Source of the DNA: Pseudacidovorax sp. RU35E
GTDB taxonomy: Bacteria; Pseudomonadota; Gammaproteobacteria; Burkholderiales; Burkholderiaceae_C
Length of the DNA: 64,000 nucleotides
Direction of reading: 5' to 3'
NCBI RefSeq assembly: GCF_900156165.1
Contig: NZ_FTMY01000010.1
Location: 124,001-188,000, forward strand
In this document: one piece after another, positions 1 to 64,000 of the stretch
How the letters are laid out: every line of letters begins with the position of its first letter
Position numbering within the stretch: position 1 is the first letter of the stretch
Program-made: the position numbers and the translations under genes
Notes under the pieces: generated by a model
What the model was told of the DNA's origin: nothing
The model's database searches: none
Seen by the model: the letters and a program-made list of their open reading frames with translations, nothing else

Positions 1-1287
1 CTGGTGACCGACCACCACCTGCCCGGCGCCGAGTTGCCGACCGCCGACGTGCTGGTCAATCCCAACCAGCCGGGCTGCGACTTCGCCAGCAAGAGCATCG
101 CCGGCGTGGGCGTCATGTTCTATGTGCTGCTGGCCCTGCGCGCCGAGCTGCGTGCGCGCGGCGCCTGGAACGCCCCGGGTGCCCATCAGCCCAAGCTCGA
201 TGCCTTGCTGCCGCTGGTGGCGCTGGGCACCGTGGCCGACGTGGTGCGGCTGGACGCCAACAACCGCCGCCTGGTGGCGCAGGGCCTGCGCCGCATCCGC
301 GCCGGTGCCATGCCGCCGGGCATGGCCGCCCTCTTTCGCGCCGCCGGCCGCAAGCCCGAGGTGGCGACCACCTTCGACTTCGGCTTTGCCCTGGGCCCGC
401 GCATCAACGCCGCCGGCCGACTGGCCGACATGACGCTGGGCATCGAATGCCTGCTGACCGACGACCCCGGCCGCGCCGACGAGCTGGCCAAGCTGCTCGA
501 CGGCATCAACCGCGAGCGCCGCGACATCGAAGGCGGCATGCGCGAGCAGGCCATCCGCCTCGCCGAATCGCTGTTCGGCATGCAGCAGGCCGTGGAGGGC
601 CAGGACCGGCCCGCGGCCGGCATGCCCGCGGCCATCAGCGTGTTCGACCCCGAGTTCCATGAAGGCGTGGTGGGCATCGTGGCCTCGCGCCTGAAGGACC
701 GCCACCACCGGCCGGTGTTCGTCTTCGCGGCCAGCGGCGCCGAGGGCAAGTCGCACGAGCTCAAGGGCTCGGGCCGCTCGATTCCCGGCTTCCACCTGCG
801 CGATGCGCTCGACCTGGTGGCCAAGCGCCACCCGGGCGTGCTGCTGCGCTTCGGCGGCCATGCCATGGCGGCCGGCTGCACCATCGCGCGCGAGCAGTTC
901 GCGGTGTTCGAGCGGGCGCTGGCCCAGGTCGCGGCCGAATGGCTGGACGCCGCCACCCTCACGCGCCGGCTGGAGACCGACGGCCCCATCGACCGCGAAT
1001 ACCTGCGCGTGGAGCTGGTCGACACGCTGCACCGCGAGGTGTGGGGCCAGGGCTTTGCGCCGCCCACCTTCAGCGACGAGGTCGAGGTGGTCTCGCAGCG
1101 GCTGGTGGGCGAGAAGCATCTGTCGCTCAAGCTGCGCCTGGCCGGCCAGCCGGTGGACGGCATCTGGTTCGGCCAGACCGAGCCGCTGCCGCCCCGCGTG
1201 CGCCTGGCCTTCCGGCTCGATGCCGATGAATGGCAGGGCGTGCGCCGGCTGCGGCTGATGGTCGAAGGCGCCGAGTTGCCGGGATGA
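1..1287 (+). CDS. recJ: RecJ, single-stranded-DNA-specific 5'-3' exonuclease (C-terminal part)
   Basis: The frame is open from the first base, so the gene starts outside the window and about 429 residues remain. The visible part begins at the DHH motif (TDHHLPG) that binds catalytic manganese and continues through the linker helices, the DHHA1 domain with its GGHAMAAG signature near residue 284 and the C-terminal OB-type domain. RecJ degrades single-stranded DNA 5' to 3' in RecF-pathway recombination, mismatch repair and rescue of stalled forks, in the cytoplasm. The stop overlaps the ATG of the following response regulator by four bases (ATGA), so the two are probably co-translated although their roles are unrelated. 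Confidence 0.95.
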   Translation: MVTDHHLPGAELPTADVLVNPNQPGCDFASKSIAGVGVMFYVLLALRAELRARGAWNAPGAHQPKLDALLPLVALGTVADVVRLDANNRRLVAQGLRRIRAGAMPPGMAALFRAAGRKPEVATTFDFGFALGPRINAAGRLADMTLGIECLLTDDPGRADELAKLLDGINRERRDIEGGMREQAIRLAESLFGMQQAVEGQDRPAAGMPAAISVFDPEFHEGVVGIVASRLKDRHHRPVFVFAASGAEGKSHELKGSGRSIPGFHLRDALDLVAKRHPGVLLRFGGHAMAAGCTIAREQFAVFERALAQVAAEWLDAATLTRRLETDGPIDREYLRVELVDTLHREVWGQGFAPPTFSDEVEVVSQRLVGEKHLSLKLRLAGQPVDGIWFGQTEPLPPRVRLAFRLDADEWQGVRRLRLMVEGAELPG

Positions 1288-2000
1288 GCGAGACCCTGCC
1301 CTGGCGCTGCCTGCTCGTCGAGGACGACGAGGCCAACGCCCGCTACATCGCCGACGGCCTGCGCCGCATGGGCCACACGGTCGCCATCAGCCGCGACGGC
1401 GCCGATGCACTGGCCCGCGCCACGGGCGAGGCCTGGGACCTCGTCATCCTCGACCGCATGCTGCCCAACGGCATCGATGGGTTGGCCATCCTGGGCACGC
1501 TGCGCAACCTGGGCCTGCGCACGCCGGTGCTGGTGCTCAGTGCCCTGAGCGCGCTCGACGAACGGGTGCGCGGCCTCAAGGCCGGCGGCGACGACTACCT
1601 GGCCAAGCCCTTCGCCTTCTCCGAGCTGGCGGCGCGCGCCGAGGCGCTGGTGCGGCGCGCCCGGCCCGGCCCCGAGCAGCGCGTGCTGCAGGTCGCCGAC
1701 CTGCGGCTGGACCTGGGCACGCGCAAGGCCGAGCGCGGTGGCAAGCCGGTGGCGCTGCAGCCGCGCGAGTTCCGGCTGCTGGCCTGCCTGATGCTCAACG
1801 CCGGCCAGGTCATGACCCGCACCATGCTGCTCGAAGCCGTGTGGGACTACCAGTTCGATCCGCAGACCAATGTGATCGACGTGCAGATCAGCCGCCTGCG
1901 CACCAAGCTCGACGGTGCCGGCGGTCCGCCCTTGATCCACACCGAGCGCGGCGTGGGCTATCGACTGGCCGCGCCGGAGCCCGGCGAGGCGCCGGCCTGA
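1284..2000 (+). CDS. OmpR/PhoB-family response regulator
   Basis: This 238-residue protein has a receiver domain (residues about 8-120; acidic pair E13/D14/D15, phospho-acceptor D57 in VILDRML, conserved Lys in LAKPF) followed by a winged-helix trans_reg_C DNA-binding domain (about 135-228, ending in TERGVGYRL). The ATG at 1284 is chosen because it overlaps the recJ stop and starts just before the receiver fold. It overlaps the next gene, its partner kinase, by one base. The pair lies directly upstream of tctB-tctA, so by position it may be the TctD-type regulator of that transporter; this is inference, because TctD/TctE pairs also control distant tct loci. Confidence 0.9.
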   Translation: MSETLPWRCLLVEDDEANARYIADGLRRMGHTVAISRDGADALARATGEAWDLVILDRMLPNGIDGLAILGTLRNLGLRTPVLVLSALSALDERVRGLKAGGDDYLAKPFAFSELAARAEALVRRARPGPEQRVLQVADLRLDLGTRKAERGGKPVALQPREFRLLACLMLNAGQVMTRTMLLEAVWDYQFDPQTNVIDVQISRLRTKLDGAGGPPLIHTERGVGYRLAAPEPGEAPA

Positions 2001-3376
2001 TGGGCGCCTGGCGCCGCCTGTGGGCCTCGGTCGGCTTCCGGCTCGCCTTCCAGTACGCCGTGCTCGTGGCCATCACCATGATGGCGGCGCTGGCCATCGT
2101 CTACCTGCAGACCGTGGGCGTGCTGCACCAGCGCATCGCGCGGCAGGTGGGTGTCACCACCACGCAGATGCAGGCACGCGCCGAGCAGCAGGGCCTGGAG
2201 GCCGTGGCCGCCGCCATCGGCCGCGCGCTGGACGACGGCCGGCAATCCGACACCGAGCTCTTCGGCGTGTGGCAGCCAGACGGCACACGCCTGGCCGGCA
2301 ACCTGGATGCGCCGCCGGCCGACGCCACCGGTGGCCGCGATGGGCAGCAGCGCGCGCAGCGGGGCGGCACCGCCAACACCGGCTACCTGGCCGTGCGCCG
2401 GCTGCCCGGCGACGCGCTGCTGGTCGTCGGGCACGACCTGAGCGACCAGGACGCGCTCGAATCGCTGGTCGTCAGCGCCAGTGCCGCGGCCGGCCTGATC
2501 GCGCTGCTGCTGCTGGTGGGTGGCGTCTTCGTGTTCCGCCAGGAACTGGAGCAGGCCGTGGGCCGAGTGCGCCGCACGGCGGGCCGCATCGCCGAGGAAG
2601 GCCATCTGGCCGAGCGGGTGGACATGACCACGGGCGACGACGAATTCGCGCGCCTGGGCCAGGACATCAACGCCATGCTCGACCGCATCGAGTCGCTGAT
2701 GGAAGGCGTGCGCCATGTCTCCAACACCATCGCCCACGAGCTGCGCACGCCGCTCACCCGCGCGTTGCTCGGCCTGCAGGCCGCGCAGGCCCCAGGCGTG
2801 GACGATGCCGCGCGTCGCGAGGCCATCGACCGCGCCGTGCACGAGCTGCAGGACCTGGGCACCGTCTTCCAGAAGCTGCTGCAGATCGCCGAGGCCGAGG
2901 CCGGTGCGCGCCGCCGCGCCTTCGCGCCCGTGGCCCTGCACACCATCGCCGACGACGTGCTGGAGCTGTACGAAGCCGTCGCCGAGAACCAGGGCGCGCA
3001 CCTCGTGCGCGAGCCCGCGGACGAAGCCAGGGTGGACGGCGACCGCGACCTGCTGGCCGGTGCCATCGCCAACCTGGTGGACAACGCGCTGAAGTACGGC
3101 GGCCCCGGCTGCACCGTGCGCATCGGCACGACGATGGCCGCCGGCCAGGCCATCGTCGAGGTGCAGGACGACGGCCCCGGCGTGTCTGAGGCCGACCTGG
3201 CCCGCCTCGGCGAGCGATTCACCCGCCTCACGCCAGAGCTGCCCGGCCACGGCCTGGGCCTGGCCAACGTGCGCGCCGTCGCCGCCCTGCATGGCGGCCG
3301 GCTGGTGGCCGAAGGGGCGGAGCCGGGATTGCGGATGCGGATGGTGCTGCCAATCGGATCGCCGTCACACAACTGA
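2000..3376 (+). CDS. Membrane sensor histidine kinase, partner of the upstream regulator
   Basis: The protein of 458 residues has TM1 at about 14-36, a periplasmic sensor segment of roughly 120 residues, TM2 at about 155-178, a HAMP linker, a HisKA domain with the phospho-acceptor His near residue 246 (IAHELRTPLTR), and a HATPase_c domain with N box (NLVDNALKYG), DDGPGV and GHGLGLANV boxes. It would autophosphorylate and pass phosphate to the regulator encoded immediately upstream. The start ATG overlaps the regulator stop (TGATG). The periplasmic part has no named domain that I recognise, so the ligand is unknown; neighbouring tctBA suggests a carboxylate. Confidence 0.9.
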   Translation: MGAWRRLWASVGFRLAFQYAVLVAITMMAALAIVYLQTVGVLHQRIARQVGVTTTQMQARAEQQGLEAVAAAIGRALDDGRQSDTELFGVWQPDGTRLAGNLDAPPADATGGRDGQQRAQRGGTANTGYLAVRRLPGDALLVVGHDLSDQDALESLVVSASAAAGLIALLLLVGGVFVFRQELEQAVGRVRRTAGRIAEEGHLAERVDMTTGDDEFARLGQDINAMLDRIESLMEGVRHVSNTIAHELRTPLTRALLGLQAAQAPGVDDAARREAIDRAVHELQDLGTVFQKLLQIAEAEAGARRRAFAPVALHTIADDVLELYEAVAENQGAHLVREPADEARVDGDRDLLAGAIANLVDNALKYGGPGCTVRIGTTMAAGQAIVEVQDDGPGVSEADLARLGERFTRLTPELPGHGLGLANVRAVAALHGGRLVAEGAEPGLRMRMVLPIGSPSHN

Positions 3377-3427
3377 TCCGCATCTGACGCGCAAGCGGCC
3401 CAGCAAGCCGCCCTTGTTCCCGCGCCC

Positions 3428-3447
3428 ACATTGCCGAATGGCAATGT
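3428..3447. promoter_or_regulatory. Perfect inverted repeat upstream of tctB, candidate operator
   Basis: Arms ACATTGCC and GGCAATGT pair perfectly around the four bases GAAT. The element sits about 118 bases before the tctB start in the 188-base gap after the histidine kinase gene, a usual position for an activator or repressor site. No T-tract follows, so it does not look like a terminator. Binding by the adjacent response regulator is an inference. Confidence 0.4.
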
Positions 3448-3564
3448 TTCCGTAACCCACGGCGCACGCCCCCTTTCCTACGATCGCCCGCGCTTTCCCG
3501 CCCTTCTGTGGCGGGCCCTCCGCCGCGCGCGGATTGCTCATCAACGATCAAGGAGACCTGCAGG

Positions 3565-4050
3565 GTGAAGATCAAGAGTCAGAGAGATTTCTTTTCGGGC
3601 GCGCTGTTCTGCGCCTTCGGCGTGGCGTTCGCCTGGGGCGCCACCTCGTACACGGTGGGCGACGGCGCCCGCATGGGCCCAGGCTACTTTCCGCTCATCG
3701 TCGGCGTGCTCATCGCCATCATGGGCACGCTGATCACGCTCAAGGCGATGACGGTGGACACGGAAGACGGCGAGCCCATCGGCCGCATCGCCTGGCGGCC
3801 GCTCATCTTCATCATCAGTGCCAACCTGGCCTTCGGCGTGCTGCTGGGCGGCCTGCCCAGCATCGGGCTGCCACCCATGGGGCTGATCGTGGCCATCTAT
3901 GCGCTCACCTTCATCGCCAACCTGGCGGGCGACCACTTCAGCGTGAAGTCCTCGCTGGTGCTGGCCACCATCCTGGCGGTGGGCAGCTACCTCGCCTTCG
4001 TGGTCGCACTCAAGCTGCAGTTCCCGGTCTGGCCCACGTTCATCGCCTGA
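3565..4050 (+). CDS. tctB: Tripartite tricarboxylate transporter small membrane subunit TctB
   Basis: This 161-residue protein has four predicted membrane segments and the N-terminal family look KSQRDFFSGALFCAFGVAFAW followed by GPGYFP, which is typical of TctB. The GTG at 3565 is used because AAGGAG lies at 3550-3555, a good distance upstream, and no ATG fits the family start. TctB pairs with the large subunit TctA, encoded 37 bases downstream, and with a periplasmic TctC/Bug binding protein to import di- or tricarboxylates using a cation gradient. No tctC is adjacent; the only binding-protein gene in the window is at 12458. Confidence 0.88.
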   Translation: MKIKSQRDFFSGALFCAFGVAFAWGATSYTVGDGARMGPGYFPLIVGVLIAIMGTLITLKAMTVDTEDGEPIGRIAWRPLIFIISANLAFGVLLGGLPSIGLPPMGLIVAIYALTFIANLAGDHFSVKSSLVLATILAVGSYLAFVVALKLQFPVWPTFIA

Positions 4051-4087
4051 TCCCCTTTCTCCAGAGACATACAAGAACACGGGCCTC

Positions 4088-5599
4088 ATGGATCTCTTCA
4101 ATAACCTGGCGATCGGCTTCGGCGTCGCCTTCACCTTCCAGAACCTCGTCTACGCCTTCGTCGGCTGCCTGCTGGGCACGCTGATCGGGGTGCTGCCGGG
4201 CATCGGCCCCGTCGCCACCATCGCCATGCTGCTGCCGGCCACCTATGCGCTGCCACCGGTGTCGGCGCTGATCATGCTGGCGGGCATCTACTACGGCGCG
4301 CAATACGGCGGCTCCACCACGGCCATCCTGGTCAACCTGCCCGGCGAGTCCTCGTCGGTGGTCACGGTGATCGACGGCTACCAGATGGCCAGGCAGGGAC
4401 GGGCCGGACCGGCGCTCGCCGCTGCGGGCCTGGGCTCCTTCTTTGCGGGCTGCGTGGGCACCATCATCCTGGCCGCCTTCGCGCCGCCGCTGACCGAGCT
4501 GGCCTTCAAGTTCGGACCGGCCGAGTACTTCAGCCTGATGGTGCTGGGCCTGATCGGCGCCGTGGTGCTGGCCTCGGGCTCGCTGCTCAAGGCCATCACC
4601 ATGATCCTGCTGGGCCTGGCCCTGGGCCTCGTGGGCACGGACGTGAACTCGGGCGTGGCCCGCTACAGCTTCGACATTCCGGAACTGACCGACGGCATCG
4701 GCTTCATCGCCATCGCCATGGGCGTGTTCGGCTACGGCGAAATCATCGGCAACCTGTCGCAGCCGGCCGAGCAGCGAGAGGTGTTCACGGCCAAGGTCAA
4801 GGGCCTGTGGCCCACGGCCGCCGACTTCAAGCGCATGACGCCGGCGGTGCTGCGCGGCACGGCGCTGGGCTCTGCACTGGGCATCCTGCCCGGCGGTGGC
4901 GCGCTGCTGTCGTCCTTCGCGTCGTACACGCTGGAGAAGAAGATCCGCCGCGCCCCTGGCGAGGTGCCTTTCGGCAAGGGCAACATCCGCGGCGTGGCCG
5001 GTCCCGAATCGGCCAACAACGCCGGTGCGCAGACCTCCTTCATCCCGCTGCTGACCCTGGGCATTCCGCCCAACCCGGTGATGGCGCTGATGGTGGGCGC
5101 GATGACCATCCACAACATCCAGCCGGGCCCGCAGGTGATGACCAGCAACCCCGAGCTGTTCTGGGGCCTGATCGCCTCGATGTGGATCGGCAACCTGATG
5201 CTGATCATCCTGAACCTGCCGCTGATCGGCGTGTGGATCAAGCTGCTGACCATCCCGTACAAATGGCTCTTCCCGGCCATCGTGCTGTTCTGCGCGGTGG
5301 GCGTGTACTCGGAGAACAACAACACCTTCGACGTGTGGATGGTGGCGATCTTCGGCATCGTGGGCTACGCCTTCCTCAAGCTCAAGTGCGAGCCCGCGCC
5401 GCTGCTGCTGGGCTTCATCCTGGGGCCGATGATGGAAGAGAACCTCCGACGCGCGCTGCTGCTGTCGCGAGGCGAATGGAGCGTGCTCGTCACGCGGCCC
5501 ATCTCGGCCTTCCTGCTCGTGGCCGCGGCCCTGCTGCTGGTGATCGTGCTGCTGCCGTCGGTGAAGGCCAAGCGGGAAGAGGCGTTCGTCGAGGAATGA
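4088..5599 (+). CDS. tctA: Tripartite tricarboxylate transporter large membrane subunit TctA
   Basis: This 503-residue polytopic protein is the usual TctA length. Two related glycine/proline signatures are seen, GVLPGIGPVATIAMLLP near residue 35 and GILPGGGALLSSFASY near residue 265, reflecting the internal duplication of the family. The conserved central region with TSFIPLLTLGIPPNPVMALM is also present. It forms the translocation channel of the TTT carboxylate importer with TctB. It is the last gene of the group and is followed by a strong hairpin before the convergent dehydrogenase gene. Confidence 0.93.
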   Translation: MDLFNNLAIGFGVAFTFQNLVYAFVGCLLGTLIGVLPGIGPVATIAMLLPATYALPPVSALIMLAGIYYGAQYGGSTTAILVNLPGESSSVVTVIDGYQMARQGRAGPALAAAGLGSFFAGCVGTIILAAFAPPLTELAFKFGPAEYFSLMVLGLIGAVVLASGSLLKAITMILLGLALGLVGTDVNSGVARYSFDIPELTDGIGFIAIAMGVFGYGEIIGNLSQPAEQREVFTAKVKGLWPTAADFKRMTPAVLRGTALGSALGILPGGGALLSSFASYTLEKKIRRAPGEVPFGKGNIRGVAGPESANNAGAQTSFIPLLTLGIPPNPVMALMVGAMTIHNIQPGPQVMTSNPELFWGLIASMWIGNLMLIILNLPLIGVWIKLLTIPYKWLFPAIVLFCAVGVYSENNNTFDVWMVAIFGIVGYAFLKLKCEPAPLLLGFILGPMMEENLRRALLLSRGEWSVLVTRPISAFLLVAAALLLVIVLLPSVKAKREEAFVEE

Positions 5600-5606
5600 C
5601 GCAGCG

Positions 5607-5633
5607 CCACCGTGCGGCCAAGCCGCACGGTGG
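5607..5633. terminator. Hairpin between convergent genes
   Basis: CCACCGTGCGGC and GCCGCACGGTGG form a perfect 12-base-pair stem with a three-base loop eight bases after the tctA stop, between two convergent genes. There is no clear T-run, so it may act as a bidirectional transcription barrier or a 3'-end stabiliser rather than a classic intrinsic terminator. Confidence 0.5.
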
Positions 5634-5691
5634 ATGCGCAACGAAGAAGGACGCCCTGCGGCGCCCTTTCTGCTTTGGGAGCCCGCCCCGC

Positions 5692-6582
5692 TCAGCCGGC
5701 CGCGCCCTGCTGCGCCAGCCATGCCACCAGTTGCGGCAGCAGGGCCTGCGGATCGCCCTCTTCCACCGCCGTCGCCAGCGTCTGGCGAACGCCTTCGGCG
5801 ATGGTGCCGGCCGCCCCGCTGTCGCGGGCCATGGTGGTGTAGTAGCCCAGGTCCTTGAACGCGTTGGCCATGCTGAAGCGCAGCCCGCTCGGGTCATGCG
5901 CCAGCAGGAAGGGCCGCAGCCGCTCCAGCGCCGTGCCGCCGCCGCCGCCCTTGGCGAGCACATCGACGAACACCTCTGCCGCCACACCCGCACGTTGCGC
6001 GCATGCCGCGGCCTCGGCGATCAGCGCCACCGAGCCCAGCGACACGTAGTTGTGCAGCAGCTTCATGCGGTGGCCGGCGCCCACGGGACCGCAGTGCGTG
6101 ATGTTCTCGGCAAAGCACGCCAGCAGCGGGCGGCATTCTTCGAACAGCGCGGTCTCCGCACCCACCAGCAGGTTGAGCCGGCCTTCGGCGGCCTCCTTCG
6201 GTGTGCGGGTCATGGCAGCGTCCATGAAGCGCCCGCCGGCTTCGGCCACCACGCCGGCCAGACGCTCGGTGGAAGACGGGATGGCGGTGGAACAGTCGAT
6301 GACGATGCCGCCGGGCCGCAGGCCCTGCAGCACGCCGCCCTCGCCGAGCAGCACGGCCTCCACCTGTGGCGAACCGGTGACGCACAACAGCAGCACGTCG
6401 ACCTCGGCCGCGAGCGCCTGTGCGCTGCCGAAGGTGCGCACGCCTGCTGCCTTCAGGGAGTCCAGCGGCTGGTTGCCCGGATGCTCCAGCACGGCCAGCG
6501 AATGGCCATGACGCACGATGTTGGTGGCGATGCCGTGGCCCATCAGGCCCACACCGATCAGGCCGATCTTCTGGTTGCTCAT
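5692..6582 (-). CDS. 3-hydroxyisobutyrate dehydrogenase-like NAD(P)-dependent oxidoreductase
   Basis: This 296-residue protein has the N-terminal NAD(P)-binding motif GLIGVGLMGHGIA, the substrate-phase motif around GRFMDAAMTRTPKEA, and the catalytic lysine K174 in GAGHRMKLLHN, all features of the beta-hydroxyacid dehydrogenase family (3-hydroxyisobutyrate, tartronate-semialdehyde or 4-hydroxybutyrate type). The ATG at 6582 is preceded by AAGGAGA on the minus strand. It is the last of three minus-strand genes transcribed away from the GntR regulator. Tartronate-semialdehyde or a related reductase would fit the acid-sugar context, but the sequence alone does not settle the substrate. Confidence 0.85.
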   Translation of the reverse strand: MSNQKIGLIGVGLMGHGIATNIVRHGHSLAVLEHPGNQPLDSLKAAGVRTFGSAQALAAEVDVLLLCVTGSPQVEAVLLGEGGVLQGLRPGGIVIDCSTAIPSSTERLAGVVAEAGGRFMDAAMTRTPKEAAEGRLNLLVGAETALFEECRPLLACFAENITHCGPVGAGHRMKLLHNYVSLGSVALIAEAAACAQRAGVAAEVFVDVLAKGGGGGTALERLRPFLLAHDPSGLRFSMANAFKDLGYYTTMARDSGAAGTIAEGVRQTLATAVEEGDPQALLPQLVAWLAQQGAAG

Positions 6583-6620
6583 CGGATGTCTCCTTCGTCT
6601 TTCGGTGGAATGTGTCGCGC

Positions 6621-8087
6621 TCAGCGCAGGGGCCGGCCCAGGCCGCCGGCGCACACGTACTTGATCTCGACGTAGTCATCCACGCCGTACTTGGAGCCTT
6701 CTCGGCCCACGCCCGATTCCTTGATGCCGCCGAAAGGCGCCAGCTCGGTGGAGATCAGGCCTTCGTTCAGGCCGACGATGCCCACCTCCAGCGCCTCGGC
6801 GACGCGCCAGGCGCGGGCGTAGTCCTGTGTGTAGAAGTAGGCCGCGAGGCCGAAGGGCGTGTCGTTGGCCATGGTCACGGCCTCGTCCTCGGTCTCGAAG
6901 CGGATCAGCGGCGCCACCGGACCGAAGGTCTCTTCCTGCATCAGCCGGGACTTCGGCGACACCTCGGCCAGGATGGTGGGCGTGAAGAAGCGCCCGCCCA
7001 GTGGATGCGGCTTGCCGCCCGTGACGATGCTCGCGCCCAGGGTCACCGCATCGTCGATGTGCTCACGCACCTTGGCCACCGCCGCGTCGTCGATCAGCGG
7101 GCCCAGCTGGACGCCGGGCGTCAGGCCATTGCCGACCACCTGCGCCTCCACCGTCTTGCGCAGCAGCGCGGTGAAACGCTCATAGATGCCCGACTGCACG
7201 AAGATGCGGTTGGCGCACACGCAGGTCTGCCCCGCGTTGCGGAACTTGGAGGCCATCACGCCAGCCACCGCGGCGTCCAGGTCCGCGTCGTCGAAGACGA
7301 TGAAGGGCGCATTGCCGCCCAGCTCCATCGATACCTTCTTGACGGTGCCCGCGCACTGCGCCATCAAGGTCTTGCCCACCTCGGTGGAGCCGGTGAAGGA
7401 GAGCTTGCGCACCACCGGGTTGGCCGTGAGCTCGCCGCCCACGGTCGAGGCCGAGCCGGTGACCACGTTGAGCACGCCGGCCGGAATGCCCGCCTCCAGG
7501 GCCAGTTGCGCCAGGGCCAGCGCCGAATACGGCGTGGCCGACGCAGGCTTGATGACGATGGTGCAGCCGGCCGCCAGCGCGGCGCCGGCCTTGCGCGTGA
7601 TCATCGCGTTGGGAAAGTTCCACGGCGTGATGGCCGCCACCACGCCCACGGGCTGCTTGAGCACCACGATGCGCCGATCCATGCTGGCGGCCGGTATCAC
7701 GTCGCCATAGACGCGCTTGGCCTCTTCGGCAAACCATTCGATGAAGCTGGAGCCGTAGGCGATCTCGCCCTTGGCCTCGGCCAGCGGTTTGCCCTGCTCC
7801 AGCGTGAGGATCATCGCCAGGTCGTCCTGGTGCGCCATGCACAGGTCGAACCAGCGCCGCATCAGGCGCGAGCGCTCCTTGGCACTGGTCTCGCGCCACG
7901 CCGGCAGCGCCTGGTTGGCGGCATCGATGGCCGCGCGAACGTCGGCGGCGCCGAGTCGCGGCACCGTGCCAAGCACGCTGTCATCCGCGGGGTTGGTGAC
8001 CGTCAGCGTGGCGCCGTCGGTGGCGTCGACCCAGCGGCCGCCGACGAAGCATTGCTGGCGAAAGAGTTCGGTGTGTTGGAGCTTCAT
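6621..8087 (-). CDS. gabD: NAD(P)+-dependent succinate-semialdehyde dehydrogenase family
   Basis: The 488-residue protein has full aldehyde dehydrogenase length. It shows the PWNFPNAM cofactor-binding segment, catalytic Glu in MELGGNAPF and catalytic Cys in [11 protein letters not shown] (one residue apart from a second Cys as in GabD), and the C-terminal [12 protein letters not shown] loop. GabD-type enzymes oxidise succinate semialdehyde to succinate; close relatives oxidise alpha-ketoglutarate semialdehyde or glutarate semialdehyde, and the acid-sugar context makes those real alternatives. It lies 38 bases upstream of the dehydrogenase at 5692 and 24 bases downstream of the one at 8112, so the three form an operon. 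Confidence 0.85.
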
Positions 8088-8111
8088 GGTGCGTGCTTGG
8101 AATGAAAGGTG

Positions 8112-9083
8112 TCAGCGCAGAAGGTTGTCGGGCGTACGGCCGGCACGCAGTGCCTCGATGCCGTCGATGAGCAGCCAGCCCATGGCATCGCGCGTCTCGT
8201 ATGTGGCGCTGCCGATGTGCGGCGAAAGGAAGACGTTGTCGAGGCCGCGGTAGCCGGGGTGGACGTGGGGCTCGTTGGCGAACACGTCGAGCCCGGCGCC
8301 ACGGATGTGGCCGCGGCGCAGTGCATCGATCAGCGCCTCGTCATCGACCAGATCGCCGCGGGAGATGTTGACCACCACCGAGCCCGCCGGCAGGCGTGCC
8401 AGCCGTTCGGCATCGAAGACGCCCTTGAGCGCCGGCGAACCCGGGGCGGCGATCATGAGGATGTCGATGTCCCGGAGCATGCCTTCCAGCGTCGGGTGAT
8501 AGGTGGCGCCCGCCTCCAGCTCAGGCGCGAGACGCGAGCGGTTGTGATAGTGGATGGCCAGGCCGAAGGCCCGCGCGCGTTCGGCGATGGCGCGGCCGAT
8601 GCGGCCCATGCCGAAGATTCCCAGCCGCCGCCCGACCAGCCCCATGCCCAGCAGCTGGGTGGGCGCCCAGCCCTGCCAGGCGCCGCTGCGCACCAGCCGG
8701 TCGGCCTCGAAGCCGCGGCGGCAGGCATTGAGCAGCAGCATCAGCGCGATCTCGGCGCAGGCATCGCTGAGCACGTCCGGCGTGTGCAGCACCTGCACGC
8801 CGTGGGCGCGGGCGGCGGCCAGGTCGATGTGGTCGTGGCCCACCGACAGCGTGGCCACCGCGGCGAGCGAGGGCACCAGCGCGGCGATGACCTCGGCCGT
8901 CACCGGCTCGGTGGCCGTGACGAAGAGCAGGTGGCAGCCCTGCGCACGCGCCGCGATCTGTGCGGCGGACAGGATCGAATCGTCCTCGTTGACGACCAGC
9001 TCGAAGCGCTCGGCCAGTGCCGCCTCGACGGCGGGGGTGAAGCGTCGGCAAAGAAAGGCCCGGGGCCGATCGGGAAGGTTCAT
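8112..9083 (-). CDS. D-2-hydroxyacid dehydrogenase (glyoxylate/hydroxypyruvate reductase type)
   Basis: The 323-residue protein has a flavodoxin-like substrate domain and a Rossmann domain with GIFGMGRIGRAIA near residue 155. The catalytic Arg lies in NISRGDLVDDEAL, the Glu in FANEPHVHP and the His in SPHIGSATYE. These enzymes interconvert 2-keto acids and D-2-hydroxy acids with NAD(P)H; glyoxylate or hydroxypyruvate is the usual substrate of this branch. It is the first gene of the minus-strand operon and faces the GntR regulator across a 137-base gap containing an operator-like palindrome. Confidence 0.88.
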   Translation of the reverse strand: MNLPDRPRAFLCRRFTPAVEAALAERFELVVNEDDSILSAAQIAARAQGCHLLFVTATEPVTAEVIAALVPSLAAVATLSVGHDHIDLAAARAHGVQVLHTPDVLSDACAEIALMLLLNACRRGFEADRLVRSGAWQGWAPTQLLGMGLVGRRLGIFGMGRIGRAIAERARAFGLAIHYHNRSRLAPELEAGATYHPTLEGMLRDIDILMIAAPGSPALKGVFDAERLARLPAGSVVVNISRGDLVDDEALIDALRRGHIRGAGLDVFANEPHVHPGYRGLDNVFLSPHIGSATYETRDAMGWLLIDGIEALRAGRTPDNLLR

Positions 9084-9136
9084 GACTGTCTCTCTGGGTT
9101 CTTCGTTGAGCCGGCCGTCGCCGTTTCACGCTCAAG

Positions 9137-9147
9137 TTGTATTACAA
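9137..9147. promoter_or_regulatory. Operator-like palindrome for the GntR/FadR-family regulator
   Basis: TTGTATTACAA is a perfect palindrome about a central T and matches the TNGTNNNACNA pattern bound by FadR/FCD-type GntR regulators. It lies 54 bases before the dehydrogenase start on the minus strand and 74 bases before the regulator start on the plus strand, so one site could control both divergent transcripts. Confidence 0.6.
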
Positions 9148-9220
9148 ATACGTCACATCACTTCTGTCAAGCACGAAGCGCCGGTGCTATTCTTCGGCCC
9201 CCGACCTGCCCGCCCTCATC

Positions 9221-10069
9221 ATGGCCTTCCCGATCCAAGACGATGCGACCTCCCGCGCTGCCGAAGGCACGCTGGCCGACCGGGTGACCGGCCTGATCGC
9301 AGCCGACATCCGCGCCCGCATCTACCCCGCCAACACGCGCCTGCCCACCGAGCTGGCCATGACCCAGCAGTACGGCGTGAGCCGCACGGTGATCCGCGAA
9401 GCCATCTCGCGCCTCAAGTCCGAAGGGCTGGTGGAAACGCGCCAGGGCAGCGGCACGGTGGTGCGCGACCCCAAGGCCGCCGATGCCTTCCGCCTGGGCC
9501 AGGGCAGCGGCAACGACGCCGAGTCGCCCGCGCATGGCGTGCTGCGCATCCTGGAGCTGCGCCGCGGCATCGAGGCCGAGATGGCAGCCCTGGCCGCCGA
9601 GCGCCGCACCGGCGCCGAGATGACGCAGATCCAGCAGGCGCTGCGCGCCATCGCCCGGGCCGAGAAGGAAGGCCGCGACGGCGTGGAGGAAGACCTGGCC
9701 TTCCACATCGCGATCTCGCGCGCGGCCCACAACACCCACTACACCGAACTGCTGGGCATGCTCACGCGGGCGTTGCATGACGCGATCCGCCTCACGCGCT
9801 CCAACGAGGCGCGGCGCACCGACCTGGCCGCACAGGTGCAGGCCGAGCACGAAGCCATCTGCGCCGCCATCAAGGCACGCGACGCCGCGGCGGCCCGCAC
9901 CGCCGCCTTCATGCACATGCACAACACGGCGGGTCGCATCGAGCAGGCGGGCCAGGACTTCTGGACCGGCGACAGCCGGGCCGCCGCACGCCGCGTGGCG
10001 CGTGCCAAGCTGGGCGAGGCGGCAACACCCTCGCAAGCCAGGGCCGGCATGCCGGCAAAACCAAGGTAA
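9221..10069 (+). CDS. GntR family (FadR/FCD subfamily) transcriptional regulator
   Basis: This 282-residue protein has an N-terminal winged helix (about residues 18-85: NTRLPTELAMTQQYGVSRTVIREAISRLKSEGLV) and a C-terminal all-helical FCD ligand domain with the metal-binding type residues D/H in EEDLAFHIAISRAAHN and later His residues near EHEAI and FMHMHN. The ATG at 9221 is preferred to the upstream ATG at 9137, which lies inside the operator-like palindrome and would add a non-conserved tail. It probably senses a carboxylate intermediate and represses the flanking catabolic genes; this is inferred from gene layout and family. Confidence 0.9.
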   Translation: MAFPIQDDATSRAAEGTLADRVTGLIAADIRARIYPANTRLPTELAMTQQYGVSRTVIREAISRLKSEGLVETRQGSGTVVRDPKAADAFRLGQGSGNDAESPAHGVLRILELRRGIEAEMAALAAERRTGAEMTQIQQALRAIARAEKEGRDGVEEDLAFHIAISRAAHNTHYTELLGMLTRALHDAIRLTRSNEARRTDLAAQVQAEHEAICAAIKARDAAAARTAAFMHMHNTAGRIEQAGQDFWTGDSRAAARRVARAKLGEAATPSQARAGMPAKPR

Positions 10070-10085
10070 ACACCGTTTCCCCGAA

Positions 10086-10119
10086 CAAAGTTGTCTGATA
10101 GATTCATCACACAACTTTG
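10086..10119. promoter_or_regulatory. 34-base inverted repeat upstream of the plus-strand catabolic operon
   Basis: Two 14-base arms beginning CAAAGTTGTCTGAT and ending ATCACACAACTTTG pair with one mismatch around the six bases AGATTC. Each arm contains TTGTSTGAT, close to a half of the GntR-type TNGTNNNACNA pattern. The position, 17 bases after the regulator stop and 77 before the next start, suits an operator for a separate promoter serving the genes from 10196 on. A hairpin in the transcript is the alternative. Confidence 0.5.
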
Positions 10120-10195
10120 GCGCGCAGCCTGATCCTGGTCGACTCCACGGACCCTGCAGGCACTCGGCCCGCACCGCAACCCCCACCTCATCGCC

Positions 10196-11191
10196 ATGAG
10201 CCCACCCCGCGTCCTGCTGACCGATCCGCTCCATCCCGATGCCCTCGCGGCTGTGTCGCAATGGGCGCAAACCGAGCAGATCCCCGACGGCGTGGTGCGC
10301 GACGCCAGCGACGCCTGGCTGCGCGATTCCATCGGCCGCTTCGACGGCATCGTCGTGCGTCGGCTGCTGCCGGCCGACCTGTTCGACGGCGCCGACCGCC
10401 TGCGCTGCGTGATGCGCCAGGGCGTGGGGCTGGACTTCATTCCCGTCGAGCGGGCCACGGCACGCGGCATTCCTGTCGGCAATACGCCGGCCGTCAATGC
10501 CAATGCCGTGGCCGAGTACGTGTTCGCCGCCCTGCTCGCGCACGCCCGGCAACTGGCCGACTTCGACGCCAGCGTGCGCGCGGGCGACTGGGCGGTGCGG
10601 GCCCAGGCCGGCGCCCGCACCTTTGAACTGCGAGGCCGCACGCTGGGCCTGATCGGCTTCGGCGCCATCGGCCAGCGCATCGCCGCCATCGCGCAGCAGG
10701 GCTTCGGCATGGCCGTGGCGGTGTGCACCGGCACGCCCGCCAAGGTGCCGGCAGGCATGACCGCCTTGCAACTGCCGGCGCTCTTTGCCGCCAGCGACTT
10801 CGTGGTCGTCGCCTGCCCACTCACGCCGCAGACGCGCGGCATGGTCGATGCCGAAGTGCTGTCGCACGCCAGGCCCGGCGCCGTGCTGGTCAACGTCGGC
10901 CGCGGCCCTGTCGTGCGCGAGGAAGACCTGGTGCAGGCGCTGGCCCACGGGCCCCTCGGCGGCGCCGTGCTCGACGTCTTCGAGACCCAGCCACTGCCCG
11001 CCGAGAGCGGCCTGCGCCAGCACCCGCGCGTGATGCTCACGCCGCACCTGGCCGGCATCACGCAGGAGGCCGAGCGGGCCATGGGCCTCATGGCCGTGGA
11101 CACGCTGGCCGCCGTGCTGCTGCGTGGCGAGCAGCCGCCCAACATCGTCAACCCCGAGGTCTTCGGCACCGGGCCCCAGGCCGACCGCTGA
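10196..11191 (+). CDS. Second D-2-hydroxyacid dehydrogenase (phosphoglycerate dehydrogenase-like)
   Basis: This 331-residue protein has the family layout: Rossmann motif GLIGFGAIGQRIA near residue 160, catalytic Arg in VNVGRGPVVREEDL, Glu in DVFETQPLP and His in TPHLAGITQ. It differs clearly from the enzyme at 8112, so the cluster carries two distinct members of the family. It begins the plus-strand catabolic group and is followed 39 bases later by the enolase-superfamily gene. The substrate is unknown; 2-hydroxy acids derived from a dehydrated sugar acid are plausible. Confidence 0.87.
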   Translation: MSPPRVLLTDPLHPDALAAVSQWAQTEQIPDGVVRDASDAWLRDSIGRFDGIVVRRLLPADLFDGADRLRCVMRQGVGLDFIPVERATARGIPVGNTPAVNANAVAEYVFAALLAHARQLADFDASVRAGDWAVRAQAGARTFELRGRTLGLIGFGAIGQRIAAIAQQGFGMAVAVCTGTPAKVPAGMTALQLPALFAASDFVVVACPLTPQTRGMVDAEVLSHARPGAVLVNVGRGPVVREEDLVQALAHGPLGGAVLDVFETQPLPAESGLRQHPRVMLTPHLAGITQEAERAMGLMAVDTLAAVLLRGEQPPNIVNPEVFGTGPQADR

Positions 11192-11230
11192 AGCGCATCC
11201 ACCCACACCCCCAAGAACAGGAGACACGCC

Positions 11231-12379
11231 ATGAAGATCACCCGCATCACCGCCATTCCACTGTCGTACCGGCTGCCCGAGGGCAAGACCGTGACGATGG
11301 GCATCGGCAGCACGCTCAAGCGCGACTGCATCATCGTGCGCGTGGAGACCTCGGAAGGCATCACCGGCTATGGCGAGGCGCATCCGGGCCGCAGCCCAGG
11401 CGCCATCGTGAGCCTGATCCACAACACGCTGCAGCCGCTGCTGGTGGGCATGAACGCCACCGACGTGGTGGGCGCCTGGCAGCGGGTGCACCGCATGCAG
11501 CTGTCCAGCCACGGCCTGGGCGCCGGCACTTGCCTCGCGCTGTCGGGCATCGACATGGCGCTGTGGGACATCCGCGGCAAGGCCGCCAAGATGCCGCTGT
11601 ACGAGTTGCTGGGCGGCTCGCACCGCCGCATTCCCGCCTACGCGGGCGGCATCGCGCTGGGCTACCAGAGCCCGGAATCGCTGGCCGAAGAAGCCCAGTC
11701 CTATGTGGCGCAGGGCTACAAGGCCGTCAAGCTGCGCATCGGCGACACCGTCAAGAACGACGTCGCGCGCCTGCGCAAGGTGCGAGCGGTGCTCGGCGAC
11801 GACATCGACATCCTCACCGATGCCAACACCGCCTACACCATTGCCGACGTGCGTCGCGTGATGCCCGTGCTGGCCGAGATCCAGGCGGGCTGGCTGGAGG
11901 AGCCTTTCGCCTGCAACGACTTCGCCTCGTACCGCGAAGCCGCCAAGATCTCGCCGCTGGTGCCCATTGCGGCCGGCGAGAACCACTTCACCCGCTTCGA
12001 GTTCGGCCAGATGCTCGACGCGCGCGCCGTGCAGGTGTGGCAGCCCGACCTGTCGAAGAGCGGCGGCATCACCGAGGGCGTGCGCATCGCGGCCATGGCC
12101 TCGGCCTACCGCATTCCGCTGCATGCCCACAGCTCGGCCACCGGGCTCAACCATGCGGCCACGCTGCACTTCCTGGCAGCCACCGAGAACGCCGGCTACT
12201 TCGAGGCCTGCGTGTCGCACTTCAACCCCTTCCGCGACATGTTCGGCAGCACCTTCCAGATCGGCGACGACGGCTGCGTCGAGCCGCCGCGTGGCCACGG
12301 CATCGGCATCGAGGTGGACGAGTCGATCTTCGACAAGTACCCCATGGTCGATGGCCCGGGCTATGTCGTGAAGTTCTGA
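11231..12379 (+). CDS. Mandelate racemase/muconate lactonizing enzyme family protein (acid-sugar dehydratase-like)
   Basis: The 382-residue protein has the enolase-superfamily capping domain (1-130) and (beta/alpha)8 barrel. Metal ligands are D197 (TDANTAY), E223/E224 (WLEEPF) and E250 (AGENHF); a general base dyad D273 (QPDLSKSGG) and H300 (PLHAHSS) aligns with the mandelate racemase His-Asp pair. The position of the second barrel lysine is Arg (K167-x-R169), as in several dehydratases that rely on the His-Asp base. It would abstract a proton alpha to a carboxylate, probably giving a 2-keto-3-deoxy acid. ATG is preceded by AGGAGA. The exact substrate cannot be read from sequence. Confidence 0.85.
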   Translation: MKITRITAIPLSYRLPEGKTVTMGIGSTLKRDCIIVRVETSEGITGYGEAHPGRSPGAIVSLIHNTLQPLLVGMNATDVVGAWQRVHRMQLSSHGLGAGTCLALSGIDMALWDIRGKAAKMPLYELLGGSHRRIPAYAGGIALGYQSPESLAEEAQSYVAQGYKAVKLRIGDTVKNDVARLRKVRAVLGDDIDILTDANTAYTIADVRRVMPVLAEIQAGWLEEPFACNDFASYREAAKISPLVPIAAGENHFTRFEFGQMLDARAVQVWQPDLSKSGGITEGVRIAAMASAYRIPLHAHSSATGLNHAATLHFLAATENAGYFEACVSHFNPFRDMFGSTFQIGDDGCVEPPRGHGIGIEVDESIFDKYPMVDGPGYVVKF

Positions 12380-12457
12380 CCCCCACCGCAGCCATCACCA
12401 CGCCCGCCGGTGCACAACCGGCACCACGACAACGACGACGAACAACGGAGACAAGCC

Positions 12458-13444
12458 ATGCAATTCGACAAGCGCCAACTGCTGCGGGCCATGGCCGCGG
12501 CCCCCCTGACCCTGGCCGTGGGCCGCGCCTGGGCCAATGACGACTACCCGAGCAAGCCCACGCGGATCATCGTGCCGTACACGCCGGGCGGCTTCAACGA
12601 CACGCTCGCGCGCACCGTGAGCGACCGCCTCAACCGCACCTGGAAGCAGTCGGTGATGGTGGACAACCGCCCCGGCGGCAACACCGTGCTGGGCAACAAC
12701 CTGGCCGCCAAGTCGCCGGCCGACGGCTACACCATCCTCATCACGCCCCTGCCCTTCTCGGCCCTGCCCGCGCTGTATGGCAACAAGCTGCCCTACAACG
12801 CCACGGCCGACTTCCAGCCGCTGGTGTGGGCCGGCTTCACGCAGAACGCGCTGGTCGTGCGGCCCGACCTGCAGGGCGTGACCAACGTGCGCGAACTCAT
12901 CGCCTCCGCCAAGAAGAACCCCGGCAAGCTCAACTACGGCTCCACCGGCTCGGGCTCGTCCAACCATCTGTCGATGGAGCTCTTCATGAGCATGACGGGC
13001 ACCAAGATGACCCACGTGCCCTACAAGGGCAGCGCGCCGGCCGTGATGGCCATGCTGGGCGGCGAGATCGACGTGCTGTTCGACAACATGCCCAACCTGA
13101 TGCAGCAGATCAAGGCCGGCAAGCTCAAGCCCATCGGCGTGACCGGCGCCAGCCGCGCGGCGCTGCTGCCCGAGGTGCCCACGGTGCAGGAGGCCGGCGT
13201 GCCCGGCTACGAGGTGATCGTGTGGTTCGGCATGCAGATGCCGGCGGGCGTGCCCAAACCCATCGTCGAGCGCGCCAACCGCGACATCGTGGCCGTCCTG
13301 AAGGACCCGGAAGTGGTCAAGCTGTTCCGCGACCAGGGCGTCGAGGTGGTCGCCAGCACGCCCGAGGCCTTCGGCGAGCTGCTGGCCAAGGAGATTCCCA
13401 AGTGGACCAAGGTGGTGACTGACGCCGGCGTCAAGCTGGAGTGA
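12458..13444 (+). CDS. Bug/TctC-family periplasmic tripartite tricarboxylate transporter binding protein
   Basis: This 328-residue protein has an N-terminal signal peptide (basic KRQ, hydrophobic core, predicted cleavage after AWA near residue 26) and the family signatures YPSKPTRIIVPYTPGGFNDTLAR, a Bug-type NRPGG motif and YGSTGSGSSNHL. Such proteins bind carboxylates in the periplasm and deliver them to TctA/TctB. The start at 12458 has CGGAGA upstream and leaves the signal peptide at the N terminus. As last gene of the regulon it probably supplies the substrate of the neighbouring enzymes, using the TctBA pair at 3565-5599 or another one. Confidence 0.92.
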   Translation: MQFDKRQLLRAMAAAPLTLAVGRAWANDDYPSKPTRIIVPYTPGGFNDTLARTVSDRLNRTWKQSVMVDNRPGGNTVLGNNLAAKSPADGYTILITPLPFSALPALYGNKLPYNATADFQPLVWAGFTQNALVVRPDLQGVTNVRELIASAKKNPGKLNYGSTGSGSSNHLSMELFMSMTGTKMTHVPYKGSAPAVMAMLGGEIDVLFDNMPNLMQQIKAGKLKPIGVTGASRAALLPEVPTVQEAGVPGYEVIVWFGMQMPAGVPKPIVERANRDIVAVLKDPEVVKLFRDQGVEVVASTPEAFGELLAKEIPKWTKVVTDAGVKLE

Positions 13445-13512
13445 GCACACGGGCGGGCAGGCGTGCACGAAACGTGCTGGCGGTCAGCCTGCCCGTCACA
13501 CAATCGCACGCC

Positions 13513-14226
13513 ATGCCCGCCAGCCTCAGCCCGCTGCCCCCGGCGCCTGCCGGTCAACCCTTCACCCGCGAGAGCCTGTTCGACGGCTCCGTGATGGCCG
13601 CCCTGAAGGCCTGCGCCCCACCCGACGTGCGGCTGCGCACCCAGGAAGAGCTGGACGCCTGCCTGGACGCCACCCTGGCGAGCCACGACCCGGCCGACGA
13701 CCTCTACCTTTTCGGCTACGGCTCGCTGATGTGGAACCCCGCCATCCACCACATCGACGCCGCGCCCGCCCTGGTGCGCGGCTGGGGCCGGCGCTTCTGC
13801 CTGTGGCTGTACATGGCCCGCGGCTCCGTCGAACACCCCGGCCTGATGCTGGCCCTGGACCGCGGCGGCGCCTGCCGCGGCATCGCCCTGCGCATCGCGG
13901 CCGAGCAGGTGCGCAGCGAGCTGCAACTGGTCTGGCGGCGGGAGATGCTGTCGGGGGCCTATGCGGCGCGCTGGGTGATGGCCGAATGCCAGGGGGAGCG
14001 GCGGCGGATGCTGACCTTCGTCGCGAACCGTAAGCATCCGCGGTATGCGGGGCGGATGGAGCCGGGCGAGGTGGCGCGGTATATCGCCAGTGGGCGGGGG
14101 ACGCTGGGGACTTGCCGGGATTACTTTCAGCGCACGATCTACGCGCTTAAAAGCCTGGAGGTAGACGATCCGGAGATGCGTCGCCTTGTACAAGCGCTTG
14201 ATAGTGAACCCCGGAGCATCACTTAG
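13513..14226 (+). CDS. chaC: Gamma-glutamylcyclotransferase, ChaC type
   Basis: The 237-residue protein shows the substrate-binding loop YLFGYGSLMWNP near residue 65 and the catalytic Glu at about E107 in SVEHPGLMLALD, the arrangement of ChaC enzymes that cleave glutathione to 5-oxoproline and Cys-Gly. ATG 13513 is chosen because it gives the usual family N terminus; a GTG at 13441 overlapping the previous stop would add 24 residues. The last 60 codons become less GC-biased toward the end, where the gene abuts AT-rich DNA, so the island boundary may lie at or just before its stop. Confidence 0.88.
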   Translation: MPASLSPLPPAPAGQPFTRESLFDGSVMAALKACAPPDVRLRTQEELDACLDATLASHDPADDLYLFGYGSLMWNPAIHHIDAAPALVRGWGRRFCLWLYMARGSVEHPGLMLALDRGGACRGIALRIAAEQVRSELQLVWRREMLSGAYAARWVMAECQGERRRMLTFVANRKHPRYAGRMEPGEVARYIASGRGTLGTCRDYFQRTIYALKSLEVDDPEMRRLVQALDSEPRSIT

Positions 14227-14714
14227 TTGTTGCCCATAGGTCGGGATACGCAGTCTCTGCGGTGGAGGGTCGTACAGCAAGCCCGCAGCCTTTTCCGGAG
14301 ACCGCTTGCAAGACCCCGCTCCTCGAAACCTTGCTCTTACGAAATCAGTGGCGTCCGAAGCTTTTTAGTTTGGGCAGAGGGATTTTTTAGACCCTTTCCC
14401 GGGTACATCCCCATACTGTCCAAAATAGACTCTTCCTGTTGACAAACGCTCTTTGTACGTTATGTAGCGTACTCAATAAGCGATGAGTGCTCGTCATTAC
14501 CATTGAAATCGACGTGTAGGACGCTATTAGCTAATTTTCCTGCCACTTGGGTAAGCGCACAGGAGCGTATAACCTACTAATTCAATCCAGGAAAATTCCT
14601 CGGCAAAACGGATGAGCACAAATGATGTGTGGCAGCTAAAATGACGCAGTAGCGCGCCCTACGGATTAAATTCATTATTAACAATGATTTTCAATATTGA
14701 AGTTTGGAGAATTA
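14227..14714 (+). other. AT-rich gene-free stretch leading into the two-gene island
   Basis: About 490 bases with no supported gene. Composition shifts from the GC-rich background to AT-rich within the first 150 bases. A possible -35 box TTGACA is at 14439-14444 with a weak TATGTA 16 bases further on, overlapped by the short inverted repeat GTACG/CGTAC, which could be the island promoter and operator. No tRNA, integrase or direct-repeat attachment site was found by eye. Confidence 0.5.
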
Positions 14715-15536
14715 ATGTCTGTTCCAGAAAAACAAGTCTCTGCGCTTTTTTCAGTTAATGGAGGCATTGCCGATGAGGCAGTGCTACCCGCCTATGACGT
14801 CGGGCATCTTCTAATTGGTATCGCGAGAGCCTCAAATATCATCGCTCACGCATTTTCGAGTAACGACGAAATTAGAAAAAGGGCAGACTCTGCACATTCG
14901 GTTCAAACGCTGGTGACACCCTCGAGAAAGGGATGCTTTGAAGAGGAAATAATTTTCAGATTCAGCACCAAACTGGCTGAAGAGATCGGATTGAGCGTGA
15001 TAGCTAACGCATTCTGGGACTATTATGCATTTAGCTGGTCCTCAGCAATAGGCGAGGATTACCGTCCAAAAACGCCTTTTTTAAGGCGCCGAATCTTGGC
15101 AAACGATGTTCTCGGGCCGGAAATGGCAGAAGCTCTCGAATCAGCTCTTCAGGATGTGCATCGCCCCATTGTTACCGACCGTGATTTAAACATAGAGATT
15201 ATCCGCCCAAGGGTTGGAACTGTATTGAACCTAGACTCAAAAACATTGGATTACACAGCCACACAAGAGGATCCGTCTCAAAAAATAACCATAGTCGCCA
15301 ATGTAACGAGATTCAATATCATAAGTGGCTTTGGGCGATTTTTTGTTCAATCTCTACAAAGAGTAGTACCATTTAAAGTAGCAGACAGCCGGGATAGCGA
15401 ACTCATGAAGAAGGCGGGCGAATCAATGACGGATTCACAAATAAACTTTGGCAAAGGAAAGAGAAAATTCAGGGTTCATTTGATGTCAAGTGCGCAAGGT
15501 CAATTGAAGCGATATGTAGTACATCAAATATCATGA
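14715..15536 (+). CDS. Unknown 273-residue protein of an AT-rich two-gene island
   Basis: I do not recognise a named family. The protein is soluble, with no signal peptide or clear membrane span. An N-terminal helical part (25-60, DVGHLLIGIARASNIIAHAF) is followed by a conserved-looking turn TLVTPSRKGCFEEEIIFRF (66-84), a small hydrophobic segment GLSVIANAFWDYY, and a C-terminal beta-rich half with VTRFNIISGFGRFF (197-210) and a basic stretch GKGKRKFRVH. ATG 14715 is used because GGAGA lies four bases upstream; a TTG at 14697 would add six residues. Codon use (AAA, ATA, TTA, AGA) is unlike the neighbours and indicates transfer. Its stop overlaps the next gene by four bases. Confidence 0.8.
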   Translation: MSVPEKQVSALFSVNGGIADEAVLPAYDVGHLLIGIARASNIIAHAFSSNDEIRKRADSAHSVQTLVTPSRKGCFEEEIIFRFSTKLAEEIGLSVIANAFWDYYAFSWSSAIGEDYRPKTPFLRRRILANDVLGPEMAEALESALQDVHRPIVTDRDLNIEIIRPRVGTVLNLDSKTLDYTATQEDPSQKITIVANVTRFNIISGFGRFFVQSLQRVVPFKVADSRDSELMKKAGESMTDSQINFGKGKRKFRVHLMSSAQGQLKRYVVHQIS

Positions 15537-16108
15537 ACAATTCCCTAGCTGACCAGTATTGTTCATATTTATGGTCGTACTTTTGTCTAACTAGAGACGA
15601 GTGGAAATTTTATTTAGACAGCGTATCCTCGATACTCGTAATTTTAGCCGGCCCGTTCGCGTTATACAAAATATTTCTTGAGTTACGTAGAATCAGAGAA
15701 CAAAGTTTAAGTGACTCAAGCACCAAGACCTCGTCGGCGCAACTTAAGAGGACCGAATTCTTCTTGGCGCAGCATAGGCGCCTATTTGATGACAAAGAAC
15801 TAAGAGAAGTGCTTTTGTACCTTGATGAAGATACAGATGAATTGGCTAACGTAAAACTATGGGAAAATAAGAGGAAATTTTTAACTTTTATTGAAGAAAT
15901 GGCATTGCTTGTGGAGGCTGAAAAAATTGACAAAAACGTGGCGTATTACATGTTTGGGCACTACGCAATTTGCGCATCAAAGGGAAAAAATTTCTCTGAG
16001 GGCATCATGATGGAAGAGGAGCATTGGATGCTATTTTTTAAATTCGTGAAAGATGCAGAAGAATACAAAAGATCGGGTAAGCCAGATCTTTCTAAGCTTA
16101 GGCTATAA
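15533..16108 (+). CDS. Unknown membrane-anchored 191-residue protein, DUF4760-like
   Basis: One membrane segment at about residues 31-50 (VSSILVILAGPFALYKIFLEL) follows a short aromatic N terminus. The rest is a helical cytoplasmic domain with FLTFIEEMALLVEAEKIDKN and VAYYMFGHYAI, reminiscent of DUF4760 helical proteins; that match is from memory and tentative. The ATG overlaps the upstream stop (ATGA), so the two products are translationally coupled and likely work as a pair. AT-rich codon use is shared with its partner. A small membrane protein coupled to a soluble unknown is a common shape for phage-defence or stress pairs, but nothing in the sequence proves it. Confidence 0.8.
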   Translation: MNNSLADQYCSYLWSYFCLTRDEWKFYLDSVSSILVILAGPFALYKIFLELRRIREQSLSDSSTKTSSAQLKRTEFFLAQHRRLFDDKELREVLLYLDEDTDELANVKLWENKRKFLTFIEEMALLVEAEKIDKNVAYYMFGHYAICASKGKNFSEGIMMEEEHWMLFFKFVKDAEEYKRSGKPDLSKLRL

Positions 16109-16142
16109 ATTTCCTAAGTCCCGTTAAGCAGCAGGTTGGTAT

Positions 16143-17225
16143 CTAAACCTCAAAATGCGGCTGAATCTCCCGAATCCGCTTGATCGCCACTCCCGCCGCC
16201 GCGGTCCGCGTCTCCACGCCTAACTTCACATACACCCGCTCCAGGTGCTTCTTGGCGGTGGCGGGGCTGGCGCCCAGGATCTCGCCGATGTCCTTGTTGG
16301 TCTTGCCCTTGACCACCCAGTACAGCACCTCGGCCTCGCGGGCGGTGAGTTTCAGGGCCAGGCTCATGGCCTCAATGACGGCGGTGTCCGAGAGCTCCCG
16401 GATGATGATGAGCCAGTCGCCTGCGCCGGGCACCGTCGCGCTGGGGGTGCCGTCGGCGTCACCGGTCTGGCGGTGCACGCGCAGCTGCAGGCGGCTCGCG
16501 GCCTGTTGGCCGATCTCCAGCGGCGGGGGTTCGGCGCCGGCCTGCTGGGCCTGGGGCAGGTGGCGCTCCAGCCAGGCCACGATGGCGGCGGGCGTGGCGG
16601 GCGCCTCGGTGCCGCAGTAGCGCATCAGAAGCTCGCGCGCCAGCGAGGTTTGCCAGATCAGCCGGCCCTCGGGCATGCGCACGGTGATGCTGGCGTAGCC
16701 GAAGGCGTCCAGGGCATTGCGGGCCTGGCCCGCTTGCTGGGCCTGCTGGCGTGCGCGGCGGGCGCCTTGCAGGTGCACGTTCATGCGGGCCAGCACTTCC
16801 TTGGGCTTGATGGGCTTGGTGACGTAGTCCACGCCGCCCGATTCCAGTGCCGCGACCAGGTGCTCGGTCTCGGTCAGGCCGGTCATGAAGACGATGGGGA
16901 TGTCGGCCGTGGCGGCGTCGGCCTTGAGGCGGCGCGCCACCTCGAAGCCGTCCATGCCCGGCATCATGGCGTCGAGCAGCACGATGTCTGGATGGGCCTG
17001 CGCGGCGCGGGCCAGCGCGGTGGGGCCGTCGGTGGCGACGAGCACGGTGTAGCCCGATTCGTCCAGCGCGTCGTGCAGCACGGCCAGGTTGTCGGGCACG
17101 TCGTCGACCACCAGCACGAGGTCGCCGCGCGCGGTGTTCTCGCGCAGGCTGGCGGCCAGGGGCGAGATGGCGGGCGCGAAGGCGCTACCGCCGTCGGAGG
17201 GGTCGTCGATGCCAATGCCGTTCAT
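16143..17225 (-). CDS. Response regulator with receiver domain and LuxR-type HTH
   Basis: The 360-residue protein has a receiver domain (about 35-155; D41/D42 acidic pair, phospho-acceptor D85 in IVLLDAMMPG, Lys in VTKPIKP), a middle section of about 130 residues that resembles a degenerate PAS-like fold, and a C-terminal LuxR/GerE helix-turn-helix (LTAREAEVLYWVVKGKTNKDIGEILGASPATAKKHLERVYVKLGV). It starts four bases after the stop of the permease-kinase gene, so they are one operon and a cognate pair. The kinase gene is divergent from the urease operon, which makes ureA a plausible target. Confidence 0.9.
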   Translation of the reverse strand: MNGIGIDDPSDGGSAFAPAISPLAASLRENTARGDLVLVVDDVPDNLAVLHDALDESGYTVLVATDGPTALARAAQAHPDIVLLDAMMPGMDGFEVARRLKADAATADIPIVFMTGLTETEHLVAALESGGVDYVTKPIKPKEVLARMNVHLQGARRARQQAQQAGQARNALDAFGYASITVRMPEGRLIWQTSLARELLMRYCGTEAPATPAAIVAWLERHLPQAQQAGAEPPPLEIGQQAASRLQLRVHRQTGDADGTPSATVPGAGDWLIIIRELSDTAVIEAMSLALKLTAREAEVLYWVVKGKTNKDIGEILGASPATAKKHLERVYVKLGVETRTAAAGVAIKRIREIQPHFEV

Positions 17226-17229
17226 GTTC

Positions 17230-20200
17230 TCAGGAAGCTTCCAGCGCTTCGGCCAGGGCGCGGCCCATGTCGTCGAAGCGGAACTGCCGCGCCAGCGTGC
17301 GCTGCTGCGCCGTCCAGCCCGCGCATTCGGGCTGGGTGGCGTCGATGTCGTCGAGCTTGGTCATGATCCCGCGAAGGTAGCCGAGTTGGACGGCCTCCTC
17401 CAGCGCGCGCAGGCGCTCGGCGGCCGGGGCGACGATGGCGGCGGGAACGGCGGGGGGCGGCGCCTTGGCTGCGGCGGGGTCGGCCGTCCAGCGCAGGTCG
17501 AGCCGGCGGCCGATCCAGTCGAGCAGCTCGCTGTGGCGCACCGGCTTGACGAAGAAATCCTCGGGCGTGATGCCCACGTCGTTCTCCAGCCGCTTGTCGA
17601 AGGCGTTGGCCGAGACGATGGCGAACCGGGTGTCGTGACCACTCCCCCTCGCGGCCGACAGCAGCGCCCGCGCGCGGCGGATCGTCTCCCAGCCGTCGAT
17701 GCCCGGCATGGCCAGGTCCACGAAGACGGCATGCGGCCGGTAGCCGGCGGCCAGCAGGTCCAGCGCATCGTGCCCGCTGGCGGCGGTGCGCAGCTCGAAG
17801 CCCAGGGGCTGCAGCAGGTGCACCAGCAGGTCACGGTCGGCCTCTTCGTTGTCGATCACCAGCAGCTGTTGGCGCGGGCCTTCGTAGCCACGGCGGGGCG
17901 TGGGCACCTCGGCGGAGGGCACCGACACCGTGCCGGGACTGCCGCCGCTGGAGGCACCATGGACCTGCGTGCCGGCCGTGGCCTCGTGCACCCGCGGCAG
18001 GAACAGCCGCACCCGGAATACTGCGCCCTGCCCCGGCGTGCTGCTGACCTTCATCTCGCCGCCCATCAGGTCGGTGAGCATCTTGGCCATGGTCAGGCCC
18101 AGGCCCGCGCCGGGGGCGCTGCCGCGCGAATCGCCACGGGCGAAGGGCTCGAAGATGCGGGCCAGCTCGTCGGCGGTCAGACCGGGGCCGGTGTCCTCCA
18201 CCTCCAGCGTGGCGAACTCGCGGGCATAGGCCGCGCGCAGCGTGACCTGGCCGCGGGCGGTGAACTTGATGGCATTGCCCAGCAGGTTGATGAGGATCTG
18301 CCGCACCCGCTTCTCGTCGGCGCGCACCACGGCCGGCAGCTGCGCGGCGGGCTCGAAGACGAAGCGCAGGCCCTTGTCCGAGGCCTGCAGCTCGAACATG
18401 TCGGCCAGCGACTGCAGCATGTCGCCGAAGGCCATGGGCTTGGCCTGCAGCGTGAGCTTGCCCGCCTCGATGTGGGCCAGGTCCAGCGTGCCCTCGATGA
18501 GCGAGAGCAGGTGCTCGCCGCCGCGCTTGATGACGGCCACGGCCTGCTGGCGGTGCGGCGGCACCGAGGGGTCCTGCCCCATCAGCTGCGCATAGCCCAG
18601 GATGCTGTTGAGCGGCGTGCGCAGCTCGTGGCTGATGGCGCTGATGTAGCGGCTCTTGGCCTGGTTGGCGGCCTCGGCGGTCTGGCGGGCCTCGTCGGCG
18701 GCCTGGCGCGAGGCCTGCAGGGCGCGGTCAGTCTGACGGTGCAGCTCGATCTCGCGCACCAGCAGATGGGTCTGGCGGTTGGATTCTTCCTGCGCCACCT
18801 TGCGGCTCTGGTGCGCCAGCACCAGCCACCAGGCCACGATGCCGGCGATGAGCAGCAGCGCCATGTAGGCCTTGAGAAAGCCCGAGCCCAGGGCCTGCGC
18901 CGCCTCGCTGCCGGCGGCGCGCCCGGCCGCCACCGAGGGCGCGCCGCCGCTGTCGATCCAGTCGCCGATGCCGCGCAGCTCCTGTTGATAGAGCACGCCG
19001 AAGACGGCGGCCAGCAGCGGCACCACGATGAGCATCAGCATCAGGAAGTGGCCCAGGCCCGTGTCGAGGTAGGGCCACACGCGCCGGGGCAGCAGCCACC
19101 GCAGCACGGCCGACCACTGCGCCGACAGGCCCGCATGCGGCTTGCACAGGTCGCCGCAGCGGGCGTCGAGGGTGCAGCACAGCGAGCAGATGTCGCCCTG
19201 GTAGGCCGGGCAGTGGGCCATGTCGGGGCCTTCGTACTCGCGCTCGCAGATGACGCAGCGGCGGGGGGCCAGGCGCTGGTAGGAGGCTTCGGGGGCGACC
19301 CAGTGGATGCGATGGGCCCGCTGCCGCGATGCGGATGGCTGTTGCGCCTTCCCCCCCTGGGGGAAGGCGGGGATGGGGGCCACGACGCCCAGTGATGAGC
19401 GCTGCGCCTGAGCTGGCCCCCACCCCTGCCCTCCCCCAGGGGGGGAGGGGGGAACAGCCTGGGCGCCGCTGGAGGGAGCGGGCGCAGCGGCAGCAGGCGG
19501 CCCCGGCTGGCGCGCCAGGTAGAAGCGCCCGCGCGTGACCCAGGCGATCAGCGGCGAGGCCGCCAGCGCCGTGCCCAGCGCGATGACGGCCGAGAAGGCC
19601 TGCGCCAGGGGCCCGAAGACGCCCAGGTGCGCCGTGATCGATACGCCCGAGGCCAGCGCCATGGCGCCCACGCCCACGGGGTTGATGTCCCAAAGGTAGG
19701 CCCGCTTGAACTCGATGCCCGGCGGCGACAGGCCCAGGGGCTTGTTGATGACCAGGTCGGCCACCACGGCCATCATCCAGGCGATGGCGATGTTGGCGTA
19801 CAGGCCCAGCACGTCGCCCAGCGCCTCGAAGACGTTCATCTCCATCAGCATGAAGGCGATCAAGGCGTTGAACACCACCCACACCACGCGGCCGGGATGG
19901 CTGTGCGTCACGCGCGAGAAGAAGTTGCTCCAGGCCAGCGAGCCGGCATAGGCGTTGGTGACATTGATCTTGAGCTGAGAGATGACCACGAACAGCGCCG
20001 TGGCCGCCACCGCCCAGCCGTACTGTGGAAAGACGTACTCGTAGGCGGCCAGGTACATCTGGTTCGGGTCCACCGCCCGCTCGGTGGGCACCATGTGGGT
20101 GATGGCCAGGTAGGCCAGCAGGGCGCCGCCCAGCATCTTGGCCACGCCCAGCACCACCCAGCCCGGGCCGCCCGCCACCACGGCCGCCCACCACCGCCCC

Positions 20201-21003
20201 CGGTTGGCGGCGGTGCGCGCCGGCATGAAGCGCAGGTAGTCGGCCTGTTCCCCCATCTGGGTGATGAGCGCAATGCCGACCGTCAGGGCGGCACCAAATC
20301 CGTGCAAACCGAAGCTGGAGGTGCCACCGCGATCACCACCGTAGTGCGTGATGCCCGCAAATGCACCAGGATCGCGCGCCAGCACGAAGGCAAAGGGCAC
20401 CACCAGCATCAGCAGCCAGATGGCCTGCGTCCAGACCTGCAGCCGGCTGATGGCCGAGACGCCGTGCGTCACCAGCGGAATCACCACCAGCGCGCAGACC
20501 AGGTAGCCCCAGGCGGGGGGGATGCCCAGCGCCAGCTCCAGCGCATAGGCCATCACGGCGGCTTCGAGCGCGAAGAAGATGAAGGTGAAGCTCGCGTAGA
20601 TCAGCGAGGTGATGGTCGAGCCGATGTAGCCGAAGCCGGCGCCGCGCGTCAGCAGGTCCATGTCCACGCCGTAGCGGGCCGCATAGGCGCTGATCGGCAG
20701 TCCGGCCAGGAAGATGATGAGCCCCGTCGCCACGATGGCCCAGAAGGCATTGGCAAAGCCGAACTGCACCAGCAGCGTGGCGCCCACGGCCTCCAGGATC
20801 AGGAAGGACGCAGCGCCGAAGGCCGTGTTGGCCACCCGCCATTCGGACCACTTGCGAAAGCGCTGCGGCGTGAAGCGCAGGGCGTAGTCCTCCAGCGTCT
20901 CGCTGCCGACCCAGCTGTTGTAGTCGCGGCGGACCTTGACGATGCGCTGGGGCGCGTCGTCGGCGGCGGACACGGCGGAGGTGGGCGGAGCGTCGGCGTT
21001 CAC
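17230..21003 (-). CDS. NCS1-family permease fused to a hybrid histidine kinase with receiver
   Basis: A single 1257-residue chain. Residues 1-500 are an NCS1 nucleobase/allantoin/hydantoin-type permease with about 12 membrane spans (YGVDMDLLTRGAGFGYIGS; GEQADYLRFMP). A proline/glycine-rich linker (about 515-556) is encoded by a palindromic repeat pair. A cysteine cluster (about 577-620: CVIC, CPAYQGDICSLCC, CGDLCKPH) could bind metal. Two more membrane spans, a coiled coil, HisKA (His near 791 in ISHELRTPLNS), HATPase_c (DTGPGL, GAGLGLTMA) and a receiver (Asp near 1094 in VFVDLAMPG) follow. The GTG at 21003 gives the normal NCS1 N terminus; an ATG at 21072 is possible. It resembles CbrA-type transporter-kinases and probably senses a urea-yielding purine or allantoin-like compound while transporting it. 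Confidence 0.88.
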   Translation of the reverse strand: MNADAPPTSAVSAADDAPQRIVKVRRDYNSWVGSETLEDYALRFTPQRFRKWSEWRVANTAFGAASFLILEAVGATLLVQFGFANAFWAIVATGLIIFLAGLPISAYAARYGVDMDLLTRGAGFGYIGSTITSLIYASFTFIFFALEAAVMAYALELALGIPPAWGYLVCALVVIPLVTHGVSAISRLQVWTQAIWLLMLVVPFAFVLARDPGAFAGITHYGGDRGGTSSFGLHGFGAALTVGIALITQMGEQADYLRFMPARTAANRGRWWAAVVAGGPGWVVLGVAKMLGGALLAYLAITHMVPTERAVDPNQMYLAAYEYVFPQYGWAVAATALFVVISQLKINVTNAYAGSLAWSNFFSRVTHSHPGRVVWVVFNALIAFMLMEMNVFEALGDVLGLYANIAIAWMMAVVADLVINKPLGLSPPGIEFKRAYLWDINPVGVGAMALASGVSITAHLGVFGPLAQAFSAVIALGTALAASPLIAWVTRGRFYLARQPGPPAAAAPAPSSGAQAVPPSPPGGGQGWGPAQAQRSSLGVVAPIPAFPQGGKAQQPSASRQRAHRIHWVAPEASYQRLAPRRCVICEREYEGPDMAHCPAYQGDICSLCCTLDARCGDLCKPHAGLSAQWSAVLRWLLPRRVWPYLDTGLGHFLMLMLIVVPLLAAVFGVLYQQELRGIGDWIDSGGAPSVAAGRAAGSEAAQALGSGFLKAYMALLLIAGIVAWWLVLAHQSRKVAQEESNRQTHLLVREIELHRQTDRALQASRQAADEARQTAEAANQAKSRYISAISHELRTPLNSILGYAQLMGQDPSVPPHRQQAVAVIKRGGEHLLSLIEGTLDLAHIEAGKLTLQAKPMAFGDMLQSLADMFELQASDKGLRFVFEPAAQLPAVVRADEKRVRQILINLLGNAIKFTARGQVTLRAAYAREFATLEVEDTGPGLTADELARIFEPFARGDSRGSAPGAGLGLTMAKMLTDLMGGEMKVSSTPGQGAVFRVRLFLPRVHEATAGTQVHGASSGGSPGTVSVPSAEVPTPRRGYEGPRQQLLVIDNEEADRDLLVHLLQPLGFELRTAASGHDALDLLAAGYRPHAVFVDLAMPGIDGWETIRRARALLSAARGSGHDTRFAIVSANAFDKRLENDVGITPEDFFVKPVRHSELLDWIGRRLDLRWTADPAAAKAPPPAVPAAIVAPAAERLRALEEAVQLGYLRGIMTKLDDIDATQPECAGWTAQQRTLARQFRFDDMGRALAEALEAS
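19337..19459. repeat. Inverted pair of 45-base palindromic GC-rich repeats inside a coding sequence
   Basis: Copy A (19337-19381) and copy B (19415-19459, reverse orientation) are identical at 39 of 45 aligned positions and are separated by 33 bases. Each copy contains its own hairpin, for example CCTTCCCCC against GGGGGAAGG in copy A. This is the architecture of REP/BIME elements, which are normally intergenic. Here the pair is read through in frame and encodes the linker between permease and kinase domains. Confidence 0.75.
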
Positions 21004-21144
21004 AGGCGGCAGAGTGCAGCTTTCATGCCGAGCAAGGCACGACTGTTGCAAAGCGTTGACGCTGCCTATCATGCGGCGCGCCGCCCCCCCTGCGGAGGCC
21101 CGCGGCCGATCCGGGCCGCCCGGACACCCTGAGCAAAGCGAACC

Positions 21145-21447
21145 ATGGAACTCACGCCCCGAGAAAAAGACAAGCTGCTGATCTTCACCGCCGCCCTGCT
21201 GGCGGAGCGGCGCAAGGGCCGCGGCCTGAAGCTCAACTACCCCGAGGCCGTCGCGCTGATCTCGGCTGCCGTGATGGAGGGCGCCCGCGACGGCAAGACC
21301 GTCGCGCAGTTGATGAGCGAAGGCCGCGAGGTGCTGACCCGCGACGACGTGATGGAGGGCGTGCCCGAGATGATCCCGGACATCCAGGTCGAGGCCACCT
21401 TTCCCGACGGCACCAAGCTCGTGACGGTGCACCAGCCCATCGAATGA
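21145..21447 (+). CDS. ureA: Urease gamma subunit
   Basis: The 100-residue protein is full length with the family start [23 protein letters not shown] and the end [16 protein letters not shown]. UreA is a structural subunit of the nickel urease (UreABC)3 that hydrolyses urea to ammonia and carbon dioxide in the cytoplasm. It is the first gene of the operon and lies 141 bases from the divergent permease-kinase gene. A usual first gene, ureD, is not present upstream. Confidence 0.97.
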
Positions 21448-21515
21448 GCGCCCGGTCCGCCCTGCACTGTCCGGCCCGACCCGCTCCTCCTCCCCGATTC
21501 CTCCGAAAGACGCCC

Positions 21516-22121
21516 ATGCGCATGTCCCGCCCCCTGCTGCTTCGCATCGCCACCGCCCTGGCCGCCACGGCCGCCCTGCCCGCCCTGGCCCACACCGGCG
21601 CCGATGCCGGGATGCACCACGGCTTCGTCGCCGGCTTCATGCACCCGCTGACCGGCCTGGACCACCTGGCCGCCATGGTGGCGGTGGGCCTGTGGAGCGC
21701 CCTGGCCGCCAAAGGCCGCCGCGAGCTGCTGGCCGCGCCCATCGGCTTCGCCGGCATGCTGCTGGCCGGCGCGCTGGCGGGCCTGGCCGGCCTGTCGCTG
21801 CCGGCGGTGGAACCCATGATCGCCGCCTCGCTGCTGGTGCTGGGCCTGCTGGTGGCCACGCAGCGCCGCCTGCCGGCACTGGCCGCCGCCGCGCTGGTGG
21901 GCGTGTTCGCCGTGTTCCACGGCATCGCCCACGGCCGCGAACTGGCCGAGCACGGCGGCGCCGTCGCCACGCTGGCGGGCATGCTGGTCGCCACCGTCGG
22001 CCTGCACGCCGCGGGCATCGGCCTGGGCCTGGCGCTGCGTCATGCCAACCGCTGGCTGCCGCGCATCGCCGGTGCCGCCGTCGGCCTGTTCGGCCTGGCC
22101 CTGCTGGGCGGCATCGCCTGA
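21516..22121 (+). CDS. ureJ: HupE/UreJ-family nickel permease
   Basis: The 201-residue membrane protein has an N-terminal signal-like segment, then [33 protein letters not shown], which contains the HPLTGLDH motif of HupE/UreJ proteins, and about six membrane spans. It is thought to bring nickel or cobalt into the cell for metallo-enzyme maturation. The ATG at 21516 precedes the signal segment; an ATG six bases on is equally possible. Its position between ureA and ureB is seen in several betaproteobacterial urease operons. Confidence 0.9.
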
Positions 22122-22137
22122 TCGAAAGGCGACGCAC

Positions 22138-22443
22138 ATGATCCCGGGCGAACTGCTCATCGACGCGGGCGACCACGACCTCAACCCCGGCCGCCGCACG
22201 CTCACCGTCGTCGTCAAGAACGGCTCGGACCGGCCGATCCAGGTCGGCTCCCACTACCACTTCGCCGAAACCAACGGCGCCCTCGACTTCGACCGCGAGG
22301 CCGCGCGCGGCATGCGGCTGAACATCGCCTCGGGCACCGCCGTGCGCTTCGAGCCCGGCCAGCAGCGCACCGTCGAGCTGGTCGACTTCGCGGGCGACCG
22401 CATCGTCCACGGCTTCCGCGGCCTGGTGCAAGGAAAACTCTGA
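22138..22443 (+). CDS. ureB: Urease beta subunit
   Basis: The 101-residue protein begins [16 protein letters not shown] and contains the conserved [19 protein letters not shown] segment. UreB packs against UreC in the urease trimer and closes the active-site edge. The stop overlaps the ureC ATG by one base, so the subunits are translationally coupled. Confidence 0.97.
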
Positions 22444-24161
22444 TGGCCTCCATTTCGCGCCGCGCCTACGCGGAAATCTTCGGCCCCACCGTCGGCGACC
22501 GCGTGCGCCTGGCCGACACCGGCCTCGTGATCGAGGTCGAGCAGGACTACACGCTGCGTGCCGGCGGCTACGGCGAAGAGGTGAAGTTCGGCGGCGGCAA
22601 GACCATCCGCGACGGCATGGCCCAGAGCCAGCGCACGCGGGCCGAAGGCGCTGTCGACACGGTGCTGACCAACGCGCTCATCCTCGACCACTGGGGCATC
22701 GTCAAGGCCGACATCGGCCTCAAGGACGGGCGCATCGCCGCCATCGGCAAGGCCGGCAACCCCGACACCCAGCCGGGCGTGGACATCGTCATCGGCCCGG
22801 GCACCGAAGTCATCAGCTGCGAGGGCAACATCGTCACCGCGGGCGGCATCGACAGCCACATCCACTTCATCTGCCCGCAGCAGATCGAGGAGGCCCTGGC
22901 CAGCGGCGTGACCACCATGCTCGGCGGCGGCACCGGCCCGGCCACCGGCACCTTCGCCACCACCTGCACGCCCGGCCCCTGGCACATCGAGCGCATGCTG
23001 CAGGCGGCCGATGCCTTTCCGATGAACCTGGGCTTCCTGGGCAAGGGCAACGCCAGCCGCACGGCGCCGCTGCACGAGCAGATCGAGGCCGGCGTCATCG
23101 GGCTGAAGCTGCACGAGGACTGGGGCACCACGCCCTCGGCCATCGACCACTGCCTGGAAGTGGCCGAGGCCACCGACACGCAGGTGGCCATCCACTCGGA
23201 CACGCTCAACGAATCGGGCTTCGTTGAGGACACCATCGCCGCCACCAAGGGCCGCGCGCTGTGCGCCTTCCACACCGAAGGTGCGGGCGGCGGCCATGCG
23301 CCGGACATCCTGCGCGTGGTGGGCGAGGCCAACTTCCTGCCCTCGTCCACCAACCCCACCATGCCGTACACGCACAACACGCTGGACGAGCATGTGGACA
23401 TGCTGATGGTGTGCCACCACCTGGACGCCGCCATCGCCGAGGACCTGGCCTTCGCCGAATCGCGCATCCGCAAGGAGACCATCGCGGCCGAGGACATCCT
23501 GCACGACATGGGCGCCATCAGCATGATGAGCAGCGACTCGCAGGCCATGGGCCGCGTGGGCGAGGTCATCATCCGCACCTGGCAGACGGCGCACAAGATG
23601 AAGGCGCAGCGGGGCACCCTGCCCGAGGACAGCGCGCGCAACGACAACTTCCGCGCCAAGCGCTACGTCGCCAAGTACACGATCAACCCGGCCATCTCGC
23701 ACGGCATCAGCCACGAGGTGGGCAGCCTCGAAGTGGGCAAGTGGGCCGACATCGTGATCTGGAAGCCGGCCTTCTTCGGCGTGAAGCCCTTCTGCATCGT
23801 CAAGGGCGGCAGCATCGCCATGGCGGCCATGGGCGACCCCAACGCCAGCATCCCGACGCCGCAACCGGTGCACTACCGGCCCATGTTCGGCGCCTTTGGC
23901 GGCAACCTGGCAAAAAGCAGCCTGACCTTCGTGTCGCAGGCCGCGCATGCTGCCGACGTGGGCCGCCGCTACGGCCTGTCCAAGACGCTGGGCGTGGCCC
24001 GGAACATCCGCAACGTGCGCAAGAAGGACCTCATTCACAACGGCCTGACGCCGGTGATGGAGATCGACCACCAGACCTACGCCGTGCGTGCCGATGGCGT
24101 GCTGCTGACCTGCGAACCGGCCAAGGTGCTGCCGATGGCGCAGCGCTATTTCCTGTTCTGA
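22443..24161 (+). CDS. ureC: Urease alpha (catalytic) subunit
   Basis: The 572-residue protein is full length. Nickel ligands are visible: the two His of [12 protein letters not shown], the Lys that becomes carbamylated in GLKLHEDWG, His in [11 protein letters not shown], His in [14 protein letters not shown] and Asp in [13 protein letters not shown]. The mobile flap carries MVCHHLD. It hydrolyses urea in the cytoplasm after nickel insertion by UreEFG and UreD. A small GNAT gene follows after five bases. Confidence 0.98.
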
Positions 24162-24166
24162 AGAGG

Positions 24167-24673
24167 ATGCCGGGCGGGGTTTCGACAGGCAGCGAGGTGC
24201 CGGCGCTGCGCATCCGGCTGGACGACCTGCGCGATGCGCGCATCGCACGTTTCCTCGAAGAGCATCTGGCCGACATGCGCCGCGTCTCGCCGCCGGAGAG
24301 CGTGCATGCGCTGGACCTGGAAGGCCTGTGCCGCCCGGAGATCCGCTTCTGGAGCGCCTGGACGCACGATGACCAAGGCGAGGCGCTGGCCGGCACGGTG
24401 GCGCTCAAGCGGCTGGATGACGGCCATGCAGAGCTGAAGTCAATGCGCACCGCCACCCACCTGCGCGGCCGCGGGGTCGCCGTGCAGCTGCTGGCCCATG
24501 CCCTGGCCGAAGCCCGCACCGCCGGTCACACGCGCGTGAGCCTGGAGACCGGCACCCAGCCCTTCTTCGCGCCGGCGCGGGCGCTCTATGCGCGCCACGG
24601 CTTCGCGCCCTGCCCGCCCTTCGGGGACTATGGGCCGGATCCGGCCAGCTGCTTCATGACCCGCACGCTGTGA
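24167..24673 (+). CDS. GNAT-family N-acetyltransferase
   Basis: The 168-residue protein has the acetyl-CoA pyrophosphate loop in MRTATHLRGRGVAVQLLAHAL and the C-terminal ARALYARHGFAPCPPFGDY segment usual for YafP/PhnO-like GNATs. It begins six bases after the ureC stop and is transcribed with the urease genes. The acceptor is unknown. This gene and the toxin-antitoxin pair after it interrupt the usual ureC-ureE junction. Confidence 0.82.
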   Translation: MPGGVSTGSEVPALRIRLDDLRDARIARFLEEHLADMRRVSPPESVHALDLEGLCRPEIRFWSAWTHDDQGEALAGTVALKRLDDGHAELKSMRTATHLRGRGVAVQLLAHALAEARTAGHTRVSLETGTQPFFAPARALYARHGFAPCPPFGDYGPDPASCFMTRTL

Positions 24674-24689
24674 GGTGTACCTCAGACGG

Positions 24690-25091
24690 TCAGCTCTGCT
24701 GCTCCATGCGATCACGGACCCAGGCACCCAGCTCATCCTCTCCCAGCTCGCCCGCGGCCAGACGGACGATGGCAGACACACACTCTTCATCGGTCGCCGT
24801 CAGCGTCCAGCCGTTCAGTTCGAGGAACACTTCAAGCGCCACGAATGCCACCCGCTTGTTGCCGTCCACGAAGGGATGATTGCGTGCCAGACCGAACGCA
24901 TAGCTGGCTGCAGGATCGGCCACATCGGGAGATTCGTACAGCGCACGGTGCCGAGGCCGTGCCAACGCGGACTCCAGGCCGCCCTCGTCGCGCAGGCCCG
25001 CAGGACCGCCGTGCTCCGCCAGTTGCTCCTCGTGCACCGCACGCAAGAGCCCAGCACCGAGCCAGACCCAAGCCGCATTTGCAGCGCTCAT
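24690..25091 (-). CDS. doc: Doc/Fic-type toxin of a type II toxin-antitoxin pair
   Basis: The 133-residue protein carries the motif HPFVDGNKR near residue 71, with Lys where AMP-transferring Fic enzymes have Gly, as in death-on-curing (Doc) toxins. Doc phosphorylates elongation factor Tu and stops translation. Other family marks are LRDEGGLESALARP and YAFGLARNH. Its ATG overlaps the antitoxin stop (ATGA), so the pair is translationally coupled. It is encoded against the direction of the surrounding urease operon. Confidence 0.88.
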   Translation of the reverse strand: MSAANAAWVWLGAGLLRAVHEEQLAEHGGPAGLRDEGGLESALARPRHRALYESPDVADPAASYAFGLARNHPFVDGNKRVAFVALEVFLELNGWTLTATDEECVSAIVRLAAGELGEDELGAWVRDRMEQQS

Positions 25092-25315
25092 TTGGCCAGC
25101 TCGCGCAGGACGTTGCGACGCTTCTTCATGACCTTGCGCGCGGCCTCCATCTGGCGCGCGAACTCTTCGTCATAGGGAGAGATGTGATACCCGCCGATGG
25201 CGGATTCGGACAGGAAGAGGTTGTCGCCCTTCTCGACATTCATCTTGGCGAGCATCTCCTTGGGAAAGATGACACCCACCGAATTGCCGATTTGCGTAAG
25301 CTTGACGATGGCCAT
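25088..25315 (-). CDS. AbrB/MazE-type antitoxin
   Basis: The 75-residue protein has a swapped-hairpin AbrB fold at its N terminus (VKLTQIGNSVGVIFPKEMLAKMNVEKGDNLFL) that binds DNA, and a charged C-terminal tail (EEFARQMEAARKVMKKRRNVLREL) that would wrap the Doc toxin. It is upstream of and overlaps doc. It would repress its own promoter, which lies at or near the inverted repeat 25332-25347, and the repeat also sits in front of ureE. Confidence 0.87.
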   Translation of the reverse strand: MAIVKLTQIGNSVGVIFPKEMLAKMNVEKGDNLFLSESAIGGYHISPYDEEFARQMEAARKVMKKRRNVLRELAK

Positions 25316-25331
25316 CGCGCCTCCTAGAAGT

Positions 25332-25347
25332 TATAACAATCGTTATA
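25332..25347. promoter_or_regulatory. Inverted repeat between antitoxin and ureE, candidate antitoxin operator
   Basis: TATAAC and GTTATA flank the four bases AATC, within an AT-rich patch that also holds possible -10 sequences in both directions. It lies 17 bases upstream of the antitoxin start and 33 upstream of ureE. AbrB-type antitoxins commonly autoregulate at such sites, so binding here could also affect ureEFG expression. Confidence 0.5.
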
Positions 25348-25379
25348 TTATCGACCTCTCCTCGCAGAGGCAATCCACC

Positions 25380-26030
25380 ATGCTCACCGCCAACAAACTC
25401 ATGCCCCAGGGCCGCGGCCTTGCGCCCGTGCTCGTCAAGCGCGCCGCCACGATCGAACTCGACTGGGATGTGCGCCAGAAGAGCCGCTTCGACACCACCG
25501 ATTCGCAGGGCCGGCGCATCGGCGTCTTCCTGCCGCGCGGCACGGCGGTGCGCGGCGGCGACATCCTGGTGGTGGAAGACGGCTCGCTGGTGCGCGTGAT
25601 CGCCGCGCCCCAGACGGTGCTGCGCATCACCCACTGCACGGCCCACGGCACGCCCTTCGACCTGGTGCGCGCCGCCTATCACCTGGGCAACCGCCACGTG
25701 CCCATCGAGCTGCAGCCCGACCACCTCAAGATCGAACCCGACCATGTGCTGGCCGACATGCTGCGCGCCATGCACCTGATCGTGAACGAGGTGCAGGAAG
25801 GCTTCGAGCCCGAGGGCGGCGCCTATGGCGGGCATGTGACCAACGACGGGCATTCGCACCATCACCATGGGCATGCGCATGGGGGTGGGCACGACCACGA
25901 CCACGACCACGGTCACAAACACGACCACGACCATGAGCACGCACCCGCCGCCGCGAAGACGGCCCACGTGCATGGACCAGGCTGCGGCCATGACCACGGC
26001 CACGGCCACGGCCACGGCCATTCCCACTGA
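25380..26030 (+). CDS. ureE: Urease accessory nickel chaperone UreE with a long histidine-rich tail
   Basis: The 216-residue protein has the UreE N domain (to about residue 75) and the metallochaperone domain with [31 protein letters not shown]. The C-terminal 60 residues are mostly His, Asp and Gly ([24 protein letters not shown] and so on, described in part), far more histidine-rich than the core needs. UreE delivers nickel to the UreC-UreDFG complex. The ATG at 25380 is preceded by the AT-rich antitoxin promoter region rather than by ureC, so ureEFG may have its own promoter. Confidence 0.95.
25994..26017 (+). repeat. Four tandem CCACGG hexamers in the ureE histidine tail
   Basis: Four perfect copies of CCACGG encode alternating His-Gly near the end of UreE. 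Such hexamer runs can change length by slippage without breaking the frame and would alter nickel-storage capacity. Confidence 0.7.
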
Positions 26031-26042
26031 CGCAAGAGATCG

Positions 26043-26714
26043 ATGCTCGCCCCGCACAGCCTTCTGCAGCTCATCTGGCTCGCCTCGCCCGCGCTGCCCG
26101 TGGGCGGCTTCTCGTATTCCGAAGCGCTCGAGGCCGCCATCGAATGGGCCGGCGTCAAGGACGAGGCCGCCGCGGCCGAGTGGCTGGCCGGCCAGCTGCA
26201 CCTGAGCCTGGCGCGGGGCGACCTGTCGGTGGTGGCGCAGGCCATCGCCGCCTGGTCGGCCGGCGACCTCGCCCGCGTGCAATCGCTCAACGACTGGGTG
26301 CGCCAGACACGCGAGTCCGCCGAGTTCCTGCTGCAGACCGAGCAGATGGGCCGCTCCTTCGTCGAATGGCTCAAGCTGCACCATGCCGACGCCGCCGCCT
26401 GCTTCGCGGAGCTGCCCCCCACCTACCCCGTGGCCTTCGCCTTCGCCGCCGCGCGGGCCGGTGCCACGGCGCAGGACGGCTGCCTGGCGTTCGCCTTCGG
26501 CTGGGCCGAGAACATGAGCGCCGCCGCCATCAAGGCCGTGCCGCTGGGCCAGAGTGCCGGCCAGCGCATCCTGGCGCGGCTGGCGCGGGAGATCCCCGCG
26601 GCGGTGGAGGCCGCCATGGCCTTGCCCGACGACCGGCGCCAATCCTTCTCGCCCATGCTGGCCATCCTGTCGGCGCGGCACGAGACCCAGTACTCGCGGC
26701 TGTTCCGCAGCTAG
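26043..26714 (+). CDS. ureF: Urease accessory protein UreF
   Basis: The 223-residue all-helical protein begins with the typical [24 protein letters not shown] and contains [12 protein letters not shown] and the C-terminal [20 protein letters not shown]. UreF binds UreG and UreD and gates nickel delivery to the apo-urease. It lies 12 bases downstream of ureE and 41 upstream of ureG. Confidence 0.95.
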
Positions 26715-26755
26715 GCCCCGACCCGCCCCGCCTCCACCTTCCATCGCACACGACC

Positions 26756-27403
26756 ATGACCGCCCTGCACCACGTTCCGAACCGCACCAAGAAACTGCCG
26801 CCCCTGCGCGTGGGCATCGGCGGGCCCGTCGGCTCGGGCAAGACCACCCTGCTGGAGATGCTCTGCAAGGCGATGCGCGCGCAGTACGACCTGATCGCCA
26901 TCACCAACGACATCTACACCAAGGAAGACCAGCGCCTGCTCACCGTGGCCGGCGCGCTGCCCGCCGAGCGCATCCTGGGCGTGGAGACGGGCGGCTGCCC
27001 GCACACCGCCATCCGCGAGGACGCCTCCATCAACCTCGAGGCCATCGACCGCATGCTGGGCGACTTTCCCGATGCCGACGTGGTGTTCGTGGAAAGCGGC
27101 GGCGACAACCTGGCCGCCACCTTCAGCCCCGAGCTGTCGGACCTGACCATCTACGTGATCGACGTGGCCGCCGGCGAGAAGATCCCGCGCAAGGGTGGCC
27201 CCGGCATCACCAAGAGCGACCTGTTCGTCATCAACAAGACCGACCTGGCGCCCCACGTGGGTGCGGACCTGGGCGTGATGGAAGCCGACACGGTGCGCAT
27301 GCGCCGCGGCAAGCCCTTCGTGATGACCAACCTCAAGACCCAGGACGGCCTGGCCCAGGTGGTGCGCTTCATCGAAGAGCGCGGCATGCTCGCCGCGGGC
27401 TGA
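26756..27403 (+). CDS. ureG: Urease accessory GTPase UreG
   Basis: The 215-residue protein has a P-loop GPVGSGKTT, the nickel-binding CPH motif in [13 protein letters not shown], the [13 protein letters not shown] switch region and the base-specificity [10 protein letters not shown]. UreG hydrolyses GTP during nickel insertion into urease with UreF and UreD. It ends the operon and faces the convergent gene at 27425 across 21 bases. Confidence 0.97.
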
Positions 27404-27405
27404 GC

Positions 27406-27422
27406 CGGCTCGGCCGGAGCCG
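27406..27422. terminator. Short hairpin in the gap between convergent genes
   Basis: CGGCTC and GAGCCG pair around GGCCG within the 21 bases that separate the ureG stop from the stop of the opposite gene. No T-run follows, so its terminator role is only likely from position. Confidence 0.35.
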
Positions 27423-27424
27423 CA

Positions 27425-29185
27425 TCAGCCGAGCACGCGCCGCACCCACAGCCCGTAGCGGCGCACCTCGCGCGAGAGCGTGGCCTTCTCGGCGTCGGGC
27501 GCCGCCTGCAGGGCCATGGTGAACGAGCCCAGCTGGAAGGCGGCGTACAGCGGCAGGTAGAGCGCCAGCAGCGACGACTGCACGGGCACGCCCGCTTCGC
27601 GAAGGCGCCCCATGAGCCAGTGCCGCTCGCCGGCATCGAGCCCGAACTCCACCGTGGCGCCGGCCACGTCCCACTCCAGCGGCTGACAGCCCACCAGGTC
27701 ATGGGCCACGGCATGGTCCACCGCGTCGGCCTTGAGCAGCGTGCGGCCGTCCCACAGCCACTCCCAGGCATGCAGGCGGTTGTCGGTGAGCACGCGGCGC
27801 AGCGGCATGACCAGCGCCGCGGTGGGCAGCGCTGCGCGCCAGTCCTGCCAGGCGCGTGCCGCGTCCTCGCCCAGGCCCTTGCCGATGTTGTGGCCGGCCA
27901 TGTCGAGCAGCACCTCGCGCGTGGCGCCGGCCGCAGCGGGCGCGGGCAGCCGCGTGCCGCGGAAGGCCAGGTAGTCGGCGAGCCGCTCCAGCAGCAGGCC
28001 CCGCGTGGGCTGCTGCGCCGCAGGCCACAGCGGCAGCGGCCGTGCATGGGCCAGCCAGCGCTCGGCGGTGAAGCCGTGCCACAGGCCCTGCACCGGCGGA
28101 CAGAAGCCATGCCCTGCCAGCAGATGTCGCCGCGCGCAGGCCAGACGGCCGCCCCGGCCCAGGCCCGCGAAGCGCATCAGCCAGTCGCCGCCCTCGGCGG
28201 GCAGCAGGAACTTGAGCCGTTCCATGTGCACCTGCGCGGGCAGCGTCTGTGCGCCCTCGCCGTGCCAGGCACGCCATGCGCCGCCCGAGAGGCTCTGCAT
28301 CTCGCCATGCACGCCCGGCAGCCGGTCGCGCACCCAGTCCGTCAGTGCATGGGGCGGCAGGGCGTCAGGCCCGGCCACCTCCTCGAAGCCGAGGTAATGC
28401 ACGGGCTGCTCGCGCCATAGCAGGCGGGCCTCCACGCCCGCTGCGGGCCCCGGGCCATGGCCATGCGAAGGAAAGAGGTGCACGCGCGGCTGCGGCACGC
28501 CCGCGAGGCGCAGTGCCTCCACGCCGGCCATGAAGCTGCTGCCCGACAGGCCGGGGCCTTCGTCCACCACGGCCGCATCGGGCGCCCAGCCACCCGGCGG
28601 CAGACGACCCGCGCGCCGATCGAAAGGATGGCCCTGCGGGCGCAGCGTGTCGAAGCCAGGGGCCCGCAGGCCTGCCGCCACCATGGCCGCCAGGCTGGTG
28701 CCGATGCTGCGCAGGCCCACCACGCGCGTGCGTTCGCCCGACAGCGCGCCGGACTCGCGCACCTGCAGCGCGGCCATGCCATGCCCCTCGGGATAGAGCG
28801 CATAGAAGGCATAGCCCTCGCAGCGATGCACCGTGATCCAGGCGGGCAGGGACTGCCCGGCACAGGCGCGCACTGCTTCTTCCACCGCCTCGTCGTGGGC
28901 CAGCGCGAAGCCATAGCACCAGCTGTGCAGGCAGCAGCGCGCCAGCGCCAGCGTGAGATGGGTGACGCTGGCGACACCCGGCGTGACGCCATAGGAGAGC
29001 ACTTCGTCGCCCACCGCATCCGCCACGCCCTGGAGCAGTTCGCCAGCCTCGATCAGCGCCTCCACCAGCCGCGCATGCCGCACGATGCCCGGCGGCAGGG
29101 CCCGCGCGCGGCGCAGTCCGATGCACACGCGCGCCAGCTTGGCGCGCGAGCGCTCCTGCCGCCGCCCATCGCCGTAGACGATCAT
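27425..29185 (-). CDS. Unknown two-part protein: phosphoribosyltransferase-like and kinase-like regions
   Basis: This 586-residue protein has no named family that I can give with certainty. Residues 150-225 look like a phosphoribosyltransferase: VVGLRSIGTSLAAMVAAGL (156-173) and the loop VVDEGPGLSGSSF (206-218), where PRPP would bind. Residues 320-520 resemble a degenerate aminoglycoside-phosphotransferase/choline-kinase fold: RLKFLLPAEGGDWLMRF, then TDNRLHAWEWLW (467-478), KADAVDH (485-491) and LEWDVAGATVEF (503-514). It is preceded by a tyrosine phosphatase gene in the same direction (16 bases apart), so nucleotide or sugar phosphate chemistry linked to the neighbouring saccharide cluster is possible. 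The function is not known. Confidence 0.8.
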   Translation of the reverse strand: MIVYGDGRRQERSRAKLARVCIGLRRARALPPGIVRHARLVEALIEAGELLQGVADAVGDEVLSYGVTPGVASVTHLTLALARCCLHSWCYGFALAHDEAVEEAVRACAGQSLPAWITVHRCEGYAFYALYPEGHGMAALQVRESGALSGERTRVVGLRSIGTSLAAMVAAGLRAPGFDTLRPQGHPFDRRAGRLPPGGWAPDAAVVDEGPGLSGSSFMAGVEALRLAGVPQPRVHLFPSHGHGPGPAAGVEARLLWREQPVHYLGFEEVAGPDALPPHALTDWVRDRLPGVHGEMQSLSGGAWRAWHGEGAQTLPAQVHMERLKFLLPAEGGDWLMRFAGLGRGGRLACARRHLLAGHGFCPPVQGLWHGFTAERWLAHARPLPLWPAAQQPTRGLLLERLADYLAFRGTRLPAPAAAGATREVLLDMAGHNIGKGLGEDAARAWQDWRAALPTAALVMPLRRVLTDNRLHAWEWLWDGRTLLKADAVDHAVAHDLVGCQPLEWDVAGATVEFGLDAGERHWLMGRLREAGVPVQSSLLALYLPLYAAFQLGSFTMALQAAPDAEKATLSREVRRYGLWVRRVLG

Positions 29186-29201
29186 GGCGCGTCCGCGTGC
29201 C

Positions 29202-29783
29202 TCATGACCCTGCGTTATCGCGAGGGGCGTCGGCCGTGCCGGTCCCCGTGCCGCCCATCAGGTGCGCATACGCGATGCGTTGGCACTGCGCCATGGTGGG
29301 CACGGCGAACTCGGCACGCGCCTCGTGCCGATGCCGCGCCATCCAGGCGATCCAACACCCCAGCTGCGCCGGCGAAGGCGAGACCACCGCGCGGCGCGAC
29401 TTCATGTCCGCCAGCGCCTGCAGGGGCGGCACGCCCCGCGCCACCAGCACGCACAGCGCCAGGGTGGCCGAACGGCCGATGCCCCACTGGCAGTGGATCA
29501 ACAGACGCTCGCCTGCATCCAGGCTGGCCTGCGCGAAGCGGATGCCGTGGTCCAGATGCGCGTCGCCCACGCTGCACATGTCGGGCGTGGGCAGGTGCAG
29601 CAGCCGCACGCCGTGCCGCGTGAGTTGCGCCTCGTCGTCGCGATCCTCCTCGCGCAGGTCGATCACGGCACGCACGCCATGGGTGCCGGCCAGCTCCGCA
29701 TAGAAGCCGGGCGGCACATGGCCACCGACCGCCAGCCGGGGCGTGATCCAGTCGAAGTACGGAGAAGAGCGCAGCGAAGCCAT
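29202..29783 (-). CDS. Dual-specificity/tyrosine phosphatase family protein
   Basis: The 193-residue protein has the catalytic P-loop HCQWGIGRSA, with the nucleophile Cys and Arg of the CX5R motif, a possible general acid Asp in LPTPDMCS, and an upstream VRAVIDLREEDRDDE segment typical of cytoplasmic dual-specificity phosphatases. The ATG at 29783 gives the usual start SSPYFDWITPRLAVGG; an in-frame start at 29822 is less likely. It is the first gene of a two-gene minus-strand unit with the PRTase/kinase-like gene. In saccharide loci such phosphatases act on tyrosine kinases or on phosphorylated metabolites. Confidence 0.83.
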   Translation of the reverse strand: MASLRSSPYFDWITPRLAVGGHVPPGFYAELAGTHGVRAVIDLREEDRDDEAQLTRHGVRLLHLPTPDMCSVGDAHLDHGIRFAQASLDAGERLLIHCQWGIGRSATLALCVLVARGVPPLQALADMKSRRAVVSPSPAQLGCWIAWMARHRHEARAEFAVPTMAQCQRIAYAHLMGGTGTGTADAPRDNAGS

Positions 29784-29941
29784 GCTGCATCTTGGCCGGC
29801 GCCATGCCGCCGACGCAAGCACCGGCGACTCACAGAGCGGTCAGCTTTGTCCCACAGCCGCGGCACGGCCCGGTCCTAGCGTGGCCGGCGTACCGCGCCG
29901 CGGTGCAGTCTCTTCTCTGCTCCTCACGGACACATCACAAC

Positions 29942-30238
29942 ATGAACATCACGGTCCTGGGTACGGGCTATGTGGGACTGGTCACGGCCACCTGCCTGGC
30001 CGAAGCCGGCCATCAGTTGCTGTGCTTCGACGTCGACGTCGACAAGATCAAGAGACTGGCGCGCGGCGAGTCCTTCGGTGCCGAGGAGGCGCTCGACGTC
30101 GCCGATCTGCATGCCGACCTGGCCAGCGCCCTCGAAGCCGAGGGTGGGCGGCTGGTGATCGCCGGCTACCACGAGGACGACCTGCGAACGGCGGACGGCT
30201 TCCTCAAGGCACTGGTGGTGCCGGAGGGCACGGCGTGA
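29942..30238 (+). pseudogene. Remnant of UDP-glucose 6-dehydrogenase (N-terminal piece, possibly chimeric)
   Basis: The first 37 residues (MNITVLGTGYVGLVTATCLAEAGH and on to VDKIKRL, quoted in part) are the NAD-binding start of nucleotide-sugar 6-dehydrogenases, but the frame stops after 98 residues while the family has about 430. The later part, RLVIAGYHEDDLRTADGF, does not fit that enzyme and recalls the Rossmann segment of zinc-type dehydrogenases often found in such clusters. An internal deletion joining two former genes in frame would explain it. It overlaps the next gene by four bases (GTGA), so it may still be translated and matter for coupling. Confidence 0.6.
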
Positions 30239-31299
30239 ACGTGCCCATCCCGGCCGGCCATTCGCTCGACGCCGTCCGCCCCATGCCTGTCGGCGGCGGC
30301 CCTTCGTCGCCCAGTGCACGCCTGGGCTTCCTCGGCGTGGGCTGGATCAGCCGCCACCGACTGCAGGCCCTGCTGGAGGACGGCGCCGCCGAGGCGCTGC
30401 TGCTGTGCGACAGCGATCCCGCCAGTCTGGAAGCCGCCGCCGCCCTGGCGCCCGGGGCCCGCACCCTGCCCACGGCCGCCGACCTGCCCGCCGGCCTGCC
30501 GCTGGACGGGCTGGTCATCGCCACCCCCAGTGCCCTTCACGCCGCCCAGGCCCGCGCCGCACTGGAGGCCGGCCTGGCCGTGTTCTGCCAGAAGCCCCTG
30601 GCGCGCACGGCCGCGGAGACGCGTGCCGTCATCGAGGCCGCACAGCGCGCCGACCGGCGGCTGGGCGTGGACCTGTGCTACCGGCACACCGCCGCCGCAC
30701 GCGCGGTGGCAGCCCAGGTGCGCAGCGGCGAACTGGGCGCGGTCTATGCCATCGACCTGGTCTTCCACAACGCGTACGGCCCCGACAAGGCCTGGTTCCG
30801 CGACCCGGCCCTCGCGGGCGGGGGCTGCCTGATCGACCTGGGCACGCACCTGATGGACCTGGCGCTGTGGGTCATGGACTTTCCCGTGGCCGACGAGGCC
30901 TCGGCCCGGCTGTATGCGCAGGGGCGCCGGCTGGGCCCGGCGCCGGACGAGGTCGAGGACCATGCCCTGGCCCAGTTCACCCTGGCGCCGGGCACCAGCG
31001 TGCGGCTGGCCTGCTCGTGGAACCTGTCGGCCGGCTGCGATGCGGTCATCGAGGCGCACTTCCATGGCACCCGCGGCAGCGCCCGCCTGCGCAACGTGGA
31101 CGGCTCCTTCTACGACTTCGTCGCAGAGCGCTGCCACGGCACCCGGGCGCAGCGCCTGAGCGAACCGCCGGACGACTGGGGTGGCCGCGCCGCCGTGCAG
31201 TGGGCCCGCGCCGTCGCCGCAGGCGGTCGCTTCGATGCCGAGGCCTGGCAGGCCCTGCGCGTGGCCGAACTGCTGGACCAGCTCTATGGACGCGCCTGA
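30235..31299 (+). CDS. Gfo/Idh/MocA-family oxidoreductase
   Basis: The 354-residue protein has the N-terminal dinucleotide motif GFLGVGWISRHRL, the EKP-type motif in modified form (FCQKPLARTAAET), and a C-terminal alpha/beta domain with GGGCLIDLGTHLMDLALW, where the catalytic His lies. Members oxidise or reduce sugars and nucleotide sugars with NAD(P). The GTG at 30235 overlaps the preceding stop; an ATG at 30283 is closer to the fold and also possible. It overlaps the downstream glycosyltransferase by 14 bases. Confidence 0.87.
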   Translation: MNVPIPAGHSLDAVRPMPVGGGPSSPSARLGFLGVGWISRHRLQALLEDGAAEALLLCDSDPASLEAAAALAPGARTLPTAADLPAGLPLDGLVIATPSALHAAQARAALEAGLAVFCQKPLARTAAETRAVIEAAQRADRRLGVDLCYRHTAAARAVAAQVRSGELGAVYAIDLVFHNAYGPDKAWFRDPALAGGGCLIDLGTHLMDLALWVMDFPVADEASARLYAQGRRLGPAPDEVEDHALAQFTLAPGTSVRLACSWNLSAGCDAVIEAHFHGTRGSARLRNVDGSFYDFVAERCHGTRAQRLSEPPDDWGGRAAVQWARAVAAGGRFDAEAWQALRVAELLDQLYGRA

Positions 31300-32470
31300 A
31301 GCGCAGCCCCTGCGCGTGCTGATGACCACCGACACCGTCGGCGGCGTATGGCAGCACAGCGTCGAGCTGTCGCGCGCACTCTCCGACTGGGGTCATCGCG
31401 TGGTCCTGGTCGCGTTGGGGCCGCCGCCCACGCCACGCCAGCGCGCCGAGGCGCATGCGGTGCGCGGCCTGGTGCTGCAGGTCCACAGTGGCGCGCTGGA
31501 ATGGATGCACGAACCGTGGGACGAGGTGCGACGCACGGGCGACTGGCTGCTGGCCCAGGCCACCCGGCTGCGGCCGGATGTGGTGCACCTGAACCAGTTC
31601 GCCTTCGGCGCGCTGCCCTTCGACGCGCCCACGCTGGTGGTCGCGCACTCGTGCGTGCTGTCGTGGTGGCAGGGGGTGCATGGCGAGGCGGCGCCACCGC
31701 AGTGGGACCGCTACCGCGCCGCCGTGCGGGCCGGGCTGGAAGGCGCCGGTGCCATCGCCGCGCCCACGCGGGCCATGCTGGCCGCCGTGGGACGCCACCA
31801 CGGCGTGCATCGCCACGGCCATGTGCTGCCCAACGGCCGCGACCCGCGACGCTTCGTCGTCGGCACCAAGCGGCCCCACGTGCTCAGTGCCGGCCGGCTG
31901 TGGGACCCGGCCAAGAACCTCGACGCGCTGCGCGCCGCCGCCCCCGCCCTGCCGGCCCCCTGGCAGGTGCGCGTGGCCGGTCCGGTGTGCGGGCCGGACG
32001 GCCAGTCGGTCGACGCCGGCCCGCTGGAGGTCCTGGGCCCCCTGCCGCCCAACAGCATGGCGCGCGCCTACGCGGCTGCGGCCATCTATGCCCTCCCCGC
32101 GCGCTACGAGCCCTTCGGCCAGACTGCGCTGGAGGCCGCCCTCAGCGGCTGCGCCCTGGTGCTGGGCGACATCGACAGCCTGCGCGAACTGTGGGAGGGC
32201 GCGGCCCTGTTCGTGCCACCCGATGACGCGTCCGCACTCGGGCGCGCACTGGCCGGCCTGGCCGATGACGAGCCGCAGCGCCGGGCCCTGGCCCTGGCGG
32301 CCCGCGCGCGTGCGCTGCGCTTCACGCCCCATGCCATGGCCAGCGCCTATCTCTCGCTCTACCGCACGCTGCTGCGGGACAGGGCGCGCCATCCACCGAG
32401 GGTGCCGCCCGTTGGCGGCCCTGCGCCCCTGCCGCCCGGTGCCGCGCAGACCCCCGCGTCCTCCTTCTGA
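31286..32470 (+). CDS. Glycosyltransferase, GT4 type
   Basis: The 394-residue GT-B protein begins VLMTTDTVGGVWQHSVELSRAL and has the donor-site signature YEPFGQTALEAALSGCALVLGDI (shown in part) with the two Glu of the EX7E motif. It would transfer a sugar from an activated donor, acting at the cytoplasmic face. The start lies inside the end of the Gfo/Idh gene, which indicates a tightly coupled operon. A low-complexity Pro-rich tail of about 35 residues follows the fold. Confidence 0.87.
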   Translation: MDAPEAQPLRVLMTTDTVGGVWQHSVELSRALSDWGHRVVLVALGPPPTPRQRAEAHAVRGLVLQVHSGALEWMHEPWDEVRRTGDWLLAQATRLRPDVVHLNQFAFGALPFDAPTLVVAHSCVLSWWQGVHGEAAPPQWDRYRAAVRAGLEGAGAIAAPTRAMLAAVGRHHGVHRHGHVLPNGRDPRRFVVGTKRPHVLSAGRLWDPAKNLDALRAAAPALPAPWQVRVAGPVCGPDGQSVDAGPLEVLGPLPPNSMARAYAAAAIYALPARYEPFGQTALEAALSGCALVLGDIDSLRELWEGAALFVPPDDASALGRALAGLADDEPQRRALALAARARALRFTPHAMASAYLSLYRTLLRDRARHPPRVPPVGGPAPLPPGAAQTPASSF

Positions 32471-32497
32471 CCCCACCCCGAGCCACCTCGCGCACCG

Positions 32498-33619
32498 ATG
32501 CACATCGTCCTCTTCTGCCATTCGCTCGTCTCCTGCTGGAACCACGGCAACGCGCATTTCCTGCGCGGCGTCTGCCAGGAACTGCTGCTGCGCGGTCACA
32601 GCCTGCAGGTCTACGAGCCGCAGGACAGCTGGAGCCGCACCCAGATGGTGGCCGAGCAGGGTCCCTCGTCCCTCGAAGGCTTCCGCCAGGCCTATCCGCG
32701 GCTGCGCAGCCATCTCTACGAGCCCGCCCGCCTCGACCTGGACCGCGCCCTGGCCGGTGCCGACCTGGTGCTGGTCCATGAATGGAGCGACCCGGCCCTG
32801 GTCAAGCGGATCGGCCGCCACCGGCGCGACCGCCGCTATCGCCTGTTCTTCCACGACACGCATCACCGCAGCCGGACCGACCCGAAGGCGATGAGCGCCT
32901 ACGCCCTGGAGGACTACGACGGCGTGCTGGCCTTCGGCGAAGTGATCCGCGAGCTCTACCTGGCCCAGGGCTGGGCCCACCGCGCCTGGACCTGGCACGA
33001 GGCCGCCGATGCGCGCCGGTTCCATCCCATCGCCGGCCTGCCGCGCGCGGGCGACCTGATCTGGATCGGCAACTGGGGCGACGAGGAGCGCACCGCCGAG
33101 CTGGAGGAGTTCCTGCTCCAGCCGGTGGCCGACCTGCACCTCTCGGCCCGCGTGCATGGCGTGCGCTATCCGCCCGAGGCCGTGGGGCGGCTGCGCGCCT
33201 GCGGCATCGACTACCGCGGCTGGCTGCCGAACCATGCGGTGCCCCGGGCATTCGCCCGCTTCGGCTGTACGGTGCATGTGCCGCGGCGGCCCTATGCGCG
33301 ACAGCTGCCGGGCATTCCCACGATCCGCATGTTCGAGGCGCTGGCCTGCGGCATCCCGCTGGTCAGCGCGCCGTGGAGCGACAGCGAGCATCTGTTCCAC
33401 CCCGGCAGCGACTACCTGGTCGCCCGCGATGGCGCGCAGATGCGCCAGTATCTGCGGGCGCTGAAGAACGACCCCGCCATGGCCCGGGAGATGGCGGCCC
33501 GCGGCCGCGCCACCGTGCTCGCCCGCCACACCTGCGCCCACCGCGTGGACCAGTTGCTGGCCATCCACCAGGCCCTGTCCGCCCCGCCCCCGAATCCCCC
33601 TGTCCGGAGCCCTGCATGA
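32498..33619 (+). CDS. CgeB-like glycosyltransferase 1
   Basis: The 373-residue protein has a GT-B fold of the CgeB/DUF3880 type: an N-terminal VLFCHSLVSCWNHGNAHFLRG, the middle TWHEAADARRFHP and the donor-site IPTIRMFEALACGIPLVSAPW. In Bacillus CgeB is linked to decoration of the spore surface; proteobacterial relatives occur in saccharide clusters. It is followed by two more paralogues overlapping by four bases each. Confidence 0.82.
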   Translation: MHIVLFCHSLVSCWNHGNAHFLRGVCQELLLRGHSLQVYEPQDSWSRTQMVAEQGPSSLEGFRQAYPRLRSHLYEPARLDLDRALAGADLVLVHEWSDPALVKRIGRHRRDRRYRLFFHDTHHRSRTDPKAMSAYALEDYDGVLAFGEVIRELYLAQGWAHRAWTWHEAADARRFHPIAGLPRAGDLIWIGNWGDEERTAELEEFLLQPVADLHLSARVHGVRYPPEAVGRLRACGIDYRGWLPNHAVPRAFARFGCTVHVPRRPYARQLPGIPTIRMFEALACGIPLVSAPWSDSEHLFHPGSDYLVARDGAQMRQYLRALKNDPAMAREMAARGRATVLARHTCAHRVDQLLAIHQALSAPPPNPPVRSPA

Positions 33620-34725
33620 CACGACCGATGGACATCGCCTTCTTCGGCTCGAGCCTGGTCTCGGCCTATTGGAACGGTGCCGCCACCTACTACCGCGGCA
33701 TGCTGCGGGCGCTGGCCCAGCGCGGCCACCGGGTGCACTTCTACGAACCCGATGCCTACGAGCGCCAGCAGCACCGCGACATTCCGGACCCACCCTGGGC
33801 ACGCGTGACCGTGTATCCCGGCGACGACGCGGCCGCCGCACTGCGCTGCGTGGAAGAGGCACGCGGCGCCGACCTGATCGTCAAGGCCAGTGGCGTGGGC
33901 GTGTTCGACTCCCTGCTGGAGTCGGCCGTGCTGGCCCTGCGCGCGCCCACCGCACAGGTGGTGTTCTGGGACGTGGACGCGCCGGCCACCCTGGCGCGCA
34001 TGCAGGCCGACGGGACGGACCCGCTGCGCGCGCTGGTGCCGGACTTCGACCTCGTGCTGACCTATGGCGGCGGCGAGCCGGTGGTCGCGGCCTACCTCGC
34101 GCTGGGCGCGCGCGGCTGCGTGCCGGTCTACAACGCGCTGGACCCCGAGACGCACTTCCCGGTGGCGGCCAACCCGCGCTTCGAGGCCGACCTGGGCTTC
34201 CTGGGCAACCGCCTGCCCGACCGCGAAGCGCGCGTGGAGGCCTTCTTCCTCGATGCCGCCGAACGGCTGCCGCGCCGCAGCTTCCTGCTGGGCGGCAGCG
34301 GCTGGCAGGACCGCGCGCTGCCGGCCAACGTGCGCCACCTGGGCCATGTCTACACGGCGGACCACAACGCCTTCAACTGCAGCACGCGGGCCGTGCTCAA
34401 CATCAGCCGCGAGAGCATGGCGCGCTGCGGCTTCTCGCCCGCCACCCGGGTGTTCGAGGCGGCGGGCGCCGCGGCCTGCCTGATCACCGACGCCTGGCCG
34501 GGCATCGAGCATTTCCTGGAGCCGGACACCGAGGTGCTCGTGGCCGAGGACGGTGCCGCCGTGGCCGCCCACCTGGACACGCTGGATCCGGCCCGCGCCC
34601 GCGCCATCGGCCACGCCGCCCTGCGCCGGGTGCTGGCCCACCACACCTATGCCCATCGCGCCGCGCAGGTGGAGGCGCTGTTCGAGGGCACCGATGTGCG
34701 GCCCGGCGGGCTGGAGGCCGTATGA
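33616..34725 (+). CDS. CgeB-like glycosyltransferase 2
   Basis: The 369-residue protein starts MDIAFFGSSLVSAYWNGAATYYRG after a short leader and has the donor-site SPATRVFEAAGAAACLITDAWPGIEHF. It is clearly related to the genes before and after it, but each has its own N-terminal acceptor half. The ATG overlaps the previous stop (ATGA). Confidence 0.83.
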   Translation: MTRPMDIAFFGSSLVSAYWNGAATYYRGMLRALAQRGHRVHFYEPDAYERQQHRDIPDPPWARVTVYPGDDAAAALRCVEEARGADLIVKASGVGVFDSLLESAVLALRAPTAQVVFWDVDAPATLARMQADGTDPLRALVPDFDLVLTYGGGEPVVAAYLALGARGCVPVYNALDPETHFPVAANPRFEADLGFLGNRLPDREARVEAFFLDAAERLPRRSFLLGGSGWQDRALPANVRHLGHVYTADHNAFNCSTRAVLNISRESMARCGFSPATRVFEAAGAAACLITDAWPGIEHFLEPDTEVLVAEDGAAVAAHLDTLDPARARAIGHAALRRVLAHHTYAHRAAQVEALFEGTDVRPGGLEAV

Positions 34726-35861
34726 ACGCGGGCGCATCAGCCGACCCCGCCGCAGCGCCGGCCGAGCGCCCGCTGCGCATCGTCATCCTCGGCCTGTCCA
34801 TCACGTCCTCCTGGGGCAATGGCCATGCGACCACCTGGCGCGCACTGGTCCGCGCGCTGGCGGGGCGCGGGCACGAGGTGCTCTTCCTCGAACGCGACGT
34901 GCCTTGGTACGCCAGCCACCGCGACCTGCCCGAGCCGCCCTGGTGCCGCACCGCGCTGTACCCGGATCTGGACACCCTGCGCTCGCAATGGGCCGGGGCG
35001 GTGGCGGAGGCCGACCTGGTGATTGTCGGCTCCTTCGTGCCCGACGGCATCGAGGTGGGCGACTGGGTGCACAGGCAGGCGCGCGGACTCACCGCCTTCT
35101 ACGACATCGACACGCCCGTCACGCTCACCGCGCTGGCCCAGCACGCGTGCACCTACCTTTCGGCGGCGCAACTGCCGAGCTACGACCTGTACCTCTCGTT
35201 CACCGGCGGGCCAACTCTGGAGCGCCTCGAGCGGCAGTTCGGTGCCCGGGCGGCGCGGGTGCTGTACTGCGCGGTCGACCCGCAACTGCACGCGGCGCAG
35301 AACGTGGAATGCAGCCTGGACCTGGGCTACATGGGCACCGACAGCACCGATCGCCGTGCCGGCCTGGAGACCTTGCTGCTGGCGCCGGCCCGCCGGTGGC
35401 CACAGGGCCGCTTCGCCGTGGCGGGCGCCAACCATCCTGCCACCGAGGGCTGGCCGGCCAACGTGCGGTATCTGCCGCACCTGCCACCGCCGGAGCACCG
35501 GGCCTTCTACGGCAGCCAGCGCTTCACCCTCAACCTCACGCGGGCCGACATGCGGGCGGCCGGCTGGTCACCCAGCGTGCGCTTGTTCGAGGCCGCGGCC
35601 TGTGCCACGCCCATCATCAGCGACCGCTGGGCGGGCATCGAGGACGTGCTGGTGCCGGGACGCGAGATCTTCCTGGCCGACAGTGCCGACGAGGTGCTGG
35701 CCCTGCTCCACGACCTGCCCGAGGACCAGCGCCGCGCGGTCGGCGAAGCCGCGCGCCAGCGCGTGCTGGGCGCCCACACAGCAGAACACCGGGCGCGCGA
35801 ACTGGAGGCCTACGTGGCCGAGGCGACGGGTGCGGCCGTGTCGCCGGCGGCCTCGCCATGA
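34722..35861 (+). CDS. CgeB-like glycosyltransferase 3
   Basis: The 379-residue protein has ILGLSITSSWGNGHATTWRALVRAL near its start, a central GLTAFYDIDTPVTLTAL and the donor-site SPSVRLFEAAACATPIISDRW. It completes a run of three related enzymes that probably add successive sugars or act in parallel on one acceptor. The ATG overlaps the previous stop by four bases. Confidence 0.83.
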   Translation: MNAGASADPAAAPAERPLRIVILGLSITSSWGNGHATTWRALVRALAGRGHEVLFLERDVPWYASHRDLPEPPWCRTALYPDLDTLRSQWAGAVAEADLVIVGSFVPDGIEVGDWVHRQARGLTAFYDIDTPVTLTALAQHACTYLSAAQLPSYDLYLSFTGGPTLERLERQFGARAARVLYCAVDPQLHAAQNVECSLDLGYMGTDSTDRRAGLETLLLAPARRWPQGRFAVAGANHPATEGWPANVRYLPHLPPPEHRAFYGSQRFTLNLTRADMRAAGWSPSVRLFEAAACATPIISDRWAGIEDVLVPGREIFLADSADEVLALLHDLPEDQRRAVGEAARQRVLGAHTAEHRARELEAYVAEATGAAVSPAASP

Positions 35862-35964
35862 CCAGCGCGCCTCCAGACGCTCACGCTCCCTGGCGATGCG
35901 GTGGACGGCGCGGCCGACTGCGGCCGCATGCCTGAGGGCTCCATGGCGCGACCACAATCGCGCC

Positions 35965-37125
35965 ATGCCCCCCCCCGACAACGTGTTCCCACCCACGCGC
36001 GAGGCCGCCCTTGCCCTCGTGGCCGCGGTGCAGCCCGAGGCCTACGCCCGCACCCGCAACGCGCTCGAAGGCGCCGTCAGCCGGCTCTCCCCCTACTTCA
36101 CGCACGGCCTGCTGACCCTGCCGGAGGTGCTGGCCGGCGTGGCGGCGCGGCATCCGCTGCACCGCGGGCACCGCTTCGTCATGGAGCTGGGCTGGCGCGA
36201 GTACTTCCGCCATGTCTGGCAGCACCGCGGCGACGGCATCCTGCAGAGCCTGCATCCGGGACCGCTGCCCGACGGGGCCTATGCCGGCGCGATCCCGGCC
36301 GACCTGCGTGAGGCCCGCACGGGCGTGCCGGCCATCGACCGGGCCGTGCGCCAGCTGTATGCGCAGGGCTGGCTCCACAACCACGCCAGGCTCTGGCTCG
36401 CCAGCTACACCGTGCACCTGCGCAAGGTGCACTGGCGTGCCGGTGCCGACTGGATGCTGGCCCATCTGCTGGATGGGGACCTGGCCAGCAACCACCTGAG
36501 CTGGCAGTGGGTGGCGGGCACCGCGAGCACCAAGCCCTATCTCTTCAATGCCGAGAACGTGGCCCGCTTCGCGCCCGCGGACTGGCACAGCCCGGGCAGC
36601 GCCATCGATTGCAGCTACGAGGCGCTCGACGCCCTGGCCCGCAGCACGGCGGTGCCGCCCCCGGCCCACGAACGCCCAGGCCTGCCCGAACCGGCGCCCG
36701 CCCTTCCCCCTCGTCCCGCCACGCCGCCGCCTGCCCGCGCGCGCACGGGCGTCGTCTGGCTGGTCCACCCCTGGGCCTTGCGTGCCCCGCCGGCCGACAT
36801 GGCGCCGGGTGTCGAATGCCTGGGATGGTGGCCTCTGGAAGCGCCCGGCGTGCGCAGCTGGCGGGCCGCGCGCACGGCCTTCGTGCAGGCTGCGATGCGG
36901 CCCCTGGTCGACGACTGCGTCGTCGGCAGTGCGGCCGAACGGGCCGAGGCGCTGGCGGGTGCGCACGCGGTGCATGCGTGGGACGAGCCGCACCTCGCCG
37001 GTCTGTGGCCCGAGGGCGTGCACCTGCATGCCGTGCCCGCGCTCTTCGGCCCGGTGACGCGACGCTGCGACTCCTTTTCGGCCTGGTGGAAGCGGGCGCA
37101 GCCGGCGGCCGGCATCGCCCTGTGA
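35965..37125 (+). CDS. Photolyase/cryptochrome-like FAD-binding protein with a C-terminal extra domain
   Basis: Residues 30-215 match the catalytic FAD-binding half of DNA photolyases (SRLSPYFTHGLLTLPEVLAG, GWREYFRHVW, LHNHARLWLASYTVHLRKVHW, GDLASNHLSWQWVAGT, KPYLFNAENVARFAP), but the usual N-terminal antenna domain is missing. After a Pro/Ala linker (230-260), residues 261-386 form an unrelated-looking alpha/beta region beginning VVWLVHPWALRAP, which is reminiscent of a photolyase antenna domain placed at the wrong end. Whether it repairs DNA, or uses FAD for light sensing or another redox role, is unknown. The 103-base gap before it separates it from the glycosyltransferases. Confidence 0.8.
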   Translation: MPPPDNVFPPTREAALALVAAVQPEAYARTRNALEGAVSRLSPYFTHGLLTLPEVLAGVAARHPLHRGHRFVMELGWREYFRHVWQHRGDGILQSLHPGPLPDGAYAGAIPADLREARTGVPAIDRAVRQLYAQGWLHNHARLWLASYTVHLRKVHWRAGADWMLAHLLDGDLASNHLSWQWVAGTASTKPYLFNAENVARFAPADWHSPGSAIDCSYEALDALARSTAVPPPAHERPGLPEPAPALPPRPATPPPARARTGVVWLVHPWALRAPPADMAPGVECLGWWPLEAPGVRSWRAARTAFVQAAMRPLVDDCVVGSAAERAEALAGAHAVHAWDEPHLAGLWPEGVHLHAVPALFGPVTRRCDSFSAWWKRAQPAAGIAL

Positions 37126-37144
37126 GCACCCGGCGGCTGGCGGC

Positions 37145-39607
37145 TCAGGCCGGCGCCGTGCCCTGAGGTGTGGTGCCCTGGACGGCCGTGCCCTGTGCCG
37201 CCGCCCGGGCCACGGCCTGCTCCGCGGCGCGCGCCGCGATCCAGCCGCCGAAGGCTTCCCAGGGCATGGGCCGCGCGATATGGAAGCCCTGCGCCTTCTC
37301 GCAGCCCATGTGCACCAGCGCGTCCAGCGCCTCGGGGCTTTCCACGCCTTCGGCCACGACCTCGAGCGCCAGGTTGTGGGCCAGGTCGACGATGGCCCGC
37401 ACGATGTTGGCGTCGCTCTGGTCGTCGGCCATCTTCAGCACGAAGGACTTGTCGACCTTGAGCTGGTGCACCGGCAGGTGCTTGAGGTAGGCCAGCGACG
37501 AATAGCCGGTGCCGAAGTCGTCGATGGACAGCCGGAAGCCCATGTCGCCCAGCCGCACCAGCGTGGCCCGCGCGCGCTGCGGGTCGTCCATGATCGCGCT
37601 CTCGGTGATCTCCAGGCAGAAGGCGCTGGCCGGCACCCGGTGGCGGTCCAGGCTGGCCTGCAGACGCCCGATGAGCTGGGTGTCGACCAGGTCCCGGGTC
37701 GAGAGGTTGACCGACACCATCTCCAACCCCTGCGCAGACAGCGTGAGCCAGCAGCGGCAGGCCTCGTCGAAGACCCACTGCGTGAGCCGCCGCACGAAGC
37801 CCGTCTGCTCGGCGAAGGGGATGAAGTGCACCGGCGGCAGCAGCCCCCGCTCCGGATGCTGCCAGCGCAGCAGCGCCTCGGCGGTGCACACCTGGCCGCT
37901 GTCCAGGCTCAGCTTGGGCTGCAGGAACAGCCGCAGCTCGTTGCGCGTGACCGCGCCGCGCAGCTCCGACAGCAGCGACACGGCCACGGCCGTGCTGACC
38001 GACTGCGCGGGCTCGTAGGCCAGCCACTCGCGGCCCTGGCGCTTGGCGGCCTGCAGCGCGGCCTCGGCCCGGCCCACGAGTTCGTCGCCGGTGGCGGCGT
38101 CCTCAGGCCAGCAGGCATAGCCGGCGCTCACCTGCACGTCGATGCGCTGGCCCGCCACCAGCAGCTGCTCGTCGAACAGCCGCACCAGCGACTGGGCCCA
38201 CACCTCCGCCTCGTCCCGGTCCAGGCCCGTGCGAACCGCGGCGAAGGTGTTGCTGCCGATGCGGGCCACGCCGTCGCCCGCCAGCTGCACGCGGGCGTCG
38301 AGCCGCGCGGCCACGGCCTGCAGCACGCCGTCGCCGAAGGCGAAGCCCAGCACGTCGTTGACCAGCTTGAAGCGGTGGATGTCGAGCAGCAGCACGACCA
38401 GCGAGGGCGGCGCCTGCATCTCGTCATCTGCCTCCTCGTGATGGCCCTCGGGCTCGCGGTCCGCGGCCGCACCCGCCCTCGCGAGGGCCCGGGCCAGCGT
38501 GCGCTTGAAGGCCTCGCGGTTGGGCAGGCTGGTCAGGCTGTCATGGAAGGCCAGCCGCGTCACCTCGCTGCGATGCGCGCGCAGGTTCACCCGCATGTCG
38601 TCGAAGTCGCGCGCCAGCATGCCGACCTCGTCCTCGCGCTCGCGCTGGTGGATGGGCACGTCGAAGTTGCCGGCGCCGATGGCCCGGGTGCTGGCAGACA
38701 GTTCGGCCAGCGGCTGCACCGCCTGGCGCACGGCGATGCGGCCGCTGATGGCGAACAGCAGCAGGCCGAGCACCGAGATGAGACCCAGCTGGAACGCCAT
38801 GCCGCGCGTGGCGCCCGTGGCGGGCGCCAGCGAGGCGGCCAGCACCGCCTCCATCCGGCCGTCGAGCATGGACTGCGGCGCGCGGCGCAGCAGCCAGTCC
38901 TGGCCGCCGCGGCGCCATTCGAGGAGGTCTTCGTCCTTCAGGCGGCCCACCGGCGGCGGCTCGCCCTCGGGCAGGCTGTCGATGAGCGGCCTCAGCGGCC
39001 CTGGGCCGTCGCTGGCCAGCAGCATCAGCTGCAGTTGCGCCAGCTCGGTGAAGTCGTGCGCCACGTCGGCGGTGAGTTCGAAGCTCATCAGCACCCAGCC
39101 CACGACCAGGGGCGCGCGGATGGGCACCAGCACGAGCTGATAGACCTTGCCGCGCGACGCGTAGAGCTGGGCGCCGTCGGTGGCCGGATGGGCCGCCAGC
39201 AGGCGCAGTTGCGCCGCGCTCAGGCGCAGCGACACATCGCCGGGGCTCTCGGCCAGCCAGCGGAACTGGGCGTCGAGCGAGGCCGCGGTGCTGGCGCCGA
39301 TGCGGGCGATGCCGTTGCCCAGGGCCGAGGCCAGCGTGTCTGCATCGCCGGCCGCCAGCGCTTCCCGGAAGCCATAGTCCGAAGCCAGCACCGAGGCCGC
39401 CTCGTGCAGCCGCTGCTGGCGCTGGGCCAGCAGGTTGCGCCAGATGCCTTCGCCCACCATCAGGCGCTGCTGCACGTCGGTGCGCGCCTGCTGCCACAGC
39501 GACTGCCGGGCGGCCCAGAAGGTGCCGGCCTGGATGAACAGCAGCAGCACCAGCATCACCATCGCGATCCGGTTGACCAGCGATGCGCGATAAAAGGCAC
39601 GGATCAT
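37145..39607 (-). CDS. Membrane GGDEF/EAL protein with degenerate GGDEF, likely c-di-GMP phosphodiesterase
   Basis: The 820-residue protein has TM1 (about 12-32), a periplasmic sensor region to about residue 270, TM2 (about 271-290), HAMP, a GGDEF domain and an EAL domain. The GGDEF signature is replaced by GSNTF (451-455), so cyclase activity is unlikely. The EAL domain keeps the catalytic set: EALLRW, NLS in VSVNLSTRDL, CLEITESAIM, DDFGTGYSSL, the Lys in KVDKSFV and AEGVES. It should hydrolyse c-di-GMP at the membrane. Its start overlaps the stop of the cupredoxin gene by four bases, so the two are one operon. Confidence 0.9.
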   Translation of the reverse strand: MIRAFYRASLVNRIAMVMLVLLLFIQAGTFWAARQSLWQQARTDVQQRLMVGEGIWRNLLAQRQQRLHEAASVLASDYGFREALAAGDADTLASALGNGIARIGASTAASLDAQFRWLAESPGDVSLRLSAAQLRLLAAHPATDGAQLYASRGKVYQLVLVPIRAPLVVGWVLMSFELTADVAHDFTELAQLQLMLLASDGPGPLRPLIDSLPEGEPPPVGRLKDEDLLEWRRGGQDWLLRRAPQSMLDGRMEAVLAASLAPATGATRGMAFQLGLISVLGLLLFAISGRIAVRQAVQPLAELSASTRAIGAGNFDVPIHQREREDEVGMLARDFDDMRVNLRAHRSEVTRLAFHDSLTSLPNREAFKRTLARALARAGAAADREPEGHHEEADDEMQAPPSLVVLLLDIHRFKLVNDVLGFAFGDGVLQAVAARLDARVQLAGDGVARIGSNTFAAVRTGLDRDEAEVWAQSLVRLFDEQLLVAGQRIDVQVSAGYACWPEDAATGDELVGRAEAALQAAKRQGREWLAYEPAQSVSTAVAVSLLSELRGAVTRNELRLFLQPKLSLDSGQVCTAEALLRWQHPERGLLPPVHFIPFAEQTGFVRRLTQWVFDEACRCWLTLSAQGLEMVSVNLSTRDLVDTQLIGRLQASLDRHRVPASAFCLEITESAIMDDPQRARATLVRLGDMGFRLSIDDFGTGYSSLAYLKHLPVHQLKVDKSFVLKMADDQSDANIVRAIVDLAHNLALEVVAEGVESPEALDALVHMGCEKAQGFHIARPMPWEAFGGWIAARAAEQAVARAAAQGTAVQGTTPQGTAPA

Positions 39608-40224
39608 GGCGGGGCCGTCTGCACCGGCAGGCGGGCGCTCACCTTGGCTGCGTCGCGCCCCACCTCCAGTGCCACGGTGGCGGGCACGTCGCCCACGGGC
39701 AACGCGGCATGCCAGGCGCGCAGCTGGTAGCCGCCCGGCGGCACGTCCTTGAGCACCAGCCGTCCCTGGGCATCGGTGCGGCCGTAGAAGGGCGTGTCCA
39801 GCACCAGCACCCAGCCCACCATCTCGTCGTGGATGTTGCAGCCCAGCACCACCACACCGGGCATGTCGAACAGCACCGGATTGGCGGGGCGGCCGATGTA
39901 GAGCTTGAGCTCGAAGCGCTTGGCGGGCGAAAAGGAATAGACGTGGTGGCGGACTTCGTCCCGGTTCGGGAAGTCCACCGACGTGCCGCGCGTGACCACC
40001 AGCACCTCGGGCATGAAGCGCCGTTGGGCCTGGGCCAGCTCCATGCCCTTCAAGGGCCGCACCAGCGCTGCGGCCGCGGGCGATTCGAGGAACACCACCG
40101 CCTGCGCCAGCGGCCGCCCGGCGGCATCGACCACGCCCACGTCGACCGTTGCGGCGCGGCAGCCCAGCGACAACAGGGCCGCGACCAGCGCGCCGGCGGC
40201 GCGCAGGGCAGAAATCGCCGGCAT
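39604..40224 (-). CDS. Periplasmic cupredoxin-domain protein (methylamine-utilisation type)
   Basis: This 206-residue protein has an N-terminal signal peptide ending near residue 24 (SLGCRAA), a blue-copper fold with candidate ligands H93/H94 (VRHHVYSF), C129, H132 and M135 (GCNIHDEMVG), and a C-terminal carboxypeptidase-regulatory-like segment (GRLVLKDVPPGGYQLRAWHA). It would bind copper in the periplasm and either carry electrons or act as a sensor partner. It lies 19 bases after the DUF4394 gene and overlaps the GGDEF/EAL gene, which suggests that it feeds a signal to that enzyme. Confidence 0.83.
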   Translation of the reverse strand: MPAISALRAAGALVAALLSLGCRAATVDVGVVDAAGRPLAQAVVFLESPAAAALVRPLKGMELAQAQRRFMPEVLVVTRGTSVDFPNRDEVRHHVYSFSPAKRFELKLYIGRPANPVLFDMPGVVVLGCNIHDEMVGWVLVLDTPFYGRTDAQGRLVLKDVPPGGYQLRAWHAALPVGDVPATVALEVGRDAAKVSARLPVQTAPP

Positions 40225-40243
40225 CGGCTTGGCGCGGTCCGGA

Positions 40244-41206
40244 TCAGGGCTCGATGGCGAAGCCCAGCACCGGTGCGCCCTGGCCCAGCGTGCCCAGCAG
40301 CGTGCTGCTGCCGGATTCGAGGCGGATGCGGTAGAGCTGCGTGGGCGAGGTGGGCGTGAGGCGGATGGCCGCCAGGGCGTCGTTGTCGCGGTCGGCGATG
40401 TCGAACTGCACGGCCTCGATGCGGCCCATGCCGAGCGAGCCCACGGTCGTGAGCTGGCCAGTGTGGGGCAGCACCACCGGCGTGACGCCCTCCAGGCTGC
40501 CCTGCAGCAGCAGCCAGCCCTGCGAGGCTTCGATGGCGTAGTTGCTGGTGAGCTTCGGATCGCGCTTGTTGTAGGTGTAGGCCACGGCCTTGACGCAGGC
40601 GCCCTTGCCGGCGCCCGAATCGCTGGCCGCATAGACCAGGCGGCCATCGAGTTGCAGGCCGGGGGTGTCGGGCTCGTTGTCGACCACCTCGTTCGTGAGC
40701 GGATGCAGGCGGAAGTTCTGGCCGGCGCAATTGACCACCCGCAGGCGGTCGACCACGGGATTGAAGTTCATCCCGTAGGTCTCGCGGGCATCCATCGGCA
40801 CCGAGGTGGCAGCCGCCGCCACGGGCTTGGCCTCGCCGGTGTCGGTGGCCAGCAGGTACAGGCGGCCACTGCGCGTGAGGGCGTAGAGCTGGCCGTAGGC
40901 GACGCGGAAATCGATCCCCACCACCGGGTCCCCGGACGGCAGCCCCGTGACCGGACGGCTGGCCTGCTCGACGCCGGGCTGCGCAGCCGAGTAGCGGTGC
41001 AGCACGCCGTCGGCCGTGAGCGTCCACAGCGTGTGCGATGCCGCGGCGCGTGCCACCGGCGCCGGCTGCCCGGGCCGGGGGGCCGCCATCGGCTGCGCGG
41101 CCTGGGCGGCGGCCATGCCGGGCGCCAGGAGGAAGGCGAGCAGGCTGCCAGTGGCAGCCAGGCCCGCGGCGGAGCGCGCACGGCGCATGCAGATGGACTG
41201 GGTCAT
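40244..41206 (-). CDS. DUF4394 domain protein, exported
   Basis: This 320-residue protein has a signal peptide (RSAAGLAATGSLLAFLLAPGMAAAQA) and then a repeating beta-structure of the DUF4394 family (TLWTLTADGVLHRYSA, YGMNFNPVVDRLRVVN, RLVYAASDSGAGKG, LYRIRLESGSSTLLGTLG), thought to be a seven-bladed propeller. The function is unknown. It is the first gene of the minus-strand operon with the cupredoxin and the phosphodiesterase. Confidence 0.82.
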   Translation of the reverse strand: MTQSICMRRARSAAGLAATGSLLAFLLAPGMAAAQAAQPMAAPRPGQPAPVARAAASHTLWTLTADGVLHRYSAAQPGVEQASRPVTGLPSGDPVVGIDFRVAYGQLYALTRSGRLYLLATDTGEAKPVAAAATSVPMDARETYGMNFNPVVDRLRVVNCAGQNFRLHPLTNEVVDNEPDTPGLQLDGRLVYAASDSGAGKGACVKAVAYTYNKRDPKLTSNYAIEASQGWLLLQGSLEGVTPVVLPHTGQLTTVGSLGMGRIEAVQFDIADRDNDALAAIRLTPTSPTQLYRIRLESGSSTLLGTLGQGAPVLGFAIEP

Positions 41207-41443
41207 TGCGTAATTTTCGACACTTTCTTCTACAACTTGAGTACGGGACCACCACAAAAAGCGCCCCTTTGGCGCCGGCGCGACACGCCCCGCGATAGCC
41301 CCACGGCCGTACGGGCGTGCGAAAAACCGTCCAATCCGCGCCGGACCCGACTCAAGTACGCCGCCCGCCGGCCGAAATGGAGGATTGGGAATGTTCCCCC
41401 TTCTGGGCGGCGCACGGTGGGAACCGGCGGGCCGCGCTCTGCC

Positions 41444-43582
41444 GTGAACCTGCTGTTGCCCCGTTACGACGCCTGGATCGTCGCCGCCTCGATCCTGATC
41501 GCCACCTTCGCGTCCTACGTGGCGCTGGACCTGGCCAAGCGGGTGCACACCCGCGACGTGATCGTCTCGCGCACCTGGTGCGCCGCCGGCTCGCTGGTGA
41601 TGGGCACCGGCATCTGGTCGATGCACTTCGTGGGCATGCTGGCCTACTCCCTGCCCATCGAGCTGGGCTACACCTACGCGCTCACGGCCATGTCCTGGCT
41701 GGCCGCCGTGGCGGTGTCGGCCCTGGCACTGCAGCTCGCGGCCAAGCGCTCGCTCAGCGCGCAATCGCTGCTGTACGGCTCGGCCGCCATGGCGCTGGGC
41801 ATCTGCGCCATGCACTACCTGGGCATGGCCGCCATCGACGTGGTGCCGGGCATCCGCTGGAACTGGTCGATGGTCGCCGTCTCGGCGCTGATCGCCTGGG
41901 GCGCCTCGGCCGCAGCCCTGTTGCTGTTCTTCCTGGTGCGCGACAGCGAAGGGGGCAGGGCACGGCTGCTGCAGCTGGGCGCGGCCGTGGTCATGGGCCT
42001 GGCCATCAGCGGCATGCACTATGCGGGCATGGCCGCGGCGAGCTTCCAGGTGGGCAGCGTCTGCCTGAGCGCCGGCGAGCTCGGCGGCAAGAGCCTGGGC
42101 CTGACGGTCATGGCGGCCACACTGCTGATGCTGATGCTCACGCTGTTCACCTCGGTGCTGGACGCCCGGCTGCGCGGCCGCACCATGCAGCTGGCGCGAT
42201 CGCTGAAGGAGGCCAACCACCAGCTCCAGGAGGCGAACGAGGAACTGCACCGCCGCGCCTTCCTCGACCCGCTCACCGACCTGCCCAACCGCGTGCTGTT
42301 CGACGATCGCCTGGCCCATGCGCTGACGCGCCTGGATGGCGGCAAGGAGAAGCTGGCGGTGCTGTTCGTGGACCTGGACGGCTTCAAGCCGGTCAACGAT
42401 TCCTTCGGCCACTCGCTGGGCGATGCCGTGCTGCGCGAAGCCGCCCAACGGCTGAGCGGGGTGGCCCGCAGCACCGACACCGTGGCGCGCATCGGCGGCG
42501 ACGAGTTCGTCGTGCTGATGGAGAACGTGGCCTATGCGGCCGACTGCACCGAACTGGCCTGCCGGATCGTGGAGGCCATCCGCGCGCCCTTCCCGGTCGG
42601 TCAGCGGCCGGTGCAGATCTCGGCCTCGGTGGGCATCGTCGTCTATCCCGACCATGGCGAGCGGCACAAGTTGGTGGCCTGCGCCGACGCTGCCATGTAT
42701 GCGGCCAAGCGCGCCGGCGGCGGCAACTATGCGCTGTTCGAGTCGCGCATGGGCACCAATGCCGAGGAGCAGCTGGGCCTGCAGTCGGATCTGCGTGAGG
42801 CCATCCAGCGCGGCCAGCTGGCGCTGCACTACCAGCCCAAGATCGACGGCAAGCGCAACCAGATCCGCGGGGTGGAGGCCCTGCTGCGCTGGACCCATCC
42901 GCGCCTGGGGCCCCTGAGCCCCCTGGTGTTCATCCCGCTGGCCGAGCGCTTCGGCCTGATCAATTCCCTGGGCCATTGGGTGATCGAGGAGGCCTGCCGC
43001 CAGATTGCGCAATGGGAGACCGAAGGCTTGCACATGCGGGTGGCCATCAACCTGTCGGCCCACCAGTTGCGCGAGCCCGACCTGGTGGTGCGCATTGCCG
43101 ATGCCCTGGGCCGCAACCGCGTTTCGGCCGAACAGCTGCTGTGCGAGATCACCGAGACCGTGGCCATGGAGGACGTGGCCGCCACGCAGCGCGTGTTCGA
43201 AGGCCTGTCGCGCATCGGCGTGTACCTGGCCATCGACGACTTCGGCACCGGCTACTCCAGCCTGAGCTACCTGCGCCAGCTGCCGGCTCGCCAGCTCAAG
43301 ATCGACCGCAGCTTCGTGAGCGACCTGGAGACGAGCGCCGACGCGCGGGCCGTGGTCGATGCCGTGGTGCGCCTGTCGCACGCGCTGGGCCTGCGCGTGG
43401 TGGCCGAGGGCGTCGAGACCGTCGGCCAGCGCGACATCCTGCTGGCGATGGGCTGCGACGAGCTGCAGGGCTTCTTCTTCGCCCGGCCGATGCCGGCGGA
43501 CGACCTGCTGGCGTGGAGCCTCGGCCGGCGGCCGGCCGACACCCATGGCGAGTTCTCGCCCTCGGTGATCGCGTCGCTCTAG
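41444..43582 (+). CDS. MHYT-GGDEF-EAL membrane signalling protein
   Basis: The 712-residue protein has a seven-span MHYT sensor with three characteristic motifs (SMHFVGML, AMHYLGMAA, GMHYAGMAA) thought to hold copper and to sense oxygen, carbon monoxide or nitric oxide, then a coiled segment, an intact GGDEF (351-355) and an EAL domain with EALLRW, NLS, DDFGTGYSS and AEGVE. Both activities could be present; an RxxD inhibitory site is not evident. The GTG at 41444 is used because it precedes the first span directly; an upstream GTG at about 41416 is possible. It is divergent from the DUF4394 operon. Confidence 0.88.
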   Translation: MNLLLPRYDAWIVAASILIATFASYVALDLAKRVHTRDVIVSRTWCAAGSLVMGTGIWSMHFVGMLAYSLPIELGYTYALTAMSWLAAVAVSALALQLAAKRSLSAQSLLYGSAAMALGICAMHYLGMAAIDVVPGIRWNWSMVAVSALIAWGASAAALLLFFLVRDSEGGRARLLQLGAAVVMGLAISGMHYAGMAAASFQVGSVCLSAGELGGKSLGLTVMAATLLMLMLTLFTSVLDARLRGRTMQLARSLKEANHQLQEANEELHRRAFLDPLTDLPNRVLFDDRLAHALTRLDGGKEKLAVLFVDLDGFKPVNDSFGHSLGDAVLREAAQRLSGVARSTDTVARIGGDEFVVLMENVAYAADCTELACRIVEAIRAPFPVGQRPVQISASVGIVVYPDHGERHKLVACADAAMYAAKRAGGGNYALFESRMGTNAEEQLGLQSDLREAIQRGQLALHYQPKIDGKRNQIRGVEALLRWTHPRLGPLSPLVFIPLAERFGLINSLGHWVIEEACRQIAQWETEGLHMRVAINLSAHQLREPDLVVRIADALGRNRVSAEQLLCEITETVAMEDVAATQRVFEGLSRIGVYLAIDDFGTGYSSLSYLRQLPARQLKIDRSFVSDLETSADARAVVDAVVRLSHALGLRVVAEGVETVGQRDILLAMGCDELQGFFFARPMPADDLLAWSLGRRPADTHGEFSPSVIASL

Positions 43583-43605
43583 CCTGCGCCCCGGCAGCGG
43601 CAGCG

Positions 43606-43622
43606 GCAGCGGCCGCCGCTGC
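43606..43622. terminator. Hairpin between convergent mhyt and pilY1 genes
   Basis: GCAGCGG and CCGCTGC pair around CCG directly after three GGCAGC repeats in the 42-base gap between the two stops. A short CTCTTAC follows. Its role in ending transcription from either side is inferred from position. Confidence 0.4.
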
Positions 43623-43624
43623 TC

Positions 43625-46600
43625 TTACTTCACCGTGCCGACTTCGCGCCAGCCCAGCTGCCGCGGATCGAAGGCCCAGAACACACCGGACGGCGCACTG
43701 ATGCCGCCCGCACTGCTGCCGGCGATCAGCCGCGGCTTGCCCTTGACGTTGTAGAAGCTGAGCTCAGTCACGATGGCGCCCTGCGGGATATAGGCCACCG
43801 TGCTGTCGAGCACCGAGGTCGCCTTCGCGTAGTTCAGGGCATAGATGCGGCTCTGCCCGTCGGGGTTGCAGGCATCCCCGGTGGGCAGCGTGGAACTGAA
43901 GGCGACGAGGCCGCTGAAGGCGGTGGGCGGCGTGATCAGGCGCCAGCCCACGCTGCCGGTCGTGCCCAGGTCGATGTACCAGCCGGCCTTGCCGCTCAGG
44001 TTCGGCGCCGTGGCCAGGGTGCCGCCGTTCGGATCGTTGGTGGCGTTGGTGGCCGTCACCGCAGCCAGACGGCTGCGCAGGTCGACCGGGTAGGCCTGGC
44101 CGTCCGCACCCGCGGTGGCGAAGGCGGCGATGCCGCCGTCGATCAGCGCGTAGAAGCTCTGGTTCTGGCCGCTGAGCAGGTCGGTGCGGTCCAGCAGCCG
44201 GCCGGTGCCCACGAGCACGTAGCGCTGGCGCGTGACGGGGTGCACCTCCACCAGCGGCGCGGTCGTGATCGGCTGCGCCGCGTTGCTCGCATCCTTGAGC
44301 ACGGCGATGCGCGTCGGCGCCGGATACGCGGCACCCCCACGCGGCGACGTGAGGTCGAAGCGCCATACCTGTCCCGACAGATCGCCCACGTAGACCGAGT
44401 CGGCCGTGAAGTCGGCGAAGTCGCGCACATAGGCCGTGGGCCGGGCCATGCCGTCGGCGGCCTGGGTGCCGGTGGAAACCTTCTCCAGCAGGCGGCCGTT
44501 GCGCGGATCGACGACGAACAGCCAGCCCTTGCCGTCCTGGTTGTTGTAGCCCGAGGTGAACAGCGCCACCCAGCCGTACTTGGCGGTCTTGACGACCACC
44601 GGGTCGCCGAAGCTGTAGCCCATGTCCACGCAGTTGCCGCTGGAGATGTTGCAGGTGCCGCCGGCCGCCGTCGGCAGGTTGGCCGCGCCCGGGAATTCCC
44701 ACAACACCTTGCCGGCCACCGCCGCCTCGCTGGTCATCACCGAGGGATCGCTGACATCGATGGCGTAGTAGCTGCGGCCGCCCTTGCCCAGGCCGCCGAT
44801 CAGCACGCTGCGCCAGTCGGACGAGGTCACGCCCTGGGCATTGGTGACATTGGCGAAAGCGCCGCCCGCGTTGAGGAAGTCGATGTCGAAGACCTGCGGC
44901 GTGGCGTCCACGTAGTTGCGGTGGGCATAGAGCGGCTTGCCGAGCTGGGCCAGCAGGCCGTCGGTCGGGTTTGTGGCGTCGCCAGGGTCGCGGCTGAACA
45001 GCACCGAGGGCACGTAGGCGAACAGTTCCCGGCCGGCATTGGTGCCGGTGCCGCCGGTGAAGGCATGGAGCATGCCGTCGTTGGCGCCCACGTAGAGCAT
45101 GGTGGCGCGCGAGGCCTTGCCCTGCCTGTAGGCGCTGTAGCCGGGGTTGGCCGCGTCCGAGTACGAGGCCGCGGGCGGTCCGACGACCGTCACCTTGGAG
45201 TCGACGATGTCGCCGAGACGCCGCGGCTGCTGCACCGCGTTGCCGCTGCTGTCGGTGGTGGTGATGGACCGGATGCGGTAGCCCAGGCCTTCGCGGCTGC
45301 GGTCGCCGCGCAGCCATTGCAGGTAGTTGGAGCCGTCGTTGCCGCTGACGTAGCTGGTGTCCAGCGCGGTCTGCTGCGCCGAGGTGAGGCTGGCGTAGCG
45401 GAAGGGAACGCCGGCCGTGCCCGTCCAGGTGACGACCTGGCGGGCCGTGCTCCAGCCGGTGTCGGTCGTGCCGGTTCCGAGCTGGTTCTCGAAGGTGGTC
45501 GTGGTCGTCCAGGCCGGGGTGGAATTGGCCGTCGGCGTGCCGTCGGCCGCGAAGCTGATCTGCGTGGCGGTCAGCTCGCCCGTCCAGTTGGCGGGGTTGT
45601 ACTGCGTGGCATAGGACACGTCGCTGTCGGTCGTGACCTGCCGCCCGACCAGCGACACCACCGACGAGAACGCACCCTTGGACTTGTTGGCGATGCTGTC
45701 GAAGGCCTGGCGCAGGCCGGCGACCATGGTGTCCGGACGGCCGGCGGTGAAGTAGTTGTCGGGCCGGGGCTGCTGCGCGCCGTTGCGGTTGTCGGTCAGC
45801 GTGTCGCCGTTGGTGGACCACCAGTCCTGCGGAATGGTGCCGGCGAAGGTGTAGGGATCGAAGCCCTGGGGCACGTTCAGGCCGCCGAACTTGGCTGCCA
45901 GGTAGAACTTGTTATTGCTCTGGAAGGGCTGCTCCAGCACGTCGACCCAGTAGGTCTGCACTGTCTGCTTGCCGACGGTCTGCGGCTTGCTCGCGTCGTC
46001 GGGGCGGATGTCCTTGGTGTTGGCGTCGAAGGCCAGGCCCGCCATGTAGTAGCGCGAGGCGCCGGCACCGGTGGCCACCGACGCCAGGTTCGTACTGACC
46101 GACGCGTCGACCTTGTTCTGCAGAAAGCCGACACGGTTGGTGGCCACGACCGAATCGACCGAGTTGTCGTTGGCAATCAGCGCGGGCTTGGTGGGCTCGG
46201 AGTCGGTGCCCGTGTTGTTGCCCGGCACGTTCTTGTCGTTCCAGGTGTAGATGTCGCCGATGCCCAGCACGAAGTTGCGCTGGCAGGAGTACTGGATCGG
46301 GTCGTCCCAGTTGGTGATCACCGGAAAGCCGTCGAGTTGCGTCCGGCGGGCATTGGTGTCCGTGGTGGTCATGTTGGACCATTCGGGCACGTTGCCCAGG
46401 GCACGGAAGTAGCGCAGCGTGGCGTAGTACAGCTCGTTGACCGGGTCGTAGCTCTTGTAGTTGCCAGGATAGATCTGGCCGAACTTGTTCAGGTAGTTGA
46501 TGACGCCGCTGTCGGCGATGGCGATGCCGGTGTTGGTGGTGGTGGACGTCGCGTCGGCCGTGTCGGGATTGCGCACGAAGGTGCCGTCGGTGCTGCTCCA

Positions 46601-47920
46601 TTCCGCCGCGCCGTTGGTCACGCTGGGCTGACCTGGCACCGGATTCGTCGGACCCACGAACTTCTGCCGCGCCCGCATCACACCGCCGTCGCGCAGCGCC
46701 GCGCCGTCATTGAGATAGCCGAAGGCGCTGAAGCGGATGTCGTTCGAGTACTGCTGGACCAGGCCTTCGGGCTTCCAGTTGCTGCCGTACTGCTTGCAAT
46801 TGGATTCCACGCCGCCCGCGCCGCTGGACGGATCGCACACCTTCACGCGCACCGTGTAGTCCTGGGTGGGCGCGAGCTGGTTCGACAACACGTCCCAGCT
46901 GCCACCGGGCTGCAGCATCTCGAGCTTGGCGACTGCATCGCCGCCGCGCTCGTAGTACTTCATTTGCACCTGGATGTTGTCGCCGGCGTTGAAGCTGATG
47001 CCGACCGTGGTGTTGACCGTCGCGCTGTGGTCGTTCCAGTTGTTCACCCTCAGCACGCCGTTGATGGAGAGCAGCACGCCGTCGTCCGAGGTGGTGCGGA
47101 AGGTGTATGTGCCGGTGGAGGGGGCCGGAAAATTCACCGTCCAGATGGCGGTGAAGTTGTCGGTGCCCACGCCATTGCCGGGCCCGCCCTGGCCCCAGTT
47201 GTAGTTCACCGAGTCGTTGTAGTTGGTGTAGGTGGGCGTGCCAGCCGGGTTCTGGTTGATCGTGTTGGCGTAGTAGTCGCCGCGGATGCCGGTGACCGGC
47301 GTCAGCCGCATGGCAAAGCCGCGGCCGTTGATCGAGATGCCCAGCGAACCGGCGTTGGTGAAGGGCGTGGCGCCAGCAATGAACTGCTGCGGCAGGCTGC
47401 GATCGTTGAACAGGCCCTGGCCGGAATGCCAGCCCTTTTCCAGGATCGTGGTGGTGGCGGTGTCGACCACGCGCCTGCCGCCGGTCATGGCCCAGCGGAA
47501 GGGGTCGATGGCAGCGGTGGTCGCCCAGTTGAGGAAGTTGCCGCTCCAGGCGCCGCTGCAGGTGCGGTTGGTGGCCAGCCCGATGGGCGTGAAGTAGCTC
47601 TGATCGCCGTAGCCCGCCGGAATGACGATTCCGCCGGCGGTCGTGTTGGCCGTCGTGTCCTGCACGTAGCGGTAGCACTTCTCGGTGTCGAAATAGCCGA
47701 GGAAGGCCGCGGTGTTGGTGTAGTTGTCGGTGTGGGCGGTGCGCGAGGCGGTGGGCCATTCCACCGAGAGCGCGAGCGCCAGGTTGCCGGCTGCCGTGGA
47801 GTTGGAGAACACCGGCTGGTCGGCCAGCGGTGCGGCCAGTGCCAGCCCCTGGAAGGGCAGCACCAGCATGAGCATCAGGGCGCAAAGGCGCTGGGCGATT
47901 CGGCGGTTCGAATGGAACAT
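43625..47920 (-). CDS. pilY1: Type IV pilus tip-associated adhesin PilY1/PilC with PA14 domain
   Basis: The 1431-residue protein has a signal peptide at its start (ALMLMLVLPFQGLALAAP). A PA14-type beta-barrel lies near residues 230-350 (DYYANTINQ, YTFRTTSDDGVLLSINGVLRVNNW, YYERGGDAVAKLEM). The C-terminal third is the PilY1 beta-propeller (DGMLHAFTGGTGTNAGRELFAYVPS, SVYVGDLSGQVWRFDL). PilY1 sits at the pilus tip, promotes extension, and in Pseudomonas feeds surface contact into c-di-GMP signalling. The ATG at 47920 gives the signal peptide. It is the last gene of the minor-pilin operon. Confidence 0.93.
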   Translation of the reverse strand: MFHSNRRIAQRLCALMLMLVLPFQGLALAAPLADQPVFSNSTAAGNLALALSVEWPTASRTAHTDNYTNTAAFLGYFDTEKCYRYVQDTTANTTAGGIVIPAGYGDQSYFTPIGLATNRTCSGAWSGNFLNWATTAAIDPFRWAMTGGRRVVDTATTTILEKGWHSGQGLFNDRSLPQQFIAGATPFTNAGSLGISINGRGFAMRLTPVTGIRGDYYANTINQNPAGTPTYTNYNDSVNYNWGQGGPGNGVGTDNFTAIWTVNFPAPSTGTYTFRTTSDDGVLLSINGVLRVNNWNDHSATVNTTVGISFNAGDNIQVQMKYYERGGDAVAKLEMLQPGGSWDVLSNQLAPTQDYTVRVKVCDPSSGAGGVESNCKQYGSNWKPEGLVQQYSNDIRFSAFGYLNDGAALRDGGVMRARQKFVGPTNPVPGQPSVTNGAAEWSSTDGTFVRNPDTADATSTTTNTGIAIADSGVINYLNKFGQIYPGNYKSYDPVNELYYATLRYFRALGNVPEWSNMTTTDTNARRTQLDGFPVITNWDDPIQYSCQRNFVLGIGDIYTWNDKNVPGNNTGTDSEPTKPALIANDNSVDSVVATNRVGFLQNKVDASVSTNLASVATGAGASRYYMAGLAFDANTKDIRPDDASKPQTVGKQTVQTYWVDVLEQPFQSNNKFYLAAKFGGLNVPQGFDPYTFAGTIPQDWWSTNGDTLTDNRNGAQQPRPDNYFTAGRPDTMVAGLRQAFDSIANKSKGAFSSVVSLVGRQVTTDSDVSYATQYNPANWTGELTATQISFAADGTPTANSTPAWTTTTTFENQLGTGTTDTGWSTARQVVTWTGTAGVPFRYASLTSAQQTALDTSYVSGNDGSNYLQWLRGDRSREGLGYRIRSITTTDSSGNAVQQPRRLGDIVDSKVTVVGPPAASYSDAANPGYSAYRQGKASRATMLYVGANDGMLHAFTGGTGTNAGRELFAYVPSVLFSRDPGDATNPTDGLLAQLGKPLYAHRNYVDATPQVFDIDFLNAGGAFANVTNAQGVTSSDWRSVLIGGLGKGGRSYYAIDVSDPSVMTSEAAVAGKVLWEFPGAANLPTAAGGTCNISSGNCVDMGYSFGDPVVVKTAKYGWVALFTSGYNNQDGKGWLFVVDPRNGRLLEKVSTGTQAADGMARPTAYVRDFADFTADSVYVGDLSGQVWRFDLTSPRGGAAYPAPTRIAVLKDASNAAQPITTAPLVEVHPVTRQRYVLVGTGRLLDRTDLLSGQNQSFYALIDGGIAAFATAGADGQAYPVDLRSRLAAVTATNATNDPNGGTLATAPNLSGKAGWYIDLGTTGSVGWRLITPPTAFSGLVAFSSTLPTGDACNPDGQSRIYALNYAKATSVLDSTVAYIPQGAIVTELSFYNVKGKPRLIAGSSAGGISAPSGVFWAFDPRQLGWREVGTVK

Positions 47921-47951
47921 GGTGACCCCGGGGCTGCGGAAGTGGAGCGCC

Positions 47952-48563
47952 TCACTCCGGTTTGGTGAACGAACTCTGGACGAAGACCTGAAGGTTGCGC
48001 GGGCCGGTGACACGCACAGTGACCCGGTAGACCGGCTGCACCGGCGGCGGCGCGCGCGACGCCAGCTGGGCGCTGCCGCCCACCGCCTCACGCGTGATCG
48101 GCACGCAGTGGCTGCGGCCCTGGTCGGTGGCGCTCTGGGTGGCGATGTCGCACAGGCGGTCGACCACGTAGCGGATCGCCACGCTGTTCGTGCTGCCCTG
48201 CAGGTCGGCCGCGCTGGCCACCGTCGCGAAGGTGGCGTCGCTCAGGAGCGCCAGCGGGATGCCCATGTCGTTGACGGCCAGCGGCGTGGGGCTGTAGTTG
48301 AGCGCCTTGTTGGCGGCCGCGCTGCCGTTGACCGGATAGGTGGCGTTCATGGCCACGGCGATGGCCTGCTCCGCCTGGTTGACCAAGTCGCGGCGGATGG
48401 CCAGGCTGCCCACGCCGGACAGGGTGCTGTTCATGGAGCGGCTGACGGCCACCCCGCCGGCCAGCAGGACGACCAGCACGATCAGGCAGAAGATCAGCAC
48501 GACGCCGCGCTGGTGGCGGCGTGCGGGCACGTGGCGGGAACGACGGAGAACGCGGGGGCTCAT
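47952..48563 (-). CDS. pilX: Minor pilin assembly protein PilX
   Basis: This 203-residue protein has the PilX N-terminal pattern QRGVVLIFCLIVLVVLLAGGVAVSRSMN, a prepilin-like hydrophobic helix without a strict Glu5, and the Cys pair CDIATQ...CVPIT in the C-terminal half. It sits between pilW and pilY1 as in other betaproteobacteria. Its ATG overlaps the pilW stop (ATGA). Confidence 0.88.
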   Translation of the reverse strand: MSPRVLRRSRHVPARRHQRGVVLIFCLIVLVVLLAGGVAVSRSMNSTLSGVGSLAIRRDLVNQAEQAIAVAMNATYPVNGSAAANKALNYSPTPLAVNDMGIPLALLSDATFATVASAADLQGSTNSVAIRYVVDRLCDIATQSATDQGRSHCVPITREAVGGSAQLASRAPPPVQPVYRVTVRVTGPRNLQVFVQSSFTKPE

Positions 48564-49789
48564 GAGGCGGGCTGCTTCATCAGCAGGTTGCGCAGGGGGA
48601 CGATGGTTTCGACGATGCGGTAGCGGTAGTGCCGGTCATCGTTTGAAAGGCTGATCGTGTAGCGCTGGGCTGCGGGAAGGTCCGCGAACAGGGTGTACGA
48701 GGCGTCCGCGACCAGGTCCTTTTCGTAGACCGTGCTGCGCAACAGCATCGACGCGCGCACGGCGACGATCCTGCGCATGGTGTCGGGCGTCGTCATCACC
48801 GCGCCGATCGAATAGTCGGTCGCGCCGGCGCCGCCGGCTGCGGGCAGCACCCAGGCATCCATCACGCCGTCCGGCACCGTGGTCGTGTCCACGCCATACA
48901 GCGCCCGCAGGGCATAGACGCCCTCGGCCATGGGCTCGGGCACGGCGCTGCCGGCGGAGTTGAGCAGGTCCTCGCGGTAGAGGATGCGGTCGGTGCCGAC
49001 GCCGAACATCTGCAGTTGAAGGTTGTCGCCGTCGGCATTGCCCAGGGCCGTGAGGTAGGCGTCGGGGCTCTTGGCCAGGGCGTCGAGCGTGGTGCTGCCA
49101 GCGCTGCCCCGGTAGTAGGTGCCGCCCAGCGGCAGCGTGTCGGTGCCGCCCGTGGGCGGCGCGAAGCTGCTGTCCACCTGCGTGACCAGACAGTCGGTCA
49201 CGTTCTTGGCGCTGAGCAGCAGCACGTCGGCCGGCTGCATGCCGATGGTGTTCTCCAGCAGCAGTTTCTGCGTGCCGGCCGTGCCGCGCACCAGCCGGGG
49301 GATGTCGCCGAGCGGCGCGCTGCCGCCCATGGTGATCAGGATGTCCGAGCCGCCGCCGCTGCGACCCTGGTCGATCAGCACCGGCGCCACGCGCAGATTG
49401 GCCGCGCCCGAGGCGCCACCGAGCAGCTCGGCGAAGGGGGCTCCGAAGGCGGCGGAGGCGGGCAGCACGCTGGTGGTGGTGCCGCCGGCGGTGCGGCTGG
49501 CGTTGATCTTGCAGCCCAGCACGCCCCAGTCGTAGCCCTGCGAGAAGCCCGCGCCCGCCGAGCGCAGGGCCCGGTCGATGACGGTGGCGGCGAAGCTGCC
49601 GCTCTGGTTCATGTCGTTGGTGCCGGTGGTGGTGCGGCGGTTGGATTCGCCCAGCACCAGCACGCTCATCACCGCGAGCACCACGATGAGGCCCAGGGCC
49701 ATGGCCACCAGCAGTTCTAGCAGCGAGATGCCGCGCATCGCCAGGCGGCGTGGCGACGAGGGCGGGGTCGGGACTGGCGGAAACGGCAT
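48560..49789 (-). CDS. pilW: Minor pilin PilW
   Basis: The 409-residue protein has the prepilin cleavage and helix MRGISLLELLVAMALGLIVVLAVM (shown in part), then a long C-terminal globular domain with many Ser/Thr. The ATG at 49789 is preferred because GAGG lies eight bases upstream; a GTG at 49795 also fits the frame. It primes pilus assembly with PilV, PilX and FimT. Confidence 0.88.
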   Translation of the reverse strand: MPFPPVPTPPSSPRRLAMRGISLLELLVAMALGLIVVLAVMSVLVLGESNRRTTTGTNDMNQSGSFAATVIDRALRSAGAGFSQGYDWGVLGCKINASRTAGGTTTSVLPASAAFGAPFAELLGGASGAANLRVAPVLIDQGRSGGGSDILITMGGSAPLGDIPRLVRGTAGTQKLLLENTIGMQPADVLLLSAKNVTDCLVTQVDSSFAPPTGGTDTLPLGGTYYRGSAGSTTLDALAKSPDAYLTALGNADGDNLQLQMFGVGTDRILYREDLLNSAGSAVPEPMAEGVYALRALYGVDTTTVPDGVMDAWVLPAAGGAGATDYSIGAVMTTPDTMRRIVAVRASMLLRSTVYEKDLVADASYTLFADLPAAQRYTISLSNDDRHYRYRIVETIVPLRNLLMKQPAS

Positions 49790-49799
49790 GCGCACGACC

Positions 49800-50249
49800 T
49801 CAGAGCGACGGCAGGATGACGCGCGTGCTGAAGCTGCTCGCGCTGTTGGCGCCGCTGCGCGATGGCGGCGTCCAGGTGATGACGATGTCGGCTGCCGGCG
49901 GGACGCTGCCGGCGACCGCCGTCACGGTGCCGCTGCCGCTGGGCAGCCGGCTCAGCTGGGGGTTGGCGATCTTGGCCTGCCAGGCGGCGACGATGCCCGA
50001 CTCGGCGGTCACCGTGCTCAGGTCGACCGTCTTGTAGGCCCACATCTTCCCGGCGAGCTCGTCGGCCAGCAGGCTGGCGCGGCTGCGGTAATCGGCCTCC
50101 AGCGACAGCGAGATGGCCTGCGCCTGCAGGGCGACCAGACCCAGGATCGCGATCGAGAAGATCAGGATCGCGACCAGGACTTCGATCAGCGCCACGCCGC
50201 GCTGGCGCAGCGGCATGGAACGGAAGGGGCGGCGCATGGGCATCGGCAT
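49800..50249 (-). CDS. pilV: Minor pilin PilV
   Basis: This 149-residue protein has the prepilin motif QRGVALIEVLVAILIFSIAILGLVALQAQA (shown in part) with Glu at position 5 after the cleavage Gly, and the PilV-type YRSRASLLADELAGKMWAY segment. Three ATGs lie within the first five codons; the first or second is the start. It lies between fimT and pilW. Confidence 0.88.
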   Translation of the reverse strand: MPMPMRRPFRSMPLRQRGVALIEVLVAILIFSIAILGLVALQAQAISLSLEADYRSRASLLADELAGKMWAYKTVDLSTVTAESGIVAAWQAKIANPQLSRLPSGSGTVTAVAGSVPPAADIVITWTPPSRSGANSASSFSTRVILPSL

Positions 50250-50257
50250 CCCTGCGC

Positions 50258-50881
50258 TCAGCTGTAGCAGCCGTCCGGGCTGGTGGCGGCGTTGCGGGCC
50301 GGGTCGCACATGCGCACCTGGCCACTCAGGCCGACCGTCACGCGCAGCGGCCGGTCGGCCCCGGTGACGGTGATGGCGAAGGTCTGCAGCGGCGGCGTGC
50401 CGGTGGGCGCCTGGCAGGACGCGCCGGGCCCCGAACTGGCGGCGGCACCCGTGGCGCGGCCCAGGCTGCTGAAGCACACTTCGGCCGGCCCGGTGACGGC
50501 GACGCCGTCGGCCGCGCCGCTGAAGTTGCCCGTGCTGATCAGCTGCGCGGTCTCGGACGAGCCGTCCACCGGCAGCTGGTAGACGGCCCAGAACTTGCCG
50601 CCGCTCGTCGCCGAGACCGAAGCCGCGGCCGTCGTGGGCGGGCTGTTGGTGAACAGGAACACCATCGGCCGGCTGCGCCCGAGTGCTTCGGCCTGTGCGG
50701 TGCGCAGGCCGTCCTGGATGTTGTTGGCCGCGGTGCGGATGCGGCTGTTGCGGACCCAGTCGGCCATCGACGGCACGCCCACCGCCAGCAGGATGGCCAG
50801 CAGCGTGATGGTGATCATCAGCTCGACCAGCGTGAAGCCGGCCGCGCGCCGGCCTGCATGACGGGCCGCCGTCAGGGGCAT
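50258..50881 (-). CDS. fimT: GspH/FimT-family pseudopilin
   Basis: The 207-residue protein has the prepilin motif [22 protein letters not shown] (shown in part) and the FimT pattern [29 protein letters not shown]. FimT is a minor pilin and in some species binds DNA for natural uptake. It overlaps pilE by ten bases. Confidence 0.87.
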
Positions 50882-51330
50882 GTCTGGCCTCGCTTGACGA
50901 TCCAGGCCGTGCTGCAGTTCGCGCCCCAGCCGGAGGGCAGGCCCGAGGTGCTGCGGGCGCCAGCCTGGGTGACCGTGTACGTCAGGTTGCTGCCCAGGGA
51001 ACTGGCGACGGCCTGGACGGTGTAGGTGGAGGCAGTGGGCGTGCCGCTGCAGGACACCGTGAACTTGCCCGCCGTCGTGGCGGTGCTGCAGGGCGCCTTC
51101 ACCGTGGTGCTGACGTCGTTGTACTGCCGGTTGTCCTGGAAGTACCGCTCCATGTTGGCTTGCATGGCCGCCAGGGCGTTGGTGCCTTCCACCATCTGGC
51201 CGCGCAGCACGTAGTCGCGGTAACTGGGCAGCGCGATCGCGCTCAGGATCGCCACGATGGCCACCACGATCATCACCTCGATCAGGGTGAAGCCGGAAAA
51301 ACGCGGGGCAGGAACCTTCGAGCGGTGCAT
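50872..51330 (-). CDS. pilE: Minor pilin PilE
   Basis: The 152-residue protein has the prepilin motif [31 protein letters not shown] (shown in part), the [15 protein letters not shown] segment typical of minor PilE and a disulfide-type Cys pair ([14 protein letters not shown]). It heads the operon pilE-fimT-pilV-pilW-pilX-pilY1. A possible promoter lies at 51359-51388 on the minus strand. Confidence 0.88.
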
Positions 51331-51673
51331 GGGGAACGGACGATGGACAAAGTGGTTAACTATTGTGTCATCGCAGGTACTTTGTGAACCTGAGTAACAA
51401 CGTTCCGCAGAGCAAAAAAGTGCACAGAAAGTTCAACGACCGTGGCGTGGAGGCGTCAGCCCGTGCACTGCGACGTCGGCGTTCGGCTCGCCGTCAGGTT
51501 GACGCGGTGGGCCGCCTACAGCCGGCGACCGCCACGCCCTACACCGGATGAGGCGCGTGCACCGACCGCGTCGGACGGGCGTGTGCCAGAGAGTTCGCCC
51601 ATCTGCTGAAGGCGGATTCCCGGCGCGATGTCCGTGACGGGATTGCTCTCATTACCCATCCAGGAGGTCATCC
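51331..51673. other. Gene-free divergent region between pilE and csbD
   Basis: About 340 bases with no supported gene. It holds the pilE promoter region at its left side (with one GTTAAC motif at 51355-51360), an A-rich patch near 51413, and the strong ribosome site AGGAGGT for csbD at its right end. I see no further structure. Confidence 0.6.
51359..51388 (-). promoter_or_regulatory. Candidate sigma-70 promoter of the minor-pilin operon
   Basis: On the minus strand a -35 TTCACA (51383-51388) is followed after 18 bases by AATAGT (51359-51364), matching the consensus at five and four of six positions. It lies about 30 bases upstream of the pilE ATG. GTTAAC overlaps the -10 end. Confidence 0.35.
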
Positions 51674-51865
51674 ATGAACAAGGATTCCGTGCAAGGCAAC
51701 CTGCAACAGGCCAAGGGCGCCGTGAAGGAAACGCTGGGCAAGGTCACCGGCAACAAGTCGCTGCAGGCAGAAGGCATGGCCGACAAGGCCGCCGGCAAGG
51801 CCCAGGAAAGCTACGGCGACGCCAAGGACGCGGCCAAGGACGCGGCCGACAAGCTGCGCAAGTAA
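51674..51865 (+). CDS. CsbD-family small stress protein
   Basis: This 63-residue, Lys/Ala/Asp-rich protein has the family pattern VQGNLQQAKGAVKETLGKVTGN followed by AEGMADKAAGKAQ. CsbD-like proteins are abundant small hydrophilic proteins induced by envelope, osmotic or stationary-phase stress; their action is not known. A near-perfect ribosome site AGGAGGT precedes the ATG, so strong expression is expected. A GC hairpin follows it before the membrane-protein gene. Confidence 0.92.
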   Translation: MNKDSVQGNLQQAKGAVKETLGKVTGNKSLQAEGMADKAAGKAQESYGDAKDAAKDAADKLRK

Positions 51866-51915
51866 CAGGGACGGCAACGCTCATTTCATCGGCTCTTACG
51901 ACCGACATCACACCT

Positions 51916-51950
51916 CGGGGCGCCAGGATCCACAGGACCCAGGCGCCCCG
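51916..51950 (+). terminator. Hairpin between csbD and the downstream membrane protein
   Basis: CGGGGCGCC and GGCGCCCCG form a perfect nine-base-pair stem with a 17-base loop and are followed by ATCTTTCC. It could be a weak intrinsic terminator for csbD or an attenuator allowing partial read-through to the gene at 51981. Confidence 0.5.
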
Positions 51951-51980
51951 ATCTTTCCTGCCGAGCATCGAAGGATTCGA

Positions 51981-52985
51981 ATGATCACAACAACAGCCCC
52001 CCACATCGTTGCGCCAGAAGCGGCGCGCCTCAGCCTCACACGTGTCTCCTGGGGCGCCGTCTTCGCCGGCCTGTTCCTGGCGTTGGCCACCTACCTTTTC
52101 CTCGCCCTGCTCGGCACCGCCATCGGCGCCAGCGCGGTGGACCCCATGGCGCCGGGCAACCCGCTGGCCGGTTTCGGTACCGGCGCAGGCTTGTGGGTCG
52201 GCTTCTCGACGCTGATCGCCCTGGCCGTCGGCGCCTTCTTTGCTGGCCGCACGGCGCCCGGCAAGGGCGCCCTGCACGGCGTGCTGTGCTGGGCCGTGAC
52301 CACGCTGGTGACCGTCTACGCCCTGTCGTCGCTGGCTGGCGGTGTGATCGGCACTGCCACGCGGGCCGCCGGTGCAGGTGCCGCACTCGCGGGTCAGGGC
52401 GTGGCCGCCGTGGCGCCCAGCATCGCCTCGGGTGTGAAGGACCAGTTGCAGAAGAACGGCATCAACCTGGACTTCGACGATCTGCGCAACCAGCTCGACC
52501 TGCTGCTGCGCCAGACGGGCAAGTCGGAATTGAACCCGGACGTGCTCAAGTCCAAGGCCGGCGATGCCGTGCAGGACGGCAAGTCCACCGCCGGCGATGC
52601 CGCGACCACGCCCCAGGCTGCAGGCAACGACCTGTCGGCCTTCTTCGACCGCCTGCGCCAGAAAGCCCAGCCGGCGCTGGACGCCGCCGACCGCGACGCC
52701 CTGATCAACGTCATCATGGCCCGCACCGGCAAGAGCCGCCCCGAGGCCGAACAGATCGCGGCCAACTACGAGCAGAGCTACAACCAGGCCGTGGCGAAGT
52801 ACAACGAACTCAAGGCCCAGGCCGAGCAGAAGGCCCGTGAGGCCAGCGACGCCGCGGCCAAGGGCGTGAGCCATGCCGCCTGGGCTGGCGTGGTCGTGCT
52901 GCTGCTGGGGCTGATCGTGTCCGGCATCGGCGGCTTCATCGGTCGACGCACGGCCGCCCAGCGCGAAATGCTGATCGCCGTGTGA
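51981..52985 (+). CDS. Uncharacterised membrane protein with Ala-rich helical domain
   Basis: The 334-residue protein has three N-terminal membrane segments (about 25-50, 70-88 and 98-125), a soluble Ala/Gln/Asp-rich helical part of about 160 residues (SGVKDQLQKNGINLDFDDLRNQLDLLLR, shown in part), and a final membrane span (about 300-322, WAGVVVLLLGLIVSGIGGFIG). I do not recognise a functional family. It follows csbD, so a role in envelope stress is possible. It ends with a strong terminator. Confidence 0.8.
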   Translation: MITTTAPHIVAPEAARLSLTRVSWGAVFAGLFLALATYLFLALLGTAIGASAVDPMAPGNPLAGFGTGAGLWVGFSTLIALAVGAFFAGRTAPGKGALHGVLCWAVTTLVTVYALSSLAGGVIGTATRAAGAGAALAGQGVAAVAPSIASGVKDQLQKNGINLDFDDLRNQLDLLLRQTGKSELNPDVLKSKAGDAVQDGKSTAGDAATTPQAAGNDLSAFFDRLRQKAQPALDAADRDALINVIMARTGKSRPEAEQIAANYEQSYNQAVAKYNELKAQAEQKAREASDAAAKGVSHAAWAGVVVLLLGLIVSGIGGFIGRRTAAQREMLIAV

Positions 52986-53024
52986 TGCCCAGGCGCCGAA
53001 AGGGGCCGGCGACCGTCACGCAAC

Positions 53025-53058
53025 AACGCCCCCGGTGCACGCGCGCCGGGGGCGTTTT
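53025..53058 (+). terminator. Intrinsic terminator after the membrane-protein gene
   Basis: AACGCCCCCGG and CCGGGGGCGTT form an 11-base-pair stem with a ten-base loop, and TTTTCGTTTT runs from the end of the stem. This is a classic rho-independent terminator 40 bases after the stop codon. Confidence 0.85.
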
Positions 53059-53157
53059 CGTTTTGCAAAGGTCGCCCTTTGGCGGGATGGCCTATGGCTC
53101 GGCCGAGGCCTGGATTGGTCAGGTCACGCTGGGCAAGCGCGGCGACGCTATCGAAAA

Positions 53158-53256
53158 GTTAACAATAGTTCACAATTCTCTGCTCCCGATGCCTGCGCTA
53201 GGGAAGATGTCTGGCACGCAATCGGTGCACGGTTAACTAAAGTTAACAAACCTAAC
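53158..53256. promoter_or_regulatory. Phased GTTAAC repeats upstream of the wecB operon
   Basis: GTTAAC at 53158 and GTTCAC at 53168 are ten bases apart, as are GTTAAC at 53232 and 53242; a further CCTAAC is at 53251. The two pairs are 74 bases apart, near seven helical turns. This in-phase direct-repeat pattern within an AT-rich patch 73-171 bases before the wecB start suggests binding by a dimeric or cooperative regulator. The protein is unknown. Confidence 0.55.
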
Positions 53257-53328
53257 AACAAGATTTCTGCCGTAGCCGGGTAACGCCGGGTGCGGTGGAC
53301 CCGGGCGGCGCTGCCGTCTGCTTCTTCG

Positions 53329-54504
53329 ATGCACGTTCTCTCGATTTTTGGAACCCGCCCCGAGGCCATCAAGATGGCGCCCCTGGTGTCCGCACTGGCC
53401 GGGGAACCTCAACTGCGCAGCACTCTGTGCATCACCGGCCAGCACCGCGAGATGCTGGCCCAGGCCATGGACCTGTTCGACCTGAAGGCCGACCGCGACC
53501 TGGACGTGATGCAGCCGGACCAGACGCTCAACCAGCTGAGCGCACGACTCACCACCCGCATGGACGAGGTACTGCGCGAGCTGCGGCCCGACTGCGTGCT
53601 GGTGCATGGTGACACCACCACGGCCGCCGCCTGCGCCCTGGCGGCTTTCCACCTGCGCATTCCGGTCGGCCATGTGGAGGCGGGCCTGCGCAGCGGCGAC
53701 ATGAAGGCGCCGTTTCCGGAAGAGATGAACCGCCGGGTCGTGGACGTGATGAGCGAATGGATGTTCGCCCCCACGCCCTCGGCGCGCGACGCACTGCGGC
53801 GCGAGAACCTGGGCGGCCGCGCCTGGGTGACCGGCAACACCGTGATCGACGCGCTGGCCGCCGCGCTGGCCCGGCTGGATGCCGACCCGGTGCTGTCGGC
53901 CACGGTCTCCGGCCGCTACGGCTGGCTGTCCACCGACCGCCGGCTGGTGCTGGTCACCGGCCACCGGCGCGAGAACTTCGGCGAGGGCTTCCGCCAGATC
54001 TGCGCCGCCCTGCGGGAGCTCGCCCGCCGCGACGACGTCGAGGTGGTCTATCCGGTGCACATGAACCCCAACGTGCGCGGCGTCGTCATGCAGTTGCTGC
54101 ACGGCCTGCCCAATGTCCACCTGATCGAGCCGGTGGGCTACCTCGACTTCATCTGGCTGATGCGCCGCGCGCACCTGATCCTCACCGACTCCGGCGGCGT
54201 GCAGGAAGAAGCGCCCCACCTCGGCAAGCCCGTCCTGGTGATGCGTGACGTGACCGAGCGCCCCGAAGCCGTGGCCGCCGGCACGGCCCAGCTGGTGGGC
54301 ACCGCACCCGAGCGCATCCTCGGCGCCGCCCGCCGCCTGCTGGACGACCCCGACGCCTACGCGGACGTGCGCCGCCGCGGCAATCCCTACGGCGACGGCC
54401 ATGCCTGCCGCCGCATCGTCGATGCCCTGTGCGGCCGGCCCGTGGCCGAGTTCGCACCCCCGCCCCTTCAACCCGCTTCCGTTCCCAGCCTGGACTTCGC
54501 ATGA
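53329..54504 (+). CDS. wecB: UDP-N-acetylglucosamine 2-epimerase (non-hydrolysing)
   Basis: The 391-residue protein is full length with GTRPEAIKMAPLV at the start, VHGDTTTA, HVEAGLRSGDMKAPFPEEMNRR (shown in part) and TDSGGVQEEAPHLGKPVLVMRDVTERPE (shown in part), the substrate and allosteric sites of the family. It makes UDP-ManNAc from UDP-GlcNAc. The first gene of the polysaccharide operon, it should supply the donor for the NfrB-type glycosyltransferase downstream, as WecB does for the phage N4 receptor in E. coli. The ATG at 53329 is chosen to begin directly at the conserved strand. It overlaps the next gene by four bases. Confidence 0.95.
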   Translation: MHVLSIFGTRPEAIKMAPLVSALAGEPQLRSTLCITGQHREMLAQAMDLFDLKADRDLDVMQPDQTLNQLSARLTTRMDEVLRELRPDCVLVHGDTTTAAACALAAFHLRIPVGHVEAGLRSGDMKAPFPEEMNRRVVDVMSEWMFAPTPSARDALRRENLGGRAWVTGNTVIDALAAALARLDADPVLSATVSGRYGWLSTDRRLVLVTGHRRENFGEGFRQICAALRELARRDDVEVVYPVHMNPNVRGVVMQLLHGLPNVHLIEPVGYLDFIWLMRRAHLILTDSGGVQEEAPHLGKPVLVMRDVTERPEAVAAGTAQLVGTAPERILGAARRLLDDPDAYADVRRRGNPYGDGHACRRIVDALCGRPVAEFAPPPLQPASVPSLDFA

Positions 54505-56699
54505 GACTGCCCCACCGCCTCTTCCGCCCTCTTCCCCTGGTCCTGGGGATCGGCCTGCTGGCACCGATGGCCGCCGCGCTCGCGAGCCCGGCCGGTGACG
54601 CACTGCAGCGACTGCAGGGCGAGACCTGGGTCACGCGCAGCTTCACGCTGGCGGACCTCGGCATCACCCGCACCGTGCTGCTCACCGGCTTCGAGGCCAA
54701 GCAGGAGTTCTACCTGCCGGTGCCGCGCAACGTGGCCATCGCCGATGCGGGCATCGACTTCCGCGGCCGCTACTACAAGCCGGAGGAATCCCGCACCTCG
54801 ATGTCCCTGGCCATCAACGGCCGGCCGAGCTACGCCACCCGCGTGGAGGCCGCCGAGGGCGACGCCAGCCAGACGCTGAAGGTGGACGTGCGCACCATCG
54901 TCGACGGCTTCCTGCGCCTGGGCGTGAACTGGGTCAACAACTCGCCCGAGCGGATCTGTGCCTATGAGCGCCCTTCCGGCAACGTGCTGGCGGTCGAGCC
55001 CGACACCCGCTTCACCTACCGTTTCACCAGCGGCGCCCTGACCCAGCTGGCCGACGCTTGGGTGGCGCTGCCCGCACGGCCCACGATGATCGTGGCCGGC
55101 AAGCGCCTGTCCAAGGGCGCCTACGACAGCGCCTGGCGCATCGGCCTGGCAATGGAGCAGGCCGGCCGGCAGATCAACGTGCGCGCCTTCCCGGGCGTGG
55201 GCGACAGCATCGACACGCAGGGCTGGCAGATCCCGCCCGCCCTGGCCGCCCTGCCCGCCTTCTCGGGCCTGGCCGCCGGCGAGGCCCGCCACCAGATCCG
55301 CGACGCCGCCGAGGTGGGCGCGCTGATGGTGCTGGGTTCCGGTGCCGCCACCGGCGACCTGCTGGTCATGGACGCCCCCCTGCGCCAGCAGATGAACGCG
55401 GCCCTGGATGCGCTGGCCGCCCAGATGGGCGGCGACGCCGATGCCGCCCGCGCCCTGTCCGACTGGCGCGGCCGCCAGACGGCGCTGGCCGCTGACGGCA
55501 TGCCCTCGCACATGGTGCGCCTGGCCACGCTGGGCGCGCGCCCGGTGATCGTGCTGGCCGAGGACGCGGGCGCACAGGCCGCCGGTGCCTTCGCCGACGC
55601 CTGGCGCAACGTGCTGTCCGGCCGCAACGCCATCATCGACAAGGCCGACCAGGCCGAAGCCACCAGCCGCACGGTCATCCACCCGACGCAGTGGGGCGGC
55701 ACCAACCCCAACTTCGACGTGCTGGCCAAGGGCGACTGGACGGTCACCATGCCGCTGGCCGCACTGTCGGCCGACGGCCGCCTGCCCACCGACATTGCCG
55801 TCGATCTGGCCGTCTCGCCCAGCGCCGGCCGCTCAGCGCCGGTGGCCACGATCTACTGGAACGACACGCTGCTCGGTGCGCGCCGGCTCAACGCCGACGG
55901 CCATCCCGAGCGCATCGACGCCCGCGTGCCCAGCTACGTGCTGGCCCTGAACAACGTGCTGCGCGTGGCCATCCAGCGCCAGCCCTACTACGACGGCTGC
56001 AACGAGGCGCCCCAGCCCTATCCGGTCCAGGTGCTGCGCACCACCGCGCTGCGCACCGGCGACGCCAGGCCCGACGGCACCTTCGTCGGCCTCCTGCCCC
56101 TGATGGCCCACCAGCCGCAGGTGGCGGTGCCCGAGGCCTATCTGGCCGACGCCGTCGCCACGCTGCCGCGCGTGGTGCGCATCGCCGCCGCCGCGGGCGT
56201 GAGCCCCGTGCGTGCCGAATTCGTCGTGCAGGGACAGGGCGCCTTCAACCCGGCGCGTCCCTTCCTGGCGCTGCAGGTGCCGGTGGATGGCGCCGACACC
56301 CGCGTGTCGGTCAAGGACGGCCACCTGCGCATCAATGGCAAGCAGTCGCCCTGGCTGGACGTCGGCGGCCTCGCCCAGGCCAGTGCCATCGAGGTGGCCA
56401 GCAGCCACGGCCAGTACGGCCTGGTCTACCAGGTGCTGGGCACGCAGCCCGCGCTGGGCAAGCCCTTCGTGCTCAACCGCGGCGACCTGGCCGTGCTGGG
56501 CGACGAGGGCCCGGTGGCCTGGTCCGACGGCAGCGTCGCGGCCAACAGCGACACCCCGCCCGAAAGCAGCGGTTTCCTGGCCGAGTGGCGCCGCCACCTG
56601 TCGTGGGGCGTGCCCGTCATCGCCTTCGCGCTGCTGCTGTTGCTGCTGCTGTTTGTGCTGGCCCATCGCCTGAAGCGTCGCCACGACAAGAACAAGTGA
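54501..56699 (+). CDS. BcsB-like periplasmic, membrane-anchored polysaccharide synthesis protein
   Basis: The 732-residue protein has a signal peptide (about 1-28, LPLVLGIGLLAPMAAALA), a large periplasmic part with alternating carbohydrate-binding-like and flavodoxin-like modules similar to cellulose synthase regulatory subunit BcsB (GFEAKQEFYLPVPRNVAIADAGIDF; YWNDTLLGARRL; NNVLRVAIQRQPYYDGC; shown in part), and one C-terminal membrane helix (about 704-724). In cellulose synthesis BcsB guides the chain through the periplasm and activates the synthase. Here its partner would be NfrB. The ATG overlaps the wecB stop. Confidence 0.85.
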   Translation: MRLPHRLFRPLPLVLGIGLLAPMAAALASPAGDALQRLQGETWVTRSFTLADLGITRTVLLTGFEAKQEFYLPVPRNVAIADAGIDFRGRYYKPEESRTSMSLAINGRPSYATRVEAAEGDASQTLKVDVRTIVDGFLRLGVNWVNNSPERICAYERPSGNVLAVEPDTRFTYRFTSGALTQLADAWVALPARPTMIVAGKRLSKGAYDSAWRIGLAMEQAGRQINVRAFPGVGDSIDTQGWQIPPALAALPAFSGLAAGEARHQIRDAAEVGALMVLGSGAATGDLLVMDAPLRQQMNAALDALAAQMGGDADAARALSDWRGRQTALAADGMPSHMVRLATLGARPVIVLAEDAGAQAAGAFADAWRNVLSGRNAIIDKADQAEATSRTVIHPTQWGGTNPNFDVLAKGDWTVTMPLAALSADGRLPTDIAVDLAVSPSAGRSAPVATIYWNDTLLGARRLNADGHPERIDARVPSYVLALNNVLRVAIQRQPYYDGCNEAPQPYPVQVLRTTALRTGDARPDGTFVGLLPLMAHQPQVAVPEAYLADAVATLPRVVRIAAAAGVSPVRAEFVVQGQGAFNPARPFLALQVPVDGADTRVSVKDGHLRINGKQSPWLDVGGLAQASAIEVASSHGQYGLVYQVLGTQPALGKPFVLNRGDLAVLGDEGPVAWSDGSVAANSDTPPESSGFLAEWRRHLSWGVPVIAFALLLLLLLFVLAHRLKRRHDKNK

Positions 56700-56737
56700 T
56701 GACCTCCTCGCGCCTCAGGTCCTGACGGCATCCCCGC

Positions 56738-58435
56738 ATGGACTCGCTCTACTGGCCGTACCTGGCGGCCGACTACTACCACCTGCTGGAGGTGCTGACG
56801 GCGACCGTGGCGGTGCTGGTGCTGATCTCGGGCCTGGACGACCTGTTCATCGACCTCTGGTACTGGGTGCGCGAGGCCTGGCGCGCGCTCACCGTGCGCA
56901 GGCGCTATGCGCCGCTGTCGGTGGCGCAGCTGCGCGAGCGCGACGAACAGCCCATGGCCATCATGGTGCCGGCCTGGCACGAGTACGACGTGATCGCGCC
57001 CATGCTGGCCAACATGGTTTCCACGCTGGAGTACCGCGACTACGTGATCTTCGTGGGCACCTACCGCAACGACGCGCGCACCATCGAGGAGGTGGAGCGC
57101 ATGCGCCGCCGCTACCGCCACCTGGTGCGCGTGGAGGTGCCCCATGACGGTCCCACCTGCAAGGCCGACTGCCTCAACTGGGTGGTGCAGGCCGTCTTCA
57201 AGTACGAGAAGAACACCGGCCAACGCTTTGCGGGCGTGGTGCTGCACGACAGCGAGGACGTGCTCCACCCGCTGGAGCTCAAGTACTACAACTACCTGCT
57301 GCCGCGGATGGACTTCATCCAGCTGCCGGTGACCTCGCTGGAGCGCCACTGGTTCGAGCTGGTGGCCGGCACCTACATGGACGAGTTCGCCGAATGGCAC
57401 AGCAAGGACTTGGTGGTGCGCGAGAGCCTCGCCCACGTCGTGCCTTCGGCCGGTGTGGGCACCTGCTTCTCGCTGCGGGCGCTGCACACGCTGGCCGAGG
57501 CCACGCAGAACCAGCCCTTCAATGTGGACAGCCTGACCGAGGACTACGACATCGGCAACCGCCTGGGCCAGCTGGGCATGAAGCAGATCTTCGGCCGCTT
57601 CGAGGTGGACTACGTGACGCGGCGCACCTCGTGGTTCGGCCTGGGCCGCGACAAGGTGCATGCGCTGCGCATGCCGCTGGGGGTGCGCGAGTTCTTCCCC
57701 GACACCTTCCGCACCGCCTACCGCCAGAAGGCCCGCTGGACGCTGGGCATCGGCTTCCAGGGCTGGGAGCAGGTGGGCTGGCGCGGCTCGCTGGCCGCCA
57801 AGTACCTGCTCTACCGTGACCGCAAGGGACTGGTGACCTCCTTCGTCGCCATGCTGGGCTACCTGCTGGTGTTGAACTTCATGCTGTTCTTCCTGGCCTA
57901 CCAGTTCGGCTGGTTCACCGTGCACTACCCGCCGCTGCTGCATCCAGGCAGCTGGGTGGTGACGGTCATGGCCATCAACGGCCTGCTGCTCATCTGGCGC
58001 GTGCTGCAGCGGGCCTGGTTCGTGACCCACATGTATGGCTGGGAGCACGGCCTGCTGTCGGTGCCGCGCATGGTGGTGGGCAACTTCATCAACGCCGCAG
58101 CCGCGGCCCGGGCCTGGCGCCTGTTCCTGTCGCACAAGCTCCTGGGCACGCGGCTGGTGTGGGACAAGACCATGCACGACTTCCCCTCCGACGACCACCT
58201 GGTGCAGACGCGCCAGCGGCTCGGAGAGCTGCTGCTGTCCTGGCGGGCCATCGACCCCGAGCACCTGGAGACCGCGCTGCGCATGCAGGCCCAATCGCGC
58301 CGGCCGCTCGGCGCCATCCTGGTGGACAACGGCTGGCTGGACGACGCCACCCTCGACGAGGCCATCGCCTTCCAGGAAAACGACTCCCAGTTCGTGGGTC
58401 TCGAAACCCACAACCAACAGCAGGCACCCGCATGA
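56738..58435 (+). CDS. nfrB: NfrB-type membrane glycosyltransferase with MshEN-like c-di-GMP-binding tail
   Basis: This 565-residue protein has a first membrane span (14-34), a GT2-type catalytic domain with HDSED (170-174), TEDYD (267-271) and the processive-type RQKARW (329-334), several membrane spans (about 365-425), and a C-terminal segment (493-546) RLGELLLSW...LETAL and PLGAILVDNGWL that matches the MshEN pattern known to bind c-di-GMP. E. coli NfrB polymerises or transfers ManNAc-containing sugar under c-di-GMP control; this protein is shorter at the C terminus. The start has ATG 39 bases after the bcsB-like gene. Confidence 0.88.
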   Translation: MDSLYWPYLAADYYHLLEVLTATVAVLVLISGLDDLFIDLWYWVREAWRALTVRRRYAPLSVAQLRERDEQPMAIMVPAWHEYDVIAPMLANMVSTLEYRDYVIFVGTYRNDARTIEEVERMRRRYRHLVRVEVPHDGPTCKADCLNWVVQAVFKYEKNTGQRFAGVVLHDSEDVLHPLELKYYNYLLPRMDFIQLPVTSLERHWFELVAGTYMDEFAEWHSKDLVVRESLAHVVPSAGVGTCFSLRALHTLAEATQNQPFNVDSLTEDYDIGNRLGQLGMKQIFGRFEVDYVTRRTSWFGLGRDKVHALRMPLGVREFFPDTFRTAYRQKARWTLGIGFQGWEQVGWRGSLAAKYLLYRDRKGLVTSFVAMLGYLLVLNFMLFFLAYQFGWFTVHYPPLLHPGSWVVTVMAINGLLLIWRVLQRAWFVTHMYGWEHGLLSVPRMVVGNFINAAAAARAWRLFLSHKLLGTRLVWDKTMHDFPSDDHLVQTRQRLGELLLSWRAIDPEHLETALRMQAQSRRPLGAILVDNGWLDDATLDEAIAFQENDSQFVGLETHNQQQAPA

Positions 58436-61400
58436 AACCGCTGCACCGCAAAGCCACGCTGGCGATGGCCCTGGCGGCGGCCTGGCCCGTGATGCCGGCC
58501 CTGGCGTCGGTCGCGCCCCTCGCGGCAGAGACACCGGCCGGCCAGGAGGCCGGCGTCCAGCTGCGCGTCGCCATGCGGCTCGCGCTGCCCGAGACGGCCA
58601 CCGCCGGCGGCCAGCCGGCCCCCGCCCCCATGCCCGGCCCCGAGACGCCGCAGGACGCCCTGCAGCTGGCCGAGCTGCCCGGCTGGCGCCGCCGCCTGTC
58701 CGCCGACAGTCTGGCCCTGGTGCGCATGGCGCGCATCGAGCCGCGCGGCATGCCCTCTTCCGCCGACGCCGACCCGCTGATGCAGATCGGCGGCGCACCG
58801 CCGCCCGCGCCGCCGCAGGGCCCCTTCCCGCCCGGCGGGCCGGACGTGGTGCTCGGCGCCGGCAGCCGCCGGCTGCCGACCGTGCCGACCCGCCTGGACC
58901 TGGCCCAGCTGCAGGAGCCGCCGTCGCCCGATGGGCCGGCACAGTTCGTGCGGCCTGGCGAGCGCCGGACCGCCCCGGCGGCGCGCGCCCCGGGCGCCCG
59001 CGCCGGCCGCGCCGCCCGCAGTGGCAACCGCCTGCGCGGCACGGCCTGGCGCCTGGCCGCCCAGGGCTACCGTGCCTACAACCAGGGCCGCTACGACCTG
59101 GCCCTGCAGCGTGCCGATGCGGCGCTGAGGCTGCGGCCCGACGTGCCGCGCCTGCAACTGCTGCGCGTGTACACCCTCCAGAAGCTCGGCCGCCTCGACG
59201 AAGCCGAGCGCAGTGCGACCCAGGCCATCGCCCAGGGCCATGGCAGCCCCGAACTGCAGGCGGCCCTGGTCAACCTGCGCCCGGCACCCGCCGCCACGGC
59301 GGCGGACGGCACGCCCCTCACCGAGGCCTACCGGCGCGGCTTTCCGATCGCCACCCAGGCCTACACCCTCTACAACGACGGCAAGTACGCCGAGGCGGCC
59401 AGACTGGCCGAGCAGGCCGTGCGCATCGACCCGAGCCAGGGCCCCTGGACGCTGCTCTGGCTCAACGCGCTGGAAAACCAGCAGCGCTACGACGACGTGG
59501 TGCAGTACGGCAACGTGGCCATGGCCCTGGGCGCGCCCAACAAGGACGCGATCATGGCCCGCATGCGCTTGGCGCGCCAGCAGATCGCCAACGTGCATGC
59601 GCAGGCCGCCTATGCCGCCCTCAACAAGGGCCGCAACCGCGAGGCGCTGGCCGAGGCGCGCGACGCCGTGCGCATCGCGCCCGATGTCGCCAGCCACCGC
59701 ATGCTGCTGATCGGCGTGCTGCAGGCCATGCGCGACGACGCGGCGGCCGAGAAGGCCGCCACCGAGGCCCTCGCGGCCGACGACGAGAACACCGGCGTGC
59801 AGCTGCTGCGGGCCTACCTGCGCCAGTCGCTGGGCGAGACCGACGCCGCGCAGAAGGACATCGACGAGGTGCTGGCGCTGGACTGGATCACCGACGACCA
59901 GCGCCGCAATGCGCGGCTGATCGGCGCCGATCTGGCGCTGGCCGCCGACCAGCCCGAGCGCGCCCGCGCGCTGCTGGCCCCCCTGCCCGCGGACGATGCG
60001 CAGGCGCAGGAACGGCGCAAGCGCGCCAGCCGCTTCGCCGGCTGGGGCGCGGGCAGCGACAACAGCCTCACCGCCCTTGCGCCCCTCCAGCTGTGCCGCG
60101 ACACGCCCTACGGCACGGTCTGCGAACTGGCGCCCTGGGACGACCCGGGCACCGACAGCCCGGCCAGCCGCGCCTACGCCGCCTTCGGCCGGCAGGAATA
60201 CCCCAAGGCCATCGCCCTGGCCCGCCGCGCCGTGGCCGAGCAGCCCGACAGCGAGGCCAACCAGAACCTGCTGACCACCGCACTCGCCTCGGGCACGGCG
60301 CAGGAACAGCAGGAGGCCATGGACCGGCTCAACACCGCGCTGGCCGCCAAGCCGCAGGACGCGGGGCTGCTGCGCCAGCGCGCCTACCTCTACTCCAACC
60401 GCAAGGAATACGACCTGGCGCTGCAGGACTTCGTGGCGGCGCGCAGCACCGGCGAGGCGCCCGAGACCAACGTGCTCGACGAGGCCTATGCCACCGCGGG
60501 TGTCGGCAACCGACCGGCCGCCGCCGCCATGCTGCGCCAGGCCATCGACGACGCCGACGCGGGCAAGCTCGCGCTGGACAAGCAGCAGCGCTTCGACACC
60601 CGCAGCGCCATCGCCAACTTCTCGCGCGAATGGGGCGTCAATGCCTCGGTGGGCTATCGCGGTGCGCGCTCGCCGTCCAACGCGCTGGCCGGCCAGCCGG
60701 TGTCCGTGCCCGGCAATGCCACCTTCAGCACGGTGGAGGCCTACTGGCGCCCGCCCGAGTTCCTCAACAGCAGCAACCGCACCTTCGAGGTGTATGGGCG
60801 GCTGTCCAACACGCTGCAGAGCGGCAACACGGTGACGGGCGCGCAGGTGGTGGACAACCCCTGCGGCGGCACGACCAACGTGACCGAGGGCACCTTCCGC
60901 GGCGCCTCGGGCTGGCCCTCGACCACGGGCGCCATCGGCGCGCGCTACACGCCCGATGCGGGCACCAACCTCACCTTCGGCATCGAGCGGCAGTTCCTGC
61001 TGGGCACGGCCACGCGCTCGGGCGCCATCAACGCCGGCCCGGCCTCGGTGCGCTGCGCGCTCAACAGCCAGGCCGCCACCATCGACTACCAGGGCGGCAA
61101 GGCCTCGGGCGGCTGGCAGGCGTACATGCTGTATGGCTTCTACGAGGGCACCGCGCTGCGCATCGACCGCCCGAGCTGGTACACGATGGAAGGCTATGTG
61201 CAGGCCGGCTACACGCTGCTGGACCATGGCGTGGACTACACCGAACGCGACGCCAGCGGCAACACGCTGGCCACCGGCAACGGCCGCCTGCGCCGCGGCC
61301 AGGGCTTCGCGGCCGGCGAGGTGCGCGTGGGCCGCAGCTTCCTGACCTCGTACAGCGACCGGCTGGTGGTGTTCCCGCACGTCACGCTGGCGGCCGACTG

Positions 61401-61647
61401 GTATTCGACCCAGGCGCGTGTCAGTGGCGTGCCGCTGGCCGGTGCCAGCAGCTTCGCACTGGCGGGCAACGGCACGAGTTGGTCCGCGGGTGCGGGCATC
61501 GGCGTCAACCTGCGCTACTGGCTCAACGAGGACCGCTACAACGCCCAGCGCTCGCATGCCGACCTGAGCCTGCAGTACCGCGCCCGCCTGGGCGGTGACG
61601 CGGACCGGGCCAAGGGCGTGTTCATGACGCTGTCCTATTCCTATTGA
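58432..61647 (+). CDS. nfrA: NfrA-type outer-membrane polysaccharide exporter (N4 receptor-like)
   Basis: This 1071-residue protein has a signal peptide (1-25), a Pro/Ala-rich spacer to about residue 200, a long TPR-rich helical domain (YNQGRYDLALQRADAALRLRPD and later YAEAARLAEQAVRIDPSQGPW and so on, shown in part), and a C-terminal beta-barrel region of about 350 residues ending in TLSYSY, like NfrA (phage N4 adsorption protein A) C-terminal domains. NfrA exports or displays the NfrB-made glycan at the outer membrane. Its ATG overlaps the nfrB stop. Residues 60-200 are low complexity. Confidence 0.85.
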   Translation: MKPLHRKATLAMALAAAWPVMPALASVAPLAAETPAGQEAGVQLRVAMRLALPETATAGGQPAPAPMPGPETPQDALQLAELPGWRRRLSADSLALVRMARIEPRGMPSSADADPLMQIGGAPPPAPPQGPFPPGGPDVVLGAGSRRLPTVPTRLDLAQLQEPPSPDGPAQFVRPGERRTAPAARAPGARAGRAARSGNRLRGTAWRLAAQGYRAYNQGRYDLALQRADAALRLRPDVPRLQLLRVYTLQKLGRLDEAERSATQAIAQGHGSPELQAALVNLRPAPAATAADGTPLTEAYRRGFPIATQAYTLYNDGKYAEAARLAEQAVRIDPSQGPWTLLWLNALENQQRYDDVVQYGNVAMALGAPNKDAIMARMRLARQQIANVHAQAAYAALNKGRNREALAEARDAVRIAPDVASHRMLLIGVLQAMRDDAAAEKAATEALAADDENTGVQLLRAYLRQSLGETDAAQKDIDEVLALDWITDDQRRNARLIGADLALAADQPERARALLAPLPADDAQAQERRKRASRFAGWGAGSDNSLTALAPLQLCRDTPYGTVCELAPWDDPGTDSPASRAYAAFGRQEYPKAIALARRAVAEQPDSEANQNLLTTALASGTAQEQQEAMDRLNTALAAKPQDAGLLRQRAYLYSNRKEYDLALQDFVAARSTGEAPETNVLDEAYATAGVGNRPAAAAMLRQAIDDADAGKLALDKQQRFDTRSAIANFSREWGVNASVGYRGARSPSNALAGQPVSVPGNATFSTVEAYWRPPEFLNSSNRTFEVYGRLSNTLQSGNTVTGAQVVDNPCGGTTNVTEGTFRGASGWPSTTGAIGARYTPDAGTNLTFGIERQFLLGTATRSGAINAGPASVRCALNSQAATIDYQGGKASGGWQAYMLYGFYEGTALRIDRPSWYTMEGYVQAGYTLLDHGVDYTERDASGNTLATGNGRLRRGQGFAAGEVRVGRSFLTSYSDRLVVFPHVTLAADWYSTQARVSGVPLAGASSFALAGNGTSWSAGAGIGVNLRYWLNEDRYNAQRSHADLSLQYRARLGGDADRAKGVFMTLSYSY

Positions 61648-61716
61648 TTCCTGCGGGCGTGCGGCCGCGCCGCCGCACGCCTCGCGACGACGCACACGAA
61701 CGAGGGGTTTGCATCC

Positions 61717-62703
61717 ATGACCGACGACCGCACCGAAGGCGGCCTGCGCCGCCGCCACCTGCTGGGCCTGCCGATGGGCCTGGCCCTGGCGGGCCTGGCG
61801 CGCGCCCAACCCGACACGCTGGCCTTCGTGGGCCAGGACAACTTCATCTTCGCGGCCTGGGACAGCCTGGCCACGCCCGAATGGAAAGGCATCGACGCCA
61901 CCGTGGCCCGTGTGGCGCAGGTGAGCCAGCTGCTCGCGGCCAAGGGCGTGGCCCTGGTCGTGCCGGTGCTGCCCGACAAGATGCGCATCTATGCGGAGAA
62001 GCTGCCCGCGGACAAACCGATGTCGCCCGAGATGCGGCAGCGCTACGCCGGCATCCTCTCGCGCCTTCAGGCGGCCGGCGTGGCCACCTTCGACGACGAG
62101 AAGCTGCTGATGGGGCTCAAGGCCGCCGGCCAGAACGTCTACTACCGCACCGACCAGCACTGGACCCAGCCAGCGGCCGATGCCACCGCGCAGGCCACGG
62201 CCGACCTGATCCGCCAGAAGGTGCCCAACCTGGCCGGCCAGCCGGGCACCGGCATGGCGCTGGGACCGCTGATCAACGAGCGGCGCTATGGGGATCTGGC
62301 CGACCGCTTCCTGTCGCCCGAGCAACGCCGCTCGGTCGGCCGCGAGATCTATTCGGTGCGCCGCGCGGGCGATGGCGAAAGCCTGCTGGCCGATGCGCCC
62401 GCCCCGGTGCACGTCACCGGCAACAGCATGGTTCAGCCCTATTTCGGCTTTCCGCAGAAGCTGTCGAACGTGCTCGACCGGCCCGTGTCGGTCAACTGGA
62501 AGCCGGGCGACGTGGGCTTCTGGCGCGTGCTCATCGAGTATGTGGAATCGAACGCCTTCCGCCAGCAGAAGCCGCAGGCGCTGGTGTGGCAGCTGTTCGA
62601 GCCCAACTTCCACCTGGGTCCGGATGCCCGCGGGCTGTGGGACAGCGCCTCGGTGATGGCTGCCGAGGAGTGGCAGCGCCGCATCCAGGCCGCGCTGGCG
62701 TGA
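61717..62703 (+). CDS. AlgX/AlgJ-like SGNH-type O-acetyltransferase, periplasmic
   Basis: This 328-residue protein has an N-terminal signal with twin-Arg-like RRRHLLGLPMGLALAGLARA, the DxHW-type catalytic motif YRTDQHW near residue 147 and a Ser-containing VTGNSMVQ near residue 230, the arrangement of AlgX/AlgJ enzymes that place acetyl groups on alginate-like polymers. The N in GNS, where GDS or GTS is usual, is noted. It probably acts with the next gene and AlgI on the polymer made upstream. Confidence 0.82.
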   Translation: MTDDRTEGGLRRRHLLGLPMGLALAGLARAQPDTLAFVGQDNFIFAAWDSLATPEWKGIDATVARVAQVSQLLAAKGVALVVPVLPDKMRIYAEKLPADKPMSPEMRQRYAGILSRLQAAGVATFDDEKLLMGLKAAGQNVYYRTDQHWTQPAADATAQATADLIRQKVPNLAGQPGTGMALGPLINERRYGDLADRFLSPEQRRSVGREIYSVRRAGDGESLLADAPAPVHVTGNSMVQPYFGFPQKLSNVLDRPVSVNWKPGDVGFWRVLIEYVESNAFRQQKPQALVWQLFEPNFHLGPDARGLWDSASVMAAEEWQRRIQAALA

Positions 62704-63815
62704 GCGTGGCTGCGCCGCCGGCGCCCAAGCCCGCAGCCGCGCCCACGCCGCCCGACCGCCGGCACATCCCGTTCGCGCTCGTCATCGGCGTGCTGCTCGC
62801 CGCCGGCCTGCTCTGGGGCGGCTGGCGCCTGGCCACCGCCGACCGCGGCGCCTGGCAACAGGCGGGTGCCGAGGCCGCCATGAACCGCACCCTCGGTGCC
62901 CTGCCCGGCCAGTCCGGCTGGACGCGCTGGGGCGCCGGGCTGCGCTGGCGCCTGCTGGGCGACCTGGGCCCGCAGGTGGCCGAGGGCTGCCCCGGCTGGC
63001 TCTTCTACCGCGACGGCCTGCGGCCGGCCGCCGGCGAGGCCGTCGCGGCGGCGGCCTATGCGCGCCGCCTCGCCCTCATGCGGCACTGGGCCCAGCGGCT
63101 GCGAGCGCATGGCGTGCAGCTGGTGGTGGCCACGGTGCCTGACAAGTCCCGCATCGAGGCCGCGCATCTGTGCGGCCTGCCGGTTTCGGCCACGATGCAG
63201 GCACGTCTGGACGACTGGCAGCAGCGCCTGGCTGCGGCCGGCGTGCGGCACGTCGACCTTCGCCCCGCCTTGACTGACCTGCCCCAGCCCTATTACCGGA
63301 CCGATGTGCACATGGCACCGGAAGGCGCCGAAGCCGCGGCCGCCGCCATCGGCCGCACGGCGCTGCCCTTGCTGGGCGGCCCCGGCGGCCAGCGCTTCGA
63401 CGATCAGCGCGGCGCGGCGCCCGAGCCGCGCATGGGCGACCTGATCGTGCTGGCCGGCCTGGAGCACCTGCCCGAAGGCTGGCGCCCGTCGCTGGAGTCG
63501 TTCGTCCCCGAGCGCATCGTGCCCGTGGCCAGCGGCGGCCTGCTGGATGCCGGTCCGCCGGCCGAGGTGCTGCTGGTGGGCGATTCCAACGGCCTGCGCA
63601 GCGAATTCCCTGGCCGCCTGGGCCGGCAGCTCGGCCGCGAGGTCTGGACCCTCAGCCACGACGGCGGCTATTTCTCGGGCGCCATGCTGGCCGCCCTGGC
63701 GCAGCAGGACCGCTGGCCCGCCAGCCTCAAGCTCGTCGTGTGGACCTTCTCCGAACTCTCGCTCTCGCTGCCCCTGAGCGCCGACGAGGCGCGTGCCGCC
63801 GCCGCCCTGCCCTGA
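62700..63815 (+). CDS. Second AlgX/AlgJ-like O-acetyltransferase, membrane-anchored
   Basis: This 371-residue protein has one N-terminal membrane anchor (about 24-45, FALVIGVLLAAGLLWGGW), a central GWLFYRDGL segment usual in AlgX/AlgJ families, YRTDVHMAPEG with the DxH pair near residue 202, and VGDSNGLRSEF with the catalytic Ser near residue 298. Start is GTG at 62700 overlapping the previous stop (GTGA). It would receive acetyl groups from the AlgI-type channel encoded next. Confidence 0.83.
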   Translation: MSVAAPPAPKPAAAPTPPDRRHIPFALVIGVLLAAGLLWGGWRLATADRGAWQQAGAEAAMNRTLGALPGQSGWTRWGAGLRWRLLGDLGPQVAEGCPGWLFYRDGLRPAAGEAVAAAAYARRLALMRHWAQRLRAHGVQLVVATVPDKSRIEAAHLCGLPVSATMQARLDDWQQRLAAAGVRHVDLRPALTDLPQPYYRTDVHMAPEGAEAAAAAIGRTALPLLGGPGGQRFDDQRGAAPEPRMGDLIVLAGLEHLPEGWRPSLESFVPERIVPVASGGLLDAGPPAEVLLVGDSNGLRSEFPGRLGRQLGREVWTLSHDGGYFSGAMLAALAQQDRWPASLKLVVWTFSELSLSLPLSADEARAAAALP

Positions 63816-63827
63816 GGCCCGACGCGC

Positions 63828-64000
63828 ATGCTGTTCAACTCTTACCTCTTCCTGTTCCTGTTCCTGCCGGTGGCGCTGGGTGGCTACTACGCCCTGGCTG
63901 CGGCCGGCAGGCGCTGGGCGGCGCTGTGGCTGTGCCTGACGTCCTTCGTCTTCTATGGCTGGTGGAACCCGCGCTTCGTGGTGCTGCTGGCCGGCTCGAT
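63828..64000 (+). CDS. algI: AlgI-like MBOAT O-acetyltransferase (N-terminal part)
   Basis: Only the first 57 codons are in the window. The start MLFNSYLFLFLFLPVALGGYYAL is the usual beginning of AlgI/MBOAT membrane proteins (shown in part), and FVFYGWWNPRFVVLL agrees. AlgI moves acetyl groups from the cytoplasm across the membrane to AlgJ/AlgX. Its position 12 bases after the AlgX/AlgJ-like gene makes it part of the operon. Confidence 0.9.
   Translation, partial: MLFNSYLFLFLFLPVALGGYYALAAAGRRWAALWLCLTSFVFYGWWNPRFVVLLAGS

What the first reader, a model, noticed from the sequence alone, without database searches (positions are those of the whole stretch)
53329..64000. Enlarged NfrA/NfrB/WecB-type exopolysaccharide operon with BcsB-like and O-acetylation genes
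Seen: wecB, a bcsB-like gene, nfrB, nfrA, two AlgX/AlgJ-like genes and algI lie in one direction with stop-start overlaps or short gaps. Known: in E. coli, NfrB, NfrA and WecB make a c-di-GMP-controlled ManNAc-containing surface glycan that phage N4 uses as receptor, with wecB located elsewhere in the genome. Inferred: this locus is a self-contained version in which the polymer is guided by a BcsB-like protein and acetylated, a combination I do not know from a described system. It would matter for biofilm, phage entry and surface attachment.
Basis: partly seen in the sequence, partly recalled or inferred. Interest (0 to 1): 0.75.

Follow-up and report, generated by a model that had tools for sequence, protein, structure and literature searches.

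The report
Biofilm-sugar operon with amino-acid decorating genes
A bacterium carries genes for a surface sugar polymer related to the one phage N4 grabs on E. coli, and its decorating genes, so far thought to add acetyl groups, come with their own amino-acid loading enzyme and carrier protein, so the polymer probably carries amino-acid (likely D-alanine) groups instead.

Summary
The gene run is real: wecB, a BcsB-fold gene, nfrB, nfrA, two AlgX-type genes, algI, and algF just past the window edge, overlapping or within 69 nt. The combination is not new: two 2021 mBio papers describe nfr loci with a BcsB homologue and alginate-type acetyltransferase genes. Their text, as far as searched, does not mention the acyl source. 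Here a DltA-like adenylation enzyme, a DltC-like carrier and an acyl-CoA-dehydrogenase homologue lie tail-to-tail with algF; in many Achromobacter, Pandoraea and Pseudomonas loci carrier and adenylation genes sit inside the operon; six loci have FkbH plus carrier. Of 62 nfr loci with algI and readable surroundings, 59 have such a module, and all 59 AlgI share a long loop where DltB docks DltC; the 3 carrier-less ones have a short loop. Of 31 non-nfr AlgI homologues 29 have the short loop, one with a carrier 6 kb off; the two long-loop ones lie beside FkbH plus carrier, and beside PKS/NRPS-like genes. So the polymer is most likely esterified with an amino acid, D-alanine predicted here. The chemistry is untested: a new variant, an Alg/Dlt hybrid.

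The parts
53329..54504 (+). wecB: non-hydrolysing UDP-GlcNAc 2-epimerase (makes UDP-ManNAc)
   Evidence: TIGR00236 472.5 bits, cut-off 210; motifs GTRPE and DSGG.QEE present
54501..56699 (+). BcsB-like periplasmic protein with a C-terminal helix
   Evidence: Pfam BcsB 26.7 bits; AF2 pLDDT 82.3; Foldseek top 22 PDB hits BcsB, best E 2.2e-24
56738..58435 (+). nfrB: family 2 glycosyltransferase with C-terminal c-di-GMP-binding MshE-type domain
   Evidence: PRK15489 939.7 bits, NF053729 54.7 bits; DSED, TED, QxxRW present
58432..61647 (+). nfrA: TPR plus outer-membrane export protein
   Evidence: NfrA_C 80.7 bits, TPR hits
61717..62703 (+). AlgX/AlgJ-like SGNH acyltransferase 1 (DQHW, GNS)
   Evidence: PF16822 205.5 bits; motifs
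62700..63815 (+). AlgX/AlgJ-like SGNH acyltransferase 2 (DVHM, GDS), GTG start
   Evidence: PF16822 210.5 bits; motifs
63828..64000 (+). algI: MBOAT acyltransferase, first 173 bases; continues outside the window to extended coordinate 65411. Then, outside the window: algF (+) 65411-66097; DltA-like adenylation enzyme (-) 66087-67526; DltC-like carrier (-) 67547-67789; acyl-CoA-dehydrogenase-like (-) 67831-69003

Best explanation
The locus makes a c-di-GMP-switched exopolysaccharide and decorates it by an Alg/Dlt hybrid route. WecB supplies UDP-ManNAc; NfrB polymerises it at the inner membrane when c-di-GMP binds its C-terminal domain; the BcsB-fold protein guides the chain through the periplasm; NfrA exports it. 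In the cytoplasm the DltA-like enzyme activates a small amino acid, most likely D-alanine in this genome, and loads it on the DltC-like carrier. The carrier docks on the enlarged loop of AlgI, which moves the aminoacyl group to the tyrosine of its C-terminal FLYFQF shuttle motif; AlgX-type proteins and AlgF pass it to the polymer as an ester. Shown here: gene content, order, conservation, the BcsB fold, motifs, and the link between AlgI loop type and carrier module. Inferred: every enzymatic step, the sugar, the amino acid and the ester.
For: Carrier module beside algI in 59 of 62 nfr loci with algI and readable surroundings (53 DltA-like + carrier, 6 FkbH + carrier, 3 none). In the 33 in-operon loci of the larger clade algI-carrier-A-algF are close: 14-45, 20-72 and -4 to +5 nt, apart from four odd values (-44, 169, 587, -520) in L050, L080, L022, L090. 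All 59 carrier-linked AlgI have the long PxAM-type loop (55 residues to WHG in the 58 measurable); 3 of 3 carrier-less nfr AlgI have LGGxR and 35. Non-nfr control, 31 loci (one read): 29 short-loop, 28 of them with no carrier found in the stretch; 2 long-loop, one of them (L159) beside FkbH and carrier. In DltB the corresponding helix binds DltC (PMC11035591 section 10). Nearest PDB relatives by single domain are DltAs (399.5 bits); Asp197 and the D-alanine selectivity Cys269 of B. cereus DltA are Asp179 and Cys251 here. On 60 shared loci the four donor classes need 3 changes on the AlgI tree (the minimum) and 7 on the NfrB tree. Shuttle motif (PMC12148441 passages) in 63 of 64 AlgI.
Against: No biochemistry. 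In the window's clade the A/carrier genes are convergent, not co-transcribed with algI, and come with an acyl-CoA-dehydrogenase homologue that a simple D-alanylation scheme does not need. Two methyl-pocket residues of DltA differ (FDLSVM there, FDVSLY here). One short-loop AlgI (L165) has FkbH and a carrier about 4 and 6 kb away; one long-loop AlgI (L160, 48 residues) has no carrier found by my profile. The AlgI model is poor (pLDDT 63), so the docking loop is argued from sequence alone. Loop type and donor also follow phylogeny, so they are not independent observations.
Confidence: 0.62

Rival explanations
1. Plain O-acetylation, as proposed in 2021: AlgI takes acetyl-CoA, AlgX/AlgF acetylate the polymer, and the A/carrier genes serve something else nearby.
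For: AlgX, AlgI and AlgF are the alginate acetylation set; both 2021 papers read it so; three nfr loci have the Alg genes with no carrier seen and the ordinary LGGxR AlgI.
Against: 59 of 62 loci have a carrier module, tightly spaced in many; carrier-linked AlgI differ from carrier-less ones in the very loop that docks a carrier in DltB; two unrelated carrier-loading enzymes (DltA-like, FkbH) take the same place.
Confidence: 0.2
2. Carrier-fed, but with a processed acyl group: the acyl-CoA-dehydrogenase homologue oxidises the carrier-bound amino acid (for example proline to pyrrole-2-carboxyl, as in antibiotic pathways recalled from memory) before transfer.
For: The dehydrogenase homologue, often cut by the stretch end, follows carrier and A-domain in 12 of 13 convergent loci; the 13th (L037) ends before it. 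No nfr locus of another type shows it.
Against: It scores higher against FadE16-type (126.1 bits) than prolyl-carrier dehydrogenase (52.6 bits); the A-domain is far closer to DltA than to prolyl ligases (289.8 against 166.1 bits) and keeps the D-alanine cysteine.
Confidence: 0.13
3. The A/carrier pair loads an amino acid for another envelope target, like the Bordetella dra locus, and only lies next to the exopolysaccharide genes.
For: One genome (G285) has both a stand-alone Dlt-like locus and an nfr-linked one; the window A-domain is 57% identical to the stand-alone type.
Against: The stand-alone loci have their own DltB-like MBOAT and DltD, whereas nfr-linked pairs have no MBOAT found but AlgI; in Ideonella L037 the algX-algX-algI-algF/A/carrier block is inverted as one unit with the same 11-nt overlap.
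Confidence: 0.05

Closest known systems
E. coli NfrA/NfrB/WecB (NGR glycan, phage N4 receptor)
   Same: NfrB with c-di-GMP domain, NfrA exporter, WecB
   Different: Here wecB is in the operon, a BcsB-fold gene is present (E. coli has YbcH, PMC8669469 passages), and an acylation module follows
Achromobacter xylosoxidans / Simplicispira suum nfr clusters (Sellner 2021; Junkermeier and Hengge 2021)
   Same: Same backbone and Alg-type genes, BcsB homologue in the first; Simplicispira hankyongi (L043) belongs to the window's convergent class
   Different: Read there as acetylation; carrier, adenylation and FkbH genes are not mentioned in what I saw (figures and supplements not seen)
Dlt D-alanylation of teichoic acids (DltA, B, C, D, X)
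   Same: DltA-like enzyme, DltC-like carrier, MBOAT, SGNH protein, C-terminal acyl-shuttle motif
   Different: MBOAT is AlgI-type with the shuttle motif fused; two AlgX proteins and AlgF; predicted target is a Gram-negative exopolysaccharide
Alginate (AlgI, J, F, X) and cellulose (WssFGHI) O-acetylation
   Same: AlgI, two AlgX/J proteins, AlgF
   Different: Those are said to use acyl-CoA and no carrier (PMC12148441 passages); here the AlgI loop type and a carrier module differ
Bordetella dra locus (D-alanine on an outer-membrane component; paper not held, seen only as cited)
   Same: Gram-negative Dlt-like system; possible relatives L121/L122 have an A-domain 56-57% identical to the window enzyme
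   Different: L121/L122 are stand-alone with their own DltB-like MBOAT and DltD; that they are dra is my guess

Membership tests
Nfr-type exopolysaccharide system | NfrB glycosyltransferase with DxD-type, TED, QxxRW motifs and MshE-type c-di-GMP domain | tested here: met
Nfr-type exopolysaccharide system | NfrA outer-membrane exporter and a WecB epimerase | tested here: met
Nfr-type exopolysaccharide system | Polymer contains ManNAc; c-di-GMP activates | not testable with these tools
   ManNAc is postulated in PMC8669472
BcsB family | BcsB fold across the protein | tested here: met
   Foldseek E 2.2e-24, top 22 hits BcsB, TM 0.52; Pfam 26.7 bits over cut-off 21
Alg-type O-acetylation | AlgI, AlgX/J with D-x-H and Ser motifs, AlgF | tested here: met
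Alg-type O-acetylation | No carrier protein beside it; MBOAT of the short LGGxR loop type (criterion set by me) | tested here: not met
   works like Alg on the periplasmic side but is not filed as an acetylation system
Dlt-type D-alanylation | DltA-like ligase with Asp197 and Cys269 equivalents | tested here: met
   Asp179 and Cys251
Dlt-type D-alanylation | DltC-like carrier with phosphopantetheine serine | tested here: met
   PF00550 31.8 bits; dltC model 39.3 bits, below its 52.35 cut-off
Dlt-type D-alanylation | MBOAT of the DltB family proper | tested here: not met
   AlgI scores 164.9 on the dltB model, cut-off 375. Not filed as a Dlt system
Dlt-type D-alanylation | DltX microprotein | not tested
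   not sought
Dlt-type D-alanylation | D-alanine is the transferred group | not testable with these tools
   needs enzyme assay or mass spectrometry

The most novel reading that the evidence does not exclude
Nfr-type exopolysaccharides across beta- and gamma-proteobacteria carry exchangeable acylation cassettes fed by carrier proteins: D-alanyl (window clade and Paraburkholderia type), another amino acid (Achromobacter/Pandoraea/Pseudomonas type, cysteine replaced by glycine), or an FkbH-loaded acyl such as glyceryl (some Pandoraea). A subtype of AlgI with a carrier-docking loop makes this possible, occurs outside Nfr loci too (L159), and cassette exchange re-dresses a surface polymer that N4-like phages may recognise.
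Probability: 0.5. Interest if true: 0.8.

Novelty: new variant of a known kind. Interest (0 to 1): 0.62.

Why it matters
[quoted passage not shown] These loci look like a counter-example with its own sequence signature. If true, a Gram-negative biofilm polymer is aminoacylated, which would add positive charge, change the matrix and possibly phage docking, and give a ready comparative set (three donor types on one backbone) to test how MBOATs choose their donor.

Tried and rejected
Pyrrole-carboxylate idea (adenylation + carrier + dehydrogenase, as in prolyl pathways recalled from memory): weakened and kept as part of a rival. Tree contrast: a first comparison (5 changes on the AlgI tree, 24 on the NfrB tree) mixed in loci without algI and cut loci; on the same 60 loci it is 3 against 7, so cassette exchange is supported but less strongly. 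PF00550 control (34 genomes): no match within 5 kb of a non-nfr AlgI, nearest 5992 bases, but this search missed the carrier in L159, so it is weak; I replaced it by wider stretches and a carrier profile, which found 6 of 6 carriers held out of the profile. L138 failed my first loop pattern; read by hand it has the long loop and proved to be the FkbH/carrier locus L159. AlgI structure too poor to use. Literature: searches showed no title or abstract start describing carrier-fed exopolysaccharide acylation, but I saw only 12, 15, 9, 12, 10, 10 and 0 listed papers (of 12, 35, 9, 652, 78, 14 and 0 found), and the library holds open-licence papers only.

Limits of the counts: the 94 nfrB loci are the window's own (L006), 11 loci from 10 of 150 family genomes, the best 80 of 431 confirmed hits in genome contigs, and two found through the A-domain search; two pairs are the same sequence (L020/L038, L062/L124). 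Ten cut by contig or stretch ends were left out of the 62. Twenty-two have no algI in the stretch; two of these (L027, L083) still show algX- or algF-like genes. The three carrier-less loci are judged within their stretches only. L006, L044 and L050 were left out of the AlgI tree. Genes split over frames (as in L050, L051, L055, L057, L064, L078, L089) were used only as single pieces. In the 31-locus control several stretches (such as L162, L182, L183, L186) are cut on one side; L182 is split by a stop and its loop was read in L151.
Full report
What is there. The window is G000:C4:124001-188000; its NfrB is 97-98% identical to those of three Pseudacidovorax genomes (L031-L033). From 53329 to the window end lie wecB, a bcsB-like gene, nfrB, nfrA, two AlgX-type genes and the start of algI on the + strand, with gaps of -4, 38, -4, 69, -4 and 12 nt. 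Past the window algI ends at 65411 and overlaps algF by one base; algF ends at 66097 and overlaps by 11 nt, tail to tail, a minus-strand set: a DltA-like adenylation enzyme, a DltC-like carrier and an acyl-CoA-dehydrogenase homologue.

The BcsB claim. Pfam gives only 26.7 bits over residues 46-181. A model from 43 aligned sequences (pLDDT 82.3, pTM 0.78) matches BcsB in the top 22 PDB hits, best E 2.2e-24, TM 0.52, 9-15% identity.

Is it known? Sellner 2021 (PMC8669472, passages) states that in Achromobacter xylosoxidans nfrA, nfrB and wecB cluster with a BcsB homologue and O-acetyltransferase homologues. Junkermeier and Hengge 2021 (PMC8669469, section 11) describe an alginate-acetyltransferase-like cluster in the nfr locus of Simplicispira suum, and wecB beside nfrB in species without another wecB. 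So the combination in the finding is published. In the held text of the first, words beginning carrier, alanin, adenylation, ligase and acyltransferase do not occur; in the second, no word begins with acyl. Figures and supplements were not seen.

Conservation. NfrB (E <= 1e-60) occurs in 11 of 150 genomes of the family, the window's own included. I annotated 94 nfrB loci: bcsB-like called in 90, nfrA in 91, wecB in 80 (several misses are at stretch ends or broken genes). By acylation module: 40 with carrier and A-domain on the same strand as algI, 13 convergent (window type, window included), 6 with FkbH and carrier, 3 with Alg genes but no carrier, 22 without algI, 10 cut by ends. Thus 59 of 62. 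In the 33 in-operon loci of the larger clade the order is algI-carrier-A-algF, with A and algF 4 nt overlapping to 5 nt apart in 32 (L090 gives an odd value); in seven Paraburkholderia/Ralstonia/Trinickia loci algF precedes the module. FkbH: 314.4 bits, cut-off 146.65; that FkbH proteins load glyceryl-type groups on carriers is recalled, not tested.

Cassette behaviour. On the same 60 loci the classes in-operon, convergent, FkbH and none need 3 changes on the AlgI tree, the minimum, and 7 on the NfrB tree (the NfrB tree is a quick one with some long branches). Among Pandoraea, FkbH-type and A-domain-type loci are mixed on the NfrB tree. In Ideonella L037 the acylation block is inverted as a unit.

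Why a carrier feeds AlgI. In DltB, DltC docks on a cytoplasmic helix between the two active histidines (PMC11035591, section 10 and passages). The matching histidines, by motif, are invariant in 32 aligned AlgI. Between them all 59 carrier-linked nfr AlgI have a PxAM-type stretch, 55 residues to WHG in the 58 that can be measured; the three carrier-less nfr AlgI have LGGxR and 35. As a control I searched AlgI in 300 genomes of the order (87 positive). Four matches are nfr ones, all long-loop. I read 31 further AlgI loci; 26 of their genomes have no NfrB at E <= 1e-60 and no stretch shows an nfr gene. Twenty-nine have the short LGGx[R/K] loop; in 28 of these no carrier was found in the stretch, in one (L165) an FkbH and a carrier lie about 4 and 6 kb away. 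Two have a long loop: L159, beside FkbH (568 bits) and a carrier (83 bits) outside any nfr locus; and L160 (48 residues), beside genes that by eye look like PKS/NRPS parts and an AMP-binding hit of 100 bits, with no carrier found. The carrier profile found 6 of 6 held-out carriers. Loop and donor follow phylogeny, so these are not independent events.

Which acyl group. Against the PDB the A-domain set is closest by single domain to DltA (3e7w, 399.5 bits; gramicidin synthetase totals more only by two domains, best 235). In B. cereus DltA Asp197 binds the amino group and Cys269 selects D- over L-alanine (PMC8972799 and PMC4176424, passages). Through the alignments with L121 and 3dhv these are Asp179 and Cys251 here. 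The cysteine is kept in 13 of 13 convergent, 7 of 7 Paraburkholderia-type and 6 of 6 other-locus enzymes and is glycine in 33 of 33 Achromobacter/Pandoraea/Pseudomonas-type enzymes, which form their own clade. So D-alanine is predicted for the window and perhaps something else for the Achromobacter type. The dehydrogenase homologue, seen in 12 of 13 convergent loci (the 13th cut), is unexplained.

Other Dlt-like loci. An A-domain search (9 of 399 order genomes at E <= 1e-90, own included) also found stand-alone loci with a DltB-like MBOAT and DltD (L121, L122; DltD 194.7 and 197.2 bits), and A/carrier pairs in other clusters (L125-L128). G285 has both a stand-alone and an nfr-linked set.

Verdict. 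All enzymatic steps remain inferred.

Noticed in passing
L121, L122 (about 9.2-13.7 kb): Stand-alone Dlt-like loci (carrier, DltD, DltB-like MBOAT, DltA-like) in two genomes of one genus; perhaps the dra locus. Their MBOATs read WNG where AlgI proteins read WHG. One of these genomes also has the nfr-linked set.
   Followed up: partly
L159 (8.7-14.1 kb): Long-loop AlgI with FkbH and a carrier in a sugar cluster without nfr genes: carrier-fed AlgI may be a wider type.
   Followed up: partly
L160: Long-loop AlgI (48 residues) beside genes that by eye look like PKS/NRPS parts.
   Followed up: partly
L126-L128: DltA-like enzyme and carrier beside sugar-nucleotide genes in small genomes, with no AlgI-type hit in the stretch; a hexapeptide-transferase gene follows in L126.
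   Followed up: partly
extended coordinates 67831-69003 (past the window end) and the other convergent loci: Acyl-CoA-dehydrogenase homologue with a conserved RDAH...VMVNDDRI stretch beside the carrier; role unknown.
   Followed up: partly
L050, L051, L055, L057, L064, L072, L078, L089: wecB, bcsB-like, nfrA, algI or algX genes appear split or partial in these records: decay or sequencing error.
   Followed up: no
window 49800-51330, strand -: Three ORFs with type IV prepilin-like N-termini (motif recalled), upstream of the operon.
   Followed up: no
nfrA of Pandoraea FkbH-type versus A-domain-type loci: NfrA ORFs are about 750 aa with FkbH and 900 or more with A-domain in Pandoraea, hinting that the exporter is matched to the decoration.
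   Followed up: no
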